Notes under the pieces: generated by a model | Databases searched by the model: none | Seen by the model: the letters and a program-made list of their open reading frames with translations, nothing else | Told to the model about the DNA's origin: nothing | Position numbers and translations under genes: made by a program | Assembly (NCBI GenBank): GCA_017798125.1 | Contig: CP059070.1 | Span: 1,612,001-1,676,000, forward strand | Reading direction: 5' to 3' | DNA: 64,000 nt | Source: Cryomorphaceae bacterium | GTDB taxonomy: Bacteria; Bacteroidota; Bacteroidia; Flavobacteriales; ECT2AJA-044 | Shown: positions 1 through 64,000 of the stretch, piece after piece | Layout of the letters: every line of letters starts with the position of its first letter | How positions within the stretch are numbered: the stretch's first letter is position 1

Positions 1-98
1 CTAAACATTTCGCTGAAAAGCCATAGATAAAAACGGTTCCAAAGACCACGAATCCCGCGTTCAGCGGTATGCTCAATATGTATTGCCGTTGAACTCAT
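1..98 (-). CDS. Unrecognised protein, N-terminal fragment cut by window edge
   Basis: An ATG-initiated reading frame runs leftward off the window, giving 32 residues that begin MSSTAIHIEHTAERG and continue with an aromatic-rich stretch (LWNRFYLWLFSEMF). The start lies only three bases after the stop of the lipoxygenase gene, so it is probably the next gene of the same operon. The fragment is too short to name. Its position after a lipoxygenase suggests a role in handling oxidised lipid, but this is inference only. Confidence 0.55.
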   Translation of the reverse strand, partial: MSSTAIHIEHTAERGIRGLWNRFYLWLFSEMF

Positions 99-101
99 AG
101 C

Positions 102-2291
102 TTAGATGTTGGTTCGCGATTCAATGTTGTCGATTTCCACGTATAACTCTTCGAAATCGGTTCTCTTTTCCTCGAGTAAGTGAGAGAACAGCGGATCAAT
201 ATCGTGTTCTTCATTGCGGGTAATGAACCCGTATTCTGTGCGAGAAAGCAGGTTGCTAAACCACATCATCTGCGTAGAGCGAGTGAGATCCGGAGCTATG
301 GAATAGTCATCCTCGGGCCGGAATATTCCGTCCTTGTGTTCTCCAAACCTCAACCCGAGGCTGCTGTACAGAACCTCTCCAATATCTTCATACTGATGCT
401 CGTTCACCCAGGTGTGCATAAAGGTCGCCGTCATAATGGCGTACTTACAAGCGTCTTTCAAATTGTCCATATCCCCGGCATCAGGTTCCAGTGGATTGTG
501 CGTAATAGGGCTCATGCTTCGCCGATGCCCTTCAAAAGAGCTGCGTTCAAGCTTTGGATCGAAACGATATCGTGCATGGTAGTAGTCGATTCGCTTGCGC
601 TCGAAGGCAGCGGCGTCCGGAGCTAAGCTCTCCAGATCCCTCTTATCGTGAAAAACCGGCGCGCTATTGTTGACCAAATCCTCAGAAAAGCGATAGACCT
701 CAAACCATTCTTTACGAATTCCCGCTTCATTTTTCTGAAAGAAGTCATCCACAAAATCACAGACCACCTCCCAAAAGAGATGTTCTGCTTTGGCATAAGT
801 ATGTTGATCGTTAATGATCTCCATCGGCGACCAATTCTTCCAGTCCAACACACCCATCATGTCCGTACATCGTTCCACAATTCCATTGGCTGTCATGGCC
901 GAGGCCCTTGGAATATATCCAGGCCCAATCAGAATATCGTCGGCGCTGTGGTTCACCAATACCACCTCTTTGAGGTGAGGGAAGAGCAGAGTGCTCAAAG
1001 GACTTTTCCTTAGGTTTCTCCGCCCGGCTATGGCAAATTGTTCGGTATTGACGTGTGTCCCTGCAAAGTGATCGTCCAATTCCGTAGAAAGGGCTCCCGA
1101 TACGCGTGCAACCCTCTTCGCCTGTTCCCACTTTTCGCCGTCTGCGGGTGTAAAACGTCGCTGCTGGAAGGGGGATTTATCGTACTGATTGGTCGGTCCA
1201 GTCGTGATGATTTCTTCGGGAACAGGAAGCCCGTCTGGAGCAATATGGAACTTCATTTCCACCGTTGGAAATGCATACTCATCGTTTACCTCGTAATTGC
1301 ATGCTCCGAAGTACCGCACCCAGTAACGGTCCGATTCGTGCTCGTCCGGCACAAAGGTTGCACAGTTCATACCGTTCATCATCCGGCGTCCAAACCAGTA
1401 GTCACAGCGCGTTGAGCCAGGCATTTTTTCCTCCATCGCCACCGTCAAATTCTTCGGATAATCCTTCTGGATTTCCTTGATGCTCAAGGAGTCAGGGTCA
1501 AGTGCAATTTGCGCCAGATGCTTGTCCTTTGTCAGTTCAATGGGCACAAACTGCTGCTGAATGGCATCATTACGACCATCACTGTAGTACTCTGGCGCAT
1601 CCTCGTCGTGATCCTTAATCACCACCCGTGGAATGGGGACATCTCGGCGGTACTCCCAATAGAAGAGCTGAACATTGCCCAAATCCAAACCCATCCCCGT
1701 CATATCTCCTTTCGCGACCTTGAGCCGCTCAAAGGTTTGATATTCAGTGGTGGCGATTTCACTGTCCGGATGAAAAAAGACGTGCTCAATTTGGCAGACC
1801 TCGAAATGAAACGAATGATAGCGCCTACGGCGCGATTCCAAAAAGTCGAATTCCAACTTAACTATTCCGTCTCGATCGCTCCACCCTTCGGAAAACAAGC
1901 GCCATCCGCCAAGGCGCGTTCGCGCCCAAAGCTGACAAGGCATGTTGTGGATTGGAGTTGCGTAGTCATCACGCTTGGCAAAGGTCAACTTGGCCGTGAC
2001 ATAGGCGTCTTTACGATGCCCATGTATCGTCCGTCTTTTGGGCCAAATCTTCCGCTTCAATCGTTGAATGGCTTCAATCGTTCGCTGATAGAGCACCAAT
2101 AGGTACTCAGCGATGCGAACGATCCAGCTGTTGATGATTTTCGATCTTCCAACTTCCAGGTGATTGATATTCCTGAGTTTAGGTCCAAAGAAACCACCTG
2201 AAGCGGAGTAATCTATTCGAGTTGCTTTGTGCGCCTCACGATAAACGCGTTCTATTTCTTCTTCGTTAGCGCCGGGTGGGAATAGGCTCAT
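102..2291 (-). CDS. Lipoxygenase family protein
   Basis: This 729-residue protein carries the complete iron-binding set of lipoxygenases, which insert dioxygen into polyunsaturated fatty acids. Visible ligands are an H-x4-H pair in HFAGTH (about residues 407-412) followed by the family-like helix TEQFAIAGRRNL, then a later HTWVN (about 625-629) supplying the third His and the Asn, and a C-terminal isoleucine (ends RTNI), the terminal carboxylate ligand. The first ~250 residues contain a beta-rich region that may be a PLAT/C2-like domain. No signal peptide is evident, so it is probably cytoplasmic or peripheral. It overlaps the upstream kinase/cyclase gene by four bases, implying translational coupling. 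Lipoxygenases are uncommon in Bacteroidota, so horizontal origin is possible but not shown here. Confidence 0.85.
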   Translation of the reverse strand: MSLFPPGANEEEIERVYREAHKATRIDYSASGGFFGPKLRNINHLEVGRSKIINSWIVRIAEYLLVLYQRTIEAIQRLKRKIWPKRRTIHGHRKDAYVTAKLTFAKRDDYATPIHNMPCQLWARTRLGGWRLFSEGWSDRDGIVKLEFDFLESRRRRYHSFHFEVCQIEHVFFHPDSEIATTEYQTFERLKVAKGDMTGMGLDLGNVQLFYWEYRRDVPIPRVVIKDHDEDAPEYYSDGRNDAIQQQFVPIELTKDKHLAQIALDPDSLSIKEIQKDYPKNLTVAMEEKMPGSTRCDYWFGRRMMNGMNCATFVPDEHESDRYWVRYFGACNYEVNDEYAFPTVEMKFHIAPDGLPVPEEIITTGPTNQYDKSPFQQRRFTPADGEKWEQAKRVARVSGALSTELDDHFAGTHVNTEQFAIAGRRNLRKSPLSTLLFPHLKEVVLVNHSADDILIGPGYIPRASAMTANGIVERCTDMMGVLDWKNWSPMEIINDQHTYAKAEHLFWEVVCDFVDDFFQKNEAGIRKEWFEVYRFSEDLVNNSAPVFHDKRDLESLAPDAAAFERKRIDYYHARYRFDPKLERSSFEGHRRSMSPITHNPLEPDAGDMDNLKDACKYAIMTATFMHTWVNEHQYEDIGEVLYSSLGLRFGEHKDGIFRPEDDYSIAPDLTRSTQMMWFSNLLSRTEYGFITRNEEHDIDPLFSHLLEEKRTDFEELYVEIDNIESRTNI

Positions 2292-5200
2292 GTAGGGACT
2301 GGGGTGTTAACGGTTTCTACAAAGTACATGTCGACTTCGCCTTTGTGCTTGGCGTCGATTTTTCCCCTGTAGGTACATTCGAACAAATCTTTTACGGCAT
2401 CAAACGTGCTTCCGGAGATATTGACCCTTCCGACCTCTCCTGAGGCTTCCATCCGAGCCGCGGTGTTCACGGTATCCCCCCAGATGTCGTATGCGAATTT
2501 TTTTGACCCCACGACACCTGCAACCACAGGTCCCGTGTGCAATCCAATACGGATTTCAAAAATGGGTTTTCCTTGCGCCTTTGAAACAGCCTTGTATTCT
2601 TCAATCCAATCACGCATTTCCAGGGCCGCTTTTACCGCATCTGCAGCGTGCGTCGAATTCGGCACGGGAAGACCGCCAACGCACATATAGGAATCTCCAA
2701 TGGTCTTGATTTTTTCAATCTTATGAGCATCGCAGATCTTGTCAAAAGCGCCAAAACAGCGCCCCAATTCATCTACAATTTCTGCCGGACTTAGCTGCTC
2801 GCTCATTGTCGTAAAGCCTTTGAAATCAGTAAACAAGACCGTGACCATATCGAAATGTCGCGGGGTAGTCTTTCGATCCCGCTTAAGCTCCTCAGCGGTT
2901 TCTAAAGGAAGAATATTTAGGAGTAAATCGTCTGATTTCTTTTTCTCCGCAGCGAGTTCCGCGGTGCGTTCGGTTACTTTTTGCTCCAAGTTCTCGTACA
3001 GAATCGCGTTGTTGATGGAAACAGCAATTTGTCCGGATAGAAGGGCGAGAAGATCAATCCGATCTTGAGTGAAAGCTGCAGTGGCGTGATTATTCTCCAA
3101 GTAAAGTACCCCGTCCAGATTCCCGCGATTTAGAATAGGCAAGGACAGAATGGATTGAACTGATGAGTCCTTGATGTATTTGCACTGGGTATAGCGGACA
3201 TCATTTTTGGCATCCTGTACCACTGCATTTTTCTTCGATTGAATGACATATGAGACCACGCTTTCAGACAAGGAAGCGCTGTCGTGGTAATCGGTTCCTT
3301 GAAGAATTTCCACCGTGGATCCTGAATCATCAGACTGGGCTTGAACCTTGAACTGAGCACCATCTTTGAGGAGTAGGATTCCTCGATCGGCACCGGCGTT
3401 CTCCATCACGATGTGCATCAGATTTTTCAGGAGCTTGTGTAAGACAATTTCACGGGTGATACTGGCTGAAGCCTTGATCACCGTGCTCATATCCAGGAGC
3501 ATACTGTTCGTTCGGCCCATGGAACTGGATCCAGAAGTGGTCAGGGTGCCAATGCCAGAACTTCCATGCACACCACTAACGTAGTTCGGGTGTTCCTGCT
3601 CAAGAGCCCTCAATTTGGCCTGAGCTCCCCATTCTCTATAGGCATTGTAGGCGGATTTCAAATAGTGCTCCGCCAAACGCTCGGAGTTCTGTTTGATGTA
3701 GAATACACCGGCCAATTCATGAGCGATGGCCTCTTCATGTGTAAACGCATGTTGGCTGGCTCCTTTAATGGCCTCGTCATAAGCCAATCCAGCCTCCTTC
3801 ATTCGTCCGCGAACTCGAAGTAATTCGGCTTTGAGCAAGTGGTATTTGTGCATGAAGTTTTCAGGAGCGTCCTTGGCCCACTTTTTCATTTGACGAATGG
3901 TCTTTCGCACCCGTCGAATGGACTTTCTTTTTTGTGCACCCGTACTTCGATCATAGAGGGCAAGAAGCGTCAGAGCCTCATAGAAGTGGTGATTGGGGAT
4001 TTCGAACTTGGCTAATACGGCCTCCAAAAGCTTACGACTTTCCGCAGCATGATGTACGGCCTTTTCATACTCGCCGAAGCAGTAACAGAGTATGAGTTTG
4101 TTGAAATGAAGGAAGAAGGTTCCGGTTTGATCATTTCGCTCTTGGTTTTGAGCCATCATCTTCTCCTCGTCGTAGGCATCCCCTGTAAGAACAATGGGGT
4201 CTTTTGATTGCCCCATGAAGTTGAGCATTCCTTGACGATAGACCTCATTGTAGTTGAAGTTGGTCTCTTGCTTGAATTGATCGAAACTTTCGCTGTACGA
4301 CCGGGTCTCAACTTCCAAACGATCGAGCGGCTTACCACTCAGGTAGCTGTGAATACAGTAGATATTAGTATTGACGCAAGCAAACTCAATCGCTCCGGTT
4401 TCCAAACCGATGTGGTAGGATTCCTGAAGGGGTCCCAGGGTCTGATCAATGTGCTCGTTCCAATTTACGATCAAGCAATACATCGGGGTATAGATCTGAG
4501 TCTTCCACTCCTTGGCCTTGTACTTCTCAAGAAGAATGAGTCCGAGTTTACCGTATTCGTAGCCGGATTTCATGGCGCCCAATACGCCACACATGATCAC
4601 CCCGTAGGTGGCGAAGGCGAAGGCAGAAACCGCTGTATTCCCATATTTAAGCGAAAGCTCAACCATGCGGAACATGAGCAAGGGAAACAAGGTTGGAGTC
4701 GCCCAATAACTGGAACTGGCAATGTCGGCAATGATGCGCATGGCCGCGATTTTGTTCTCGTCGGTCATGGCGGGTAAATCCGCCAAGGTTTCGTTTGACT
4801 TGCCTCGAAGCTGAATTTTAGACTTGATCAATGCAGCCATAACATGGACCATTGTCGGCTTCTTGGGGAATTTCTCACCCAGTTGTGCCAGGAGCTCGAG
4901 CCCAGTGTTGATCGCTTCAATCAGCTTATTTTCAGCCTTGTAAGCTAAAATCTTAATCTCGTAGGACTTCACCTTTTCCAACAGATGCTCGGCGCGATCT
5001 ATGACCGTATTGATCATTTGGTTCATCTGCTCAAAGTCCCCATTCAAATAGGCGGTCTCTCCGGCCAGGGCATGTAACTGGAGGGTAGTGCGGTACTGAT
5101 TTTTCCACGGGTCCTTACTCAAAAGGTCGATTCCCGCCACAAAGTAGTCGTAGGCTACTTTGAAGGCAGAGGATTCTTTGGCTTTGATCCCGGCTCGAAG

Positions 5201-7384
5201 GTTCAGCTCACAGAGCTCCGTTCTTTCTACTTCGTTTTCGATCAGTCGAACCCCCCAATTGAGCTGATTGACGATGTCAAACAGCTTATCTTCCAACACC
5301 TGATCGTCGGCATTTTGCAGCAGTAGTCGACCGATGCGAAGGTGATTGGCATCGCGTTCTTCCTCTGGGATGAGAGAATACACTGCTTGTTGGATGCGGT
5401 CGTGGGCAAATTTGAAGCCTTCATCTCCGTAGGGGAGCAAGAGCCCTTCCGCTAGGGCTGGTTGGAGATCAGCAATGGTATCTTCTTCGCTCTGCTCGCT
5501 AATAGTCATCAGCGTTGCCCGGTCAAATTGATTGCCGAAGCAAGCGGCGAACTTTAAAGCACTCTGTGTAGATTCGGGAAGTTTGAGGGCTTTAGCGGCC
5601 ATGAAGTCCACCACATTATCCGTGATGTTTTTTTCCTGAATGCGCGCTAGGTTATAGGACCAAGATTTTTCGGACCGATCAAAGATCAGCAGCTCATCCT
5701 CGTAAAGGGATTTCAAGAATTGGGTGGCAAAAAAGGCGTTCCCTTGGGTCTTTTGAACCACGAGTTCGCAGAGGTCCTCGACGGCTTTAGGGTCCTTGTT
5801 GAGTGCGTCGGAGACTAATTCCTGAACGTGATCGTAGCTCAAGTTCCCAATATGGAGGTCGTAAACTTCAGCACCCGTTTTTCGAACGTCATCTACGGCA
5901 ATCATAAAAGGGTGGGAAGGGCTGACCTCGTTATCCCGATAAGCTCCTATGAATAGGAGATAGGCATTGTCAGAGTCCGTAACTAGGGACTTCAGCAGGC
6001 TGAGAGAACTGGAATCTGCCCATTGCAAGTCATCGATGAAAACCACCACTGGGTGCTCCTCCGTAGAAACGGCATTGACAAACTTTCGAAAGACATAGTT
6101 GAAACGATTCTGGGCCTCCGAGCCTCCGAGTTCCGGCACCTCAGGTTGTTCGCCAATGACCAATTCAAGGTTGGGAAGTACGTCTGTCAACACTTTTCCT
6201 TCTTCACCAACCGCCTCGCGAATTTGCTCGCGTATGGCATCAAGCCGCAATGTGTTTTCACTCAGGAGAATGTCGATAAACTCATTGAAGGCCTGGAGCA
6301 AGGCGTAATAGGGGACCGATCGCTGGTATTGATCGAACTTTCCTTCGACAAAGTACCCGGCTTTTTCCGTTATCGGTTTGTGCACTTCATGCACCAATGC
6401 GGACTTTCCCGTTCCGGAATAGCCCGCGACGAGGACTAGCTCGAGCCCTCCTTCTGCCACATCGGTAAATTTTTGAAGTAGGACTTCAATTTCGCCATCC
6501 CGACCGTAGAGTCTTTGCGGTAAGCTAAACTTTCCGGAGTAGTCCTGTTCTTTGAGCCTAAACGGCTCGATGCTTTCTTTCGACGACCATTCCTCCGCGC
6601 AACGCTTCAAGTCGGCTTGCAATCCTTGAGCCGACTGGTAGCGCAATTCCGACTCCTTGGCCAAAAGAGTCATGACGATATCGGATATCGCCTGAGGAAC
6701 TTTCGGATTGACCTCACTTGGGGAAGGAGGAGTGACGGCGATATGTCCATGGACAATTCCCATGGCATCTAGTCCTTGATAAGGTGTGCGGCCGCAGAGC
6801 ATTTCGTAGTAAACAATGCCCAATGAATACAAATCGGTTCGATAGTCAATGACGCGATTCATTCGACCCGTTTGTTCCGGGCTCAGGTATTCCAACGTGC
6901 CATCCAGATGCTCTGGATTTCCGAGGTGCTGCTCTTTGAGCGTAATCTTCGAAGCAATACCAAAATCGATGATTTTCACCCAACGTTCCTGGAGGTTTAC
7001 AATCATGTTGTTCCCCGAGATGTCCTTGTGGATGATGTTCTGATCGTGCAGCTCTGCTACTGCCGAAGCCATGGGAACAGCTAAATGTAGGAAGTCCCGG
7101 ATGTCCTCTTGCTTTCCTTGGAAGGCTTCTTTGACCGTCTGACCTTCCACCCATTCAAGATACATGGCGTGTTTGCCCTTGTACTTTAAGCGTTGCAAAG
7201 CTTCTCGGGTACCAATCATACCGAGACCTTCGATAATATCGAATTCGTTGTAGAACTGGGAAATATCCCGAGGCGTCGGGAATTCATAGTTCAGGAGCTT
7301 GAGCAAAACGGGTTTGTTCCACTCCGAGTCCTCGTAGAAGTAAATCTTGGACTTCTTGCTCTCGTAGATCAGTTTGTCGGCCAT
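2288..7384 (-). CDS. Ser/Thr kinase - AAA ATPase - GAF - adenylate cyclase fusion
   Basis: This is a very large signalling protein (1698 aa from ATG 7384; the frame could open at a TTG at 7411). Domains in order: a Ser/Thr kinase (HKDISGNN and IDFGIASK near residues 120-140, SPEQTG activation segment); a STAND/AAA ATPase with Walker A GYSGTGKSAL (~320) and Walker B VVFIDDLQWAD (~445); a long helical, TPR-like middle; a GAF domain (~1295-1450); a coiled coil; and a C-terminal class III cyclase (~1515-1685). The cyclase keeps both metal aspartates (FTDFKGFT, IGDSYM). The Lys in KIKTIGD and the Asp in YDIWGD point to ATP rather than GTP. The kinase-ATPase-GAF architecture is known from cyanobacterial-type multidomain kinases that end in a histidine kinase; here a cyclase takes that place. 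It is translationally coupled to the lipoxygenase. Confidence 0.9.
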   Translation of the reverse strand: MADKLIYESKKSKIYFYEDSEWNKPVLLKLLNYEFPTPRDISQFYNEFDIIEGLGMIGTREALQRLKYKGKHAMYLEWVEGQTVKEAFQGKQEDIRDFLHLAVPMASAVAELHDQNIIHKDISGNNMIVNLQERWVKIIDFGIASKITLKEQHLGNPEHLDGTLEYLSPEQTGRMNRVIDYRTDLYSLGIVYYEMLCGRTPYQGLDAMGIVHGHIAVTPPSPSEVNPKVPQAISDIVMTLLAKESELRYQSAQGLQADLKRCAEEWSSKESIEPFRLKEQDYSGKFSLPQRLYGRDGEIEVLLQKFTDVAEGGLELVLVAGYSGTGKSALVHEVHKPITEKAGYFVEGKFDQYQRSVPYYALLQAFNEFIDILLSENTLRLDAIREQIREAVGEEGKVLTDVLPNLELVIGEQPEVPELGGSEAQNRFNYVFRKFVNAVSTEEHPVVVFIDDLQWADSSSLSLLKSLVTDSDNAYLLFIGAYRDNEVSPSHPFMIAVDDVRKTGAEVYDLHIGNLSYDHVQELVSDALNKDPKAVEDLCELVVQKTQGNAFFATQFLKSLYEDELLIFDRSEKSWSYNLARIQEKNITDNVVDFMAAKALKLPESTQSALKFAACFGNQFDRATLMTISEQSEEDTIADLQPALAEGLLLPYGDEGFKFAHDRIQQAVYSLIPEEERDANHLRIGRLLLQNADDQVLEDKLFDIVNQLNWGVRLIENEVERTELCELNLRAGIKAKESSAFKVAYDYFVAGIDLLSKDPWKNQYRTTLQLHALAGETAYLNGDFEQMNQMINTVIDRAEHLLEKVKSYEIKILAYKAENKLIEAINTGLELLAQLGEKFPKKPTMVHVMAALIKSKIQLRGKSNETLADLPAMTDENKIAAMRIIADIASSSYWATPTLFPLLMFRMVELSLKYGNTAVSAFAFATYGVIMCGVLGAMKSGYEYGKLGLILLEKYKAKEWKTQIYTPMYCLIVNWNEHIDQTLGPLQESYHIGLETGAIEFACVNTNIYCIHSYLSGKPLDRLEVETRSYSESFDQFKQETNFNYNEVYRQGMLNFMGQSKDPIVLTGDAYDEEKMMAQNQERNDQTGTFFLHFNKLILCYCFGEYEKAVHHAAESRKLLEAVLAKFEIPNHHFYEALTLLALYDRSTGAQKRKSIRRVRKTIRQMKKWAKDAPENFMHKYHLLKAELLRVRGRMKEAGLAYDEAIKGASQHAFTHEEAIAHELAGVFYIKQNSERLAEHYLKSAYNAYREWGAQAKLRALEQEHPNYVSGVHGSSGIGTLTTSGSSSMGRTNSMLLDMSTVIKASASITREIVLHKLLKNLMHIVMENAGADRGILLLKDGAQFKVQAQSDDSGSTVEILQGTDYHDSASLSESVVSYVIQSKKNAVVQDAKNDVRYTQCKYIKDSSVQSILSLPILNRGNLDGVLYLENNHATAAFTQDRIDLLALLSGQIAVSINNAILYENLEQKVTERTAELAAEKKKSDDLLLNILPLETAEELKRDRKTTPRHFDMVTVLFTDFKGFTTMSEQLSPAEIVDELGRCFGAFDKICDAHKIEKIKTIGDSYMCVGGLPVPNSTHAADAVKAALEMRDWIEEYKAVSKAQGKPIFEIRIGLHTGPVVAGVVGSKKFAYDIWGDTVNTAARMEASGEVGRVNISGSTFDAVKDLFECTYRGKIDAKHKGEVDMYFVETVNTPVPT

Positions 7385-7394
7385 AGGCGTTGCA

Positions 7395-7409
7395 GGACGC
7401 AAAGCGTCC
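7395..7409 (-). promoter_or_regulatory. Hairpin just upstream of the kinase/cyclase start
   Basis: On the minus strand GGACGC-TTT-GCGTCC forms a six-pair stem with a three-base loop, ending ten bases before ATG 7384. Together with the palindromic repeat at 7482-7498 it gives the presumed leader of this gene two strong hairpins. This could modulate translation initiation. The effect is inferred. Confidence 0.35.
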
Positions 7410-7481
7410 AAGGCGGTTTGGTTTGGTGGCGTAATAGCCGGGTTGTTTCACGACCGCAGACCTCTCCGCCGGGGCTACTCC

Positions 7482-7498
7482 ATCGGCCCGTAGGGCCA
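7482..7498. repeat. Dispersed palindrome, intergenic copy 1
   Basis: Exact copy ATCGGCCCGTAGGGCCA, stem GGCCC/GGGCC around GTA. It lies between the 3' end of the CUB/T9SS gene and the start of the kinase/cyclase gene. The same 17-mer recurs exactly at 18400, 29847, 44014 (reverse) and 55903 (reverse). Confidence 0.8.
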
Positions 7499-7533
7499 AG
7501 GGAATCGTATACAAGATAGTAAATAGGAGGAAA

Positions 7534-10500
7534 TCAGCGAATTAGATAGAGCTGACCTATGCGTTCATGGACGGTTTCCGCATCGATGTATCGGTACCAC
7601 AATCGGTATTCGTAGGCGTCGCTCTTGGCGGGCTCGCCTTTGTAGGTGCCGTCCCAAGCTTCGTAAAAATCGTCCGTTTCAAACATGAGTTCGCCCCAGC
7701 GATTGAAGATGAGTAATCGATATTCTTCGATTTGCGACCCTTCGGGCCTCCACCCGTCGTTGAGGTTGTCGGCATCTGGGGTGAACGCATTCGGAATCCA
7801 GATTCCAGGGTCCAGTTCAATACAGACCGTTTCTTGATGAATATCAAAGCACCCACCCTCGTTCTCTAGGTAAAGCGTGACGGTGAATTGCCCGGAGTCT
7901 GCATACGAGTGCTGTGGATATTGCCCCAATTGGTAGAGCACATTGCCGGTATTGTCTCCCCAGTCCCAATAGCCACTAGTACCACCAATACTGAAATCGA
8001 TGAGGTTGACCTGAGACTCGCTTAGGTATAAGCAATCGAAATTAGGGTTAAGGCTAAAATTGGCGTTGAGCTGGGAGAAGGACGGTAGCGTAATGGTGTC
8101 GACCACGGAGCAGCCGGTATTGGGATCGGTGGATTCCACGTAGTAGGTCCCACGCTCCACGTCGATCGTCGGGCTATTTTGCGTGGGATTGGTCAGCCAT
8201 GTGAAAGTGTAATTTATGTTATTGGCACTTTGAATACTCACCCATCCTGTGGAGTCGTAACAGACCGTATCGGAACGCAAGAGGTCCACTTCAATCTCCG
8301 GATAGACTTCAATGTCGATTGGAAGCACCACAGGTTCGGAGCAGTTGTCCGTTATGGTGACGAAATAGGTTGTCGATTGAAGTGGTTGAAGCACTTGGCT
8401 TGGTCCAGTTCCAAGGCTATCGCTCCAGAGGTATTGAATGTTTGTCGTCTCTCCGCCAGCCGCACTGACGTCGACTAAAACTGAATCACCATAGCAAATA
8501 GCCGTGGAATCCACGGAGCTATTGGCTTCCAGGGTATCTCGAACCAACACAAAGGCAGAATCTTGAACCGTACAGGTTCCATTGGTGGCTTCAAAACGAA
8601 GGAGGTGAACTCCTGATCCCGCGAGTGCGGCATTCCAGTTGTTGCCGATAACACCGGGACCCGTCAAAGTTCCGGAGGCGGGCGTGATGTTTAAGTCAAT
8701 AACGCTGTCGATAAAACAGTAGGCAGAGTCCACAAAGCTCATGTCAATAACCGGTAGGCTATCCACCGTGATCACCATGCTGTCGCGGCAGGCTTGAAAT
8801 ATATCGTAGTACAAGGTGTGGCTTCCCGGTCCTGCTAAAGTAGGATCGAATAGGCCCGTCGTGTCCACTACAATTCCTGGTCCGGACCAGATTCCGCCAG
8901 GAACGGATTCGGACAAATTGATGATTCCTGAAGCTTCGCAGACAATGGTGTCATTAACGGTCGGCAGGGGAAAGACCTCGATGTACATGGAGTCTCTACA
9001 GCCATTGGCGTCGTAGTATAAAAGGTGCAATCCCGGGCCAGCTGCCGCTGGATCAAACTCGCCGGGATAATTGGGATCAATAACGCCCGGACCTGACCAG
9101 TCCCCGTTCCACGGATTTCGACCCGTATTTCCATTACCTAGTTCAAATATGGTGTCGCTTATGCAGCGTCGCAGGACAACACTGTCGACTGTTGTATTTC
9201 TCGCTCGAATTTCAAGGGTGTCCACACAACCATTCACATGGTAAAAGATGTCCTGGTTATAGTTCCCACCAGTACCAATTAAGGAAGGGTTGAATATCCC
9301 GGCGATCGAGTCAATTATTCCGGGACCACTCCAATACCCACCTGTTGGGTTTGGTGTGGGTAAGAATACAGTATCTGTTTGAGGACATACCACGAGCCTG
9401 TTCTGCCCAATGTCGATTGGCCATACATAGATGTCCTCAGACCCTGCGCAACCGCTGATGGTATAGGTGAGGGTGTGCAGTCCGCCGCCGGCATCATCCG
9501 GATCAAAATAGCCAAGCTGACCATCAACGATCCCAGGTCCGCTCCACAATCCTCCTGGTGGGGAGAATTGAAGTTGAACGATGGGGTCACTTTGACAAAC
9601 CGAGTCCAATGGCGCCAGGGCAATGCTGTCGACATAAATGGTCAGTGAATCAGTGCAGCCATTGGCAGAATAGAACACGGTAAAGGAATCCACAACCGCG
9701 GGTGGAGTAAACACCCCCGTAGGCGTTACATTTGGTCCAGTCCAGGTCCCACCGGGAGTATTAGCGCCTGTTAAGAACAGGGGCCCACTTCCAGGGCACG
9801 CAGCTGTGTCTGGTCCCGCGTCTAGCTCGTAGACGGTGACTTCAAGGCTGTCGATGCATCCCTGGAAGTCATAGTAAACATAAAAACTACCTAGACCCGA
9901 GAGGGAAGGGTCGAAGATACCTGTGGGACTTGAAATACCAGGTCCGGAATAAATGCCGCCGGCAGGGCTTGCTCCAATGAGCTGAAGGGGTCCAAATGTG
10001 CTGCAAACATTAGTATCGGGACCAGCCACCGGAGCGTCGATGGCAAAAATCTGGATGGTGTCTGTATCGGTGAAACCTTGTCCATCTGAAAGAGTGACGA
10101 TGATGGTTGTATCGGTCGATGTACATATCGTATGGGGACCTCCTATATTGGGCCAGCCAGTGCTCCAGGTATAGGTGTAATTGCAGTCTCCTCCATTGGG
10201 AGCGGCAAGGATATCTGCACATCCACCACCGCATAAGGAATCTGCTGTGGCCTGAAGTTGGACCTCAACAGGGCAGTCAAATACGTCGAAAGCTTGGGTT
10301 AGCGTAAAGAAATGGAGCGAATCACAAGCATCTGCAAGGGTCAAATCAAAGTCTAATCCGAAACTCGCACAATCTGTGATGGCATTGTCCAGCATCAGGA
10401 TGGCCGAAGTAGCAGAGTCATTTACGCAAGGGTTCGGTAGTACAGAGGTGATGGTGTAACCAGGTGTGCCGCTTAGCGTGAATGCTCCTGCGTTTAATGA

Positions 10501-11016
10501 ATCACAGTCTATAGGTGCATCGAAGCCAACAACCAATTGATTGGAATTACACGTGCCTGCAACAGCGGTGATGTTCGGTGGAATAGGGGGCGGGACATCA
10601 CTGAAGAATTGTGCGGACCAACCGGTACACGCCACAGATACGTCTGATATAAAGTTGATCGTTAAGCAGCCTGAGGTGGCGACGATTGGGGGAGGAGTGT
10701 TTCCTCCTGACCAGGGTCCAAAAATCAAAGGGCTAAGGGTGTCGGGTCCGTCGTAAAACCGGATGTAGTCGAGAACTGCTTCGGTACAGAATTGGGAGAA
10801 GATCATGGTGATCTGAGTAGCCTGGGGGACGCAAATGGTGAACGTTAGGTTTTCGTTATGGTCGTAGTTGCCCGCGGGCATCCCTAGATCAGAGTCGAAA
10901 AAATTACCGTAACAGTTGTTGATGGTGGCATTGGACATATAGAAGTCACCCTGGGCCAAAAGCGATTGGCTCAGCAAGCAAAAGCTTCCGATAATCCACA
11001 ACCTCCAGTGCTTCAT
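7534..11016 (-). CDS. CUB-domain surface protein with T9SS type B sorting domain
   Basis: This 1160-residue exported protein starts with a Sec signal peptide (MKHWRLWIIGSFCLLSQ, cleaved near AQG). A CUB-like domain follows (about 25-140, with IRFYDGPDT and C-terminal FISDVSVACTGW). Then come seven degenerate repeats built on a (S/T)GPG(I/V)-x-FDP-x-AGPG-H-x-LYY pattern (about 330-830), a PKD-like segment (GYWDWGDNTG) and a C-terminal gliding-type domain (IPNAFTPDADNLND, then FNRWGELMFET, ending QLYLIR). That C-terminal domain is the type B sorting signal of the type IX secretion system, so the protein should be secreted to or anchored at the outer surface. It is the last gene of a six-gene minus-strand cluster and may be the exposed partner of the lipoproteins encoded before it. 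The ligand is unknown. Confidence 0.88.
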   Translation of the reverse strand: MKHWRLWIIGSFCLLSQSLLAQGDFYMSNATINNCYGNFFDSDLGMPAGNYDHNENLTFTICVPQATQITMIFSQFCTEAVLDYIRFYDGPDTLSPLIFGPWSGGNTPPPIVATSGCLTINFISDVSVACTGWSAQFFSDVPPPIPPNITAVAGTCNSNQLVVGFDAPIDCDSLNAGAFTLSGTPGYTITSVLPNPCVNDSATSAILMLDNAITDCASFGLDFDLTLADACDSLHFFTLTQAFDVFDCPVEVQLQATADSLCGGGCADILAAPNGGDCNYTYTWSTGWPNIGGPHTICTSTDTTIIVTLSDGQGFTDTDTIQIFAIDAPVAGPDTNVCSTFGPLQLIGASPAGGIYSGPGISSPTGIFDPSLSGLGSFYVYYDFQGCIDSLEVTVYELDAGPDTAACPGSGPLFLTGANTPGGTWTGPNVTPTGVFTPPAVVDSFTVFYSANGCTDSLTIYVDSIALAPLDSVCQSDPIVQLQFSPPGGLWSGPGIVDGQLGYFDPDDAGGGLHTLTYTISGCAGSEDIYVWPIDIGQNRLVVCPQTDTVFLPTPNPTGGYWSGPGIIDSIAGIFNPSLIGTGGNYNQDIFYHVNGCVDTLEIRARNTTVDSVVLRRCISDTIFELGNGNTGRNPWNGDWSGPGVIDPNYPGEFDPAAAGPGLHLLYYDANGCRDSMYIEVFPLPTVNDTIVCEASGIINLSESVPGGIWSGPGIVVDTTGLFDPTLAGPGSHTLYYDIFQACRDSMVITVDSLPVIDMSFVDSAYCFIDSVIDLNITPASGTLTGPGVIGNNWNAALAGSGVHLLRFEATNGTCTVQDSAFVLVRDTLEANSSVDSTAICYGDSVLVDVSAAGGETTNIQYLWSDSLGTGPSQVLQPLQSTTYFVTITDNCSEPVVLPIDIEVYPEIEVDLLRSDTVCYDSTGWVSIQSANNINYTFTWLTNPTQNSPTIDVERGTYYVESTDPNTGCSVVDTITLPSFSQLNANFSLNPNFDCLYLSESQVNLIDFSIGGTSGYWDWGDNTGNVLYQLGQYPQHSYADSGQFTVTLYLENEGGCFDIHQETVCIELDPGIWIPNAFTPDADNLNDGWRPEGSQIEEYRLLIFNRWGELMFETDDFYEAWDGTYKGEPAKSDAYEYRLWYRYIDAETVHERIGQLYLIR

Positions 11017-11021
11017 GCTGC

Positions 11022-11474
11022 TTAGGGTTCAACGATGGTGATGGTCGGAGTGACCACCGTGTTGCTCCAATGACCTGCTCTATCCCTTATGCGCATGGTA
11101 AATGTCGTAGTCTCTTGTTGACCATTTCCCAAGATGAAGGTCCCGTTTAACGTGATTTCCAGTTCACCGCGAATGGTCAGAGATTCGCCGACCGGAGCCA
11201 GCGCAGGCACATAGTAATAGTCCGGTTCTGAAAGTCGGGCATCCCAGACTTCCAATGAAAGTGAATCCGCCTCTGGGAAACCCAGATCTCCGTCTCCGTC
11301 TTCGTACTTGAGGAAGACCTTTACATTACCGTCGAACTCCTCAATCGTCAATGGGGAGACTTGGCGTATTTCGATGGCTGGCACATCCGAAATACCGTTG
11401 TCTACCTCTTTGGTGCATCGGGCCGTTAGGCCCAAAAGCAAGATAAGCCCTATATAGAATCGAATCTGTTTCAT
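11022..11474 (-). CDS. Predicted lipoprotein, Ig-like/beta-sandwich
   Basis: The 150-residue product has a lipoprotein signal (LLGLTARC lipobox) and then a compact beta-rich domain with a KYEDGDGDLGFPE segment and the ending TMRIRDRAGHWSN. It resembles the small DGDGDLG-type lipoproteins common in Bacteroidota, but I cannot name a family. It is one base from the preceding gene (stop and start share base 11474) and ends six bases before the CUB/T9SS gene, so it belongs to the same transcript. Its signal peptide codons include a variant of the dispersed palindrome (11417-11434). Confidence 0.75.
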   Translation of the reverse strand: MKQIRFYIGLILLLGLTARCTKEVDNGISDVPAIEIRQVSPLTIEEFDGNVKVFLKYEDGDGDLGFPEADSLSLEVWDARLSEPDYYYVPALAPVGESLTIRGELEITLNGTFILGNGQQETTTFTMRIRDRAGHWSNTVVTPTITIVEP

Positions 11475-12430
11475 TAGGGTATTACAGTAAAGGCAAAGTA
11501 TTCTTTGATGTATTGGAAGCTTCCTTGATTCGGAATCTCGGAGGGATCATTGTCTGCATCTTGAATCGTGGTCCTGAAATAGCTAAACTGCCCCAGGTTG
11601 GCATATTGACTTGGGTCGATGGTAATGCGATGGAAATACGATACCGGATCGCCAAAGTATCCTTCGGCGGTAATGGGTTGTCCTACAACACTCAAGGTCT
11701 CAGCCGTTGCTCCAGTGAAGTCATTGATGCCATTGCTAAACCTGATCTCGTTCACACCTAATTGTCCTACAGGAGTTTGGTCATCTGCAAAGGCAATCCA
11801 GATTTGCAGGCTTTGCGTATTTGAAGGTACTTCAATAGGACCGTTCCCGGCTCCTCTAGGTAAGGCTGTTGGACTGCCATCGGCAAAGGCAACCACACCG
11901 AGCATCTGGGGCTCTCTATTCCCTTGGGTAGGCGGATTGCCAAATTGGTCCAATGCCCCGTTGTTGATCCAGTCCCGTATGTAGTTCTCGTAACTGTTTT
12001 CTTGTGCGGGCCAATCACTTCCTGGGTCAATACTCAAAGGCATGATTCCCGACTGTCCGTCAATATCGACCGTAAGGCGATTCATCAAAACACTTTCCGA
12101 AGAACTTCCTGGCTTCACGCGATATTCGAAGGAATTGCTGACGTCATTCTTGATCACAGGTTGATAGACCATCGTGTTGTACGAGCTTTCAATGGTCCTG
12201 AAATCAGGTTCAAAAGTTCCGTCATGACACCCGCTGTTTGCGCATGTAGGACGAAAGACTTTATAGTGCAAGAAAGCGAATGAGCCGGGAGTGAGGGTGT
12301 CCGTATCCACGGAGTCCACGGGTTCTTGAAGGTTCGGATTGTTGAAGGGGTTATCCTTTTCTTCGTCGGCACAAGACACGACGAAAAAGAAGAGTCCAGT
12401 AAGCATGAAAATGGCCAGAGCGTTTCTCAT
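11474..12430 (-). CDS. Lipoprotein with CX4CH cytochrome-like motif
   Basis: A 318-residue lipoprotein (lipobox FVVSC) with an N-terminal motif CANSGCHDG, followed by EPDFRTIESSYNTM and VKPGSSSESVLMNRL. This pattern is that of the planctomycete-type cytochrome c domain, where Cys-Cys-His binds heme; the spacing here is CX4CH rather than the classical CX2CH. The C-terminal half (about 150-318) is beta-rich and unassigned. It overlaps the next upstream gene (Tat-exported protein) by four bases. In Planctomycetes such domains accompany DUF1549, DUF1553 and DUF1501 proteins, and degenerate relatives of these appear next to it here. Heme attachment is inferred from the motif only. Confidence 0.75.
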   Translation of the reverse strand: MRNALAIFMLTGLFFFVVSCADEEKDNPFNNPNLQEPVDSVDTDTLTPGSFAFLHYKVFRPTCANSGCHDGTFEPDFRTIESSYNTMVYQPVIKNDVSNSFEYRVKPGSSSESVLMNRLTVDIDGQSGIMPLSIDPGSDWPAQENSYENYIRDWINNGALDQFGNPPTQGNREPQMLGVVAFADGSPTALPRGAGNGPIEVPSNTQSLQIWIAFADDQTPVGQLGVNEIRFSNGINDFTGATAETLSVVGQPITAEGYFGDPVSYFHRITIDPSQYANLGQFSYFRTTIQDADNDPSEIPNQGSFQYIKEYFAFTVIP

Positions 12431-13773
12431 ATACGATCAAATAAGCTCAGTGCACTTCCAGACATCAATCCAGCCGTTTGAATGTCGCTTTTGAACCCGA
12501 GAATTTCGCCAATGGTCAAGACATTGTCCATCGTTGTTCCGATTTGGTTCGTTTCGCTTCCCACGGTGAGGTTTCCTTGAACTCCAGGGCCAACCATTTG
12601 GGTAAACACGCGCATACTGTTCGCGTCACTATGGTCATATGCAAACCAGTCATTTTCGTCTAAAATGGGGTTGGGCATCTGATTTCGACCGTGTTCTGGA
12701 GTCACAATCATCACCGTATCATTGGCCATTTCTGGAATCTGAGTCTGGATATAGTTCCACAAAAATCCTACTCCGTGATCCGCTCTATGTAGGCTCCTTA
12801 GATAACCTGTGAAATCGGCATGGCAGCCATCCACAGCCCCGAGGTTTACCACCGTGATTTTCGGTTTGAATCGCTGCATGACTTCACAAGCCCATCCAAT
12901 GTTGCGCAGGTCACCGTTGTCCGCAATTGGCGGCATGGTCACATTCCCGGAGGCTCGCTTCACAAACATGTCACTGATGAACTGCTTGATCTCCTGTTTT
13001 TCCTCTTCTGTGTTTCCGATGTTTGGTACGGGAATTCCTCCGTTTGAGCGGAAAGCATTGTCCAAGAAGTATTTCATCTTGTACATAGGGTCCAGCTCTT
13101 CATCCGGATGGTAAATTTTTGCGTTGGACAAGTGCTCTACTCCATCATCGCCAAAAGCGACTTCTGGACAGAGGAAGTTACCTCCATATTGAGCTCCGTA
13201 CCCTGGATGTTCTGAAAAGTCGAGGAGCGGGGTGGAATTCCCGATTCCATTGCCGACAAACCAACAATCTGTAGCCTTGTATCCAGCGTGTCTTCGTGCG
13301 TATTCAAAGATGGTCGGGAAAACAGGCTTCTGTTTTAGTCCTTGTGTAACACCGGTGTTTCCCGTCAATAGCGTATTCAATCCGCTATAATGACCCGCCG
13401 TCGTTGCGCGTACCTCCGCAAAGGTGGTACCCTGGCTTTGTATGGTAGAACCGAGGATTCCAGAAATTGGGGCGCTCCCGTCGGGTTCACCTGGAACGTT
13501 GGTGCCGTAAACGATTTTTGCCGCTGGTGCTTGTCCGTTGAACATGTTGTACATGATGTTCCCGGGAATATTGACGTTTTGGCTATCGTCCAAATATCGT
13601 TGAAGAACCGCTTCTTGTTGTCGTACACCTCCAGCGAAAAGGACGTAGACCACGTGTCCGGCCATCGGAACTCCGGTTTGAGCAAATAGTCGGCCCGAGG
13701 GTAAAATATGGGGCATGACAATACTTCCCGCAGCCGTCAATGCCGATTTCTTTAAGAATTCTCTGCGTTCCAT
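12427..13773 (-). CDS. Tat-exported DUF1501-like alkaline-phosphatase-fold protein
   Basis: This 448-residue protein opens with a twin-arginine signal (ERREFLKKSALTAAG) and continues with VYVLFAGGVRQQE, an AGHYSGLNTLLTG segment and a late VMIVTPEHGRNQMPN block. These match the layout of DUF1501/sulfatase-like proteins of the alkaline phosphatase superfamily, whose activity is mostly uncharacterised. Tat export implies folding, often with a bound cofactor, before translocation. It sits between the small lipoprotein at 13775-14272 (one-base gap) and the CX4CH lipoprotein (four-base overlap), so these products very likely act together in the periplasm or at the surface. Confidence 0.75.
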   Translation of the reverse strand: MERREFLKKSALTAAGSIVMPHILPSGRLFAQTGVPMAGHVVYVLFAGGVRQQEAVLQRYLDDSQNVNIPGNIMYNMFNGQAPAAKIVYGTNVPGEPDGSAPISGILGSTIQSQGTTFAEVRATTAGHYSGLNTLLTGNTGVTQGLKQKPVFPTIFEYARRHAGYKATDCWFVGNGIGNSTPLLDFSEHPGYGAQYGGNFLCPEVAFGDDGVEHLSNAKIYHPDEELDPMYKMKYFLDNAFRSNGGIPVPNIGNTEEEKQEIKQFISDMFVKRASGNVTMPPIADNGDLRNIGWACEVMQRFKPKITVVNLGAVDGCHADFTGYLRSLHRADHGVGFLWNYIQTQIPEMANDTVMIVTPEHGRNQMPNPILDENDWFAYDHSDANSMRVFTQMVGPGVQGNLTVGSETNQIGTTMDNVLTIGEILGFKSDIQTAGLMSGSALSLFDRI

Positions 13774-13774
13774 A

Positions 13775-14272
13775 TCAGTAGTATTCGTATTCGTCAGACA
13801 GTGCGAAGGAGAAGTAAATCAGCTCTGCAGTGATGTCTGTGTTGGTGTTGATGAGGTTCACAAAGTGCGTCTGCTCAGCTTCCGTAGGTCTCCGAATTAA
13901 GAAGCGCACATAGGTCTCGTAAATAAAAGTTTCCGGATCAGCTCTCATATCCGAATCACTCGGAATGATCACCGCTGGGTCATTCATGAAATTTGAAATG
14001 AGCACTTCTTTGGCCACTTGATCATCTCCAATAGCGTCAAACAAGCGGTTGATCTCGACCAGCTTGTTGGCCGAAAGGGCCGTTTGAAAGAGGTTGGCAT
14101 AGAGAATGGCGACGTATTGATTCGTGGTTTTCAACTTGAACTTACTCGTTTCTACGAGCTGAAGACCTTCGGGATTTACTTCATAGATATCGGCCTCCTT
14201 CCGGCAAGAAGCGAGAACAAGCCAGAGACCTAAAAGGCTAAGCGCTGCTATTTTAGAAACCCGCATACTCAT
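13775..14272 (-). CDS. Lipoprotein, DUF1553-like C-terminal fragment
   Basis: A 165-residue lipoprotein (lipobox WLVLASC). Its C-terminal half contains YETYVRFLIRRPTEAEQTHF followed by a helix ending LSDEYEYY, reminiscent of the 'L-x-R-x-Pt-x-E' end of DUF1553/DUF1800-type secreted proteins; this family link is weak. The start overlaps the upstream lipoprotein gene by 20 bases (ATG 14272; a second ATG at 14266 would reduce this to 14). It is part of the six-gene surface cluster. Confidence 0.7.
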   Translation of the reverse strand: MSMRVSKIAALSLLGLWLVLASCRKEADIYEVNPEGLQLVETSKFKLKTTNQYVAILYANLFQTALSANKLVEINRLFDAIGDDQVAKEVLISNFMNDPAVIIPSDSDMRADPETFIYETYVRFLIRRPTEAEQTHFVNLINTNTDITAELIYFSFALSDEYEYY

Positions 14273-15164
14273 CTGTTCTTATAATTTTCCTTTGAACACG
14301 TTGAAAATCGTGATCAAACCAGAAATGATTCATCATGTCCGAAAGCTCTAAAGTGCTGGCAGGGCGGGCTAAGAGGGTAGAGTATGCCCAAGTGATATTC
14401 CCTTCGTAGAACTCTCTTTGCCGAACGAGAATGTCGATATACTCTTCTTTATTGGTGCCGGATTCGCCAAAAATAATCTGACTTTGATTGCTTTCGATCA
14501 TGTCGTATCCCGCCCAGAATTCTCCTTCTGTAGGGAATCTCCAAAAGAGATCGTCAAACGATGCATTCACAAAATTGAACGTGTTCATATTGATGAAGTC
14601 ATAAATATTGTTGTTGATCATGCGGGCACAGACCGAATCCAATCCTATAGAATCATTCATGTAATCAACACGGCAATCCAGGATGTTCTGGAATTTTCGA
14701 ATCTCTCTTAGTTTTTCAGCCGCAGCGGCATAGTCTCCATTCAGGCTGTCTACTTGCAACCCAAAGGAGAGTTGACCAATTTCGCTTTGAATGTAGGCGT
14801 CGGCAACCCCCTCTAAAAAGCGGGCTTTACTCAAGTCATACACTCTTTGGTAGTACGCTTGGACATAGGAGCCTTCTTCGGGACGCGGTTGGGTATCCGT
14901 CATCAGCACGATAATCATGCTGTCCCGCGATTCGAAATCCAGGTTGTTCACCTTGAGGAAATCGACATAATAAGCCATTTCTGGATCTAGTGGTTCTCGA
15001 CCAATAAGGTCGATGAAGGTCCGATTGACGTAGTTTTCAATTAAGACGCGTGGTATAGATTCGTAATACGGCGCGTCATTGTCGGGAATAACCTCAGCAT
15101 CCTTTTTGCACGAAGTAAAAAAGGCCGAGAATAGAATGAAAAAAAGTAGTGCGATTCGTCTCAT
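14253..15164 (-). CDS. Lipoprotein, DUF1549-like
   Basis: Starting at ATG 15164 the product is 303 residues with a lipoprotein signal (RRIALLFFILFSAFFTSC). Upstream in-frame codons lack a signal peptide and run into the neighbouring gene, so this start is preferred. The segment YVNRTFIDLIGREPLDPEMAY looks like the 'R-x-F-x-DL-x-GR-x-P-x-EE' signature of DUF1549, and the C-terminus repeats the theme (STLLARPASTLELSDMM). It appears to be the first gene of the surface cluster that ends with the CUB/T9SS protein. Function unknown; probably a structural or binding component tethered to a membrane. Confidence 0.72.
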   Translation of the reverse strand: MRRIALLFFILFSAFFTSCKKDAEVIPDNDAPYYESIPRVLIENYVNRTFIDLIGREPLDPEMAYYVDFLKVNNLDFESRDSMIIVLMTDTQPRPEEGSYVQAYYQRVYDLSKARFLEGVADAYIQSEIGQLSFGLQVDSLNGDYAAAAEKLREIRKFQNILDCRVDYMNDSIGLDSVCARMINNNIYDFINMNTFNFVNASFDDLFWRFPTEGEFWAGYDMIESNQSQIIFGESGTNKEEYIDILVRQREFYEGNITWAYSTLLARPASTLELSDMMNHFWFDHDFQRVQRKIIRTDEYAGF

Positions 15165-15220
15165 CTTCTGCTCCAATCCACTTGATCGACTGTAGATAAA
15201 GCAAGATAAGTTTTTTCCGT

Positions 15221-16258
15221 TTAGTCCTGATTCGATTGAATCAGGTCGAAATAGATGGGTAAATGGTCGCTGACTCCTCCGTGATAGGAAGGTCCTCGAT
15301 AAGTCCGAAAAGGTATAATCTGCCCTTGCTCGCTTTCTTCCAATAGCCAGGCAGCTGAAAAGATACGAAGCGAGTCGAAGCGCAATTGGCGCTCTGAAGT
15401 GTTTGGGTTTAGAGACAAGTAACATTGGTCGAGTAGGTTCCACCTACCTGCATGAACGTGCGTCCCTGAGAATGCGTTGGGTGCAGGAAAGTGAATTTCC
15501 CAGCGACTTGAGTCACTTCTGAGGCCCAGACCATCTTGAATGGAGGAGTTGTTTGGCCCGTCGTTCAAGTCTCCCATCAAGATGATGGGTTCATCCCCAT
15601 AAGTGAGCTTTATCCAATCGTGAACTTCGTTGGCTCTGTGGGCCGCACGGATGCGCTTAGGCTCGGTATTCATTTGCCCCCCATATCGTGAAGGCCAGTG
15701 GACAATAATGACGTGAAAGGCACTTGAATTCAAAAAGAACCGAGCCCAAAGGAATGATCGAAGCGGGCGATCCCCTAGACTCAAAGGAACGTCAAAGCAG
15801 GCCGTCGTATCCAAGTCCAGCTGCTTTGGGTTCCAAAGTGCTCCTACATCAATTCCTCTAGGATCGTCGGATTCGAAATGTAGCGTTTGGTAACCAAAAC
15901 TTTTTAAAGGGAGTTGAACGGACAGTCTTTGCAGAAGTTCTTCGTGTTCAACTTCGGCAAATCCGATCAGTCCAAGTCCGTTCCAACTCCCGATAGCGCG
16001 AAGAGTTTGTGCGTGCTCTAAAAGTTTTCGCTGAAGCCGTTTCTCATTCCAACGATGACTACCTAAAGGCGTAAAACCTTCATCTTGGGTGTTGGGATCA
16101 TCCACGGTATCAAAGAGGTTCTCAAGGTTGTAAAAGGCTATGCGCAGTACTGAATCCGAAGGGGGGACAAATCCTCTGGGTAGTTCATGGGTAGGTGGGC
16201 GAGGAATGGAGCACATTCCCGAGAGTAGTAAGAATTGCAGAAAATAGAGGCTTTTCAC
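15221..16258 (-). CDS. Exported endonuclease/exonuclease/phosphatase family protein
   Basis: The 345-residue product has a short lipoprotein-like signal (LLLSGMCSI) and the EEP fold signatures: RIAFYNLENLFD at the start, GFAEVEH supplying the metal-binding Glu, VIIVHWPSRYGG, ILMGDLNDGPN with the catalytic Asp/Asn, and a C-terminal SDHLPIYFD. EEP enzymes hydrolyse phosphodiester or phosphoester bonds with Mg2+; exported members may be nucleases or lipid/inositol phosphatases, and the substrate cannot be told here. The gene follows the beta-propeller gene with a 39-base gap. Confidence 0.85.
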   Translation of the reverse strand: MKSLYFLQFLLLSGMCSIPRPPTHELPRGFVPPSDSVLRIAFYNLENLFDTVDDPNTQDEGFTPLGSHRWNEKRLQRKLLEHAQTLRAIGSWNGLGLIGFAEVEHEELLQRLSVQLPLKSFGYQTLHFESDDPRGIDVGALWNPKQLDLDTTACFDVPLSLGDRPLRSFLWARFFLNSSAFHVIIVHWPSRYGGQMNTEPKRIRAAHRANEVHDWIKLTYGDEPIILMGDLNDGPNNSSIQDGLGLRSDSSRWEIHFPAPNAFSGTHVHAGRWNLLDQCYLSLNPNTSERQLRFDSLRIFSAAWLLEESEQGQIIPFRTYRGPSYHGGVSDHLPIYFDLIQSNQD

Positions 16259-16297
16259 CCGGCTAAAGTGGGCTAAGTCAGGGACCCGACTTGGCCC

Positions 16298-17188
16298 TTA
16301 GTGCCTCTCTGGTAAAATGCCGAGGTATAACGCCCCTGGGCCGCTGCTTTTCTCTTCAGAGATAAATAGCGTCCGATCATCCTTGAAGGTGATCGCTTCT
16401 TTTTGAGTCGTGCGCTCAAAAGGGTGTTTAGTGGCTTCTCCTCGCAGGAAGTAGGGTGGAGTGAAGTTGGAGAAGGACCAAAGATGACCGTTGTTCAGCA
16501 ATACCAGACGATCACCAGAAGGGCTTAGGTCTGCGGCTGTAATCCACTGGGTCATATAATACGAGCCTCCCGTGGCAAAGGAGTCTACCAACTCGGCAAC
16601 GTATTCACCCGGAGCCGAGGGAACGCGATACATGAAGGTGTATCCAGAATACGGCTTTGTTCGATTCTTGGAAAAAAGGTAGAGCGAATCATTCCAGTAG
16701 ATCATGGCTTCCATGTCAAATTCTTTGGCGCGATCTGCAGGAGGGAAGTCCTTTTGATTGGGGTAGCGAAAGGAAATGATCTCGCACGGCACTTCCTGTG
16801 CTTTTCCTCGAGGCAAAGGGAGTCGATAGATGCTAAGGTCTTTTCGTTTATTCCGGTTGTTGCCAAAGTCACCGACGAATAGAGTGTTCGTTTCACGGTC
16901 CAGTGCCAATTCTTCCCAATCACGGTTAGAGGCCCCTTTCAAAAAGACCTCTTTCACGATTTTACCGGTCGTATCCACTTCGAACAGACGAGGCTTGCCT
17001 CCGCTGTCGTTGTGTGTCCAAAAGGTTTGATGCTCGCTGTCCCAAACTAGGCCGCTGTTTTCCTCTAATATGGGAGGCATTAAGAATTGCGGTTCAAGGC
17101 CCATGGTCTGCGGCGAAAATGCAGTAACAGCCTCAATCCACAGAGCGTATCCAAGCCATTTCACCATATGTTCAAAGGCGGCAATCAT
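16298..17188 (-). CDS. Exported beta-propeller-like protein
   Basis: A 296-residue protein with an N-terminal hydrophobic stretch (YALWIEAVTAF) and propeller-like blades: SGLVWDSEHQTFWTHNDSGG, a GDFGNNRNKRK loop, and TQWITAADLSPSGDRLVLLNN. It resembles SdiA-regulated/esterase-like phytase-type propellers found in Bacteroidota, but no catalytic set is obvious. Its ATG overlaps the stop of the upstream aminotransferase gene by four bases, so the two are co-translated even though a metabolic link is not apparent. Confidence 0.7.
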   Translation of the reverse strand: MIAAFEHMVKWLGYALWIEAVTAFSPQTMGLEPQFLMPPILEENSGLVWDSEHQTFWTHNDSGGKPRLFEVDTTGKIVKEVFLKGASNRDWEELALDRETNTLFVGDFGNNRNKRKDLSIYRLPLPRGKAQEVPCEIISFRYPNQKDFPPADRAKEFDMEAMIYWNDSLYLFSKNRTKPYSGYTFMYRVPSAPGEYVAELVDSFATGGSYYMTQWITAADLSPSGDRLVLLNNGHLWSFSNFTPPYFLRGEATKHPFERTTQKEAITFKDDRTLFISEEKSSGPGALYLGILPERH

Positions 17189-18384
17189 CCAATGCGTCCC
17201 GGATAAGCTTCTAAGGCTTTTTCCAAAATGGTCAGAGATTTTTTGAGGCTCTCAATGTTAAGTACGTACGCGATCCGCACTTCCTGCTTACCCTTACCTG
17301 GAGTAGAATAAAATCCACTAGCTGGAGCCATCATGACCGTGCCTCCTTCATAGCTGAAATCCGAAAGGAGCCATTCCGCAAATTTATCGGCATCATCAAC
17401 GGGCAATTCGGCAATGCAGTAGAACGCACCTGAAGGTTTAGGGCATCGGACCCCAGGAATCTTATTCAATCCGTCGACCAAGACATCTCGTCGTTCCACG
17501 TATTCTTCAATGACTTCGTCGAAGTAGCTTTGAGGCGTTTTCAAGGCAGCTTCTGCGGCAATCTGTCCTAGGCTCGGTGGGCTCAATCGCGCTTGTGCGA
17601 ATTTCATGATGGTGGCCATCAAATGGCTGTTGCGCGAGACAATGCAACCAATACGAGCTCCGCACATGCTGTATCTCTTGGATACGCTGTCGACCATAAT
17701 GGCGTGATTGTCTAAGCCTTCCATAGCCATAACTGAGTGATGTGTCCGGCCATCATAGCAGAACTCGCGATAGACTTCGTCGGCAATCAAATAGAGATCG
17801 TGTTTGATCACGAGTGCCCGCAACTGCTCCAGTTCTGCTTCGCTGTATAAGTACCCAGTCGGGTTTCCAGGGTTGCAGATGAGGATGGCCTTGGTTTTGG
17901 GACCAATCAGTTTTTCAAATTCCTCAATGGTGGGAAGGGCAAATCCGTCCTCAATGGAAGCTGTGACTGCTCGAACGTTGACTCCATTAGCGATGGAGAA
18001 ACCGTTGTAGTTTGCGTAGAAGGGTTCGGGAACGATGAGTTCATCGTCTGGGTCCATGGTAGCGCCAATGATGAAGCTAAGGGCTTCAGACCCACCCGTT
18101 GTCACCATAATATCGTGGGCATTCACTTCCAGTCCCACGTTCCGATAGTACTTAGCCAATCCTTCTCGATAGGTAAGGATTCCTTCGGAGTGGGAATAGG
18201 CAATAATTTCCACTGGAGCCACGTGGATGGCGTCTTGTACGACTTCTGGCGTCTTGATGTCCGGCTGTCCAATGTTGAGGTGGTATACGGTGGTTCCACC
18301 TGCTTTAGCGGCATCCGCAAAAGGAACGAGCTTTCGGATTGGAGAGGAGGGCATACGCTGCCCTTTCTGGGAAAGTGATGGCAT
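17185..18384 (-). CDS. PLP-dependent aminotransferase (class I/II, aspartate-type)
   Basis: This 399-residue enzyme carries the fold-type I aminotransferase marks: YHLNIGQPDIKTP near the N-terminus, TTGGSEALSF in the cofactor-binding region, CNPGNPTGYLYS, ADEVYREF, and SVSKRYSMCGARIGC with the PLP lysine. It transfers amino groups between amino and 2-oxo acids; within the class I subgroup it is most like the aspartate/broad-specificity enzymes of Bacteroidota. Start ATG 18384 gives MPSLSQKGQRMPSSPIRKL. A palindromic repeat copy lies 16 bases upstream. Confidence 0.92.
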   Translation of the reverse strand: MPSLSQKGQRMPSSPIRKLVPFADAAKAGGTTVYHLNIGQPDIKTPEVVQDAIHVAPVEIIAYSHSEGILTYREGLAKYYRNVGLEVNAHDIMVTTGGSEALSFIIGATMDPDDELIVPEPFYANYNGFSIANGVNVRAVTASIEDGFALPTIEEFEKLIGPKTKAILICNPGNPTGYLYSEAELEQLRALVIKHDLYLIADEVYREFCYDGRTHHSVMAMEGLDNHAIMVDSVSKRYSMCGARIGCIVSRNSHLMATIMKFAQARLSPPSLGQIAAEAALKTPQSYFDEVIEEYVERRDVLVDGLNKIPGVRCPKPSGAFYCIAELPVDDADKFAEWLLSDFSYEGGTVMMAPASGFYSTPGKGKQEVRIAYVLNIESLKKSLTILEKALEAYPGRIG

Positions 18385-18399
18385 GGCTGACTAGTTGAC

Positions 18400-18416
18400 A
18401 TCGGCCCGTAGGGCCA
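18400..18416. repeat. Dispersed palindrome, intergenic copy 2
   Basis: Exact ATCGGCCCGTAGGGCCA between the aminotransferase start and the DUF1573 terminator. Confidence 0.8.
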
Positions 18417-18428
18417 GAAATAAAAAAT

Positions 18429-18448
18429 CCCGGAGCGTTAACTCCGGG
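18429..18448 (-). terminator. Rho-independent terminator of the DUF1573 gene
   Basis: CCCGGAG and CTCCGGG form a perfect seven-pair stem with a six-base loop. On the minus strand it is followed by ATTTTTTA, 25 bases after the DUF1573 stop. Confidence 0.85.
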
Positions 18449-18473
18449 ACAAAAATAAAATTTTCGATTTGCA

Positions 18474-18920
18474 TCAAGGCTTTGCCACAGGCGAAGCTCC
18501 AGACTGCTTTACAGGTGATGTGTTTCCGCTTGGTGCGTTCACTTTACCTTTGATTTTGATCACCTTTGTTGGGGTCGCTGCATTGGAAGTAATCGTTACC
18601 GATTTGTTGAATGCGCCCAAACGCTTGGTGTCGTATTTTACTTTGATCACGTCAGATGCTCCAGGAGCGATCGGCTCGTTCGGCCATGCAGGTACGGTAC
18701 ATCCGCAAGATCCTTTCGCATTGGTAATGATCAACGGCTCTTTACCGGTGTTGGTGAAGACGAATTCGTAGGTTCCGTTCGCGCCTTGGTCAATAGTCCC
18801 ATAGTCGTGGGTCTCTTTCTCGAAAGAGATTTGAGGTGCGTTTGGATTGGTATTGGCTTGACCGAAAGTCAATGCTACACCAGCGAAGACCAATGTAAGA
18901 GTGGCGATCAGTTTTTTCAT
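18474..18920 (-). CDS. DUF1573 exported protein
   Basis: From ATG 18920 the product is 148 residues with a Sec signal (KKLIATLTLVFAGVALTFGQ) and one DUF1573 domain: FEKETHDYGTIDQG, FVFTNTGKEPL, and KGSCGCTVPAWP, followed by YDTKRLGAFNKSVTI. DUF1573 proteins are small Ig-like periplasmic or surface proteins abundant in Bacteroidota with no settled function. A Bacteroidota promoter lies upstream (18952-18983) and a terminator directly downstream, so the gene is probably monocistronic. Confidence 0.9.
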   Translation of the reverse strand: MKKLIATLTLVFAGVALTFGQANTNPNAPQISFEKETHDYGTIDQGANGTYEFVFTNTGKEPLIITNAKGSCGCTVPAWPNEPIAPGASDVIKVKYDTKRLGAFNKSVTITSNAATPTKVIKIKGKVNAPSGNTSPVKQSGASPVAKP

Positions 18921-18951
18921 GAGTTCAATGTTTTTGTTTTGAAACGTAGTA

Positions 18952-18983
18952 CAAAGGTAGCAAAGGGTGCGCCACATTTGCAA
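18952..18983 (-). promoter_or_regulatory. Bacteroidota-type promoter for DUF1573
   Basis: On the minus strand TTG (18983-18981) and TACCTTTG (18959-18952) are separated by 21 bases, matching the TTG / TAnnTTTG consensus. The -7 box is 31 bases before ATG 18920. Confidence 0.65.
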
Positions 18984-19058
18984 GGGCGACTTTGCATTAA
19001 CACGGCATTAACATCCCAATGGTTGGATGGTTCACGCCTAAAAACAAGGCGGAATTGC

Positions 19059-19066
19059 TACTTTTG
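19059..19066 (+). promoter_or_regulatory. Candidate -7 box for valS
   Basis: TACTTTTG fits TAnnTTTG exactly and lies 19 bases before the valS ATG. No clear -33 TTG is at the expected distance. Confidence 0.5.
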
Positions 19067-19085
19067 TTCGCCCAATCATTGACGC

Positions 19086-21713
19086 ATGGAGATCGCGAAG
19101 AATTTTGACCCAAAAGAAGTAGAGCAGAAGTGGTATGATCACTGGATGGAACAAGGGATGTTTCGTTCCGTACCGGATGATCGTGAGCCCTATACCATTG
19201 TCATTCCACCGCCAAACGTGACGGGTGTTTTACACATGGGCCACATGCTCAACAACACCATTCAGGATGTCTTGATTCGCCGCGCGCGGATGCAGGGCTT
19301 CAATGCGTGCTGGGTTCCGGGTACCGATCACGCATCCATTGCCACGGAAGCTAAAGTCGTTCGCAAATTGCGCGAGCAGGGTATTACTAAGGCAGACATC
19401 AGCCGCGAAGAATTCTTAAGCCACGCCTTTGATTGGAAAGATCAGTACGGCGGGATCATCATTGAGCAGCTCAAAAAACTGGGAGCTTCTTGCGATTGGG
19501 ACCGGACTCGGTTCACCATGGAGGACAGTCTGAGCGATGCGGTCATTCAGGTTTTTGTAGATCTCTACAACAAAGGATACCTGTACCGCGATCTGAAAAT
19601 GATCAATTGGGACCCAGCTGCGCAAACGACCTTGTCCAATGAAGAGGTCATCTATAAAGAGGAGCAGAGCAACCTCTACCACGTTCGTTACTCGATTAAG
19701 GGAAGTGATGAATATCTAACCATTGCTACGACTCGTCCCGAGACCATATTGGGCGATACGGCGATTTGTGTTCACCCCGAAGATGAACGTTATACGCATT
19801 TAAAGGGTGCTCGCGTTATCGTTCCCCTCGTAGAACGAGAGATTCCCGTCATTTTTGATGAATACGTGGATCGTGAATTCGGAACGGGAGCCCTTAAAGT
19901 AACACCAGCGCATGATCCCAATGATTACGATTTGGGTCAAAAACACGGACTTGAAACCGTGGATATCATGAATCCCGATGGAACCATGAGCGAAGCAGCT
20001 CAGTGGTACATTGGAGAGGATCGCATGGACGTTCGTAAGAAGATCGTAAAAGATCTGAAGGAGCGTGATCACCTCGTCGAAATCGAGCCGATTCAGAACA
20101 AGGTGGGTTATTCGGAGCGGAATCCCGATACGATAGTCGAGCCTCGCTTGAGCCTGCAGTGGTTTGTGGATATGCAGAAAATCGCGCCGAAAGCCTTGGA
20201 GGCCGTCATGGAAGATGAGGTAGCCTTTTTCCCGCCTAAGTTTAAAAACACCTACCGTCATTGGATGGAGAATATCCGGGACTGGCCCATTAGCCGACAA
20301 TTATGGTGGGGACAGCGCATTCCGGCCTACTACCTGGAAGACGGCACGGTCATCGTAGCGGCAACCGCGGAGGAGGCTTTGACGCAGGCCCGAGATAAGA
20401 CTGGAAATGCAGAACTACCTATGACTGCCTTACGGCAGGATGAGGACGTAGTAGACACCTGGTTCAGCTCATGGCTCTGGCCCATTAGTGTCTTTGACGG
20501 GTTTGGCGAGGACAAAACGGAATTGGATTACTACTACCCCACAACGGTTTTGGTCACCGGATGGGACATCATCTTCTTCTGGGTGGCCCGAATGGTCATG
20601 GCCGGATATGAGTTTAAAGGAGAGCGTCCATTCAAGCACGTTTACTTCACCGGGATGGTCCGCGATAAGCAACGCCGAAAAATGAGTAAGTCGCTGGGTA
20701 ATTCTCCAGACGCTTTGAAACTCATTGAAGATTACGGCGCCGATGGGGTACGCGTAGGGATGCTCCTGTCCGCAGCGGCGGGAAATGACCTGTTGTTCGA
20801 CGAAAAACTGTGCGAACAGGGACGGAACTTCGCCAACAAGATCTGGAACGCCCTTAGACTAGTAAAAGGTTGGGAAACAGATGGTAGCGACCCTCGACCT
20901 GAAGAGAAAGCTGCGAACATTTGGTTCCAGAATCGCTTCCAAAGCGCACTGGCGGAGATCGAAAAATCCTTCGAAGATTACCGCCTTTCTGAAGCCCTCA
21001 TGACCATCTATAAGTTGATCTGGGATGATTTCTGTTCTTGGTATCTGGAGGCAGTAAAGCCGCCGTATGGAGAGAAAATTTCCACCCTTTCCATGTTGAA
21101 TATCCGACACAATTTCAACTTGATTATTCGCTTGTTGCATCCGTTTATGCCGTTCTTGACGGAGGAGGTCTATCATCAAATTGCGGAACGTGAGGAAGGA
21201 GATTGCGTTGCCGTATCCGATTATCCGGCACAAGTGGCCTTTGATGCCAACCTTGTAGCGGACTTTGAACGTGTTAAAGAAATAGTGAGTGCCATTCGAA
21301 ACTTCCGACAGGACAAGGGAATTTCTCCAAAGGAAGAGTTTGATCTGTACGTGAAGAAGAACGAACCAACAGGTAATGAATTCGACGTCATCATCCACAA
21401 GCTCGGCGTCATTGGGACCATTCATGAAGACGAGCCCAAACCTGAGGCTTCGTATTCCTTCCGAGTTGGAGCGAACGAGTTCGCTATTCCGATGGGAGAT
21501 CACGTAGACGTGGAGGGGGAAATCGCCAAAATTCAGGAAGAGCTCAAATACCAGCAAGGCTTCTTGAATTCGGTGATGAAGAAACTCGGCAATGAGCGGT
21601 TCGTGAACAACGCCCCAGAACAGGTGGTTGCCATTGAGCGTAAAAAACAAGCGGATGCTGAGTTGAAAATCAAGGTGCTTACCGAACAGCTCGCATCCCT
21701 AGAAGTCAAGTAA
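19086..21713 (+). CDS. valS: Valyl-tRNA synthetase
   Basis: This 875-residue class I synthetase charges tRNA-Val in the cytoplasm. It shows the ATP-binding HIGH variant HMGH in VTGVLHMGHMLNN (about residues 49-52), an editing domain with TTRPETILGDTAI and a late PAHDPNDYDLG, and KMSKSLGNS (about 531). A C-terminal coiled coil (EGEIAKIQEELKYQQ onward) is typical of bacterial ValRS. Length fits the family. It is transcribed divergently from the DUF1573 gene. Confidence 0.98.
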   Translation: MEIAKNFDPKEVEQKWYDHWMEQGMFRSVPDDREPYTIVIPPPNVTGVLHMGHMLNNTIQDVLIRRARMQGFNACWVPGTDHASIATEAKVVRKLREQGITKADISREEFLSHAFDWKDQYGGIIIEQLKKLGASCDWDRTRFTMEDSLSDAVIQVFVDLYNKGYLYRDLKMINWDPAAQTTLSNEEVIYKEEQSNLYHVRYSIKGSDEYLTIATTRPETILGDTAICVHPEDERYTHLKGARVIVPLVEREIPVIFDEYVDREFGTGALKVTPAHDPNDYDLGQKHGLETVDIMNPDGTMSEAAQWYIGEDRMDVRKKIVKDLKERDHLVEIEPIQNKVGYSERNPDTIVEPRLSLQWFVDMQKIAPKALEAVMEDEVAFFPPKFKNTYRHWMENIRDWPISRQLWWGQRIPAYYLEDGTVIVAATAEEALTQARDKTGNAELPMTALRQDEDVVDTWFSSWLWPISVFDGFGEDKTELDYYYPTTVLVTGWDIIFFWVARMVMAGYEFKGERPFKHVYFTGMVRDKQRRKMSKSLGNSPDALKLIEDYGADGVRVGMLLSAAAGNDLLFDEKLCEQGRNFANKIWNALRLVKGWETDGSDPRPEEKAANIWFQNRFQSALAEIEKSFEDYRLSEALMTIYKLIWDDFCSWYLEAVKPPYGEKISTLSMLNIRHNFNLIIRLLHPFMPFLTEEVYHQIAEREEGDCVAVSDYPAQVAFDANLVADFERVKEIVSAIRNFRQDKGISPKEEFDLYVKKNEPTGNEFDVIIHKLGVIGTIHEDEPKPEASYSFRVGANEFAIPMGDHVDVEGEIAKIQEELKYQQGFLNSVMKKLGNERFVNNAPEQVVAIERKKQADAELKIKVLTEQLASLEVK

Positions 21714-21715
21714 AC

Positions 21716-22420
21716 ATGAAGCAATACCTAGGATTCATAGCTTTTTTAGTCATCTTTTCGGGATGCCAAAAGAGCGTTGAACCCTTGGGAACGCTGACCT
21801 TGGTCGATCGGCCCATCGAAGAGGAGTTCGATGCCGTGTATGTTGAAGGCACCACAAACGTACGCTACACTCCTGCGGATTCAGTTCGGATCACTACCGA
21901 AGCCTATCCGGGAGATCATGAGAATATCATGACTCAGGTCGTAGGGTCGTCTTTGATTATTGAAGATGAAGAAGGAGCATATCCAGACATCTATCGGCGC
22001 GTACACTTGGAATCGCTTCCTCCGCGAAGATTTCTATACGCCGGCTCCGGAGATGTGGAGCTCGTCAATTTCCCTTTTCAGAATTTAGCCTATCAGATTG
22101 CCGGCACAGGCGACGTAAGTATAACGGGTATCGGGAATTCCTTCGAGGGCGTCTTTTCCGGAGCTGGCCAACTCTTGATGACCGGGGAAGGCGCGGTGCT
22201 TTCGGTTAATCACCAGGGCCCCGGAACAGTGGACGCACGCGATCTAATCGTCGAAAGCTGCAAGGTTGAGGTCAACGGACCTGGCGACACGTACATTCAT
22301 GTCATTTCGAACATGACCATCATATTCAATGGTACAGGAGATGTCTACTACACAGGGCCCGTCACTCAAATCGTTGCCATTTACAATGGAAGTGGAGAAT
22401 TGATCCGCTTGCCCGAGTAA
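21716..22420 (+). CDS. GIN-domain (DUF2807) lipoprotein
   Basis: A 234-residue lipoprotein (lipobox VIFSGC) whose body is a right-handed beta-helix-like ladder typical of DUF2807: FDAVYVEGTTNVRYT, then repeated G(S/T)GDV turns (LYAGSGDVELVNF, IAGTGDVSITG, NGTGDVYYTG). Such proteins sit in the periplasm or on the outer membrane of Bacteroidota; their role is unknown. The start is two bases after the valS stop, so it is probably co-transcribed with valS. Confidence 0.88.
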   Translation: MKQYLGFIAFLVIFSGCQKSVEPLGTLTLVDRPIEEEFDAVYVEGTTNVRYTPADSVRITTEAYPGDHENIMTQVVGSSLIIEDEEGAYPDIYRRVHLESLPPRRFLYAGSGDVELVNFPFQNLAYQIAGTGDVSITGIGNSFEGVFSGAGQLLMTGEGAVLSVNHQGPGTVDARDLIVESCKVEVNGPGDTYIHVISNMTIIFNGTGDVYYTGPVTQIVAIYNGSGELIRLPE

Positions 22421-22441
22421 GTCAACTGCCCTCATTTGAGG

Positions 22442-22449
22442 TATATTTG
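22442..22449 (+). promoter_or_regulatory. Candidate -7 box for icmF
   Basis: TATATTTG matches TAnnTTTG and is 20 bases before the icmF ATG. The 49-base intergenic region is too short for a cobalamin riboswitch. Confidence 0.5.
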
Positions 22450-22469
22450 TACCACTAAACACTACACAC

Positions 22470-25400
22470 ATGCAAATAGCTGCACCTTACAAACCCACCA
22501 ACAAGGTTCGGATCGTGACGGCAGCCAGTCTTTTTGACGGGCACGATGCCGCCATCAATATCATGCGTCGCATCATTCAAAGTACAGGATGCGAGGTTAT
22601 CCACCTCGGCCATGATCGATCGGTTGATGAGGTAGTGAATACCGCGATTCAAGAGGACGCCCAAGCCATTGCAATGACCTCTTATCAAGGCGGGCACACG
22701 GAGTACTTCAAATACATGTACGACTTACTTCAAGAGCGCGGTGCTGGTCACATAAAAATCTTTGGCGGTGGCGGTGGCGTTATCTTGCCCGAAGAGATTA
22801 AAGAACTCATGGATTACGGGATTACTCGTATCTACAGTCCAGATGACGGCCGTGAATTGGGTCTGCAAGGGATGATTAACGATTTGGTGCAGCAGAGCGA
22901 TTACCCTGTTGGCTTTAGCCTCAATGGAGAGCTGAGTCACCTAGACACACGCGACCCTAAATCCATTGCACGCCTCATTTCTGCCGCGGAAAACAACCCA
23001 GAAGAGAGCCGCGCTACTTTGGATGAAGTCGAGCGCCTTGCGGCGCGATCCATAACTCCGGTCCTCGGAATCACCGGAACGGGAGGAGCTGGAAAGTCGA
23101 GCCTCGTTGATGAATTGGTTCGCCGATTCTTGTTGGACTTCGAGGATAAAAACATTGGAATCATTTCAGTTGACCCATCGAAACGCAAGACTGGTGGTGC
23201 CTTGCTGGGAGACCGAATCCGGATGAACAGCATCAATCACGAGCGCGTCTATATGCGCTCTTTGGCCACACGCCAAAGTAACTTGGCTCTTTCCAAGCAC
23301 GTGCAAGAGGCTGTAAACATTCTTAAAGCAGCAGAATACGATTTAATTATCCTGGAGACTTCTGGGATTGGACAAAGTGATACGGAGATTCTAGATCACT
23401 CAGATGTATCGCTATATGTCATGACGCCGGAATACGGAGCGGCCACCCAGTTGGAGAAAATCGATATGCTCGATTTTGCCGATGTCATTGCCCTGAACAA
23501 ATTTGACAAGCGCGGTGCTTTGGATGCCTTGCGCGATGTCAAAAAGCAGTATCAGCGCAACCACAATCTTTGGGACCAGGATCCGGACAGTATGCCGGTC
23601 TTCGGAACGATTGCCAGTCAGTTCAACGATCCGGGGATGAATGAACTGTATCGAGTTTTGATGGGTTTGGTCGATGAGAAGACGGAAGCTAGCTTGAAAT
23701 CGAGCTATGCGGCCACCAAGGAGATGTCTGAGAAAATCTTCATCATTCCACCCAAACGTACGCGTTACCTAAGCGAGATTTCGGAGAACAACCGAAGCTT
23801 TGACGACTGGGTTAATGATCAGGCGCGGGTTGCCGAGGAACTCTACGGAGTCCACGTGGGCATTGAGTCCTTGAAGGCCTCAGCTTTGGAAGATAAAGAT
23901 CGCCTGATCAAGGGGCTTCAAGAGCGTTTCGAACAGGTCAAACTTGATTTGGATCCACACAATTGGAAGCTCATCCAAGACTGGGAGGAGAAAAAGAAAA
24001 AGTATAGCGAGCCGGAGTACATCTTCAAGGTTCGGGATAAGGAGATCCGCATCCAGACGCATACAGAGTCGCTTTCACATACTCAGATTCCTAAAGTAGC
24101 CGTTCCTCGCTACGACGCTTGGGGCGCTTTGCTGAAATGGATGTTGCAAGAAAATGTTCCCGGTGAATTCCCATTCACCGCAGGGATCTATCCCTTCAAA
24201 CGAGAAGGAGAAGACCCTACACGGATGTTTGCGGGAGAAGGTGGCCCAGAACGTACCAATCGCCGGTTCCACTACGTGAGTTTGGATATGCCTGCTAAGC
24301 GCTTGTCCACGGCCTTTGATTCGGTCACGCTTTACGGTAACGATCCAGATCGACGCCCGGATATCTACGGTAAAATTGGAAACTCAGGGGTCAGCATCTG
24401 CTGCCTGGATGATGCTAAGAAACTCTACAGCGGGTTCGATTTAGCCGATCCCAAAACGTCGGTTTCCATGACCATCAATGGCCCAGCACCAATGTTGTTG
24501 GGATTCTTTTTGAATGCCGCTATTGATCAGCAATGCGAAAAGTATATTCGAGCCGAAGGCTTAGAAAAGGAAATCGAAAAGAAGCTGGAATCCATCTTTG
24601 CAGCGCAAGGAGTAGAACGTCCTCGTTATCAGGGGGATCTTCCGGAGGGAAATGACGGACTCGGGCTCATGCTCCTCGGGGTCACTGGAGACCAGGTCTT
24701 GCCTCAAGAGGTGTATCAGCGCATCAAAACAGATACCTTAAAGCAAGTACGCGGGACCGTTCAGGCCGATATCTTGAAAGAGGATCAAGCTCAGAACACG
24801 TGTATTTTCTCTACGGAGTTTGCCTTGCGATTGATGGGAGATGTGCAGCAGTACTTCATCGAGCAACAGGTCCGAAACTTCTATTCGGTATCTATTAGCG
24901 GCTACCATATCGCTGAAGCGGGAGCGAACCCCATTACTCAGCTGGCCTTCACTTTGGCCAATGGATTCACGTATGTAGAGTACTACTTGAGCCGAGGAAT
25001 GGACATCAATGCCTTTGGGCCCAACCTGTCGTTCTTCTTCAGTAATGGAATTGATCCAGAGTACGCCGTCATTGGCCGCGTAGCTCGCCGGATTTGGTCC
25101 AAGGCGATGAAGCAGAAATACGGCGCCAACGCACGCGCCCAAATGCTGAAGTATCATATTCAGACTTCGGGCCGAAGTCTTCATGCCCAGGAGATTGACT
25201 TCAATGACATCCGGACGACGCTTCAGGCACTGTACGCGATCTACGACAACTGTAATTCGTTGCACACCAATGCCTATGACGAGGCCATTACCACGCCTAC
25301 GGAAGCGAGTGTGCGCCGAGCAATGGCTATTCAGCTCATCATCAATAAAGAACTGGGCTTGGCCAAGAATGAAAACCCACTGCAGGGAAGTTTCATCATT

Positions 25401-25850
25401 GAAGAGCTCACGGATTTGGTTGAAGAGGCTGTGCTCATGGAGTTTGATCGCATCACGGAGCGCGGCGGTGTGCTCGGTGCTATGGAAACCATGTATCAAC
25501 GAAGCAAGATTCAAGAGGAATCTCTGTATTACGAGACACTCAAGCACAATGGTACTTATCCCATCGTCGGGGTGAATACCTTCTTAAATAAAGAAGGATC
25601 GCCTACGGTTATTCCAGGGGAGGTTATTCGAGCTACTCAGGAAGAAAAGGAGTATCAAATTGCCATGCTGGGTCGTTTACACGAGCGTCATTCGGGTCAG
25701 TCCGAAGAAGCTTTGAAGCGTATCCAATCGGCCGCACTAGAGAACCAGAATATTTTTGAAGAATTGATGGAGGCGACCAAGCACTGCTCCCTTGGGCAGA
25801 TCACGGAGTCGCTCTTCCAAGTAGGAGGGCAGTACAGAAGGAATATGTAA
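22470..25850 (+). CDS. icmF: Fused acyl-CoA mutase (isobutyryl-CoA mutase type, IcmF)
   Basis: This 1126-residue protein joins three parts: an N-terminal adenosylcobalamin-binding domain ([10 protein letters not shown] supplies the DxHxxG-like cobalt ligand, about residue 25; later [10 protein letters not shown]), a MeaB-type chaperone GTPase ([12 protein letters not shown], about 200), and a large mutase TIM barrel from about 560 ([16 protein letters not shown], then [19 protein letters not shown]). That order, and the [16 protein letters not shown] signature in place of the methylmalonyl-CoA mutase one, identify IcmF, which interconverts branched and linear acyl-CoAs such as isobutyryl- and n-butyryl-CoA. 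Exact substrate choice is not decidable by eye. Confidence 0.93.
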
Positions 25851-25859
25851 CTTCCAATT

Positions 25860-27617
25860 ATGCTAGTACGCCTGTTCAACGCACTCGCGGGATCTGCTCA
25901 CGCCTTCTCGATCCATGCTCGGATCTTGAACATGACCCTGTTTGTGACAACGTTCTTTACGGCCCTGCTGTCGGCTCAGAGCGTGGTTGAAGGATTGGAT
26001 CCAATGCTTTCGATCATTGTTGGAAGCCTATCCGTAGTATTTGCTTGTCTGTACTTCTTTGCCCGAGTTCGGGGATACAACCGAATCGTAACGCCAATAT
26101 TCATTGCTATTGGTTTGATCTCGATCTCCGGACTTTATTTCCTGAGTGATGGAATCAACGGGGATGTTCCGCCATATTTTGTTTTCAGCTGTATCCTCGG
26201 TGTAAGTCTCGTCAAGCGGAAGTACTATCCCTACATCATTGCCATCAATGCCTTGTCTTTTGTGGCTTGCTATATGCTCGAAACGACTTTCCCAGAGGCT
26301 ATTACGAGTTATGCCACAGACGAATTAAGACATCGTCAGATTCTATATGCCACCACGGCGCTCACTATTTTCTCTGGAGCGGCCTTTGCTCTTTTTAAGA
26401 ACAACTACGACGGCGAACGACAGATCGTCCGAAAACAGAATTTAGAGTTGCAGCGGACTCATCAAAATCTGATTCGGGCTAAAAATGAAGCCGAAAAGGC
26501 AGGACAAGCTAAGTCCGAGTTCCTCTCCACGATGAGTCACGAGATCAGGACTCCTTTGAACGCCGTAATTGGAATGAGCTATATTCTCCAGGAAGAAGAT
26601 CCTCGTCCGGACCAATTGGAAAACCTGAACATTCTGAAATTCAGTGCGGAGAATCTTTTGTCTTTGATCAATGATGTACTGGACTACAGTAAGATTGAAG
26701 CGGGAAAAGTCGTCTTTGAAGAAGCCGAATTCCATCTTGATGAGTTGCTGCACAGCTTGGAGCAAGCACATTCATTAAAGGCGGAAGAAAAAGGCGTTCG
26801 ATTGAGTTTAAAGCGTGCAGAGTCCGTTCCTCAAGTGCTGATTGGGGATTCTACCCGTGTGACTCAAATCTTGAATAATCTTCTATCGAATGCGGTGAAA
26901 TTCACTGAAGATGGAAGTGTTGACCTCAATATTACTTTGAAGGACCGGCACCAGGACCAAGTTCGGGTCATCTTTACCGTAGTCGATTCTGGTATTGGTA
27001 TTGCTGAAGAGCGACAGGGCGATATTTTCGAAATCTTCACTCAGGAGGATAATTCGACTACGCGGAAATTTGGAGGTACAGGGTTGGGATTGGCCATAAC
27101 TCGTCAATTGGTTGAACTGATGGACGGCAAGATTTCCCTCCAAAGTGAACAAGGGAATGGGTCTACCTTTAGAGTTGAACTTCCACTCAAAGTTGGTCGC
27201 GCTTTTGAATCCTCAGCAAACCAAGAAAGCACAGAAGAGAAACCACTAGCGGGCAAGTATATTCTACTGGCTGAGGATAACCCAGTAAATGTCATCGTCG
27301 CCGAAAAGATTCTGAGTAAATGGGGCGCTGAAATAAACGTGGCGAAAAACGGAGCCGAGGCCGTGACAAGCTGGGAGGAACGAAAGCCAGATGTCGTTCT
27401 GATGGACCTCCGAATGCCTGAAATGTCAGGAATAGAAGCCACGGCCATTATTCGCGAAAGGGAATCTGGTGCGGGGCTTAGGACCCCAATCATAGCTTTG
27501 ACGGCATCCGCTATGCTCGATGAGCAGAACGAAATCTTCACCGTGGGGATGGACGAATACGTTTCAAAACCCTTTAACCCGGCTGAACTTCTCGGAAAAA
27601 TCAACAAGCATCTCTAA
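25860..27617 (+). CDS. Hybrid sensor histidine kinase/response regulator
   Basis: A 585-residue membrane sensor. The first ~185 residues hold about six hydrophobic segments with no extracellular domain, followed by a short coiled coil (VRKQNLELQRTHQNL). The HisKA H-box FLSTMSHEIRTPLNAVIG lies at about 222, the ATPase N-box NNLLSNAVKF at about 341 and G-boxes in FGGTGLGLAI. A C-terminal receiver has LLAEDNPVNV and the phospho-acceptor Asp in VLMDLRMPEMSG (about 517). No DNA-binding output is attached, so a phosphorelay partner must be elsewhere. It starts nine bases after icmF, suggesting co-transcription. Confidence 0.92.
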   Translation: MLVRLFNALAGSAHAFSIHARILNMTLFVTTFFTALLSAQSVVEGLDPMLSIIVGSLSVVFACLYFFARVRGYNRIVTPIFIAIGLISISGLYFLSDGINGDVPPYFVFSCILGVSLVKRKYYPYIIAINALSFVACYMLETTFPEAITSYATDELRHRQILYATTALTIFSGAAFALFKNNYDGERQIVRKQNLELQRTHQNLIRAKNEAEKAGQAKSEFLSTMSHEIRTPLNAVIGMSYILQEEDPRPDQLENLNILKFSAENLLSLINDVLDYSKIEAGKVVFEEAEFHLDELLHSLEQAHSLKAEEKGVRLSLKRAESVPQVLIGDSTRVTQILNNLLSNAVKFTEDGSVDLNITLKDRHQDQVRVIFTVVDSGIGIAEERQGDIFEIFTQEDNSTTRKFGGTGLGLAITRQLVELMDGKISLQSEQGNGSTFRVELPLKVGRAFESSANQESTEEKPLAGKYILLAEDNPVNVIVAEKILSKWGAEINVAKNGAEAVTSWEERKPDVVLMDLRMPEMSGIEATAIIRERESGAGLRTPIIALTASAMLDEQNEIFTVGMDEYVSKPFNPAELLGKINKHL

Positions 27618-28030
27618 TCTGAGATCGGACGTCTCCAGATCAATACGGTCATACCCATAAGGCCTATGATCATGGCGTGCAGAAGCCCTGTAGACAATGA
27701 CCAAAGCCAAGGGTTCTGCTCTTTGAGTGCGGTCCAGTCATAATGTACGGTGCGCTCTAAGGATAGGTTAAAGCCTTGTGTCAGAAGGGCATGCCCCCCG
27801 GCAATAAGAAGGGCAGCCATGACCATCACGAGCAACAGCCCAGAACGAATGGACCAATCCGTTTTCGGACGAATTTTTCGGTAGCCAATATCCAGAACCC
27901 AAATAGCTACAGTGAAATAGCTGAAATAGGCAATAGTTCGAACCCACGGAGTCCAGTGCCATTGAGACGTTCCCCAAAGCCAGATGAGGACCCAAAGGGA
28001 CAAGGCTAGAGACAGCAATAGCCTTCTCAT
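27614..28030 (-). CDS. Small integral membrane protein
   Basis: From ATG 28030 the product is 138 residues with about four transmembrane helices (LLLSLALSLWVLIWLW, IAYFSYFTVAIWVL, GLLLVMVMAALLIAGG, GLLHAMIIGLMGMTVLIW). The ATG overlaps the stop of the 5-formyl-THF cyclo-ligase gene by four bases, which favours this start over an upstream one. Its 3' end overlaps that of the convergent histidine kinase gene by four bases. I do not recognise the family. Confidence 0.65.
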   Translation of the reverse strand: MRRLLLSLALSLWVLIWLWGTSQWHWTPWVRTIAYFSYFTVAIWVLDIGYRKIRPKTDWSIRSGLLLVMVMAALLIAGGHALLTQGFNLSLERTVHYDWTALKEQNPWLWSLSTGLLHAMIIGLMGMTVLIWRRPISD

Positions 28031-28611
28031 GAATCTATTGAGCTGAATCCACTGGGACGGACCAAACCGGTCATGGGTATGTCCCATTCGTTTCGAGGTA
28101 TGGGTTGCCCGCTCATTTGTTCTTCAAAACAAAGCCCCCATACTTCAATACCCTCTCGAACTTGTTGAAGAAAGCGATCATAGAACCCTCCTCCATATCC
28201 CACGCGAGTTCCTGCTTCATCAAACAGTAGTCCTGGGGCCAGAATCAAATCCATCAATCGGGGATCGATTTCTTTGGTCCTCGGAACAGGTGAGGCAATT
28301 CCCATTGGCCCTTTCTCTAAATCGTCATCCAGGTTTTTAATCTGTCTTGCTTTCATTTTTCCGGGTCCACTGATCTGAGGAACGCAGAGCGTCTTCCCGC
28401 GGTCGAGTAGTTCTTGGGCCAAGAGCCAAGTATCAACTTCGGACCGATAACTCAAGTAGAGAAAGATGAAATTGAACCGCTTTAAACGCGGATGATCCAA
28501 GACGTGTTCTGTGATGGAAAGGGATCCGGATTCATGCACTTCAGGTTCCAAATCGTCCCGTAGGGACATGGCCTTATTCCGAAGAAGGGTACGGTCGAGT
28601 TGGAGGGGCAT
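28027..28611 (-). CDS. 5-formyltetrahydrofolate cyclo-ligase
   Basis: This 194-residue enzyme converts 5-formyl-THF to 5,10-methenyl-THF with ATP. Evidence is the conserved C-terminal GYGGGFYDRFL loop, the YLSYRSEVDTW segment and the typical length. 5,10-methenyl-THF is also the antenna cofactor of class I photolyases and DASH cryptochromes, two of which are encoded 16-20 kb away, but this is a housekeeping enzyme and no link is required. Confidence 0.92.
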   Translation of the reverse strand: MPLQLDRTLLRNKAMSLRDDLEPEVHESGSLSITEHVLDHPRLKRFNFIFLYLSYRSEVDTWLLAQELLDRGKTLCVPQISGPGKMKARQIKNLDDDLEKGPMGIASPVPRTKEIDPRLMDLILAPGLLFDEAGTRVGYGGGFYDRFLQQVREGIEVWGLCFEEQMSGQPIPRNEWDIPMTGLVRPSGFSSIDS

Positions 28612-28637
28612 GAAAACGTTTTCTTAAAAATAGCGCT

Positions 28638-28844
28638 TTAAGAAAACTCCGGCAAGATGTAAGATTGTATGCCGCGGTCGAAAAAAATTGGAGTTCCATT
28701 TTGTCGGAGGCGGCTGGCCATTCGCTTGATGGTTCGTTCGGAAAGGTTTAGCCGGTTGGCCGCTTCTCGAGGAGTCCCTGTGGCTTGAAGCTGGGCAAGG
28801 CGTTTGAAGGCGTCGAGTTTTTGCGTGTACGTAAAGTAGTCCAT
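28638..28844 (-). CDS. Small helix-turn-helix protein
   Basis: A 68-residue protein with a DeoR/HTH_11-like helix-turn-helix: TPREAANRLNLSERTIKRMA followed by SRLRQNGTPIFFDRGIQSY, a wing-like beta hairpin. It has no effector domain, so it may be a minimal DNA-binding regulator. It lies 26 bases upstream of the cyclo-ligase gene on the same strand. Confidence 0.7.
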   Translation of the reverse strand: MDYFTYTQKLDAFKRLAQLQATGTPREAANRLNLSERTIKRMASRLRQNGTPIFFDRGIQSYILPEFS

Positions 28845-28926
28845 CTTTTTTAGGGTAAATCTAGATGGAGCAGTGGTCCTATGCCAGTCCTGTGCCGCAC
28901 GATAGCAGTCCGGAAATTGCCCGATA

Positions 28927-29649
28927 TCAATCGTTCCAGGGCAAGCGTTGGTTCTCGGTCCATTTTATAAGCCTCAGGAGCCATCGGACACGGCCTTCGG
29001 GAACCTCAATAAAATGGCCGATTTCAGCGATGCGCTGATCTTGGGATTCTATCAGGGCTTCCTTTTGGGCTTGTTGGTGAAGTTCTTCGGCAAAAGCCCA
29101 GGCGCCGTCTCGGGCAGCATTGATGCTGAACTTGGCTAGCCATTCATCAGAATTTTTCATCCATCGATCCAAAAGACCGAACAGCCAGCTGCGCCTAGCT
29201 ATTTTATCTTGACTTTCGTCAACTCGTGCGGCGAGGAGTTCGTTGATTCGATCGAAATCTTTTTTTAAGGAATTTATGGGTTGGTCCTTCATGACTTGAG
29301 AGGCGGCAATCCCCAGATCGAGATTGATGTGTGCGTTCATGCCCAGCATAAGATACTGCAAGAGAATACTGCGGCGGGCCCGATCAGCATCAAAAGCGAC
29401 GCGCCAAGATTCCGTGCAGGGGTCTCCGCTTTGATAGCTGTTGTAGGCGTCCAAATAGCGCTGGGCAAATACAACATCCAACTCTTCCATGCGTGCGTTG
29501 TCTTCGAAGCGTTGCTCTGCAATTCCACGAGCGACATCCGCTGTGACCTGTCGATAAAGTGTGGCAAAAAAACCATGCGCCGACTGGTCTGCGCTACTCC
29601 GAGCTATGATCTCGTCTAGTTCGTCTAAAACCTGCTGAATGTTCTTCAA
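28927..29649 (-). CDS. DUF5995 family protein
   Basis: A 240-residue all-helical protein starting at a TTG codon (29649). The segment LMLGMNAHINLDLGIA is the hallmark of DUF5995, a family of unknown function seen in many bacteria; several buried polar residues (N, H, N, D) in this helix suggest a metal or small-ligand site. No signal peptide. It is followed by the small HTH gene after 82 bases in which I see nothing recognisable. Confidence 0.8.
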   Translation of the reverse strand: MKNIQQVLDELDEIIARSSADQSAHGFFATLYRQVTADVARGIAEQRFEDNARMEELDVVFAQRYLDAYNSYQSGDPCTESWRVAFDADRARRSILLQYLMLGMNAHINLDLGIAASQVMKDQPINSLKKDFDRINELLAARVDESQDKIARRSWLFGLLDRWMKNSDEWLAKFSINAARDGAWAFAEELHQQAQKEALIESQDQRIAEIGHFIEVPEGRVRWLLRLIKWTENQRLPWND

Positions 29650-29701
29650 GAGTTGACTTTTGTCATTACCAATTCCCGTAATTCCTTATACATTCGTTAA
29701 A

Positions 29702-29719
29702 GTAATCAATAGAGATTAC
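29702..29719. promoter_or_regulatory. Dyad between DUF5995 and the FMN reductase gene
   Basis: GTAATC and GATTAC flank a six-base spacer, giving a perfect 6-bp inverted repeat 53 bases upstream of the DUF5995 TTG. Possible operator; weak. Confidence 0.25.
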
Positions 29720-29846
29720 ATCACATACGTTAGGTGATTCGTGCTGCAAGGACGGGCCTGGAGGCCAATGGCGAACTCAAAAAAGATTTCTTGCACGCGG
29801 ATGAGGACACGGGCCCTTCACAAGTTGATCGGCCCGCGCCCTTTTT

Positions 29847-29863
29847 ATCGGCCCGTAGGGCCA
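29847..29863. repeat. Dispersed palindrome, intergenic copy 3
   Basis: Exact ATCGGCCCGTAGGGCCA, 44 bases before the FMN reductase ATG. A further hairpin CGGGCC/GGCCCG (29810-29836) followed by CGCCCTTTTT lies just upstream. The rest of 29650-29906 shows no gene. Confidence 0.75.
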
Positions 29864-29906
29864 AGCGCTTCTTCCTTTCTTTATATCTTCCGGAAAAACC
29901 TGAACC

Positions 29907-30479
29907 ATGGTCATTACAGTGTTCTACGGATCCACCCGTGACAAAAGACAAGGCCTCCGTGCTGCGCTATTTCTGCAGACACAACTTCGCGAGCGCGGAC
30001 ATGAAGTAAACCTTATCGATCCGCTGGAAAAGGAGCTTCCACTGCTCCGAAAGATGTATAAGGAGTATCGCGATGAACCGGCGCCAGAGCCTCTTGAATC
30101 CATTCATAACCATTTGGAAGCTTCGGATGGGTTTGTCTTGGTTTCGGCGGAATACAACCACAGTATTCCTCCTGCTTTGAAGAATGTGCTGGACCATTTT
30201 CAAAAGGAGTATTATTTCAAGCCAAGCTTATTGGTCACCTATTCGGCAGGTCCCTTTGGGGGGATCCGAGTGGAGCCTCATTTACGGGCTGTTACCGGTG
30301 AATTGGGAATGATCAGTATTCCGTCTTCCTTGCCGATAAGCAAGGTGGGGCAGAGCTTCGACGAGGAAGGGCAGGCCTTAGATGAGGCTTATATACGAAG
30401 AGCTGATCGGGTACTGACCGAATTTGAATGGTACCTCAGGGCGTTTAAGAATGAACGAGCTGAAGGAACGCCCTACTAA
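29907..30479 (+). CDS. NADPH-dependent FMN reductase family protein
   Basis: The 190-residue protein has a flavodoxin-like fold: VITVFYGSTRDKRQG (phosphate-binding loop for FMN), then the family signature VLVSAEYNHSIPPALKNVLDHF, and a SAGPFGGIRVEPHLR segment. Members reduce FMN or quinones with NAD(P)H. The start ATG follows a short A-rich leader. Its last four bases overlap the convergent LON-domain gene. Confidence 0.9.
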   Translation: MVITVFYGSTRDKRQGLRAALFLQTQLRERGHEVNLIDPLEKELPLLRKMYKEYRDEPAPEPLESIHNHLEASDGFVLVSAEYNHSIPPALKNVLDHFQKEYYFKPSLLVTYSAGPFGGIRVEPHLRAVTGELGMISIPSSLPISKVGQSFDEEGQALDEAYIRRADRVLTEFEWYLRAFKNERAEGTPY

Positions 30480-31078
30480 TTCAAGTAGATGTTCTTGAAG
30501 ATCTGGTCTTCCTGCGTGTGGAGCAAATCGAGGTATTCAATTTGCTTGACGAGAAACTGCTGCTTTTGCTTGAAGCTCAACTGAATCAATCGAAACTTGT
30601 CTTCCGCACTCAAATTCAGGCTGGAAGCAATAGAGTAGAGGTCGACCGTGGGTAGATAATCGTAGCCTTCTCGAGTATTTCCGCGATTGAGTTCGAACTC
30701 TTTGAATCGCTCCAGTAGTTCTGTTCCTACTGATTCCTCAGATTGCAGACGAAGATTCCGGACAACGCCGCCGGGATAGAGTCGATCCTCCAATTGATCT
30801 TCTATCTTGAGCATACGAACAACTTCGGTGGCCTCTATGAGGATGTCGCTTTCTCCACCCACATAGGTCTTGACCACTTTGCGAACCTTGACGCGGGTTC
30901 CTAAATGCGTGGTTTTTCCGTTTTGAACGTAGGGTATTATAAAGACGCGATCGCCCGAAAGGACGTCGTGTAGGAGCTGTTTGTACCGGGGTTCAAATAA
31001 ATGTAGATAGGTTTGTTCTCCGGGTAAGAGAAACATGCCTAAAGGAAAACATGGTGTATGAAGTTCATCCTGATCCAC
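30476..31078 (-). CDS. LON substrate-binding-domain protein
   Basis: A 200-residue protein beginning at GTG 31078 with the LON N-terminal domain only: CFPLGMFLLPGEQTYLHLFEPRYKQLL, then IIPYVQNGKTTHLGT, with no ATPase or protease part. Such stand-alone proteins are widespread in Bacteroidota; their substrates are unknown. It follows the DUF2867-type SDR gene by 19 bases and probably shares its transcript. Confidence 0.88.
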   Translation of the reverse strand: MDQDELHTPCFPLGMFLLPGEQTYLHLFEPRYKQLLHDVLSGDRVFIIPYVQNGKTTHLGTRVKVRKVVKTYVGGESDILIEATEVVRMLKIEDQLEDRLYPGGVVRNLRLQSEESVGTELLERFKEFELNRGNTREGYDYLPTVDLYSIASSLNLSAEDKFRLIQLSFKQKQQFLVKQIEYLDLLHTQEDQIFKNIYLN

Positions 31079-31097
31079 GTATCGGGAACAACATTCT

Positions 31098-32564
31098 TCA
31101 CGAATGGTTCGCGTCTGGCGTGCTTCTTTTTGTGCTCAGGGCATCGATCATTCCGTTGAAGACGAAATAGTGGAAGGGGAGTACGGCATACCAATAGAGT
31201 CTACCCAGAAGCCCCCACGGACGAAAAGTGGCTGTCTGTTCCAAAATTTGATTCTCCCCGTCCTGAATAATCTTCCATTCCAACCAGGCCTCTCCGGGCA
31301 ATTTCATTTCTGCATAGAGGAGCAACCGGATGCGCTGTTCGTCCGCAATCAGAACACGCCAGAAATCCAATGCGTCTCCTTCCCACAAATCCTTCGCGCT
31401 TCGACGTCCACGCCGTAATCCGACCCCGCCAACAAGTTTGTCTAAAAAGCCTCTAAAGCGCCAAAGGGTGTTTCCGTAGTACCAGCCCGTTTCGCCTCCG
31501 ATGCTCCAAATATTCTTCTTTACGCTTGGCCCGGGTTGATCCAAGACCCGTACCTTTTTATCGATAAAGCATCCGTAGGTCGGAACTTCCACATGCTCGT
31601 GCAGGTCGTCTCGTTCCAGACTGCTTGTCACCGCATCTTTCCAGCTGCTTACTACCTCGTTCTGCTTGATGCGCTGGAAGGCCAAATCAACAGCTTCCTT
31701 GTAGTGAAGTCGCTTACCGGGAACGAATTCATCTAGGTTATTCGGTTCCGCGACCACCTCAACTTTCATGGAGTCAACGAGGTTAATGGCCAATTTATAA
31801 CTGGTGCGCGTCACAAAATACAGCCAGTAGGAACTGAGTTTAGGAGTCATTACCGGTACCGTCCAGATCCATCGCTTCATCCCGCGAACCTCCGCGCATT
31901 GCAGCAGCATTTCTCTGTAGGTTAGAATATCGGGTCCTCCAATGTCGTAGCTGTTTCCATAGGTTTCTTCCACGCCCAAAACCCCGCTGAGGTAGGCCAG
32001 CACGTCTCGAATCGCAATGGGCTGACACCGCGTGTTGAGCCATTTGGGAGCGACCATGGCCGGGAGTTTTTCTACTAGGTCCCGAATGATTTCGAAGCTC
32101 GCGCTGCCGCTGCCCACAATGATCCCTGCCCTTAAGGCGGTGAGTTTGGCCCTGCGGGCCGATGAAAGAATCCGCTCGACATTCTGACGACTCTCTAGGT
32201 GGTCAGAAAGCTCCTGGGCATTGTAGATGCCTCCCAGATATATGAGTTGTCGACAACTGGTGTCGTTGATGTAGTCAATAAAGTGGTGGGCCGACTGTTC
32301 TTCGAGATAGGCAAAGTTGTTGGTACTGCTGGTCATGCTGTGCACGAGGTAGTACGCGGCGTCGAATTCACGCGGTAGGTCGGGCTGATCAAGTGGTCGT
32401 AAAAAGTCAGTCTCAAAAACGTGGACTCGGTCTTCCAAAAATGGAGAGAGCATGAGTCGATTTCGACTTCGCACAAAACAGTACACTTCGTGGCCTTGTC
32501 GAACCAAGCGATCCAACAAACGCCGACCTATGTATCCGTTTGCTCCGGTTAAAACGACCTTCAT
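31098..32564 (-). CDS. NAD(P)-binding SDR with DUF2867 C-terminal domain
   Basis: The 488-residue protein has an N-terminal Rossmann domain (VVLTGANGYIGRRLLDRLV, YYLVHSM, IYLGGIYN) typical of atypical SDR epimerase/complex I-type proteins, then a region with VRVLDQPGPSVKKNIW and a C-terminal DUF2867 SRPBCC-like fold (WSIGGETGWYYGN, DFWRVL, PWGLLGRLYWYAVLPFHYFVF). DUF2867 SDRs are widespread and often seen near photolyase genes; their substrate is unknown. A palindrome copy (32147-32163) is embedded in frame as the codons for SARRAK. Transcribed divergently from the 63-residue protein gene. Confidence 0.85.
   Translation of the reverse strand: MKVVLTGANGYIGRRLLDRLVRQGHEVYCFVRSRNRLMLSPFLEDRVHVFETDFLRPLDQPDLPREFDAAYYLVHSMTSSTNNFAYLEEQSAHHFIDYINDTSCRQLIYLGGIYNAQELSDHLESRQNVERILSSARRAKLTALRAGIIVGSGSASFEIIRDLVEKLPAMVAPKWLNTRCQPIAIRDVLAYLSGVLGVEETYGNSYDIGGPDILTYREMLLQCAEVRGMKRWIWTVPVMTPKLSSYWLYFVTRTSYKLAINLVDSMKVEVVAEPNNLDEFVPGKRLHYKEAVDLAFQRIKQNEVVSSWKDAVTSSLERDDLHEHVEVPTYGCFIDKKVRVLDQPGPSVKKNIWSIGGETGWYYGNTLWRFRGFLDKLVGGVGLRRGRRSAKDLWEGDALDFWRVLIADEQRIRLLLYAEMKLPGEAWLEWKIIQDGENQILEQTATFRPWGLLGRLYWYAVLPFHYFVFNGMIDALSTKRSTPDANHS
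32147..32163. repeat. Dispersed palindrome, copy inside the DUF2867 SDR gene
   Basis: TGGCCCTGCGGGCCGAT, one loop base different from the exact form, located in frame within the coding sequence. Confidence 0.65.
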
Positions 32565-32649
32565 GCACTTTGAACGTGCTTCTACATACTTAGTTCAGCT
32601 TACTCGACGTTGGTGGTTAATAAGATTTAATCGGGGACTTCGAAATCGA

Positions 32650-32671
32650 TTTAATTTTTCGATAAATTAAA
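32650..32671. promoter_or_regulatory. AT-rich dyad in the SDR/63-aa divergent region
   Basis: TTTAATTT and AAATTAAA form a perfect 8-bp inverted repeat with a six-base spacer. It lies just upstream of the plus-strand promoter at 32678-32706 and could be an operator for either direction. Confidence 0.4.
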
Positions 32672-32677
32672 GAGCAT

Positions 32678-32706
32678 TTTGGGAATACCTGAATACACGT
32701 TCTTTG
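32678..32706 (+). promoter_or_regulatory. Candidate promoter for the 63-aa protein and Nudix genes
   Basis: TTTG (32678-32681) and GTTCTTTG (32699-32706, one mismatch to TAnnTTTG) are 17 bases apart. The -7 box is 23 bases before ATG 32730. Confidence 0.45.
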
Positions 32707-32729
32707 TCACACCACAAACACTACGCAAC

Positions 32730-32921
32730 ATGAATAAAAAGACGTCTCGACTCGAGTACGCTAAGCTCATCCTGCACAAGGTGAGTTTTGATGCTCGATT
32801 GTTTCGTAAGGAGCTCAAAAAAAGCCTGACTTGGGTCAGTCGCGAGGAAGCGATCCATTTAAAAGAATGGGTTGTGGCCAATTACAAACATCTGACCGGT
32901 GACACACAGTTCGCGGTTTGA
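32730..32921 (+). CDS. Small conserved Bacteroidota protein (63 aa)
   Basis: A 63-residue basic protein (MNKKTSRLEYAKLILHKVSF) with two predicted helices and the segment FRKELKKSLTWVSREEAIHLKEW. Similar short proteins with an SRLEYxKLIL-x-KVSFD start are, from memory, widespread in Flavobacteriia, with no assigned function. A promoter-like pair precedes it and its stop overlaps the TTG start of the Nudix gene by four bases, so it is translated together with that gene. Confidence 0.7.
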   Translation: MNKKTSRLEYAKLILHKVSFDARLFRKELKKSLTWVSREEAIHLKEWVVANYKHLTGDTQFAV

Positions 32922-33544
32922 TAGAACAGCTCAGAACATTACTCAATACTGATCCTCCAGGCTATGAGGCACAAAACCTCTTAGCCTTGGGGGATCGAAT
33001 ACCTCCAAGCCCAGAAGAACTTGCGGACTTGAATGCCCGCCACGCGGGAGTTATGGTCCTTCTTTTTCAGGACCAATCCACCTGGCATACCGTACTCATT
33101 AAAAGACCCTCTTATCCCGGAGTACACAGTGACCAAATTGCCTTTCCTGGCGGAAAACACGAGAAGGCCGATCTCAATCTTCAAGAAACGGCGATTCGGG
33201 AGACCCGCGAAGAAGTAGGGCTTCTTCCCGAGCGCATCGATCACTTAGGCGCCCTTTCTCAACTTTATATTCCACCCAGTAATTTTCTAGTCCATCCCTT
33301 TGTGGGGGTAATTGATGGTCCACGAAATTGGATTCCCGAAGTGGGTGAAGTGGCCGAGGTGATTGAAATGCCTTTGAGCGTGATTATGGGTGCTCAAAAT
33401 GTGGGATATCATCCGGTCACAACAAGGTACGGCAACATGAAGGTCCCGGCATACCAATATGATGGTCACGTGATATGGGGAGCCACGGGAATGATGCTGG
33501 CGGAGCTTTCCGTGGCCTTGGAGCGGTCCGGCTTCAAGGAGTAG
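32918..33544 (+). CDS. Nudix hydrolase, CoA pyrophosphatase type
   Basis: The 208-residue protein contains a complete Nudix box (GGKHEKADLNLQETAIRETREEVGLL, about residues 79-104) preceded by the QIAFPGGK segment typical of NudL/PCD1 coenzyme A diphosphatases, plus YIPPSNFLVHPFVG downstream. It would cleave CoA or oxidised CoA to phosphopantetheine and 3',5'-ADP. The TTG start at 32918 overlaps the preceding stop by four bases. Confidence 0.88.
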   Translation: MIEQLRTLLNTDPPGYEAQNLLALGDRIPPSPEELADLNARHAGVMVLLFQDQSTWHTVLIKRPSYPGVHSDQIAFPGGKHEKADLNLQETAIRETREEVGLLPERIDHLGALSQLYIPPSNFLVHPFVGVIDGPRNWIPEVGEVAEVIEMPLSVIMGAQNVGYHPVTTRYGNMKVPAYQYDGHVIWGATGMMLAELSVALERSGFKE

Positions 33545-33559
33545 CCATGAAAAAAGCTA

Positions 33560-33567
33560 TATCTTTG
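33560..33567 (+). promoter_or_regulatory. Candidate -7 box for the acyltransferase gene
   Basis: TATCTTTG matches TAnnTTTG exactly, 25 bases before the TTG start at 33593. No good -33 box is seen. Confidence 0.45.
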
Positions 33568-33592
33568 ATGTACTGAATCAAAAGCAGTCCAT

Positions 33593-34393
33593 TTGAAGTT
33601 GCGCCATCTGTTTGTTGACCGGTTCGGAAATCCTCTGATTCTCAAGCGGCTGATGATTCTGGTTTTCGGAATCTACACCTACCCTCGCTTCAATATCCGA
33701 AACAAGACCTTGATTCGGGGCTCAGAAATCCTGAAAGCCCTGCCCAAGAAAAATGTCCTTTTTGTTTCAAACCACCAGACGTACTACGCTGACGTTGCGG
33801 CGTTCTTCCACATTTTTTCCTCGGCCCGATGGGGGTTTCGCAACACCATCAAATATCCGATTTTTCTGCTTAATCCAGTCCTTCGACTGTATTTCGTTGC
33901 TGCAAAAGAAACCATGGAAAGCGGTCTGCTACCGCGAATCTTTAAGCTCGCTGGATCCATTTCGGTCAAGCGAACCTGGAGAGAAAAAGGCCAAGAAATT
34001 CAGCGCGAGGTGGATCAAAAGGATCCCGACAATATTTCAAAGGCCCTCAGTGACGGCTGGGTTATCACTTTCCCACAAGGCACCACCAAGCCCTTTGTTG
34101 CCGGAAGAAAGGGCACAGCGCATCTTATTCGAAACACTAGACCCATAGTGGTGCCTATTACTATTGACGGTTTTCGACGTGCATTCGATAAGAAGGGTAT
34201 TCTCTTAAAAGGGCGCAATGTTCAGCTCAAGGTCCAGGTCAAGGAGCCGCTGGATATCGACTATGACGCCCCGGTAGAAGACATCCTAGATCAGATCATG
34301 CATTCCATTGAGCAGACTCCAGAATTCAACTTGATGGGGCAAATCGGTGATGGGGAAAGCAATGAGCCAGCCAAACGTGACTCTTGGTACTGA
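33593..34393 (+). CDS. Lysophospholipid acyltransferase (PlsC-like)
   Basis: A 266-residue membrane-associated acyltransferase starting at TTG. It has the catalytic NHx4D motif (NHQTYYAD, about residues 59-66), a FPQGTTKPF block (the EGT-type motif with Gln in place of Glu) and VVPITIDGFRRAF. Such enzymes acylate lysophosphatidate or related lipids; the F-P-Q-G-T form is common in Bacteroidota homologues. The acyl acceptor is not certain. Confidence 0.85.
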   Translation: MKLRHLFVDRFGNPLILKRLMILVFGIYTYPRFNIRNKTLIRGSEILKALPKKNVLFVSNHQTYYADVAAFFHIFSSARWGFRNTIKYPIFLLNPVLRLYFVAAKETMESGLLPRIFKLAGSISVKRTWREKGQEIQREVDQKDPDNISKALSDGWVITFPQGTTKPFVAGRKGTAHLIRNTRPIVVPITIDGFRRAFDKKGILLKGRNVQLKVQVKEPLDIDYDAPVEDILDQIMHSIEQTPEFNLMGQIGDGESNEPAKRDSWY

Positions 34394-34441
34394 CCTACAC
34401 GCAACACTTTTGTACTTTCCCAACGTTACTAAGAAGACACA

Positions 34442-34459
34442 CGTTCTTTTTTAAGAACG
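34442..34459 (+). promoter_or_regulatory. Hairpin/dyad in the mbnP leader
   Basis: CGTTCTT-TTTT-AAGAACG is a perfect seven-pair inverted repeat ending 21 bases before the mbnP ATG. It may be a repressor site or an mRNA hairpin; a copper-responsive role would fit the genes but is not shown. Confidence 0.4.
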
Positions 34460-34480
34460 ATTACTAGATCACTACTCAAA

Positions 34481-35218
34481 ATGAAAAGATTAATTCTCCT
34501 CACTGCTCTTTTATCTACTTCGCTTTTCTTCTCCTCTTGCGATAAGGATAATGATCCCGAAGATGGGTCGGTAACCCTTCGCGTTAATTTTAAAGCTCAA
34601 GGCAATGACATTGGCTTGAATGAAAGCTTTGCATACAACGGAGCGGACCACCAAGTATCCAAAATTAAAATGTACCTCTCCAATTTGACCTTAGTCTGCG
34701 ATTGCGGTGCGCGCCGCAGTCTATCCGATGTTGTCTTGGTCGATTCGGAGAACGAGGTTTACACCTTTGATTTCGAAGTTCCACAAGGTAAGTACACCGC
34801 ATTGGAAATGTCTCTCGGCCTGCCAGAGGATGTAAATGCCAGCGACCCTGCTATGTTTGATGCAGAGCACCCCTTGAGCGCTGTTCAAAACATGTACTGG
34901 ACCTGGGCGTCCAAGTACCGATTCCTCATTTACGAAGGGCGTGTAGACAGCACGCAGTCCGATAATTTCGACCATCTCCTCGTTTACCATACAGGAACGG
35001 ATACCCTTTATCGCGAGCTTGAGAGTATAGCGCTGAATTTAGATGTCAGCGGAGAAGGTCAGTATACCATTGACTTGAATTTCGATCTTCAGAATGTCCT
35101 ATATCGTGCTGAAGATCCTATTGATGTATTTGTCGATGATGCAACCCATACCATGGACAATATGGAGCTCGCACGTCGCATCACTGATAACGCCGCCGCG
35201 AGCTTCAGCGTGGAGTAA
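34481..35218 (+). CDS. mbnP: MbnP-like copper-binding lipoprotein
   Basis: A 245-residue lipoprotein (lipobox FFSSC) of the MbnP family: VNFKAQGNDIGLNESF, YLSNLTLV, and the conserved MYWTWASKYRF block (residues 138-148). In methanotroph MbnP the partner peroxidase MbnH converts a tryptophan to kynurenine, creating a copper site; the Trp residues 140 and 142 here are natural candidates. The very next gene, three bases downstream, is the matching diheme peroxidase, which supports the assignment. No methanobactin biosynthesis genes are present in the window. Confidence 0.85.
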   Translation: MKRLILLTALLSTSLFFSSCDKDNDPEDGSVTLRVNFKAQGNDIGLNESFAYNGADHQVSKIKMYLSNLTLVCDCGARRSLSDVVLVDSENEVYTFDFEVPQGKYTALEMSLGLPEDVNASDPAMFDAEHPLSAVQNMYWTWASKYRFLIYEGRVDSTQSDNFDHLLVYHTGTDTLYRELESIALNLDVSGEGQYTIDLNFDLQNVLYRAEDPIDVFVDDATHTMDNMELARRITDNAAASFSVE

Positions 35219-35221
35219 TTG

Positions 35222-36244
35222 ATGAAAGGCGTCCTCTTCTTTGGGCTTGGCATCATCACCTTGTTCGGTTCTTGTGCTCGACGGCCTTCGCCTGAACTAG
35301 CACGTCCCGAAATCCCTTCTTCATGGCCTTCCATCTCGGAGGTCGATGATAATCCTTGGAATCCCGAACGGGCTGCCCTTGGAAAAGAGCTTTTTTTTGA
35401 GCCGATGCTCAGTCGACAGGGCAATGTCAGCTGCGGAACGTGCCACCAGCCCGATCACGCCTGGACGGTTGAAGAGGCCTTGGTCATGGGAACGGAAGGG
35501 ACCCGTTTTTTTCGCCATCCGCCTTCGCTTTTAAATGTGGGCTTCTTCACCTCTTGGCACTGGGACGGTGGAACCACGAGTTTGGAAAAGCAAGTGCTTG
35601 CCCCTCTGGAGAATCCGGATGAAATGAACATGCGTTTGGATACGCTTCTTTTGCGCCTACGGCGCGATGCCTATTACAGCCAACGATTCAATGGAGTATT
35701 CGGAAAGGAACCTGACATGTACGGCATCACCCGAGCATTGGGGGCTTATCAGCGTTCATTAATCTCAGCCCAAAGTAAATGGGATCAAGTCCAAAGGGGC
35801 CGAGCTAAATTTTCCCCCTTGGAGCTCAGGGGGGAGGAGTTGTTCCTTTCCGATAGCCTTGCCTGCTCGAATTGCCATACACCTCCACTTTTCACAGACT
35901 TAGATTTTCACAATACCGGGATTTGGTCTTGGGGCGATAATGACCCTGGACGATCTAGGGTGACGCTGGACTCTCTTGATCGCGGAAAGTTCAAAACCCC
36001 CACCTTAAGAAACCTAGCTTTCACCAAACCGTACTTCCACAACGGTGAGGTGCAAACCCTGGGGGAAGTCCTCGATCATTACGCAACCAAAGGCAATAGC
36101 AATCAGCATTTGGATCCTAAAATCAAGGGGTTTCAGCTGAATGTCGAAGATCGAGATGCTCTACTGTCTTTCCTGCTGACTCTGACTGATTCGAATACCA
36201 TTCGGAACCCAGAACTCCGTATTTCTTCTGTACTCTTGCCTTAA
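35222..36244 (+). CDS. mbnH: MbnH-like diheme cytochrome c peroxidase
   Basis: From ATG 35222 the product is 340 residues with a lipoprotein-type signal (ITLFGSC) and two heme c motifs, CGTCH (about residue 74) and CSNCH (about 219), in the order of the bacterial diheme peroxidase family. KTPTLRNLAFTKPYFHNG is the usual distal-side signature. Pairing with MbnP points to the MbnH subfamily, which uses a bis-Fe(IV) state to oxidise a tryptophan on MbnP. A palindrome variant (35653-35668) lies in frame inside the gene. Confidence 0.87.
   Translation: MKGVLFFGLGIITLFGSCARRPSPELARPEIPSSWPSISEVDDNPWNPERAALGKELFFEPMLSRQGNVSCGTCHQPDHAWTVEEALVMGTEGTRFFRHPPSLLNVGFFTSWHWDGGTTSLEKQVLAPLENPDEMNMRLDTLLLRLRRDAYYSQRFNGVFGKEPDMYGITRALGAYQRSLISAQSKWDQVQRGRAKFSPLELRGEELFLSDSLACSNCHTPPLFTDLDFHNTGIWSWGDNDPGRSRVTLDSLDRGKFKTPTLRNLAFTKPYFHNGEVQTLGEVLDHYATKGNSNQHLDPKIKGFQLNVEDRDALLSFLLTLTDSNTIRNPELRISSVLLP
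35653..35668. repeat. Palindrome variant inside mbnH
   Basis: GCGCCTACGGCGCGAT keeps the TAC loop and flanking GAT of the family, with the stem changed on both arms (GCGCC/GGCGC). A near-identical copy sits at 1821-1836 in the lipoxygenase gene. Confidence 0.55.
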
Positions 36245-36263
36245 ACAAATACTTATTGTCTTT

Positions 36264-36286
36264 TCAACACTAAGTTAAGGTGTTGA
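36264..36286. promoter_or_regulatory. Dyad downstream of mbnH, upstream of the MerR gene
   Basis: TCAACAC and GTGTTGA flank nine bases. It could end mbnH transcription weakly or bind a regulator of the following MerR gene; no T-run follows. Confidence 0.35.
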
Positions 36287-36345
36287 TAATCAGAAGGTAT
36301 TATACTTTTTCACAAGCCAATGTGAACGTTTTTTTTCGATGGTTG

Positions 36346-36376
36346 TTGGTGATACATAGGCATTTGTCTAATTTTG
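36346..36376 (+). promoter_or_regulatory. Promoter of the CarH/LitR-like regulator
   Basis: TTG (36346-36348) and TAATTTTG (36369-36376) are 20 bases apart, a good Bacteroidota promoter. Downstream the sequence CTAAACTTGAACAAA parallels GTAAACGTTAAACAAA at the sigma-factor promoter (37897-37912), suggesting common control. Confidence 0.6.
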
Positions 36377-36405
36377 TTGAACTAAACTTGAACAAAAAAG
36401 CGCTG

Positions 36406-37296
36406 ATGGTTACATATTCCATCAAAGATTTGGAGAAATTCTCCGGAATAAAGGCACACACCATTCGGGTGTGGGAGCAGCGCTATGGCCTATTAAACCC
36501 TGAAAGAACAGATAGTAACATCCGGTTTTATGATGAAGAGCAGCTAAAGCACTTGCTCAACATCAGTCTTCTCGCCAACAACGGCCATAAGATTTCGAAA
36601 ATCGCGAAATACAGTTCTGAAGAGTTTAATCAAGAAGTTCGCTCCATATATGAGCGCTTTGAAAACGAAGCTTCTTCAGAGGCGATAAAAGTGAAGATCA
36701 ATGGCCTTATCATGGCCATGTTGGAATTGGACGAGCTCAAATTTGAGAAGATCTTCTCTACGAGCCTGCTGAAGCGCGGCTTCGAAGGAACCATCCTGGA
36801 GTTAATCTATCCTTTTCTTCAGCGCATTGGGATAATGTGGCGCACGGGTGAGGTGAGTTGCGCACAAGAACACTTCATCACGAACCTCATTCGTCAAAAG
36901 GTGCTGGTAGCAATTGATGCTATTCCACTCGCGACGGGAGACAATGAAAAATTCCTGCTCTTCTTACCGGAGTCTGAGTTCAATGAGCTCTTGACGCTGT
37001 TGTCCACCTATATACTAAAGAGTAAAGGAAAGCAGTGTATCTACTTGGGGCAAGATATCCCTTTTCAAGACTTGAAATCTGTAGCGGAGATAACATCACC
37101 GCACGCCTTGATGACCTTCTTAACGGAACCTGCAAGCCAGGAGGAAAGTCAGGAATACATCAATCAATTGGCGGAGACTTTTCCCTCTGAGTCTATTATA
37201 ATTTCGGGTAATGTATCCTTCTTACACGATCTAGATCGCCCGGGTAACGTAACTATTATTGACTCCCTCCGTCACCTTGTTGAGGTGATCCACTAA
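36406..37296 (+). CDS. CarH/LitR-like MerR regulator lacking the cobalamin lower-ligand His
   Basis: The 296-residue regulator has a MerR winged helix (YSIKDLEKFSGIKAHTIRVWEQRYG) and a C-terminal cobalamin-binding-type region. CarH-type photoreceptors use a W-x9-EH motif in the helical bundle and a DxH/ExH histidine as lower axial ligand. Here W145-x9-E155-H156 is intact (MWRTGEVSCAQEH), but the loop reads LPESEFNELLTLL: the ligand position holds Asn193 and no His occurs between 157 and 200. The following YLGQDIP is as in CarH. It probably represses the adjacent ECF sigma/carotenoid operon, but direct B12-based light sensing is doubtful. Start ATG 36406 fits family N-termini. Its end overlaps the PAS gene by four bases. 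Confidence 0.88.
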   Translation: MVTYSIKDLEKFSGIKAHTIRVWEQRYGLLNPERTDSNIRFYDEEQLKHLLNISLLANNGHKISKIAKYSSEEFNQEVRSIYERFENEASSEAIKVKINGLIMAMLELDELKFEKIFSTSLLKRGFEGTILELIYPFLQRIGIMWRTGEVSCAQEHFITNLIRQKVLVAIDAIPLATGDNEKFLLFLPESEFNELLTLLSTYILKSKGKQCIYLGQDIPFQDLKSVAEITSPHALMTFLTEPASQEESQEYINQLAETFPSESIIISGNVSFLHDLDRPGNVTIIDSLRHLVEVIH

Positions 37297-37712
37297 GCCT
37301 GCATGCGCTTTTGATCATGTTCTTCTTCTGGCCATATGAAGGTGACTTTATGTGGCTTCCCTAGTATATCTGGGGAAAAACCAGCATCTGCCGAGATTTT
37401 AAAGGTGTGGCCATCCTTGTGCTGGACTTCCCAGTTTCTAAAAATCTCGTCTTTAAGCTTCATGAAGATGTCGTGCAGATCTTGCAGCCTATCTTGATCA
37501 TTCTCTGGTACAACCATGAGAAAGGATGATCCGACCATCTCGGATTCCTCGTACCCGTACAAGCGCAAGTAGTTTTGATTGACCGCGGAATAGTTTCCAA
37601 GCTCGTTGGTAATACAAATTGCCAAAGGGGTGTTTTCAATAATTGCTGCGAAATCACTTGGGTTCGCTTCCAGTTGTTCTTTAAGGCGTTGGGTTTCTTT
37701 TAAATCGATCAT
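37293..37712 (-). CDS. Stand-alone PAS domain protein
   Basis: A 139-residue protein that is essentially one PAS domain (DFAAIIENTPLAICITNELG, NYLRLYGYEESEMVGSSF, WEVQHKDGHTFKISADAG) with a short N-terminal helix. It has no kinase, HTH or other output. The LOV cysteine motif (NCRFLQ) is absent, so it is not a canonical flavin photoreceptor; the ligand is unknown. Its position between the MerR regulator and the ECF sigma gene, convergent with the first and divergent from the second, makes it a good candidate for a sensory partner of this light regulon. Confidence 0.82.
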   Translation of the reverse strand: MIDLKETQRLKEQLEANPSDFAAIIENTPLAICITNELGNYSAVNQNYLRLYGYEESEMVGSSFLMVVPENDQDRLQDLHDIFMKLKDEIFRNWEVQHKDGHTFKISADAGFSPDILGKPHKVTFIWPEEEHDQKRMQA

Positions 37713-37829
37713 GGTTACTCTAATTCCTGGACTAACGAAGTTAAAAATCAGCCATAAAGTTACATATTAAAGTTTCGAAAAGAAATGAAAGAACGTAAGT
37801 AGCTGAAAATCAGGGGTAAAAATAAAATG

Positions 37830-37846
37830 TTTAACAAAGTGTTAAA
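37830..37846. promoter_or_regulatory. Candidate operator in the PAS/sigma intergenic region
   Basis: TTTAACA-AAG-TGTTAAA is a perfect 7-bp inverted repeat with a three-base spacer, 78 bases upstream of the sigma ATG. Its geometry suits a dimeric MerR-type regulator. Confidence 0.5.
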
Positions 37847-37880
37847 TAAGTTCCACAATCCATGGTGGTTTGAAGTTTCT

Positions 37881-37910
37881 TGTTTAATTTTGGATTGTAA
37901 ACGTTAAACA
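37881..37910 (+). promoter_or_regulatory. Promoter/operator of the ECF sigma-carotenoid-photolyase operon
   Basis: TAATTTTG (37885-37892) is a perfect -7 box, but no -33 TTG lies at 17-23 bases; a TTTG is only 12 bases away. The box is embedded in an inverted repeat TGTTTAA / TTAAACA with a 16-base spacer. A missing -33 with overlapping dyads suggests regulator-dependent transcription. Confidence 0.5.
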
Positions 37911-37924
37911 AACCTCTTGAAATA

Positions 37925-38431
37925 ATGACAACTGCAGAATTTGGAAATCTCATGGTTGATCACACGCAATTCCTCAAGCGTCTGGCCATGAATTTGACTA
38001 AAGATGTCGAAGAAGCCAATGACTTGACTCAAGATACCTTCCTTAAGGCCATCGCGAATCAAGACAAATACATGCCCGGGACAAACATCAAAGGGTGGTT
38101 GTATACCATCATGCGGAATACCTTTATTAATAAGTATCGCAAGCAAAAGTCTCGTAACACTTTTGTCGACAGTACAGATAACAACTACTTCCTAAATCAA
38201 AAGGAAGCGAATAAGGAGTCCAAAACTGATTCTGTCGTCAATCAGAATTATTTAATGGAGCAAATCCAATCCGTGGACAAGAACTACGTAGATACCTTTA
38301 TGATGCACTACGAAGGGTATAAGTACGAAGAGATAGCAGAGATCTTGAACATTCCATTGGGTACCGTAAAGAGTCGAATCTTCTTGGCCCGTAAAAAGCT
38401 CATGGAGAAGTTGAAAGACTACCGCTACTAA
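37925..38431 (+). CDS. ECF-type RNA polymerase sigma factor
   Basis: A 168-residue sigma factor with region 2 (DLTQDTFLKAIANQDKY, NIKGWLYTIMRNTFINKYRK) and region 4 (YEEIAEILNIPLGTVKSRIFLARKKL) separated by a linker rich in Asn and Lys. No anti-sigma gene is adjacent, so control is likely transcriptional, through the MerR-type regulator. It is the first gene of a run of ten plus-strand genes that ends with a photolyase; gaps are eight bases or less or overlaps. The link of a MerR regulator, an ECF factor and crtIB is known from light-induced carotenogenesis clusters. Confidence 0.92.
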   Translation: MTTAEFGNLMVDHTQFLKRLAMNLTKDVEEANDLTQDTFLKAIANQDKYMPGTNIKGWLYTIMRNTFINKYRKQKSRNTFVDSTDNNYFLNQKEANKESKTDSVVNQNYLMEQIQSVDKNYVDTFMMHYEGYKYEEIAEILNIPLGTVKSRIFLARKKLMEKLKDYRY

Positions 38432-38438
38432 GAATTAC

Positions 38439-39935
38439 ATGTCCCAAAAAGCCATTGTCATAGGATCCGGTTTTGCCGGCTTGTCTGCAGCAACGCACCT
38501 TGCTGAGGCGGGATTCGAGGTGACCATTCTTGAAAAGAATAGTCAGCCAGGCGGCCGTGCTCGACAATTTGAAGCCGCCGGTTTCACTTTTGACATGGGG
38601 CCTTCATGGTATTGGATGCCGGATGTTTTTGAGCAATACTTTCAGACGTTTGGAAAAAAAGTATCCGACTACTATCAGTTAGAAAGACTCGATCCTTCAT
38701 ATAGGGTTTATTTCGGTGAAAATGATTTTGTCGATTTAAGCGCTGAGATCGAAGAGCTTTTTGACATGTTCGATAGAATTGAGTCTGGCAGTGCCGCGGA
38801 GCTTAAGTCATTTTTAAGTGATGCTGCCTATAAATACGAAGTAGGTATTAATGATCTAGTTCGGAAGCCCGGTCGATCCTTGCTCGAATTCGCTGATTGG
38901 CGCGTTGCAAAAGGAGTTGTCCAGTTGCAGTTGTTCAGTTCCATTCAAAAGGTCATTCACAAGAAATTCAGTCATCCAAAACTCAGATCCTTACTCGAGT
39001 TTCCAGTGCTGTTCTTGGGAGCAATGCCCAAAGATACTCCTGCCTTATACAGCCTCATGAATTACGCTGACATGGTTGGAGGAACATGGTATCCAAAAGG
39101 AGGGATGTATGAGATTGTCAAAGCGATGGTCTCATTAGCTGAAGAAAAGGGTGTTCAAATCTTGTGTGATCAAGAAGTTACCCGAATTGCCATTCATGGA
39201 GGGCGCGCAAATAGAGTATATACGACCGAACAAGTGTATGAAGCGGATGTATTCGTGGCCGGAGCGGATTACCACCATGTAGAACAGAATTTACTCCCTC
39301 CAGAGGGTAGAATGTACAACGAAAAGTACTGGAGTAAGAGAAAAATGGCCCCAAGTAGCTTGTTGTACTACATTGGGTTGGACAAACCTCTTGATGGTGT
39401 GTTGCATCATACGTTGTTCTTTGACGAGAGCCTAGAAGAGCACGGCAAGGAGATTTATGAAAACCCAAAATGGCCATCGAAACCTCTTTTCTACGTCAGC
39501 GCCGTAAGCAAAACAGACCCTGACAGTGCTCCTGAGGGTATGGAGAATGTTTTTATTCTTATCCCTACGGCACCTGGATTGGAAGATGGGCCTGAGGTGC
39601 GAGAGAAATACTTAGAAATCGTCTTGGAGCGGTTAGAGCGGTTGACGGGTCAGAATGTCCGTGACCATATCGTTTATCAGCGCTCCTACGCCCATAAAGA
39701 CTTTGTTGAAGACTATCACGCCTTTAAAGGCAATGCTTATGGTCTGGCCAACACCCTTGACCAGACAGCCATTCTCAAACCGGCCATGAAGAGTAAGAAA
39801 ATTAAGAACTTGTACTTTACAGGACAGCTTACTACGCCTGGGCCAGGTGTTCCTCCCAGTTTAATTAGCGGCCAGGTTGTTGCGGGAGAGGTGGTAAAGG
39901 ACCTAAAAAAAGATTTGGATGAAAGCTTTGTATGA
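38439..39935 (+). CDS. crtI: Phytoene desaturase (CrtI type)
   Basis: This 498-residue FAD-dependent enzyme desaturates phytoene toward lycopene or a shorter polyene. The N-terminal dinucleotide fold (KAIVIGSGFAGLSAATHLAEAG, GGRARQFEAAGFTFDMGPSWYWMP) and the C-terminal NLYFTGQLTTPGPGVPPSLISG signature are diagnostic of bacterial CrtI. It overlaps crtB by 17 bases. No lycopene cyclase or carotenoid hydroxylase is in the window, so the final carotenoid cannot be inferred. Confidence 0.95.
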   Translation: MSQKAIVIGSGFAGLSAATHLAEAGFEVTILEKNSQPGGRARQFEAAGFTFDMGPSWYWMPDVFEQYFQTFGKKVSDYYQLERLDPSYRVYFGENDFVDLSAEIEELFDMFDRIESGSAAELKSFLSDAAYKYEVGINDLVRKPGRSLLEFADWRVAKGVVQLQLFSSIQKVIHKKFSHPKLRSLLEFPVLFLGAMPKDTPALYSLMNYADMVGGTWYPKGGMYEIVKAMVSLAEEKGVQILCDQEVTRIAIHGGRANRVYTTEQVYEADVFVAGADYHHVEQNLLPPEGRMYNEKYWSKRKMAPSSLLYYIGLDKPLDGVLHHTLFFDESLEEHGKEIYENPKWPSKPLFYVSAVSKTDPDSAPEGMENVFILIPTAPGLEDGPEVREKYLEIVLERLERLTGQNVRDHIVYQRSYAHKDFVEDYHAFKGNAYGLANTLDQTAILKPAMKSKKIKNLYFTGQLTTPGPGVPPSLISGQVVAGEVVKDLKKDLDESFV

Positions 39936-40755
39936 TCAAGTCAGCTTGCGCTGCAGTAAAATCGTTACACGCTCTTACAGCACCTCTTTTTCTATGGGGA
40001 TCCGTTTGCTGAGTTCAGAGCTTCATGATCCTATTTATGCGGTTTATGGATTCGTGCGTTTTGCTGACGAAATTGTCGATAGTTTCCATGATTTTGACAA
40101 AAAAGAGCTCCTCGATCGGTTCAGATTAGAGACCTATCAGGCATTGGAGGAACGAATCAGTCTGAATCCCATCTTGAACAGTTTTCAAGAGGTCGTTCAT
40201 CGCTATAGTATTGAGCGCGAACTCATTGATGCCTTCCTGCATTCCATGGAAATGGATTTAGAAGATCGCGAATATGATCAGAGCAGTTTTGAAGAGTACA
40301 TTTTGGGATCGGCTGAGGTAGTTGGACTGATGTGCTTAAGGGTTTTCCTCAACGGAGATGAAGCAGAGTACCAAAGACTAAAGGCACCGGCAATGAAGCT
40401 GGGTTCAGCTTTTCAGAAGGTCAATTTTCTGCGGGATTTAAAGGCGGATTATGAGAAGCTTGGTCGAAGCTACTTTCCCGACGTAAACCTCGAGATGTTT
40501 GACCAAATGAGCAAACAAGAGATCGAGGCTGATATTGAAGCAGATTTTAAAGAGGCCTTAGAGGGAATTAAAGAATTACCGAGAAAAGCGCGGTTCGGAG
40601 TATATCTGGCCTACATGTACTATACGCGCTTGTTTGAAAAAATTAGGAACACAGAACCCATGGTCATCATGCAGGAACGTGTTCGCATCCCGAATACAAA
40701 GAAGTATGGCCTCATGGTTGGAACCTACTTCCGTTATCGCATGAACTTGCTATGA
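39919..40755 (+). CDS. crtB: Phytoene synthase
   Basis: A 278-residue prenyl-transferring enzyme that condenses two geranylgeranyl diphosphates into phytoene. Visible motifs are the first Asp-rich site in VRFADEIVD, SYSTSFSMGIRLL at the N-terminus, and the second site NFLRDLKADYEKLGRSYFP. It starts inside the end of crtI and ends overlapping idi by four bases (ATGA), so crtI, crtB and idi are translationally coupled. Confidence 0.95.
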   Translation: MKALYDQVSLRCSKIVTRSYSTSFSMGIRLLSSELHDPIYAVYGFVRFADEIVDSFHDFDKKELLDRFRLETYQALEERISLNPILNSFQEVVHRYSIERELIDAFLHSMEMDLEDREYDQSSFEEYILGSAEVVGLMCLRVFLNGDEAEYQRLKAPAMKLGSAFQKVNFLRDLKADYEKLGRSYFPDVNLEMFDQMSKQEIEADIEADFKEALEGIKELPRKARFGVYLAYMYYTRLFEKIRNTEPMVIMQERVRIPNTKKYGLMVGTYFRYRMNLL

Positions 40756-41288
40756 AGGTAGAAGAAGTCGTACTCGTTGACGAACAGGACCAAGCATTGG
40801 GCCGAATGGAGAAAATGGAAGCTCATCGCAAAGGAGTCCTCCATAGAGCATTCTCTGCCTTTGTATTGAACGACCGGGGAGAATTAATGCTCCAGCAGCG
40901 TGCTCATGAGAAGTATCACAGTGGTGGTCTGTGGACGAATACGTGCTGCAGTCATCCAAGACCAGACGAACAAGTTCTAGTCGCGGGAGAAAGAAGACTC
41001 ATAGAAGAAATGGGATTCACAACTCCACTTAAACGTTTATTCAAGTTCATTTACCGAGCTGAGCTAGACAACGAACTCACAGAACACGAACTCGACCATG
41101 TTTTGTTGGGTTACTACAATGAAGATCCTATTGTGAATTCAGCAGAGGTCGCAGATTTTCGATGGGTGGGTCTAGACGAAGTGAGCCTTGAGATACAAAG
41201 CCATCCAGAACGCTTTACCGAGTGGTTTAAAATATGCTTTGAACCCTTTCATGAGCACATGCAAGAGTTGAGCGGAGCAAGAACTTGA
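40752..41288 (+). CDS. idi: Isopentenyl-diphosphate isomerase, type 1
   Basis: The 178-residue protein isomerises IPP and DMAPP, raising precursor supply for the carotenoid genes next to it. It shows the active-site Cys region TNTCCSHPRP, the Nudix-like RRLIEEMGF, and the catalytic Glu segment TEHELDHVL. Its place in the carotenoid operon matches its role. Confidence 0.95.
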   Translation: MKVEEVVLVDEQDQALGRMEKMEAHRKGVLHRAFSAFVLNDRGELMLQQRAHEKYHSGGLWTNTCCSHPRPDEQVLVAGERRLIEEMGFTTPLKRLFKFIYRAELDNELTEHELDHVLLGYYNEDPIVNSAEVADFRWVGLDEVSLEIQSHPERFTEWFKICFEPFHEHMQELSGART

Positions 41289-41295
41289 TTGATCA

Positions 41296-41706
41296 ATGAA
41301 GGTTACAGTACATCGTAAAGCGCATTTCAATGCGGCTCATCGCCTATACAATCCTAAGTTGGACGATGAACGAAATAGACAGCTTTTTGGTAAGTGTGCG
41401 AACGATAACTATCACGGCCATAATTACGACTTAATTGTCAGTGTAAAGGGGGAGATTGACCCGGAAACGGGTTACGTCATTGACATGAAGGTCTTAAAGG
41501 ATATTATCCGCACAGAAGTGGAAGAACCTTTTGACCACAAAAACCTAAATCTGGATGTGCCTGAGTTTGCGGAACTAATTCCGACGGCCGAGCACATTGC
41601 CGTAGTCATTTGGCGCAGGATCCGAGCAAGGATCAATGAGCAATATGAACTAAAAGTGACCCTGTATGAAACGCAACGGAATTTCGTCGAATACGACGGA
41701 AAATAA
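41296..41706 (+). CDS. 6-pyruvoyl-tetrahydropterin synthase family protein (CX5HGH type)
   Basis: A 136-residue T-fold enzyme. Zinc ligands are H15-like in FNAAHRLYNPK and the pair in YHGHNYDL; the catalytic Cys34 precedes them as C-ANDNY-HGH. The CX5HGH spacing is that of true PTPS enzymes of the tetrahydrobiopterin pathway, while the QueD queuosine enzymes usually have CX3HGH. DPETGYVIDMKVLK, FDHKNLN and the terminal YETQRN complete the family. It overlaps folE by 41 bases. Together they could make a 6-substituted tetrahydropterin; the end product is unknown. Confidence 0.88.
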   Translation: MKVTVHRKAHFNAAHRLYNPKLDDERNRQLFGKCANDNYHGHNYDLIVSVKGEIDPETGYVIDMKVLKDIIRTEVEEPFDHKNLNLDVPEFAELIPTAEHIAVVIWRRIRARINEQYELKVTLYETQRNFVEYDGK

Positions 41707-42403
41707 CGGATACCACAATGGTGCCGTTCGCCTGGCGGAAGAAATATTGACAGTGGTTGAACCAGATGAGGATTTCATTGGGGATAACCATGTAGGAACG
41801 AGCAAGGATACTCCGATGCTCGAAGATGCCTTTGATGCAACGGATGAAGAGAAGATCGAGCAGATTGCCTTTCATTTCGGCAAAATCATGGACATCATGG
41901 GACTAGATCGTTCCGATGACAGTCTGAAAGGAACTCCTGGCCGTGTGGCCAAGATGTATATCAAAGAAGTGTTTAGCGGTTTGAATCCAGCGAATAAGCC
42001 GGAGGTTAAGCTGTTTGAAAACAAATACGGGTACGACGAAATGCTCGTAGAAAAGAACATCACCTTACACTCGTACTGCGAGCATCACTTTGTGCCCATT
42101 ATCGGGAAAGCGCATGTGGCGTACAAGAGCAATGGGAAGGTGATCGGATTGAGTAAGATTAATCGCATCGTGAAGTACTTCGCAAAACGACCTCAAGTAC
42201 AAGAGCGCCTAACGGAGCAAATTGCAGATGAGCTAAAACGCGTTCTTCAGACGGAAGACGTGGCAGTAATCATAGACGCGGAGCATATGTGTGTAAGTAC
42301 CCGCGGGATTGAAGATGTAAACAGCGCAACAGTTACTTCGCATTACAGTGGAGCGTTTAAAACCGAGCGTACACAAAACGAATTCCTTAAATACCTCGAC
42401 TGA
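41666..42403 (+). CDS. folE: GTP cyclohydrolase I
   Basis: The 245-residue enzyme converts GTP to 7,8-dihydroneopterin triphosphate, the entry to folates and pterins. Zinc-binding residues are in HSYCEHHFVPI and HMCVSTRG; KGTPGRVAKMY and NSATVTSHYSGAF are also conserved. A ~45-residue N-terminal extension precedes the core, and the ATG lies 41 bases inside the PTPS gene. Its location in a light-inducible-type operon rather than a folate operon suggests supply of pterins for photolyase or another light-linked use. From memory, folE also occurs in light-induced gene sets of Pseudomonas. Confidence 0.95.
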   Translation: MKRNGISSNTTENNGYHNGAVRLAEEILTVVEPDEDFIGDNHVGTSKDTPMLEDAFDATDEEKIEQIAFHFGKIMDIMGLDRSDDSLKGTPGRVAKMYIKEVFSGLNPANKPEVKLFENKYGYDEMLVEKNITLHSYCEHHFVPIIGKAHVAYKSNGKVIGLSKINRIVKYFAKRPQVQERLTEQIADELKRVLQTEDVAVIIDAEHMCVSTRGIEDVNSATVTSHYSGAFKTERTQNEFLKYLD

Positions 42404-42404
42404 T

Positions 42405-42578
42405 ATGTTTGGACTATTCAAATCAGATCCCATCAAGAAGCTAGAGAAAGCTTACAAAGCGAAGCTGGAAGAAGCTCGGGATGTTCAGCGAGGAGGCGAC
42501 GTGCTTAAGGCCGGTCAATTGACCGCTGAAGCAGAAGAAATTGCCAAGCAAATGGACGAACTCAGAAGCAAAAAGTAA
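42405..42578 (+). CDS. DUF6435 (Lacal_2735 family) small protein
   Basis: From ATG 42405 this is a 57-residue charged helical protein beginning MFGLFKSDPIKKLEKAYKAK and ending with an AEAEEIAKQMDELRSKK helix. The MFGLFKSDP start and heptad-like body identify the small DUF6435/Lacal_2735 family, which has no known function. It sits one base after folE and shares a base with the start of the SDR gene, so it is an integral member of the operon. Confidence 0.85.
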   Translation: MFGLFKSDPIKKLEKAYKAKLEEARDVQRGGDVLKAGQLTAEAEEIAKQMDELRSKK

Positions 42579-43279
42579 TGGCTCATTACCTCATCATAGG
42601 CGGAAGTTCAGGGACGGGCTTGAAGGTTGTAAAGGATCTGCTTCAAGAAGGACACCAAATCTGGGCAGCGAGCAGAAGCGAAGGAGGTCTTGAAGGCCTG
42701 TCTGGCGTCCACTGGCAGTCTTTTGATGTGACCGATGAAGAAGCTAGTTTAAATGATCTTCCTGAAGTGCTGGATGGATTGGTCTACGCACCTGGGACGA
42801 TTAATTTGAAGCCATTTCACATGCTCCGCGAGCGTGTTTTTCGCGACGAAATGGAAGTGAATTTCTTTGGTGCGGTGCGCAGTATACAACAATCTCTTCC
42901 GCGACTCAAGAATTCGGAACACGCCTCTATTGTCTTGTACAGTACGGTGGCCGTCCAAACTGGGATGCCCTTCCACGCCAGTATTTCATCGAGTAAAGGA
43001 GCCATTGAGGGTCTAACCCGTTCTTTGGCTGCTGAATTTGCACCCAAGATTCGCGTGAACGCCATCGCTTTAAGTTTGGTCGACACACCGCTTGCGGATC
43101 GGTTGCTCAACAACGATAAAAAACGCGAAGCCAGCTCCGACCGCCACCCACTGAAAAGAGTGGGTAGCACGGAGGATAGCTCCGCAGCCACGCGCTTCCT
43201 TCTCGGAACAGACTCGAGCTGGATCAGCGGACAAATAATGCAAGTAGACGGCGGAATGTCGGCCTTGAGACCCCTCTAA
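42578..43279 (+). CDS. Atypical SDR without the catalytic Tyr
   Basis: A 233-residue Rossmann protein with a glycine motif GGSSGTG and LVYAPGTIN (NAG-like), plus the C-terminal SGQIMQVDGGMS of classical SDRs. The active-site stretch reads FHASISSSKGAIEG: the Lys is kept (K140), but the Tyr four residues earlier is Ile136. Classical YxxxK chemistry is therefore unlikely. Between a pterin pathway and a flavin reductase, it could act on a pterin or flavin or serve as a binding protein. It is five bases from the flavin reductase gene. Confidence 0.88.
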   Translation: MAHYLIIGGSSGTGLKVVKDLLQEGHQIWAASRSEGGLEGLSGVHWQSFDVTDEEASLNDLPEVLDGLVYAPGTINLKPFHMLRERVFRDEMEVNFFGAVRSIQQSLPRLKNSEHASIVLYSTVAVQTGMPFHASISSSKGAIEGLTRSLAAEFAPKIRVNAIALSLVDTPLADRLLNNDKKREASSDRHPLKRVGSTEDSSAATRFLLGTDSSWISGQIMQVDGGMSALRPL

Positions 43280-43284
43280 CCAAC

Positions 43285-43950
43285 ATGGACGAACTCAGTT
43301 TTACATCGGATGATTTTCCACAAATGGAGCGCAGGTACCGCGCACACTTTTTCAATTCCCTAACTGGATTCAAAAGTGTAAATCTGTGTGGATCGTGCAG
43401 CAAGAGCGAAAAGCCCAACCTGGCCATTTTCAACTCGGTATTTCATTTGGGAAGTAACCCACCTTTGATGGGTATGATTATTCGCCCCGCTACGGTGCCC
43501 CGTCATACCTTGACCAACATTATAGAGCAAAACGAGTACACCTTCAACCATATCCATGAGGACATCGTGGCTTCGGCGCATCAAACAGCGGCGAAATATA
43601 CCCGCACACAGAGCGAGTTCGAAATGACGGGTCTAACCCCGTATTTTTCGGAAAATATGAAAGCGCCTTATGTCGCCGAGTCTCGAATAAAAATTGGTTT
43701 GCGCTTTCGCGAACGCTACAACATCCAAGCCAATCACACCATCATGATTGTTGGGGAAGTTGTAGAAGTAATTCTTCCCAAGAATGCGGTGGGTATGGAT
43801 GGTTTTATCGACTTACACGCTGCGGGAACCGTCACAGGGAGTGGACTTGACGCTTACTTGACTACTGAGAAGATCGCCCGCTTATCTTACGCACGGCCCT
43901 ACGAAGACCTTCGCGAACTCAACTTCAACAAGCAAAATCAGGAGCATTGA
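43285..43950 (+). CDS. Flavin reductase family protein (split barrel)
   Basis: A 221-residue FMN-binding split-barrel protein: FNSLTGFKSVNLCGSCSKSEKPNLAIFNSVFHLGSNPP, RPATVPRHTL and NEYTFNHIHED. These fit the flavin reductase-like/DIM6 group that binds FMN and reduces free flavin. In this operon it could keep FAD or a pterin reduced, or load the photolyase. It overlaps the photolyase start by four bases (TTGA). Confidence 0.88.
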   Translation: MDELSFTSDDFPQMERRYRAHFFNSLTGFKSVNLCGSCSKSEKPNLAIFNSVFHLGSNPPLMGMIIRPATVPRHTLTNIIEQNEYTFNHIHEDIVASAHQTAAKYTRTQSEFEMTGLTPYFSENMKAPYVAESRIKIGLRFRERYNIQANHTIMIVGEVVEVILPKNAVGMDGFIDLHAAGTVTGSGLDAYLTTEKIARLSYARPYEDLRELNFNKQNQEH

Positions 43951-45254
43951 GTCCTGTCAATTTTTTCTGGCACCGCCGTGACCTTCGCATAGAAGATAAT
44001 CACGGATTGTATCTGGCCCTACGGGCCGATGAGCCTACCATCCCTGTTTTCATCTTTGATCGTTCAATTCTCGATAAGCTAGAGGATAAAGACGACGGGC
44101 GTGTGACTTTTATTCACAATGAAGTTCTGCGCGTAAAAGAACAATACGAAGAAGCGGGTGGAACTTTGCTCATTGGTTATGGAACGCCTCATGAGGTTTG
44201 GTCCAAGTGGCTCGAGGAATATCCCGTCGCCAAGGTATATGCGAATGAGGACTACGAGCCTTATGCCCGTGATCGGGATCGTGAAATAGCCCAATTGTGC
44301 AGCGAGAACGAAGTTTCTTTTGAGGCGGTAAAGGACCATGTCATATTCGAGAAAGATGAAGTGGTCAAAGGTGATGGTACACCTTATGTGGTTTATAGCC
44401 CATATAGCCGATTGTGGAAGAAGCAGTTGACTGAAGATCACCTTGCCCCGTTCACGTCAGAAAGCAATCTTAGCGGGCTTAATCAGATGCCTCCTTCGCA
44501 AGCCATATCCTTGAATGATATGGGCTTTATTCCGAGCTCGCTTGAAATACCCAGTCGAAGGCTAGACGAAGATATTGTATCTCAGTACCACGAGACAAGA
44601 GACCTTCCCGCCATGCGTGGAACCACTCGCATGAGCGTGCATCTTCGCTTCGGAACAGTGAGTATCCGATCCCTGACCAAAAGCGCATTAGCGCTTAATG
44701 AAAAGTATTTGAACGAGTTGATTTGGCGGGATTTTTACCAGGCCATCATCTACCATTTTCCGCAAGTCGACGGAAAAGCATTCAGACCTGAGTACGATTT
44801 TATCGAGTGGGAAAACAACGAGGAGCACTTCGATCGATGGTGCCGAGGCAGAACGGGATATCCCATTGTAGACGCGGGAATGCGTGAGCTCAATGCGACT
44901 GGATTCATGCACAACCGAGTGAGAATGATTGTCGCGTCCTTCCTGACCAAGCACCTTTTGATTGATTGGCGTTGGGGTGAGGCCTATTTCGCTCGAAAGC
45001 TCATGGACTTTGAGCTGGCCAGTAACAATGGTGGTTGGCAATGGGCGGCTGGTAGCGGTGTGGATGCTGCACCTTATTTCAGGGTGTTCAACCCCGAACT
45101 CCAAATGAAAAAGTTTGACCCGAAATTAGCCTATGTCAGGAAGTGGGTGCCCGAATTTCAAGAATTAACCTACACGCCAATCGTCGAGCATAAAATGGCT
45201 CGGGAACGAGCCATTAGTCGATATAAAGAGGGAATAGAACGCGGCAGGTCATAA
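43947..45254 (+). CDS. phr: Class I CPD photolyase
   Basis: The 435-residue enzyme splits cyclobutane pyrimidine dimers using blue light. The N-terminal antenna domain begins VNFFWHRRDLRIEDNHGLYLAL and the FAD domain has ELIWRDFYQAIIYHFP, GRTGYPIVDAGMRELNATGF, HNRVRMIVASFLTKHLL and the active-site NNGGWQWAAGSGVDAAPYF (about 355-375) with the flavin-facing Asn. It starts at TTG 43947. The codons for LALRAD form an exact copy of the dispersed palindrome (44014-44030). It closes the light operon. Confidence 0.95.
   Translation: MSPVNFFWHRRDLRIEDNHGLYLALRADEPTIPVFIFDRSILDKLEDKDDGRVTFIHNEVLRVKEQYEEAGGTLLIGYGTPHEVWSKWLEEYPVAKVYANEDYEPYARDRDREIAQLCSENEVSFEAVKDHVIFEKDEVVKGDGTPYVVYSPYSRLWKKQLTEDHLAPFTSESNLSGLNQMPPSQAISLNDMGFIPSSLEIPSRRLDEDIVSQYHETRDLPAMRGTTRMSVHLRFGTVSIRSLTKSALALNEKYLNELIWRDFYQAIIYHFPQVDGKAFRPEYDFIEWENNEEHFDRWCRGRTGYPIVDAGMRELNATGFMHNRVRMIVASFLTKHLLIDWRWGEAYFARKLMDFELASNNGGWQWAAGSGVDAAPYFRVFNPELQMKKFDPKLAYVRKWVPEFQELTYTPIVEHKMARERAISRYKEGIERGRS
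44014..44030. repeat. Dispersed palindrome, exact copy inside phr
   Basis: TGGCCCTACGGGCCGAT is the exact reverse complement of the intergenic 17-mer, read in frame as part of LALRAD. The flanking protein keeps normal family length, so the motif did not arrive as an insertion. Confidence 0.75.
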
Positions 45255-45268
45255 TAATCCGTGATTAT
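45254..45268. terminator. Weak bidirectional hairpin between phr and the esterase gene
   Basis: ATAATC-CGT-GATTAT spans the two convergent stop codons. The stem is short and AT-rich, so any terminator function is weak. Confidence 0.3.
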
Positions 45269-45921
45269 CCTTTCAATCGTCGATTCAGCCAATCCAAAAG
45301 GTCTCTTAGATTATCCGGATTAATGCCGTGAGGCATTGGGTATTCTTTGTAGACTACATCTGCGCCCCAATCTTCCAATCGATCCCGGCTTTCACGTCCA
45401 CCTTGAACTGGCAAAACTTGGTCTTGCGTTCCATGACTGATGAAAAAGGGCGGAAGTGGAGATCCTGCCGTAGGCAGTTTGCCAATGATTCCAGGCATTA
45501 AGTAGGAGCTAAGGGCCATGACCCCAGAGTATTTTTCGGGATCGGAGAGTGCCAAGCCATAGCTCATCATTCCGCCCTGACTGAAGCCAAGAAGAAAGAA
45601 CTGCTCGGGATCAAAGGTGAAGTGCTCTTCGACCTCTTCAATGAACCCTCGTCCCAACTGTACGGCCTTTTGGGCTTGCTCTGGATCTCTTTTGATGCCG
45701 CCATTCGGATCCATTTCCAAGGGCCACCAGGCATAACCACCCCAAGGTAATCGGTGAGGGGCTTGGACACTGATGACCAAGACGTGAGGAGGCATCTCGT
45801 TCGCAAAAGTGAAGAGATCGTTCATATCGGCCCCATAACCATGAAGCATGATGACAAGGGGTGGGGTTTTTGCTTTAACGAGTGGTTCGCGTATGCGATA
45901 TTCAAGGGAAAGTGATTCCAT
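45265..45921 (-). CDS. Phospholipase/carboxylesterase-type alpha/beta hydrolase
   Basis: The 218-residue hydrolase has the nucleophile elbow GFSQGGMMSYG, an oxyanion segment VIMLHGYGADMNDL, the Asp region HGTQDQVLPV and a catalytic His in YPMPHGINP. It belongs to the acyl-protein thioesterase/YpfH esterase group. The substrate is unknown. It directly follows the Nudix gene with no gap. Confidence 0.9.
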   Translation of the reverse strand: MESLSLEYRIREPLVKAKTPPLVIMLHGYGADMNDLFTFANEMPPHVLVISVQAPHRLPWGGYAWWPLEMDPNGGIKRDPEQAQKAVQLGRGFIEEVEEHFTFDPEQFFLLGFSQGGMMSYGLALSDPEKYSGVMALSSYLMPGIIGKLPTAGSPLPPFFISHGTQDQVLPVQGGRESRDRLEDWGADVVYKEYPMPHGINPDNLRDLLDWLNRRLKG

Positions 45922-46461
45922 TTAAAATGTTTTGGTATAAGCACCGATGTGCACGCCTGAAGCAGGCCCATCGGGGTATTCTAAGTGTTTCTTAATCGAA
46001 AACGTACTGGAGCTAAAGGCCATATCCTCGAATGGAATATTCTCCGGAGAGAAGAAGGCGATTTCTGAGGACTCGGGAGTCAATTCATAATGATCTGAAT
46101 CCAGTTCCACCAAAAAATGAAGATATACCTGATTGGCGTGCGGCAGGTTATAGACCGCGTGTGGTCTTATAATTCGGCCAGTTGCATGTGTCTCCTCGTG
46201 CAGTTCTCGCAGCGCGCCTTCTTCCACAGTTTCACCGTTTTCCAAAAATCCGCTTGGAAGGTTCCAAAGTCCAAATCGGGGTTCGATGTTTCTTCTGGCC
46301 AATAAAATGTGTCCTTTCCACAAGGGGAGGCAACCTACAATCATACGTGGATTCTGGTAGTGAATTCGTCCGCAATTTTGGCATACAAAGCGAAGACGAT
46401 TATCCCCTTCCGGGATGGTGAAATCCAAGCGACTCGATCCACAATGAGAGCAGTAGTTCAC
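45922..46461 (-). CDS. Nudix hydrolase with zinc ribbon
   Basis: A 179-residue protein starting at GTG 46461. It has an N-terminal CxxC...CxxC zinc ribbon (CSHCGSSRLDF, FVCQNCGRIHYQNP) and a Nudix box GFLENGETVEEGALRELHEE. This is the layout of the NudC-related family that hydrolyses NADH, ADP-ribose or other nucleotide diphosphates; specificity is not decidable. It is divergent from the SDR gene at 46561. Confidence 0.88.
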   Translation of the reverse strand: MNYCSHCGSSRLDFTIPEGDNRLRFVCQNCGRIHYQNPRMIVGCLPLWKGHILLARRNIEPRFGLWNLPSGFLENGETVEEGALRELHEETHATGRIIRPHAVYNLPHANQVYLHFLVELDSDHYELTPESSEIAFFSPENIPFEDMAFSSSTFSIKKHLEYPDGPASGVHIGAYTKTF

Positions 46462-46560
46462 AAAAGGTCCTTTGAGGTCTAACTCGTGAGCCGGTTAAAG
46501 GTTTTCACCTTTGTAAACCTTTGCTTTCTGAGTTCGTTGACCTTCGAAAATAAGAAACGC

Positions 46561-47253
46561 ATGGAACTACAAGGCAAAATTGGTGTGGTCACTGGAGTAA
46601 GCAAGGGAATTGGCTTGGAATTGGTAAAGCAATTGCTGGACAAAGGAGCTGTGGTTGTTGGCTGGGGCAGGACTGAGCCGCAAATGGAGCACGATCATTT
46701 TCATTTTGTTTCGTGCGATGTCGGAAACGAAGCTTCTATTCAAAATGCTGCCCAAGAGACTTTTGAACGTGTAGGTCGTGACATTTCTTTTCTTGTGAAT
46801 AATGCGGGATACGGCGTTTATGGAAACCTTGACGAGCAGTCTTGGAGTGATTGGGAAGGGATGTTTCGCGTAAACGTTCTAGGCCTATTCGAAGTGACGC
46901 GAAACCTGCTTCCGGGCATGAAAGCGCTAGGGCAGGGGCATATCGTTAATATTAGCTCAATAGCGGGTTTGAATGGGGTTAAAGGCTTCAGTGGATACGT
47001 GGGAACAAAGCACGCCGTTCGGGGAATTAGCCACAGTTGGTATCAAGAGCTTCGAGATTTTGGGATTAAAGTGAGTACGGTATACCCAGGAAGTGTGAAT
47101 ACGAGCTTCTTCGACGATATCGACATGATCGAGGCCAACGAAAACATGATGCGCCCTCAAGATGTTGCCAAGAGCGTGGTTGAATTGCTTCAGACGCACC
47201 ACAACTACTTCCCGGTAGATTTGGAAATAAGACCGTTGAAGCCCAGAGGGTAA
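46561..47253 (+). CDS. Classical short-chain dehydrogenase/reductase
   Basis: From ATG 46561 the product is 230 residues with GVVTGVSKGIG (cofactor loop), LVNNAGYG, the Ser in NISSIAG, and the catalytic YVGTK (Y-x3-K). It is an NAD(P)-dependent oxidoreductase of unknown substrate. Its stop abuts the stop of the DASH cryptochrome gene. A sequence AACC-N16-GTTGA (46516-46540) precedes it and resembles a possible ECF-type promoter. Confidence 0.9.
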   Translation: MELQGKIGVVTGVSKGIGLELVKQLLDKGAVVVGWGRTEPQMEHDHFHFVSCDVGNEASIQNAAQETFERVGRDISFLVNNAGYGVYGNLDEQSWSDWEGMFRVNVLGLFEVTRNLLPGMKALGQGHIVNISSIAGLNGVKGFSGYVGTKHAVRGISHSWYQELRDFGIKVSTVYPGSVNTSFFDDIDMIEANENMMRPQDVAKSVVELLQTHHNYFPVDLEIRPLKPRG

Positions 47254-48525
47254 TTAATCCTCGAGCCAATGGGCCTGGTATGCTCCAACTGGATCGTACA
47301 TCGACGCTTGCTTCGGTATGTTGAAGTACCGCTGTCCCCTTGGATCAGCTCCATTGCCGGCTAGGTAGGTCCAGTTACCATAATTGCTGGCGACATCGTA
47401 ATCAATTAATAGGCTTTCAAACCATTCCGCCCCGAGGGTCCAGTCGACGCGCAGGTCGTTGATGAGGTAGCTCGCTACGTTTTGTCGGCCTCGATTACTC
47501 ATGAATCCTGTGGCCGCCAATTCCTTCATGTTTGCATCCACGAATGGAACCCCTGTTTCTCCAGCGGTCCACGCTCGAAATTCAGACAGACCCCATGGGT
47601 TTTTAATCCTGCCTCGAATGGGATATTTGAAGAATCCAGCTCCGAGTTTCATGCTTTTGAAGCGAAAGAAATCTCGCCAAAGCAATTCAAAGATCATCCA
47701 ATACGTGCTTTCATTCTTTTCGACTTGCTCTTCGTACCGAAGGATTTCAGAGTACACGCGACGCGGCGAAAGGCTTCCATTGGCGAGCCACGGAGAAAAT
47801 TTACTGGAATAGTCGGGCCCGAGAAGTCCATTTCGCGTCTCCTTGTATCTCCTGAGCTCATTGGCGTCCCAGAAATAATGCTGAAGACGTGTAAGGGCTT
47901 CACTTTCTCCACCTTTGAATGTAAGGACTCCTCGAGCGTCCGGTTCCTGGGCCTCGAGTCCAAGATCATCTAGGGTAGGGATTGGACCAATGGCCAAAGT
48001 ATCGGGAAAGAAAAGTTGACGCGGCCTCGGGAATTCGCTTCGAATGGTCCAGTGGGCCTCTTGCCGTTTCCTCCATGAGGTAAACCCATTGGGAAGTCTC
48101 TCAATTCCCTTATTCACATCTTCTGGATGAACGAGGGTCTTACCCCAATAGGATTCCATGGGAATACCCAAGGCGCGAACGGCTTCTTCTTCCTCCTGTT
48201 CTTCAAATGTATTCTCGGATTCAAAATAGATGACATCGAGCGGGCTTTGTTCATGTATTTGAGCAATGACTTCTGCAGGGTCCTGCTGTCGTACGATCAA
48301 ATCACCACCCAGTGTCTGAAGATTATAGCGCAATTGAATAGCACTTTCAATGGCAAATTGCGCGCGGAAAGCGCCGGTCTTTGGGAGTCCTGACGTCGTT
48401 TCTCCAAACTGAGCAGGTTTAAAGCAGTACAGTCCGATGTGTTCGCGGTGGTCCATGGAGGCTTTGTAAAGGCCTTCGTGATCGTGTATCCTAAGGTCAT
48501 TTCTGAACCAGATTAGAGCGCGCAT
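47254..48525 (-). CDS. DASH-family cryptochrome
   Basis: From ATG 48525 the protein has 423 residues. The antenna domain starts RALIWFRNDLRIHDHEGLY, and the FAD domain includes FELLWRDFFRFKSMKLG, GVPFVDANMKELAATGFMSNRGRQNVASYL and the DASH signature NYGNWTYLAGNGADPRG plus RYFNIPKQ. DASH proteins repair CPDs mainly in single-stranded DNA and may signal. An in-frame stretch upstream of 48525 is only a shadow of the DUF2256 gene. The start is one base after the DUF2256 stop, indicating an operon. Confidence 0.95.
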   Translation of the reverse strand: MRALIWFRNDLRIHDHEGLYKASMDHREHIGLYCFKPAQFGETTSGLPKTGAFRAQFAIESAIQLRYNLQTLGGDLIVRQQDPAEVIAQIHEQSPLDVIYFESENTFEEQEEEEAVRALGIPMESYWGKTLVHPEDVNKGIERLPNGFTSWRKRQEAHWTIRSEFPRPRQLFFPDTLAIGPIPTLDDLGLEAQEPDARGVLTFKGGESEALTRLQHYFWDANELRRYKETRNGLLGPDYSSKFSPWLANGSLSPRRVYSEILRYEEQVEKNESTYWMIFELLWRDFFRFKSMKLGAGFFKYPIRGRIKNPWGLSEFRAWTAGETGVPFVDANMKELAATGFMSNRGRQNVASYLINDLRVDWTLGAEWFESLLIDYDVASNYGNWTYLAGNGADPRGQRYFNIPKQASMYDPVGAYQAHWLED

Positions 48526-48526
48526 G

Positions 48527-48688
48527 TCATTGAAATTTAGCCTTGTATTCGGCGTTATTCTTATTCCTTCGGCATCGCTCACTGCAGTACTTGACCGATT
48601 CCCAATCATCGGCCCATTTTTTCCTCCAAGAGAAGGGCTTACCACAGACTAGGCAGTCTTTTTGGGGTAGGTGCTTTTTGCGATGCAT
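48527..48688 (-). CDS. DUF2256 small zinc-ribbon-like protein
   Basis: A 53-residue gene below most ORF cut-offs. It reads [20 protein letters not shown], then [21 protein letters not shown] and a basic tail. The CxxC...CxxxC arrangement with the WRKKW core is the DUF2256 family, often found next to photolyase or cryptochrome genes, with unknown function; four Cys suggest a zinc site. Its stop is one base before the DASH start. Confidence 0.9.
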
Positions 48689-48731
48689 AGAGGCTTAACC
48701 CTCAATCCTAAGCAAGGGTTCAGAAAAAGAA

Positions 48732-48756
48732 AAATCCCGCCGTGAAGGCGGGATTT
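48732..48756 (-). terminator. Terminator of the SRPBCC/GyrI-like gene
   Basis: AAATCCCGCC and GGCGGGATTT form a perfect ten-pair stem with a five-base loop; on the minus strand TTTTTCTTTTT follows. It lies 30 bases after the stop at 48787 and separates it from the DUF2256-DASH operon. Confidence 0.9.
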
Positions 48757-48786
48757 CTGCGCTATGAAACTTTTTTCGGTTTAGGC

Positions 48787-49818
48787 TTAGCTTTCAATAT
48801 TGTCACCTTCCGCTGCAATTGGCCAGAAGATGTTTGTAATCCATTTTGACGTGTCGGGTTCCATGGCTGGATCCGTGATGTACTGCTCCACAGGGCCTCC
48901 AACGAGTTCCCATCCCATATCTTCGATATGGTCGTCAGCAGCCAAATAAATACCCATCATGTCTTCATATGCCCCCATGTGCACTCCTTTCATGTATCGG
49001 CCTCCAATCAAGGTGCCTTCCATCACAGGAGGACTAGCGGCTTTGTCGGTCTCTACAGACACCATGGTCCGGAATGTGCAAATGCCGTTTTCCTCGTCCC
49101 AAAGGGTGTACTCACACATGGGATAATCCATATTGGCAGCATCTTCACCTAGCCAGCCGATTATAGCGCCAAAGCCTTCGCCCATTTTTGCAGAGATGTC
49201 AGTCATAGGCACTTCATCCATAGAGACGTAGTACACCATGATTTCGTCGAATTCTACTTCTTCAAAACCATAGTCTGCTGCCGCCGCTTCACCAGCAGCG
49301 CTGGCCACTGAGTCAATATTCGCCAAGCCTCCTTCAAACTGAGGTCCTAAAGCACCGTCCATAATCATTCCAACCCAGCGTTGGAAGAACGGAAATTCCA
49401 TGTCCGCGGTCCAAACGACCTTGGTACCCTCTTCCATAGGGGTCAAGGACCAGGATCCGTCTACGCCGCCCATTCCTTCGAATTCGATACGCGTGCGCAT
49501 GGCTCTTGGCTCTTCTGTTTCGACAATGGTCAGCTTGCCAACTCCGAGGTTGGGGTCTTCACTGTTCCAACTGTACCAAGCGTCAACCCCGCTACTGGGG
49601 TCACTGTATTCATACTCCGCGTTGGGATCGATTTCGTACCAAACAGACCAATTCTGCCAGTTTTGCACGTCACTAATTTGAGCATAAATGGCCTCTGGAC
49701 TGTCGTCCATCACCAGCTCGCGACTCACTTGCACATTCTTAGGCAAGGCCGCGTTCAAAATGACAAATACTCCAAATAACACAAGGAGTACGATGAGAAT
49801 AATTCTTAAAGCTTTCAT
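48787..49818 (-). CDS. SRPBCC protein with C-terminal GyrI-like domain
   Basis: From ATG 49818 the protein has 343 residues: one N-terminal membrane helix (ALRIILIVLLVLFGVFVILN), an SRPBCC domain (ELVMDDSPEAIYAQISDVQNWQNW to about 180), and a C-terminal effector-binding GyrI-like domain (VYYVSMDEVPMTDI, MKGVHMGAYEDM). Such membrane-tethered fusions are common in Bacteroidota. Both domains bind small hydrophobic ligands in other proteins; the ligand here is unknown. A strong terminator follows. Confidence 0.85.
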   Translation of the reverse strand: MKALRIILIVLLVLFGVFVILNAALPKNVQVSRELVMDDSPEAIYAQISDVQNWQNWSVWYEIDPNAEYEYSDPSSGVDAWYSWNSEDPNLGVGKLTIVETEEPRAMRTRIEFEGMGGVDGSWSLTPMEEGTKVVWTADMEFPFFQRWVGMIMDGALGPQFEGGLANIDSVASAAGEAAAADYGFEEVEFDEIMVYYVSMDEVPMTDISAKMGEGFGAIIGWLGEDAANMDYPMCEYTLWDEENGICTFRTMVSVETDKAASPPVMEGTLIGGRYMKGVHMGAYEDMMGIYLAADDHIEDMGWELVGGPVEQYITDPAMEPDTSKWITNIFWPIAAEGDNIES

Positions 49819-49893
49819 GTGGTTGAGGTTTTGAATAGCGCGAAACCAAGTTACGAATTTGTACTTTAGGCGCCTCAAAATGAATTCACTACC

Positions 49894-51912
49894 ATGAAAA
49901 AGCTATTCTATCTCGCCCTTACGGGCGGATTATTCTTAACCGCCTGTAATTCTGCACCTCAAGGAGAAGAAAGCGGGGAAGTAACCTCTGAAGAGTTCCA
50001 ATGGCAAACCGAGCAGTTTGCAGACCTGAAAATCATTCGATACCAAGTACCTGGATTTGATCGCTTGACGGCAAAGCAAAGAACCATGGTTTATTACTTG
50101 ACTCAAGCGGGTTTAGCAGGTAGAGATATGATTTGGGATCAGAACTACCGTTACAACTTGGACATTCGCCATGCCTTGGAGCACATCGTAGAAAACTTCG
50201 AAGGAGATCGCGAGAGCGATGATTGGGCTAACTTCATGGTTTATACCAAGCGCGTTTGGTTTTCGAATGGAATCCATCACCATTACAGCATGAGTAAGAT
50301 CATGCCCGAGTTTTCACAGGAGTACTTCCAAAGCTTGATGAGTGAAACCGGATACAGCCTCGATGCTCAGATCGTTGTCGCCATGTTTGATCCTTCGGTG
50401 GATAACAAAAAAGTGAATCTAGATCCAACAAAAGGATTGGTAGCTGGATCTGCTACAAACTTTTACGATGCGGATGTCACCGAAGAAGAAGTGGATGCGT
50501 TTTATGCAGGCATGAAGGCTAACGCAGAGAATCAAGATGTTTCCTTCGGATTGAACTCAAAGGTGGTACGCAATGAAGACGGACAGCTCGAAGAGCGCGT
50601 CTGGCATGTTGGTGGTATGTATGGAGCAGCCATTGAACAGGTGGTATACTGGCTGGAGAAAGCGGCAGGTGTTGCGGAGAATGAGGCTCAGGCAAATGCA
50701 CTACGCCTGTTGGTGGATTATTACCGCACGGGAGATTTAGAGACCTGGGATGAGTACAACGTGGCCTGGGTCAGTGCCACAGAAGGAGATATTGACTACA
50801 TCCAAGGGTTTGTCGAGGTCTACAACGATCCGAAAGGGTACAAGGGAAGCTATGAGAGTATCGTGGAGATTAAGGACTTTGACGCTTCTGAGCGGATGAG
50901 TGTACTTGCGGAAAATGCTCAGTACTTCGAGGACAATTCCAGCATCATGGATGAGCACAAAAAAGAGAACGTGGTCGGCGTGAGCTATAAAGTGGTCAAT
51001 GTAGCCGGTGAGAGCGGGGATGCTTCTCCGAGTACGCCGATTGGAGTGAACCTGCCGAACGCGAACTGGATTCGTGCCCAGCACGGGTCAAAATCGGTGA
51101 GCCTTGGAAACATTGTAGCCGCTTATGAAGCTGCGTCTGGAGAAGGTTTCTTGGAAGAATTTGTCCACGACGATGCCGTTCGCGATCGCATGAAGGAACA
51201 CGGGAAATTGGCCTCGAAGATGCACACAGCTTTGCATGAAGTTATTGGACACGCGTCTGGACAATTGAACGAAGGCGTTGGCACGCCAAAGGAGACGCTG
51301 AAGAATTACGCGAGTACTTTGGAAGAAGCGAGAGCTGATTTGGTGTCCTTGTACTACATCACTGATCCTAAATTGGTGGAATTGGGTCTTGTTCCTAGCA
51401 CTGATGTGGGAATGGCCGAGTTCGACAGCTATATGATGAACGGATTGATGACCCAATTGCGTCGCCTTGAGCCGGGTGAGGTACTGGAAGAAGCGCACAT
51501 GCGCAATCGCCAGATCAATGCCCTCTGGGCCTACGAAAAAGGAAAGGCGGACAATGTGGTCAGCTTTGACGTCATTGACGGAAAGACCTACGTGGTGGTG
51601 AACGATTACGATAAGCTTCGCGAGCTATTTGGTGAGTTGTTGCGTGAGATTCAACGCATCAAATCGGAAGGTGACTATGAAGCAGGTAAAGCATTGGTCG
51701 AGAACTACGGTGTTCAAATCGATAATGAACTTCACGCTGAAGTATTGGAACGCGCAGAGGCGTTGAACGTAGCTCCTTACGGAGGATTCATCAACCCTGA
51801 GATTCGTCCTGTAATGGAGGGAGATAGCGTTGTAGATGCTGAGGTCTACTATCCAGCAGACTTTACCGAGCAGATGATGTATTATGCTAGGGAGTACAGC
51901 TTCCTGAAATAA
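49894..51912 (+). CDS. Dipeptidyl-peptidase III (M49) lipoprotein
   Basis: The 672-residue zinc peptidase releases dipeptides from peptide N-termini. The M49 zinc motif is HEVIGHASG (His447, Glu448, His452) with the second motif EEARAD (about 478), where the Cys of the usual EECRAE/D is Ala. The N-terminus is a clear lipoprotein signal (ALTGGLFLTACNS), so this copy acts in the periplasm or at the surface rather than the cytoplasm. A terminator follows. Confidence 0.92.
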   Translation: MKKLFYLALTGGLFLTACNSAPQGEESGEVTSEEFQWQTEQFADLKIIRYQVPGFDRLTAKQRTMVYYLTQAGLAGRDMIWDQNYRYNLDIRHALEHIVENFEGDRESDDWANFMVYTKRVWFSNGIHHHYSMSKIMPEFSQEYFQSLMSETGYSLDAQIVVAMFDPSVDNKKVNLDPTKGLVAGSATNFYDADVTEEEVDAFYAGMKANAENQDVSFGLNSKVVRNEDGQLEERVWHVGGMYGAAIEQVVYWLEKAAGVAENEAQANALRLLVDYYRTGDLETWDEYNVAWVSATEGDIDYIQGFVEVYNDPKGYKGSYESIVEIKDFDASERMSVLAENAQYFEDNSSIMDEHKKENVVGVSYKVVNVAGESGDASPSTPIGVNLPNANWIRAQHGSKSVSLGNIVAAYEAASGEGFLEEFVHDDAVRDRMKEHGKLASKMHTALHEVIGHASGQLNEGVGTPKETLKNYASTLEEARADLVSLYYITDPKLVELGLVPSTDVGMAEFDSYMMNGLMTQLRRLEPGEVLEEAHMRNRQINALWAYEKGKADNVVSFDVIDGKTYVVVNDYDKLRELFGELLREIQRIKSEGDYEAGKALVENYGVQIDNELHAEVLERAEALNVAPYGGFINPEIRPVMEGDSVVDAEVYYPADFTEQMMYYAREYSFLK

Positions 51913-51934
51913 TCGAACAGCTTATTAGAACAAG

Positions 51935-51966
51935 GCCCACTTTCGACAGAAAGCGGGCTTTTTTTG
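51935..51966 (+). terminator. Terminator of the DPP III gene
   Basis: GCCCACTTTC and GAAAGCGGGC pair with one mismatch around GACA and run into TTTTTTTT, 23 bases after the stop. Confidence 0.85.
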
Positions 51967-51981
51967 TGCTGGAAGCGTGGT

Positions 51982-52518
51982 TTAGACGGGAAAGGCCCCC
52001 TGAAAGCGAAGGGCTTGATCGATATGGCCCAAGTGATGTTTGCCGTGCCAGACGTACTGGGCCAAGACGTCTAGTAGGTCGTATTCATCGTTGTATTCCG
52101 GATGAAGATAAGTTCGATTCCAATCCGCTTCGGTCATGGATTCAAGAAGTTGATGCCAGCGGTGGTGGACGCCCGTTAGGATTTGAAGAGAAGGCGTGAG
52201 GTCAGGATTAACGGCGTCCGCCAATTGAGCCCAGAGGTGCTCTTGGTAAGGGCGAATGTGGGGACGGTCTTCGGTCAGGGCCAAACGAAACCGAGTATAG
52301 GCGTTGAGGTGGCTGTCCGCGCAGTGGTGCACCACCTGGAGAATGGACCAACCGTCAGGGCGGTAGGGGAGCCGGAGGGCATCGGGCCGTAGGCCCTGAA
52401 TCTTCTCCTCCATCAACTGAGGGAAGGCACCGATGAAGTCCACGTATTCCTGGCGATCTTTATAAGAGACTCGGGGGAAAGCGGAAAGGAGGCCAATGGG
52501 GTAGCGAAGGTCGGACAT
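51982..52518 (-). CDS. DinB/YfiT-like metal-dependent protein
   Basis: A 178-residue four-helix-bundle protein of the DinB superfamily. Three metal-binding His are visible: one in VVHHCADSH and two in WHGKHHLGHID. The N-terminus (RYPIGLLSAFPRVSYKDRQEYVDFI) matches the YfiT/bacillithiol-transferase-like branch. It may transfer or hydrolyse a thiol cofactor adduct, but this is not proven. The codons for GLRPDAL contain a palindrome variant (52384-52396). Confidence 0.88.
   Translation of the reverse strand: MSDLRYPIGLLSAFPRVSYKDRQEYVDFIGAFPQLMEEKIQGLRPDALRLPYRPDGWSILQVVHHCADSHLNAYTRFRLALTEDRPHIRPYQEHLWAQLADAVNPDLTPSLQILTGVHHRWHQLLESMTEADWNRTYLHPEYNDEYDLLDVLAQYVWHGKHHLGHIDQALRFQGAFPV
52384..52396. 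repeat. Palindrome variant inside the DinB gene
   Basis: GGGCCGTAGGCCC, flanked by ATC on the left. Both stem arms differ from GGCCC/GGGCC in a compensated way, with the GTA loop retained. A similar form with loop GTTA is at 11420-11433. Confidence 0.55.
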
Positions 52519-52564
52519 GTGCGTCGGTTTTGATGCAGAAGGTATTCAATCTGCGCAGAATGAA

Positions 52565-52590
52565 AAAGGCGCAGCCAATGCCGCGCCTTT
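52565..52590 (-). terminator. Terminator of the exported SRPBCC gene
   Basis: AAAGGCGC and GCGCCTTT pair around a ten-base loop containing a secondary GGC/GCT pairing; on the minus strand the stem runs into TTTTTCA, 24 bases after the stop at 52614. Confidence 0.8.
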
Positions 52591-52613
52591 ACTACCTAAC
52601 TGATCTGAATCGC

Positions 52614-53204
52614 TCAAGCCGCGACGGGCGCTTTCTTGGCCAGATCGGCTACGCGCTTCTTCTTTGCGGGAGATTGCTCGCCTGTTTCGGCGTAGATTTT
52701 CGCGTCCTCCAGAACGGTTTCTAAGGTCTTGATCATCTTCTTCTCCATCATTCCATTCATCAAAGAACCCATGAGTCCTTTGGAACGAAACTTGGCTTTC
52801 ATAACCAAGATGGCTCGGTTTTCAGAGACCGGAACCACCGTCCAGTTGTTCTCGGCGAAGGTGACGAAACCGGGCAGGCCGTCCGTGACCTCGTAGGCCA
52901 GATTCATGCGGTCCTCGTCGTAGGCGGTTAAGCGCTCGCTGATTTTGTTGAATCCTTTGACATTTACGTCGCAGAAGCGCTCGCTGCAAACGGCTCCTTC
53001 AAATTCGGGGTTTCCCGTTCCTACGGCGTGATCTACATTAGAAGACCACTTGTAGACATCTACAAATCCAGGTCCAACCATTTCCCAAAGCTCGTCTGCA
53101 GAGACTTCGATGACTATTTCTCTTTCTACATCAAATCCATGTTGTGCCATGACTATTCCATTTAGGGTGAATAAAACGACTAGTGTTGCTAGGAACTTCT
53201 TCAT
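52614..53204 (-). CDS. Exported SRPBCC family protein
   Basis: From ATG 53204 the product is 196 residues with a signal peptide (KKFLATLVVLFTLNGIVMAQ) and an SRPBCC/polyketide-cyclase-like domain (VEREIVIEVSADELWEMVG, GAVCSERFCDVNVKGF, FAENNWTVVPV). The tail is Lys/Ala rich. SRPBCC folds bind hydrophobic ligands; this one would act in the periplasm. The upstream region carries a dyad resembling the one in front of the neighbouring AraC gene, so it may be an AraC target. Confidence 0.8.
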   Translation of the reverse strand: MKKFLATLVVLFTLNGIVMAQHGFDVEREIVIEVSADELWEMVGPGFVDVYKWSSNVDHAVGTGNPEFEGAVCSERFCDVNVKGFNKISERLTAYDEDRMNLAYEVTDGLPGFVTFAENNWTVVPVSENRAILVMKAKFRSKGLMGSLMNGMMEKKMIKTLETVLEDAKIYAETGEQSPAKKKRVADLAKKAPVAA

Positions 53205-53255
53205 CGTGCATTGATTTAAGTTACAAGACAAAGATCCGGGGAATAGGGGGTCGGG

Positions 53256-53268
53256 CTTTTCCGAAAAG
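53256..53268. promoter_or_regulatory. Candidate AraC operator upstream of the SRPBCC gene
   Basis: CTTTTC-C-GAAAAG, followed by GTCC, lies 19 bases upstream of GATCTTTG (53229-53236, one mismatch to TAnnTTTG) on the minus strand, that is, in the -33 position. It resembles the dyad at 54147-54165. Confidence 0.45.
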
Positions 53269-53274
53269 GTCCGC

Positions 53275-54117
53275 TTACTTTCTGTTTTGGTTTAAGCGGT
53301 AAGCTGACGGGGAAAGGTCGTACTTGTTGTGGAAGTTGGCGCTGAAGGTGGTCACGTCTTGGAAGCCGGAATCGTAAGCGATACTTGAGATGGGCTCAGT
53401 GGTGCAGAGGATGCGGTTGGCGGCATGTTCCAGCCGGCGGTTCTTGATGTAACGGGCCGGGGATTCGCCGAATTCCTTTTTGAATTCCCGTTTGAAGGTG
53501 GACAGGCTCATGTTGCAGATAAAGGCCAGTTGGTCCATGCTCAGGGAATTGAAGAGATTGCGCTCGATGGTCTGCACAAACTCCATATTGACCGGGGCGA
53601 AGATTTCGGAGAGCAGCTGCCGAATATTCTCGTAATTCTCGCTTTTCAGCAGAATCATCATGAGCTCCTTGAGTTTGAGAATACCGAGTTCCTCGTCGAG
53701 TAAACTGGGCTCTTCGAAGTAGATGGACAGGTTGGTCACGTACTGCTCAATGAGCCGGTTGTCCACGAACTGAGGCGGGCTCTGGTTCCCATCGGCTTTC
53801 AAGAAACTGGGCACTTCATTTTTGTAGATGGTCTTCAGTAGATCCGGATACAGGTATATGGCGATCGCTTCGCATTCTTCTCCTCCTTTGGCGGGTACGT
53901 AGCGCTGCACGTAGTTGTTGCAGTTTTTTACCACGGCTTCGTTTTCCCCTATTCGGTGGACGCCACGAGAATCGTAGCTCAGCATGTTTCCTTCCACCAT
54001 GTAGAAAAAACAGGCGAAGTCTTGAATGGACCCTTGCATGTCCATAGGGGTGCTGAAGCGCGCCTTCTGAAAAAGCGGTCTTCCCTGAAATTCGATGATT
54101 TGGCTACTGATGATCAT
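53275..54117 (-). CDS. AraC family transcriptional regulator
   Basis: A 280-residue regulator with an N-terminal sensing domain (FFYMVEGNMLSYDSRGVHRI, AIAIYLYPDLLKTIY) and a C-terminal double HTH: SMDQLAFICNMSLSTFKREFK and EPISSIAYDSGFQDVTTFSANFHNKYDLSPSAYR. The last motif is the AraC signature. The sensing domain is of the type often found in Bacteroidota AraC proteins, with unknown ligand. It follows marC by 54 bases that hold a dyad. Confidence 0.93.
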   Translation of the reverse strand: MIISSQIIEFQGRPLFQKARFSTPMDMQGSIQDFACFFYMVEGNMLSYDSRGVHRIGENEAVVKNCNNYVQRYVPAKGGEECEAIAIYLYPDLLKTIYKNEVPSFLKADGNQSPPQFVDNRLIEQYVTNLSIYFEEPSLLDEELGILKLKELMMILLKSENYENIRQLLSEIFAPVNMEFVQTIERNLFNSLSMDQLAFICNMSLSTFKREFKKEFGESPARYIKNRRLEHAANRILCTTEPISSIAYDSGFQDVTTFSANFHNKYDLSPSAYRLNQNRK

Positions 54118-54146
54118 GCCCCAAAACTAGGTGAACCCAAGTTCGG

Positions 54147-54165
54147 GGACTTTCTGAAAAAGTCC
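54147..54165. promoter_or_regulatory. Candidate AraC autoregulatory operator
   Basis: GGACTTT-CTGAA-AAAGTCC is a perfect 7-bp inverted repeat, 17 bases upstream of a perfect -7 box TAGTTTTG (54129-54122, minus). The box is only four bases from ATG 54117, which would make the mRNA leaderless or place the true start downstream. Confidence 0.45.
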
Positions 54166-54171
54166 AAGTTA

Positions 54172-54786
54172 TTATCCGTGTTGGAAGAAGTCGCGGATAC
54201 CACTCAGGATACTCTGCATGGCATAGGAGGCCAGAATAAGCCCCATGATCTTGGAAATAATAGTGATGCCGTAGATACCAATGACCTTCTGGAGTCGACT
54301 AGCCGCTAATAGAACAATCATGGTTAAAAGGACTATGACCAAGACCAATACGGTAGTGAGGGCTTGTTCATTCAAGGAATAGAGGTGGTTGTCCGTAAGG
54401 AGTACTGCGGCCATGATGGCTCCTGGTGAAGCAATGGAAGGAATGGCGACCGGGAAAACCGTCACGTGCTTGTAGTCTTGAATCAGTTCAACTTCGCTCG
54501 CTGGCTTTCCTTGACCAAAGACCATAGTGAGAGCGAATAGAAATAGAATCAAACCGCCGCTGATCTGAAAGGCGTCCAGGGAAATGTGCATCCATTCCAA
54601 GATGATTTGACCGACAACAATGAAAAAGAGGAAAATGCCAAAGGCGACTAGGGGCCCAATAATAGCCACTTTCCGCGTGTGCTGTCCGTTGAGCTGTTTG
54701 GTGGCTTCAAGATATACGGGTATGGAACCGATCGGATCGATGACCGCGAAGAGAATAACAATCTGGGCAAGGATATGCGACCACAT
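54172..54786 (-). CDS. marC: MarC family integral membrane protein
   Basis: A 204-residue protein with six hydrophobic helices. The N-terminal VILFAVIDPIGSIPVYLEAT and the mid-protein FPVAIPSIASPGAIMAAVLL are the MarC family repeats. Despite the name the function is not established; transport of small molecules has been proposed. It is 13 bases downstream of the DUF3124 gene and appears to end the second photolyase operon. Confidence 0.92.
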   Translation of the reverse strand: MWSHILAQIVILFAVIDPIGSIPVYLEATKQLNGQHTRKVAIIGPLVAFGIFLFFIVVGQIILEWMHISLDAFQISGGLILFLFALTMVFGQGKPASEVELIQDYKHVTVFPVAIPSIASPGAIMAAVLLTDNHLYSLNEQALTTVLVLVIVLLTMIVLLAASRLQKVIGIYGITIISKIMGLILASYAMQSILSGIRDFFQHG

Positions 54787-54799
54787 GGGCGAATAGATC

Positions 54800-55327
54800 T
54801 TATTCGATGCGCACGCCTCGAGAGGTAAAGGAGATTCCCTGCTGCCCAGAGGTGGAGATCATCACCGTCTCCATCAAAGGCTCAGGAGACCCTGCTTCGT
54901 GTTTCCATTCGATTAAGAAGTTACTGCCCGGGCCACCTGATTCATCGCTCTCATTGATCACGATTTCGACGGTTTCCATCGGCAATAAGTAAACGGGCTT
55001 GGTGAGGTGTTCTTGAACCAAGTTTCCATGAGTGTCGTAGTAGTTGGCACTGGTTAAGAACAGCGTGTCTTTAACGCTGGTATTTCGGATACTCGCGGTA
55101 ACGGTCAAAGCGTGCAGGCGTTTTTCCGTTTGACTGTAGATTCCCGAATACACAGGAACATAAGTGACGCCTCGGTCCAGAGAATCCAAGCGAACGACGT
55201 TGGTTTCGCGTTCCTTCCAATTGATCACCGGCTTTTCATCATTGCCTTTGGGTGACGAAGGGCTCATACAACTCACGAGCATCAATATCGGGAGTGCAGC
55301 GAGAAAACGAGAAACAGTTCGGTTCAT
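54800..55327 (-). CDS. DUF3124 lipoprotein
   Basis: A 175-residue lipoprotein (lipobox LMLVSC) with the DUF3124 core: YVPVYSGIYSQTEKRLHALTVTASIRNT, YYDTHGNLVQEHL, and a late GPGSNFLIEWK. The family is periplasmic and uncharacterised. It starts ten bases after the DUF2452 stop, so it should be transcribed with the photolyase genes upstream. Confidence 0.85.
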   Translation of the reverse strand: MNRTVSRFLAALPILMLVSCMSPSSPKGNDEKPVINWKERETNVVRLDSLDRGVTYVPVYSGIYSQTEKRLHALTVTASIRNTSVKDTLFLTSANYYDTHGNLVQEHLTKPVYLLPMETVEIVINESDESGGPGSNFLIEWKHEAGSPEPLMETVMISTSGQQGISFTSRGVRIE

Positions 55328-55337
55328 GGTATAGGAT

Positions 55338-55784
55338 TTAATGCGTATCGGGCTCTGGCAGAATATCCCATGTATGGTCCGCCATTAACCTTACCGAAGC
55401 TACGAATTCTGGATAGGATTTCGAACGCCCCCATTCCCGGGGTCCAATGAGAGACAATACACTTTCGTTGTCCTCCTTGCGGTACAAGTGGTAAACGTGA
55501 TTGATTTCCGGGGAGAAATTCATTTCTGCAGCATAGATCATTTCGGAAATTTCCTTTCGGTCCTCGATGGCCTTGGCCTGCTTTGCGAGCAATTCAATTT
55601 GATCTTTAATTTGGCCCAATTGCTGGTCCGTCTGCTCATACATGGCACTCAAGGCCTTCACACGAACCTTCTTTTTATCGACCTTCTCAATCTTGGCGCT
55701 GCCCACATGGTGCTCGTACTCCAAGGTACTCGGCTTTTCGGCCACCTTGTCCTTGTCAATCGGATTCTTGAATTCTTCGCTCAT
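55338..55784 (-). CDS. DUF2452 family protein
   Basis: From ATG 55784 the product is 148 residues and contains the DUF2452 pattern NPIDKDKVAEKPSTLEYEHH, a coiled-coil middle (YEQTDQQLGQIKDQIELLAKQ) and a conserved C-terminal MNFSPEINHVYHLYRK with LSLIGPREWG. The ATG overlaps the stop of the photolyase-like gene by four bases, favouring this start over the upstream in-frame ATGs. Function unknown; the end looks like a small nucleic-acid or protein-binding domain, which is a guess. Confidence 0.85.
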   Translation of the reverse strand: MSEEFKNPIDKDKVAEKPSTLEYEHHVGSAKIEKVDKKKVRVKALSAMYEQTDQQLGQIKDQIELLAKQAKAIEDRKEISEMIYAAEMNFSPEINHVYHLYRKEDNESVLSLIGPREWGRSKSYPEFVASVRLMADHTWDILPEPDTH

Positions 55785-57250
55785 TTCAATATCTCTTGTG
55801 TCCGCCTCCGTATACTTCTGTTTGGCGCTGTGTGCCTTGCTAAGATACGGCGACTTTCGCTCTTCACTTGAGGCCATTTCTGCGCCTCCCAAATCCATTT
55901 TCTGGCCCTACGGGCCGATGCTGCCACATCCACAACAGGTCGCGGATAGTCAATGCCCAAACGCAATTCGTACAGCTCTTGTTCCATTTCCGTCATTTTC
56001 CAAGGCTCATGAATAAATTCGATCGGCAAGTCAGTCAATTCCGGGATCCATCGTTTGATAAACAAGCCTTTTGGATCGTGATCTTCACCTTGCTTGATTG
56101 GATTGTACATGCGCACCGTATTGATCCCCGTAACGCCTGCCTGCATTTGAATTTGTGGAAAGTGAATGCCCGGTTCAAAATCCAAAAAGACGTTACCCAA
56201 ATGCTGAGCTCCGGCTTGCCAGGGCTGCCATAGGTGATGGGTTAAGAAGCTCACCAACATGGCCCGCATTCGGAAGTTGAGAAAACCCGTTTCATTCAAA
56301 CAGCGCATACAGGCATCGACCATAGGGACTCCTGTTTGCCCAGCCGTCCAGGCTTCTACTAGCTCTTGATCGACGGGCTTTTCCAACGCCGCGAACCCCC
56401 GGTTGATGTCCTCGAACTCCATACGGCACTCACTTTCAAACTTTTGAATGAAATGACAGTGCCAGTGAATTCGGCTGATGAAGGCTTGAAGGTTTCGCTT
56501 ATTCCCCCGCTCCAAAGCACCCCGAGCTGCTTGATACACCTGGCGGATACTTATGGTGCCCCACGCCAAATGAGGACTCAATCGAGATCCGCTCGATCGA
56601 GCTTCGCTCGGTTTGGAGATATGACGTTGATAATTAATGCTGCGCTCCTCGAGAAAAGACTTGAGACAGGCGTGTGCTGCAGCTTCTCCCGGTTCCTGAT
56701 AGGCCTCTGAATAATCGCTCCAAGCTTTCCGTAAGTCTTCCGGCAATTCGAACGACTCCACATCCATATCCGAGACCCAGCTTCCTTTGGACCAATCTGG
56801 GTTTTTCTTGGGCTGTAGCATAAGCGAGCGCCACTCCGCATCCCAATTTTGTCGGTTCTTCCGACCTCGCCGAACGCCCTGCTGTCGGTACTCATGCCAC
56901 TGCACGCCATTTGCCCGAGCCCAGAGTCCAACAGATTGGTCTCGATCAAAGGTGAGTCTTAAGCCGACTTCGAGATGCGAGTATATAGTCTTGGGTTGAA
57001 GTTTCTCGAAGACGTCAAGGGCCTCTCCATAACAAAGAACGGCTTTGCCGCCGTGCCCATGAACACGCCGCTGAAACTCCAGCCAGCTGTGGTACATGAA
57101 TTGCCAATGACGCGTACTCATTTCGGAATGCGCCATCAGAGAAGGTTCAACAATCCAGACGATAAGCGTAGGTTCTCCAGAAGCTACAGCCGCGAATAGA
57201 GGTTCGTGGTCACGAGTTCGGAAGTCCCGTTTGATCCAAACAAGATTCAC
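55781..57250 (-). CDS. Atypical cryptochrome/photolyase family protein
   Basis: From GTG 57250 the protein has 489 residues. The antenna-like domain begins NLVWIKRDFRTRDHEPL; the FAD domain has HLAWGTISIRQVY, GVPMVDACMRCLNETGFLNF and RMRAMLVSFLTHHLW. At the flavin pocket, where CPD photolyases have NNGGWQW, it reads FEPGIHFPQIQMQAGVTG (about 355-372), so the usual flavin-facing Asn is absent. This pattern defines a separate, little-studied branch. The GTG overlaps the stop of the FeS photolyase by four bases, implying joint action. An exact palindrome copy (55903-55919) encodes SARRAR near the C-terminus. Confidence 0.9.
   Translation of the reverse strand: MNLVWIKRDFRTRDHEPLFAAVASGEPTLIVWIVEPSLMAHSEMSTRHWQFMYHSWLEFQRRVHGHGGKAVLCYGEALDVFEKLQPKTIYSHLEVGLRLTFDRDQSVGLWARANGVQWHEYRQQGVRRGRKNRQNWDAEWRSLMLQPKKNPDWSKGSWVSDMDVESFELPEDLRKAWSDYSEAYQEPGEAAAHACLKSFLEERSINYQRHISKPSEARSSGSRLSPHLAWGTISIRQVYQAARGALERGNKRNLQAFISRIHWHCHFIQKFESECRMEFEDINRGFAALEKPVDQELVEAWTAGQTGVPMVDACMRCLNETGFLNFRMRAMLVSFLTHHLWQPWQAGAQHLGNVFLDFEPGIHFPQIQMQAGVTGINTVRMYNPIKQGEDHDPKGLFIKRWIPELTDLPIEFIHEPWKMTEMEQELYELRLGIDYPRPVVDVAASARRARKWIWEAQKWPQVKSESRRILARHTAPNRSIRRRTQEILK
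55903..55919. repeat. Dispersed palindrome, exact copy inside the atypical photolyase gene
   Basis: TGGCCCTACGGGCCGAT, in frame as SARRAR on the minus strand. Confidence 0.75.
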
Positions 57251-58767
57251 AGTTCCTCTATGTTTTCGAGGACCCACTCTGCGCGTTGCATGATTTTGGC
57301 TCGCTGCTCCGGGTCCATTCGGTCTAGATTCCGGTAGGCCATCCCGATGCGCGGATTCTTGCCGAACTCCTCGCGATGTCGTTCATAGAAATGCCAGTAC
57401 AGACTGTTGAAAGGGCACGCTTTATCACCGGTCTTTTCCTTGAATTGATAGTGGCATCCCGAGCAGTAGTTGCTCATCTTGTTGATATAATTTGCGCTAG
57501 AGTTATAGGGCTTGGTTCCCACAATTCCGCCGTCTGCAAATTGACTCATCCCCCGGGTGTTTGTGATCTCGACCCACTCGAAGGCATCGATGTAAATGCC
57601 CAAATACCAACGGTCCAATTCATCGGGATTTATACCGGCCAAAAGCGCGAAGTTTCCGGTGACCATCAAACGCTGAATATGGTGGGCGTAAGCGTGGTCT
57701 AAACTCTGCTTCACCGAGTGGCGGACGCAGTTCATCTTGGTTTCTCCCGTCCAAAAATAGGAGGGAAGGGGACGATCGGCCCGTAGGGCATTCTTCTCGG
57801 CATAATCCGGCATATGCGCCCAATAAACGCCGCGCATATATTCACGCCACCCAATGATTTGCCGCACAAAGCCCTCAATTTGGTTCAGCTCAATGTCGTC
57901 GCGCTTTCGGTATTCGGCGATGCACCGATTCACCACATCGAGGGGATGGAGCATCTTCGTGTTCAGCGCAAAGCTCAATCGACTGTGATACCCACTCCAG
58001 TCATCGGTGTGCATGGCATCCTGATAGGTCCCAAATTGCTGGAGCAGATGCTCTGCGAAGTAGTCCAGCACTTCTTGCGCCTCACGGCGCGATGTCGGCC
58101 AAGGCAACCGTTCCTCATCCAGGTTGCCAATGGTCTCTACTCCCTCTCGATCCAGCATTTCCACAATATCACGGACGTCATGGGCGAATTCCAAGGGCTC
58201 TGGAAACACGACGTTCTTGGGGAATTTTTTGCGGTTGGCCCCGTCGTAGTTCCACTTTCCGCCTTCAGGTTCTCCTGCCACCATCAAGAGATCGTATTTC
58301 TTTCGCATGGAGCGGTAGAAGCTCTCCATCAAATAGGTCTTTTTCCCTTTGAAGAATTCAGCGAGTTCCGTGCGTTTGGTCAAAAAGTGCTCGGTATCAA
58401 CACCTTCTGTTGGAATGCCCAAGTCCATTCGTTGAAGGAGTTGGTCCAGACGATATTCGTCGGGCCACTGATATTCAAATCGTTCGATCCCGTATTCTGC
58501 GATGAGTCTCTGAAGGTTTCCTTCAAATCCGCTATTGTCGGGTGCGTCCAAAGCGATATAGGTCACCTGATGCCCCGCAGATTCAAGGGCTTTGGCAAAG
58601 CGGCGCATGGAGGCAAAAAGCGCACAAACTTTTTGAATATGATGAGGTGCATAGTCCGTTTCGGACCGCACTTCCATCAGGACATAGTGGACATTTGGAG
58701 TCTTCTCTTTGTACCATGAATGGGCGGCATTGAGCTGATCTCCGAGAATAAGGCGCAGGGTTTTCAC
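57247..58767 (-). CDS. FeS-type bacterial (6-4) photolyase (FeS-BCP/PhrB-like)
   Basis: From GTG 58767 the protein has 506 residues, beginning KTLRLILGDQLNAAHSW as FeS-BCP proteins do; an ATG at 58809 would add 14 residues and overlap the divergent DUF429 start. Four Cys for the 4Fe-4S cluster are visible at about 344 (MNCVRH), 433 and 436 (NYCSGC) and 449 (KACPF), close to Cys350/438/441/454 of Agrobacterium PhrB. The HAHHIQRLM segment keeps the paired His needed for (6-4) repair. The known antenna of this family is dimethyl-ribityllumazine. The codons for NALRAD contain a palindrome copy (57775-57789). Confidence 0.94.
   Translation of the reverse strand: MKTLRLILGDQLNAAHSWYKEKTPNVHYVLMEVRSETDYAPHHIQKVCALFASMRRFAKALESAGHQVTYIALDAPDNSGFEGNLQRLIAEYGIERFEYQWPDEYRLDQLLQRMDLGIPTEGVDTEHFLTKRTELAEFFKGKKTYLMESFYRSMRKKYDLLMVAGEPEGGKWNYDGANRKKFPKNVVFPEPLEFAHDVRDIVEMLDREGVETIGNLDEERLPWPTSRREAQEVLDYFAEHLLQQFGTYQDAMHTDDWSGYHSRLSFALNTKMLHPLDVVNRCIAEYRKRDDIELNQIEGFVRQIIGWREYMRGVYWAHMPDYAEKNALRADRPLPSYFWTGETKMNCVRHSVKQSLDHAYAHHIQRLMVTGNFALLAGINPDELDRWYLGIYIDAFEWVEITNTRGMSQFADGGIVGTKPYNSSANYINKMSNYCSGCHYQFKEKTGDKACPFNSLYWHFYERHREEFGKNPRIGMAYRNLDRMDPEQRAKIMQRAEWVLENIEEL
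57775..57789. repeat. Dispersed palindrome, near-exact copy inside the FeS photolyase gene
   Basis: ATCGGCCCGTAGGGC then A instead of CA; in frame as ALRAD. A second variant GCGCC-TCAC-GGCGC-GAT lies at 58077-58093 in the same gene. Confidence 0.65.
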
Positions 58768-58807
58768 ATTTGGAGAACAACCTAGAGTCCTCAGCGGTTT
58801 ACAACTC

Positions 58808-59392
58808 ATGCGAATTTGGGGAATTGATTACGGATCCAAGATGGCCGGGACTACCGCCATAGCCTCTACAGAGGGCGAAGGCGTACGCATTTACTCCTCC
58901 GTAAAGGGTCAAGATGCGGATAAAATGATCTTGGATATTGCCCTCGGGGAAAGGCCTGAAATCATATTTCTAGACGCTCCCCTGAGTCTGCCTGGTGCTT
59001 ATTTTGGTGATGGAGACGACTATTTCTACCGCCCGGTGGACCGAGAAGTCGGGGCCATGTCGCCCATGTTTCTCGGTGGATTAACGGCAAGAGCCATGCG
59101 CCTGAAGAAGCAGTTGGAAGAGCAGTTGGGTAAAGTGATCATTCTGGAATCATATCCCAAGCTCAGAGCAAGAGAACTGGAGTTGAACGAGGAGGTTTAC
59201 AAAAAGGACTTCAGTGGCCTTCCTGCTTTTTTGACTCGGTTGAAAGAAGAACACCCTCATTGGGAACTGCAGGGAGAACTCAAAAACTGGCATGAGTTCG
59301 ATGCGCTTTTGGCCTTGAGTTCCGCAGAGCGGTACCAGAAAGGCGCACACCGCACCTTTGGTCCCGAAGACCGGGCTCGAATCTACATTTAG
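58808..59392 (+). CDS. DUF429 RNase H-fold protein
   Basis: A 194-residue protein with the RNase H-like start RIWGIDYGSKMAGTTAIA, a second acidic site in IIFLDAPLSLPG, and a late EFDALLALSSAERY. DUF429 proteins are predicted nucleases with the fold of RNase H; none is well characterised. It is divergent from the FeS photolyase gene with almost no intergenic space, so shared promoter control is possible. Confidence 0.85.
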   Translation: MRIWGIDYGSKMAGTTAIASTEGEGVRIYSSVKGQDADKMILDIALGERPEIIFLDAPLSLPGAYFGDGDDYFYRPVDREVGAMSPMFLGGLTARAMRLKKQLEEQLGKVIILESYPKLRARELELNEEVYKKDFSGLPAFLTRLKEEHPHWELQGELKNWHEFDALLALSSAERYQKGAHRTFGPEDRARIYI

Positions 59393-59420
59393 GCCGTCAA
59401 ATTTCCCCTACCTTCGTGCC

Positions 59421-61115
59421 GTGAGGCACCTTTTCACATATCGCTATCACGTGGCCGTCGGCTTGATCCTTCTCGTGTTTGTCGCCAATCTTTTTGTGGA
59501 CATCATGGAGGTAGATGCGGCTCAGTATGCGGAGATCAGCCGGGAGATGGCCGAGACCGGTAGCTATCTCCAGGTCTTTGAACGAGGAAAGGATTACCTC
59601 GATAAGCCTCCTTTGCTGTTTTGGCTCTCCAGTTCGAGTTTTACCCTGTTTGGCTACCACAATTGGAGCTTTAAACTACCCGCACTTTTTGTCCTCCTTT
59701 TGGGGATCTTTTCGACCTATAAGCTGGCCTCCATGTGGTACGATCGGCGTATCGCGCGGATGGCCGCATTGATTCTGGGAACGACCCAGGCCATGCTCTT
59801 GATGACCAATGATGTGCGGACCGATGGAATCTTAACGGGATTTACCGCCTATGCGCTATGGCAGCTCAGTGCCTTCCTACAACACGGTCAATGGAAGTAT
59901 TTGTTGGGGAGTAGTTTAGGGGTGGCCTTGGCCATGATGTCGAAAGGACCTATTGGGATTGTGTTTCCCGGTATTGCCGTGGGTGGTCATTTGTTGTTGA
60001 CCAGAGACTGGAAAAACATACTGAATTGGCGTTGGCTGGTTTTTTTGTGCTTTGCCCTTTTGCTTCTCACTCCAATGCTCTGGGGACTTTATCAACAGTT
60101 TGATCTTCACCCGGAGAAGCACGTCTACGGTCTGGATGGGCCAAGTGGTATTGAGTTCTTCTTTTGGACCCAGAGTTTTGGAAGGGTAACAGGAGATATT
60201 TACTGGGAAGACGACAGCGGACCGTTGTTTTTTATCGGATCGATGCTCTGGGACTTCAGTCCTTGGATGCTCTTTTTCATCCCGGCTTGGGTTTCGGGAT
60301 GGATTCGCATTGTCAAGAACGGATTTCGCGTGAAGGAAGGGCACGAAGCATTGGCTATCTCGGGGTTCACCTTCACCTTTATCGCCCTGAGCTCTAGTCA
60401 GTTCAAGCTCCCGCATTACATATTCCCACTGTTTCCTCTAGCCGCGATTCTCACGGCTCGTTACATCTGGTTCCTCGTTCAAAAGCAAAGGGCCTGGTTC
60501 AATCGCCTCGCCATTGCTCAAGGGATTTTTATTGTGCTCTTTGCGGCCTTGGCCATGATGAATGATCTTCAGTTTTTCCCGACCTCCTCAGTATGGCCGT
60601 ATGCTGTGGCTCTAGTTCTCCTGCTACTTACGCTTTGGTTCTATATTCGCGGCGAAGGCTTGGACCGATTACTTCTGCCGACAACACTCATCATGGTGCT
60701 CTTCGGGTCCACGACCGCCACTCGATTCTACCCTGAACTGCTCAAATATCAAAGTACCAATGAAATTGGGCGATGGGCTACAGCAAGGGAAATACCTGAT
60801 ACGGCGCTCTACTTTAGTGGGTTTTACGGCCATGGACTGGACTATTACGGTCAGCGTATCACGCCGAGTTTGAATGTTGAAGGCGTAGCCCATCGCGCCG
60901 TAGGCGAATACTTATTTGTTGCAGAAGAAAAGAAGGCGGTACTAGACTCCGTCTATGCGCCGTTTTACGAAATCGAACGGACCTTGCCCGATTACCCAGT
61001 GACGCGTCTGAGCCTAGGGTTTCTAAATCCGGAAACGCGCGATCAGTATTTGCGTGAGATGTACTTGCTTAGAATAACAAGTGAGCCGTCATTGAGAGTG
61101 CCACAATACCCTTAA
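59421..61115 (+). CDS. GT39/ArnT-like membrane glycosyltransferase
   Basis: From GTG 59421 the protein has 564 residues with about 11-12 transmembrane helices and a C-terminal soluble part. The first loop has the ArnT/PMT signature MEVDAAQYAEISREM, followed by DKPPLLFWLSS and a MMSKGPIGIVFPG segment. Such enzymes transfer sugars from undecaprenyl/dolichyl-phosphate carriers to lipid A or proteins on the outer face of the inner membrane. An ATG at 59358 would overlap the DUF429 gene; the GTG gives a better N-terminus. The 3' end overlaps a convergent gene by 47 bases. Confidence 0.88.
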   Translation: MRHLFTYRYHVAVGLILLVFVANLFVDIMEVDAAQYAEISREMAETGSYLQVFERGKDYLDKPPLLFWLSSSSFTLFGYHNWSFKLPALFVLLLGIFSTYKLASMWYDRRIARMAALILGTTQAMLLMTNDVRTDGILTGFTAYALWQLSAFLQHGQWKYLLGSSLGVALAMMSKGPIGIVFPGIAVGGHLLLTRDWKNILNWRWLVFLCFALLLLTPMLWGLYQQFDLHPEKHVYGLDGPSGIEFFFWTQSFGRVTGDIYWEDDSGPLFFIGSMLWDFSPWMLFFIPAWVSGWIRIVKNGFRVKEGHEALAISGFTFTFIALSSSQFKLPHYIFPLFPLAAILTARYIWFLVQKQRAWFNRLAIAQGIFIVLFAALAMMNDLQFFPTSSVWPYAVALVLLLLTLWFYIRGEGLDRLLLPTTLIMVLFGSTTATRFYPELLKYQSTNEIGRWATAREIPDTALYFSGFYGHGLDYYGQRITPSLNVEGVAHRAVGEYLFVAEEKKAVLDSVYAPFYEIERTLPDYPVTRLSLGFLNPETRDQYLREMYLLRITSEPSLRVPQYP

Positions 61116-61509
61116 CCGTCCATGCGAGGGTACGCCACCAATTTTTAGAGTTCAAGGCCTCAATCCACTTGGTTTGATGGCTGGTGCTCAAGAGCCGATG
61201 TAAGGGCATGTGAACGGCGAAAGTGACTCCGTAGGCCAGGGCAAACATAGCCGCGTTCAGGAGGACGTGCTTTGGTAGGGTGTCCCAGTAGTAAATGGAT
61301 ATGCCAATAGTGCTGATGGTTTCCATCACAAATAGTGGTGCAATCAGCCGGAAGCTGCGTTTGGTGTGTTGCGCTTCATAGACTTTCCAGTCGTGGACAT
61401 TGACGTTCCGCATTTGCGGATAAGATATAAGCTGCACATACCAGATGATGCCGACAAAGGACAGACTAGCTAATAGGTGCAAGAGAAGTGACAAAGGTCC
61501 TGCAATCAT
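61069..61509 (-). CDS. Small four-helix membrane protein
   Basis: A 146-residue protein with four hydrophobic helices (LLLHLLASLSFVGIIWYV, FVMETISTIGISIYYW, LLNAAMFALAYGVTFAVH and the C-terminal helix), and conserved-looking motifs ISYPQMRNV and YEAQHTKRSF. Similar short membrane proteins with a 'YP-x-FR...Y-x-x-H' pattern occur near photolyase and SRPBCC genes, but I cannot give a family name. Its ATG overlaps the SRPBCC stop by four bases. Confidence 0.72.
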   Translation of the reverse strand: MIAGPLSLLLHLLASLSFVGIIWYVQLISYPQMRNVNVHDWKVYEAQHTKRSFRLIAPLFVMETISTIGISIYYWDTLPKHVLLNAAMFALAYGVTFAVHMPLHRLLSTSHQTKWIEALNSKNWWRTLAWTVKGIVALSMTAHLLF

Positions 61510-61964
61510 GAGCCGAAAATTTCTTCGATTCGTTCTTTTCGAAAATCGAAGATTTCAGTCAATTTAGGTTTAATTACGATGGGATGGGCCATTTTTCCCA
61601 AAAATCCCATGGGTAAGGCGTAGTGAATAATATCGGTCACCTTGGTTGAATGCTCGTCGATCGATTCAAAATGATGCTCGTGGTGCCAGATTTTGTAGGG
61701 GCCAAGGCGCTGTTCATCAACAAAGTACTGCTGGTGTTGAACCTGAGTGATTTCCGTCGCCCAGGTCATTTTAATGCCTAGTAGAGGAGCGACTCGGTAG
61801 GTGATGAAGAATCCCGGATACATAGCCGTGGGTTGACTCTTGGTTTTGGGCTCAAATCCGATATCCGTTGGCGTGAGTTTCTGGAGGTTGTCTGGGTTAG
61901 AAAAGAAATTCCAGGCCTCTTCCAAACCTACAGGAACCACGATGCTGTCTTCCATTCTGTACAT
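61506..61964 (-). CDS. SRPBCC family protein (cell-division-inhibitor-like)
   Basis: From ATG 61964 the product is 152 residues (a TTG at 61970 and an ATG at 61955 are alternatives). It is a single SRPBCC domain: VPVGLEEAWNFFSNPDNLQKLTP, FITYRVAPLLGIKMTWATEI, GPYKIWHHEHHFE and TDIIHYALPMG. This COG4276-type branch is a frequent companion of photolyases in proteobacterial light regulons, where the function is unknown. It is translationally coupled to the small membrane protein downstream. Confidence 0.87.
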   Translation of the reverse strand: MYRMEDSIVVPVGLEEAWNFFSNPDNLQKLTPTDIGFEPKTKSQPTAMYPGFFITYRVAPLLGIKMTWATEITQVQHQQYFVDEQRLGPYKIWHHEHHFESIDEHSTKVTDIIHYALPMGFLGKMAHPIVIKPKLTEIFDFRKERIEEIFGS

Positions 61965-62020
61965 GCCCAATAAACTCTGTCGTTCAGGAAAGGTTCGTAG
62001 GGGTTGTGTACCTTGAGGGC

Positions 62021-63727
62021 ATGAATAGACTTTTTAGCCTTTTGATGAGCTTGGTCGCGCTCACGGCGTGGGCTCAACCAGAAAATCGCTACTTGGACAA
62101 TCGTACCTATGAGCACGATGAGCTCATTGAAGAATATCGCGCCTTAGAGCAGGCCTATGAAGAGGCCGATTTGATCGAATATGGTCCAACAGATGTGGGA
62201 CGCCCTCTGCACCTTTTCGTTATGAACAAGGCCAAAGTCTTTGATCCTCTGCGTATTGAAAAGCAGAGCACCATCCTCATCCTCAATGGTATCCATCCCG
62301 GGGAGAGTTGCGGCATTGATGCTTCACTCAAATGGGCCTATGACATGCTTTCTTCAGGTTCTCTACCTCCACACGTAGTCATCGCTATAGTGCCAGTCTA
62401 CAACATTGGAGGGGCTTTAAACCGCAGACCCCAGACAAGAGCCAATCAGAACGGACCCGTAGGTCAGGGATTTCGCGGGAATGCGAGAAACCTTGATCTG
62501 AATCGGGACTTCATAAAGGCGGATGCCCTCAATACGCAGAGCTTATATGCCATTTTTCAGGATTGGGATCCCGATGTCTTTGTAGATACGCACACGACCG
62601 ATGGTGCGGACTTCCCGTATAACTTAACCTTGATTGGCACTCAGCCCGATGCCCTGGGCCCCATCATGGGACAATATATGCGCCAAATCTTTGAACCCGC
62701 GCTGTATATGGAAATGAGTCTTCAAGGAGAAGAAATTACCCCTTATGTCAATGTTTTTGGAGCGGATCCTTTTCAAGGTTGGAACCGCTTTTTCGAGTCG
62801 CCTCGTTACAGCACGGGTTTCGCGGGGTTACATCACACCTTTTCCTTCGTAACCGAAGCTCATATGCTCAAGCCTTATTCAGATCGGGTAGAGGCAACCT
62901 ACACTTTTCTATCCACCATCACCCAGTACCTCGAAGTTCATCGCTATCAGATTGAATCCCTGCGATCAGCGAGTAGAGACCAGAGTCTTCAAGCCACTTC
63001 TTGGCCCGTAGCCTGGGCCTTGGATACGACCAGGATGACGCGACTTTCCTTTAAGGGCTACCCGGCGAAAATGGTGCCCATGGAAGCGGTAGAAGGGGAG
63101 AAGATCGTGTTTGATCAGACACAGGTGGTCAAAAGAAATGTGGACTACTATGAGTGGTATAAGCCCACCGTGGAAGTCCAGATTCCCGATTACTACATTG
63201 TGCCTCAAGCCTGGCGCGAAATCATCGATCGACTTCAGTGGAACGGGGTGCAGATGGAGCGCCTTAGAGCGGACAGCATTGCTGGGGTAGAAGTGACCTA
63301 TATTACTAGTTTTGAAAATGCCCGTGGCCCTTATGAAGGGCACTATAGTCATGGTGATTCAGTGGGCGTCCTCAGGGAATCGGATACCGTTCGATTGTAC
63401 AAGGGCGATTATTTAATCCCGACCAATCAAAAGGCCCGGAGGTTCATTGTAGAAACGCTCGAGCCAGAAGCGACCGATAGCTATTTTCGGTGGGGCTTTT
63501 TTGACAGTGCTTTGCAACAGAAAGAATGGTATAGCTCGTATATTTTTGACACGACTGCCGTTCGAATGCTCGTTGAAGATCCTGCACTCCAAGAGGAGTT
63601 TGAGCGCGCCAAACTTGAAGATCCCAACTTGGCCAGCAGCGGAAGATTTCAGATGTACTGGCTGTATCAACACAGTGAACTCTTTGAACGGAGCAATCGA
63701 TATCCGATCTATCGATCTTTTAAATAA
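62021..63727 (+). CDS. Exported M14 family zinc carboxypeptidase
   Basis: From ATG 62021 the protein has 568 residues with a Sec signal (NRLFSLLMSLVALTAWAQ). The M14 zinc ligands are in GIHPGES (HxxE) and VFVDTHTTDG (His), with RNLDLNRDF supplying the substrate-binding Arg/Asn. A candidate catalytic Glu is in FVTEAHM. A ~280-residue C-terminal region is beta-rich and of unknown role. It probably trims peptides in the periplasm. Confidence 0.9.
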   Translation: MNRLFSLLMSLVALTAWAQPENRYLDNRTYEHDELIEEYRALEQAYEEADLIEYGPTDVGRPLHLFVMNKAKVFDPLRIEKQSTILILNGIHPGESCGIDASLKWAYDMLSSGSLPPHVVIAIVPVYNIGGALNRRPQTRANQNGPVGQGFRGNARNLDLNRDFIKADALNTQSLYAIFQDWDPDVFVDTHTTDGADFPYNLTLIGTQPDALGPIMGQYMRQIFEPALYMEMSLQGEEITPYVNVFGADPFQGWNRFFESPRYSTGFAGLHHTFSFVTEAHMLKPYSDRVEATYTFLSTITQYLEVHRYQIESLRSASRDQSLQATSWPVAWALDTTRMTRLSFKGYPAKMVPMEAVEGEKIVFDQTQVVKRNVDYYEWYKPTVEVQIPDYYIVPQAWREIIDRLQWNGVQMERLRADSIAGVEVTYITSFENARGPYEGHYSHGDSVGVLRESDTVRLYKGDYLIPTNQKARRFIVETLEPEATDSYFRWGFFDSALQQKEWYSSYIFDTTAVRMLVEDPALQEEFERAKLEDPNLASSGRFQMYWLYQHSELFERSNRYPIYRSFK

Positions 63728-63760
63728 TCAACTATTTGGCTTGAGTCCGGTTCTAATGGT

Positions 63761-64000
63761 ATGAAGTGGACTTGGAATTTAAAGACCGTTTTTCTGAGCT
63801 GGTTGGGCATCATGGTGGTCGTTTTGGCTTTCACCATGCCCGAGTCGAGGCCCATCGACTTGGAAGAGGTGAGTTTTCATACCACCGAGAGTTCTGAAAT
63901 GTACTTCAAGAATGTTCGTTCCTATTTCTACGAAGTTTGGGATGATCCCAAAAGCGGCTTTGTCCACTACCGCATTAAGTCGCGAAATCAGAATCCAGCG
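63761..64000 (+). CDS. Membrane-anchored protein, N-terminal fragment cut by window edge
   Basis: An ATG at 63761 opens a frame of 80 codons running off the end. It starts MKWTWNLKTVFLSWLGIMVV, giving one N-terminal helix, then SFHTTESSEMYFKNVRSYFY and DDPKSGFVHYRI. No family is recognisable. It follows the M14 peptidase by 33 bases and may be co-transcribed. Confidence 0.6.
   Translation, partial: MKWTWNLKTVFLSWLGIMVVVLAFTMPESRPIDLEEVSFHTTESSEMYFKNVRSYFYEVWDDPKSGFVHYRIKSRNQNPA

Follow-up and report, generated by a model that had tools for sequence, protein, structure and literature searches.

The 64,000-nucleotide stretch of DNA analysed here (the window) comes from a genome of 2.84 Mb in one contig (G000:C1:1612001-1676000), and the host family is represented by one further genome, G001, which belongs to the same genus. 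Positions 36409-45254 of the window carry, in this order, genes for a MerR-type regulator, a PAS protein on the reverse strand, an ECF sigma factor, CrtI, CrtB, IDI, a QueD-like protein, FolE, an SDR, a flavin reductase and a photolyase (Table 1). As the preliminary description had it, the PAS gene is convergent with the MerR gene, the two stops overlapping by four bases, and divergent from the sigma gene, with 212 bp between the two starts. Just upstream of MerR, at 34481-36244, lie an MbnP gene and then a gene for a MauG/CCP-type di-haem peroxidase.

Table 1. Genes and putative regulatory elements around the MerR-PAS-sigma region, in window coordinates.
Feature	Positions	Strand	Remarks
Third operator copy (putative)	36364..36395	+	2 mismatches; in front of MerR; also present there in G001
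MerR-type CarH/LitR homologue	36409..37296	+	Wx9EH kept; B12 lower-axial His replaced by Asn192
Single-domain PAS protein	37293..37712	-	139 aa; N- and C-terminal helices; without output domain
Candidate -7 element of PAS promoter	37755..37762	-	TAACTTTA; TATCTTTG in G001; predicted
Degenerate second operator copy (putative)	37827..37858	+	3 mismatches; 53 bp upstream of exact dyad
MerR-type operator, exact dyad TTGTTTAA-n16-TTAAACAA	37880..37911	+	predicted MerR binding
ECF sigma factor	37925..38431	+	heads crt operon; 168/168 aa the same in G001
CrtI phytoene desaturase-type gene	38439..39935	+	
CrtB phytoene synthase	39919..40755	+	
IDI, QueD-like, FolE, SDR, flavin reductase, photolyase	40752..45254	+	conserved light-stress cassette

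The PAS ORF matches the PAS fold of Pfam (E 8.7e-10) and has an ortholog at the matching position in G001, to which it is 75% identical over 139 aa, as compared with 90% for MerR and 100% for sigma, making PAS the fastest-evolving of the three proteins. Differences between the two PAS genes number 31, 16 and 72 at first, second and third codon positions respectively; third positions therefore vary most, from which it follows that the gene is under purifying selection. Because synonymous sites are saturated between the window and G001, in PAS as in the neighbouring genes, and the gene is nevertheless kept in G001, PAS has been retained across a long divergence. Judged by this pattern of substitution, the ORF is a real gene that is under purifying selection within the genus. 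The four-base overlap with MerR is not conserved, the two genes being separated by 15 bp in the sister genome. There is no second copy of PAS in the window's own genome, where the protein matches itself alone. At the DNA level, the sigma gene of the window (37925-38431) is 81% identical to that of the other species (L034:9511-10017), the encoded proteins being identical in 168 of 168 residues.

The survey of gene order covered about 100 loci that encode a MerR homologue, and 42 of these, including that of G001, carry both MerR and sigma. Families f8 and f5, which belong to the same order, commonly have the MerR-sigma-CrtI-CrtB array, as do other orders of the class; IDI usually accompanies it, and QueD, FolE, SDR, flavin reductase and photolyase often do so too. 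Where MerR and sigma share a strand, the gap between them measures 26-466 bp in this survey, with the exceptions of G001 (623 bp, containing PAS) and of L035, where the gap contains a gene for a SulP-type transporter (L035:7296-8825); at a single locus, L139, MerR and sigma are divergent. No PAS gene lies between MerR and sigma at any of the 41 loci outside the genus. The three-gene order, for which a survey of related genomes had been proposed, is kept in G001 but is absent from all 41 other loci, and the presence of PAS at this locus is specific to the genus among the genomes examined. The protein's nearest relatives, at 36-45% identity, come from family f43, where they occur as solitary PAS genes and as PAS domains of kinases; no crt genes are found near these relatives.

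MerR carries the Pfam domains MerR_1 and B12-binding_2 and is homologous to Thermus CarH (PDB 5C8D, E 8e-24). Its AlphaFold2 model (pLDDT 90) has a Rossmann domain as well as the MerR HTH and the four-helix B12-type part, and CarH-type B12 domains are its best fold matches (Z 16-17); AppA SCHIC, another B12-type fold, is also among the matches. The Wx9EH motif is intact (W144, E154 and H155) and, in an ungapped alignment, the position of CarH His177 is taken by Asn192. A histidine occupies this lower-axial ligand position in 94 of 102 MerR homologues; the eight that lack it belong to the window genus (two), to genus g121 (two) and to a set of paralogues in family f19 (four). The light-responsive signature of such proteins consists of GxxW, EH, GxxH and GxxxP (PMC11796333), of which the window MerR keeps all except GxxH, replaced by SEFN. 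In CarH the H177A substitution leads to loss of AdoCbl binding and of tetramer formation, and H193A in CarH of M. xanthus abolishes B12 binding or function (PMC4557120). The window MerR is probably unable to bind AdoB12 in the manner of CarH. The preliminary description had made the PAS protein the candidate sensor or co-regulator in the event that MerR cannot use B12: the premise probably holds, given Asn192 in place of His, but a light-sensing role for PAS is left unsupported. A genome-wide loss of B12 as the cause of the His loss was rejected, as the genome encodes a PduO-type adenosyltransferase, methylmalonyl-CoA mutase and a MetH-sized B12 protein; since these B12 enzymes are retained, the change of His is particular to the MerR regulator.

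In a MerR tree of 102 rows that includes both the window and G001, these two form a clade with the stand-alone His-less MerR of g121 (a genus from a different order) at 100/100 support. At its crt locus (L126) one g121 genome, G575, also has an ordinary MerR with the His. The window sigma, CrtI and CrtB, on the other hand, fall with proteins from families f5 and f8, which belong to the window's own order, and the history of the regulator therefore differs from that of the operon. It seems from these groupings that the MerR normally found at the crt locus was here replaced by a His-less lineage; loss of His in place, within the order's own crt MerR, is not favoured. Neither the His-less MerR of g121 (G575 and G755) nor the four His-less f19 paralogues have a PAS gene beside them. 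Loss of the His therefore does not need PAS, as the g121 proteins demonstrate, and the simple story in which PAS replaced B12 is weakened by them. His-less f19 paralogues at L156, L157 and L160 are directly divergent from a bshA-like glycosyltransferase gene (bacillithiol synthesis), and a gene of the same type lies about 2 kb from the His-less MerR of g121 (L125 and L167).

Two perfect dyads had been described in the region between PAS and sigma. One of them stands, in that the exact dyad TTGTTTAA-n16-TTAAACAA is specific (shuffled controls yield 0.36 such matches per window), but the other, TTTAACA-n3-TGTTAAA at 37830-37846, is part of the degenerate operator copy and attainable by chance, at least one match with up to two mismatches being found in 33 of 100 shuffles. 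In 41 of 42 loci the operator element, again at up to two mismatches, lies close to the start of sigma, and 28 of these have it as a tandem pair; the second copy of the pair in G001 has a single mismatch. All of these operator-bearing loci, G001 excepted, are without PAS, and the dyads were accordingly rejected as PAS-specific elements. The PAS promoter had been placed in the region that holds them, but they are not shared with PAS in any specific manner and would represent the operator through which MerR acts on the sigma-crt promoter throughout the class. The -7 element of Bacteroidota promoters has the consensus TAnnTTTG, and the exact operator includes such an element, TAATTTTG at 37885-37892, belonging to the sigma promoter, as expected of a repressor site. 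The putative PAS promoter likely sits outside the MerR-type operators, and conserved blocks are also present in the region upstream of PAS. The putative operator copy ahead of MerR suggests autoregulation.

The AlphaFold2 model of the PAS protein (pLDDT 86) has a PAS fold plus extra N- and C-terminal helices. Its best fold matches are the FixL and DOS heme PAS domains, short LOV proteins, PYP and NifL, and the heme PAS domains of FixL and DosP are among the best matches by sequence as well as by fold. As the scores of FixL, DosP, LOV, PYP and NifL are bunched together, the fold does not single out a cofactor. The LOV adduct Cys (GxNCRFLQ) is missing, the window protein reading VGSSFLMVV with Phe64 at the Cys position; together with the Pfam match, this bears out the earlier characterization of a single-domain PAS protein without output domain and without LOV Cys. 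The proximal heme His in the F-alpha helix of FixL and DosP aligns with Leu76, and His80, which is invariant in the PAS family, lies four residues (one helix turn) past that position. We therefore rejected PAS as a LOV or a classical FixL-type heme sensor, and no known chromophore signature was recognised in it among those checked (LOV Cys and FixL heme His). Light sensing by this protein, for which it had been put forward, is a possibility that has no sequence mark to speak for it.

Several described systems resemble the locus in part. PmlR2, a LitR protein of class II from Pseudomonas mendocina, is thought unable to bind B12, and the illuminated stand-alone protein PmSB-LOV binds PmlR2 directly, which takes PmlR2 off the DNA (PMC9758184). 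The statement that no MerR-PAS light switch has been described is not fully accurate in view of this pair, albeit one with a true LOV domain and no ECF sigma. Common to both cases are a LitR/CarH-type MerR without B12 sensing (a loss that is predicted for the window) near a stand-alone, output-less protein of the PAS superfamily, and a regulon that includes photolyase and folE. They differ in that PmSB-LOV is a true FMN LOV protein with Cys53, PmlR2 has no Rossmann B12 domain and no ECF sigma/crt operon is involved, whereas the window combines a non-LOV PAS as the putative partner with a full B12-type fold carrying Asn for His and with an ECF sigma-crt operon. Myxococcus xanthus offers a second parallel in CarA, a B12-independent CarH paralogue that represses a crt promoter and is released by the small partner protein CarS, an ECF sigma factor also belonging to the pathway (PMC9304148). 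CarA has the B12 His but not the Trp of Wx9EH, the reverse of the window MerR, and the candidate partner in the window differs from CarS in being a PAS protein. CarH of Thermus thermophilus shares with the window MerR the HTH, the four-helix and Rossmann B12-type domains and the control of crt genes (predicted for the window MerR), but has His177 and 11-bp direct repeats where the window has Asn192 and an inverted-repeat operator. AppA SCHIC and PpsR (4HH3, 4HH2), a B12-type fold protein and a PAS protein, jointly control pigment genes, and folds of both types appear in our structure match lists; the resemblance is one of general fold alone, as DNA-binding arrangement and origin differ. The report on MliR, a MerR-like regulator of marine Bacteroidota, contains nothing on B12 or crt genes (PMC9478572).

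Judged by its residues, the window MerR is not a class I CarH, since the HTH, B12 domains and Wx9EH are there but the lower-axial His is missing. Nor is the locus a class II LitR pair: there is an output-less PAS neighbour, but the Rossmann domain is present and the LOV Cys absent. By analogy it looks like a third arrangement of the PmlR2/PmSB-LOV and CarA/CarS sort, and would work as those systems do only if the predicted MerR-PAS interaction exists.

The reading that we put forward, tentatively and with slightly less than even confidence, is that of a LitR/CarH-type module with a B12-independent MerR, in which the genus-specific stand-alone PAS protein serves as partner. MerR in this module (MerR, ECF sigma, crt, folE and photolyase) would no longer use AdoB12 as a light sensor, would still repress the sigma-crt promoter at a tandem dyad operator covering the -7 element, and would probably repress its own promoter too. 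PAS, having been added beside MerR in this genus, would most likely relieve or tune MerR, either as antirepressor or as co-regulator, in the way that PmlR2 is controlled by PmSB-LOV and CarA by CarS. We infer the loss of B12 binding, the binding of MerR to the dyads and the MerR-PAS partnership from sequence. The resemblance of PAS, with its terminal helices, to short LOV structures is consistent with a partner role, whereas the position of the putative PAS promoter clear of the operators counts against it, as does the faster evolution of PAS relative to MerR and sigma. PAS and the His loss co-occur in one genus with two genomes, i.e. in a single evolutionary event, and their co-occurrence is therefore not statistical evidence of a link. 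It is doubtful, if conceivable, that the LitR/CarH-ECF-crt light-stress switch of Bacteroidota has here gained a new input module, with a CarH-lineage repressor whose B12 fold is whole but whose cobalt-ligand His is lost, ruled by a non-LOV PAS partner. If so, loss of one ligand residue would have turned a B12 photoreceptor into a partner-controlled repressor with fold and operator intact, and the locus would provide a second example of a stand-alone PAS protein acting on a CarH-family repressor, this time outside Pseudomonas and non-LOV.

PAS may instead be an unrelated insertion, in which case MerR, sigma and crt would work alone, with a B12-independent MerR answering some other signal or partner, and PAS would act elsewhere in the cell. 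This is a serious alternative, although we consider it on the unlikely side: it accommodates the PAS-free MerR-sigma loci outside the genus, the His-less MerR proteins without an adjoining PAS, the solitary f43 relatives away from crt genes and the unrelated transporter gene in the L035 gap, but it does not readily explain why PAS occupies this site in both species of the genus, with purifying selection acting on it, or why there are conserved blocks upstream of PAS as well. In an improbable alternative, PAS would respond to oxygen, redox or a small molecule, its target being, in the manner of an anti-sigma factor, the ECF sigma instead of MerR. There is no anti-sigma gene to be seen beside the sigma gene, and the FixL and DosP matches and the invariant His80 would suit a sensor of that kind; yet the relatives have their sigma in place without PAS and likewise without an evident anti-sigma gene, and His80 is one helix turn beyond the FixL heme position. 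We give little credence to the idea that MerR binds a corrinoid or other tetrapyrrole without a His ligand and stays the light sensor, with PAS accessory at most, since the retained GxxW, EH and GxxxP (PMC11796333), the AdoB12-forming adenosyltransferase of the genome and the AppA SCHIC fold match are countered by the lost GxxH and by the defects of the His mutants of both CarH proteins (PMC4557120).

As to the regulon of MerR, the tandem operator found across the class makes it directly testable in Bacteroidota. The perfect core TGTTTAA-n13-18-TTAAACA occurs twice in the whole genome, once at the sigma promoter and once at the start of a fasciclin-domain (FAS1) gene (L168:7031-8057; G000:C1 about 1870030), which is likely, on this prediction, to be a second target of MerR.
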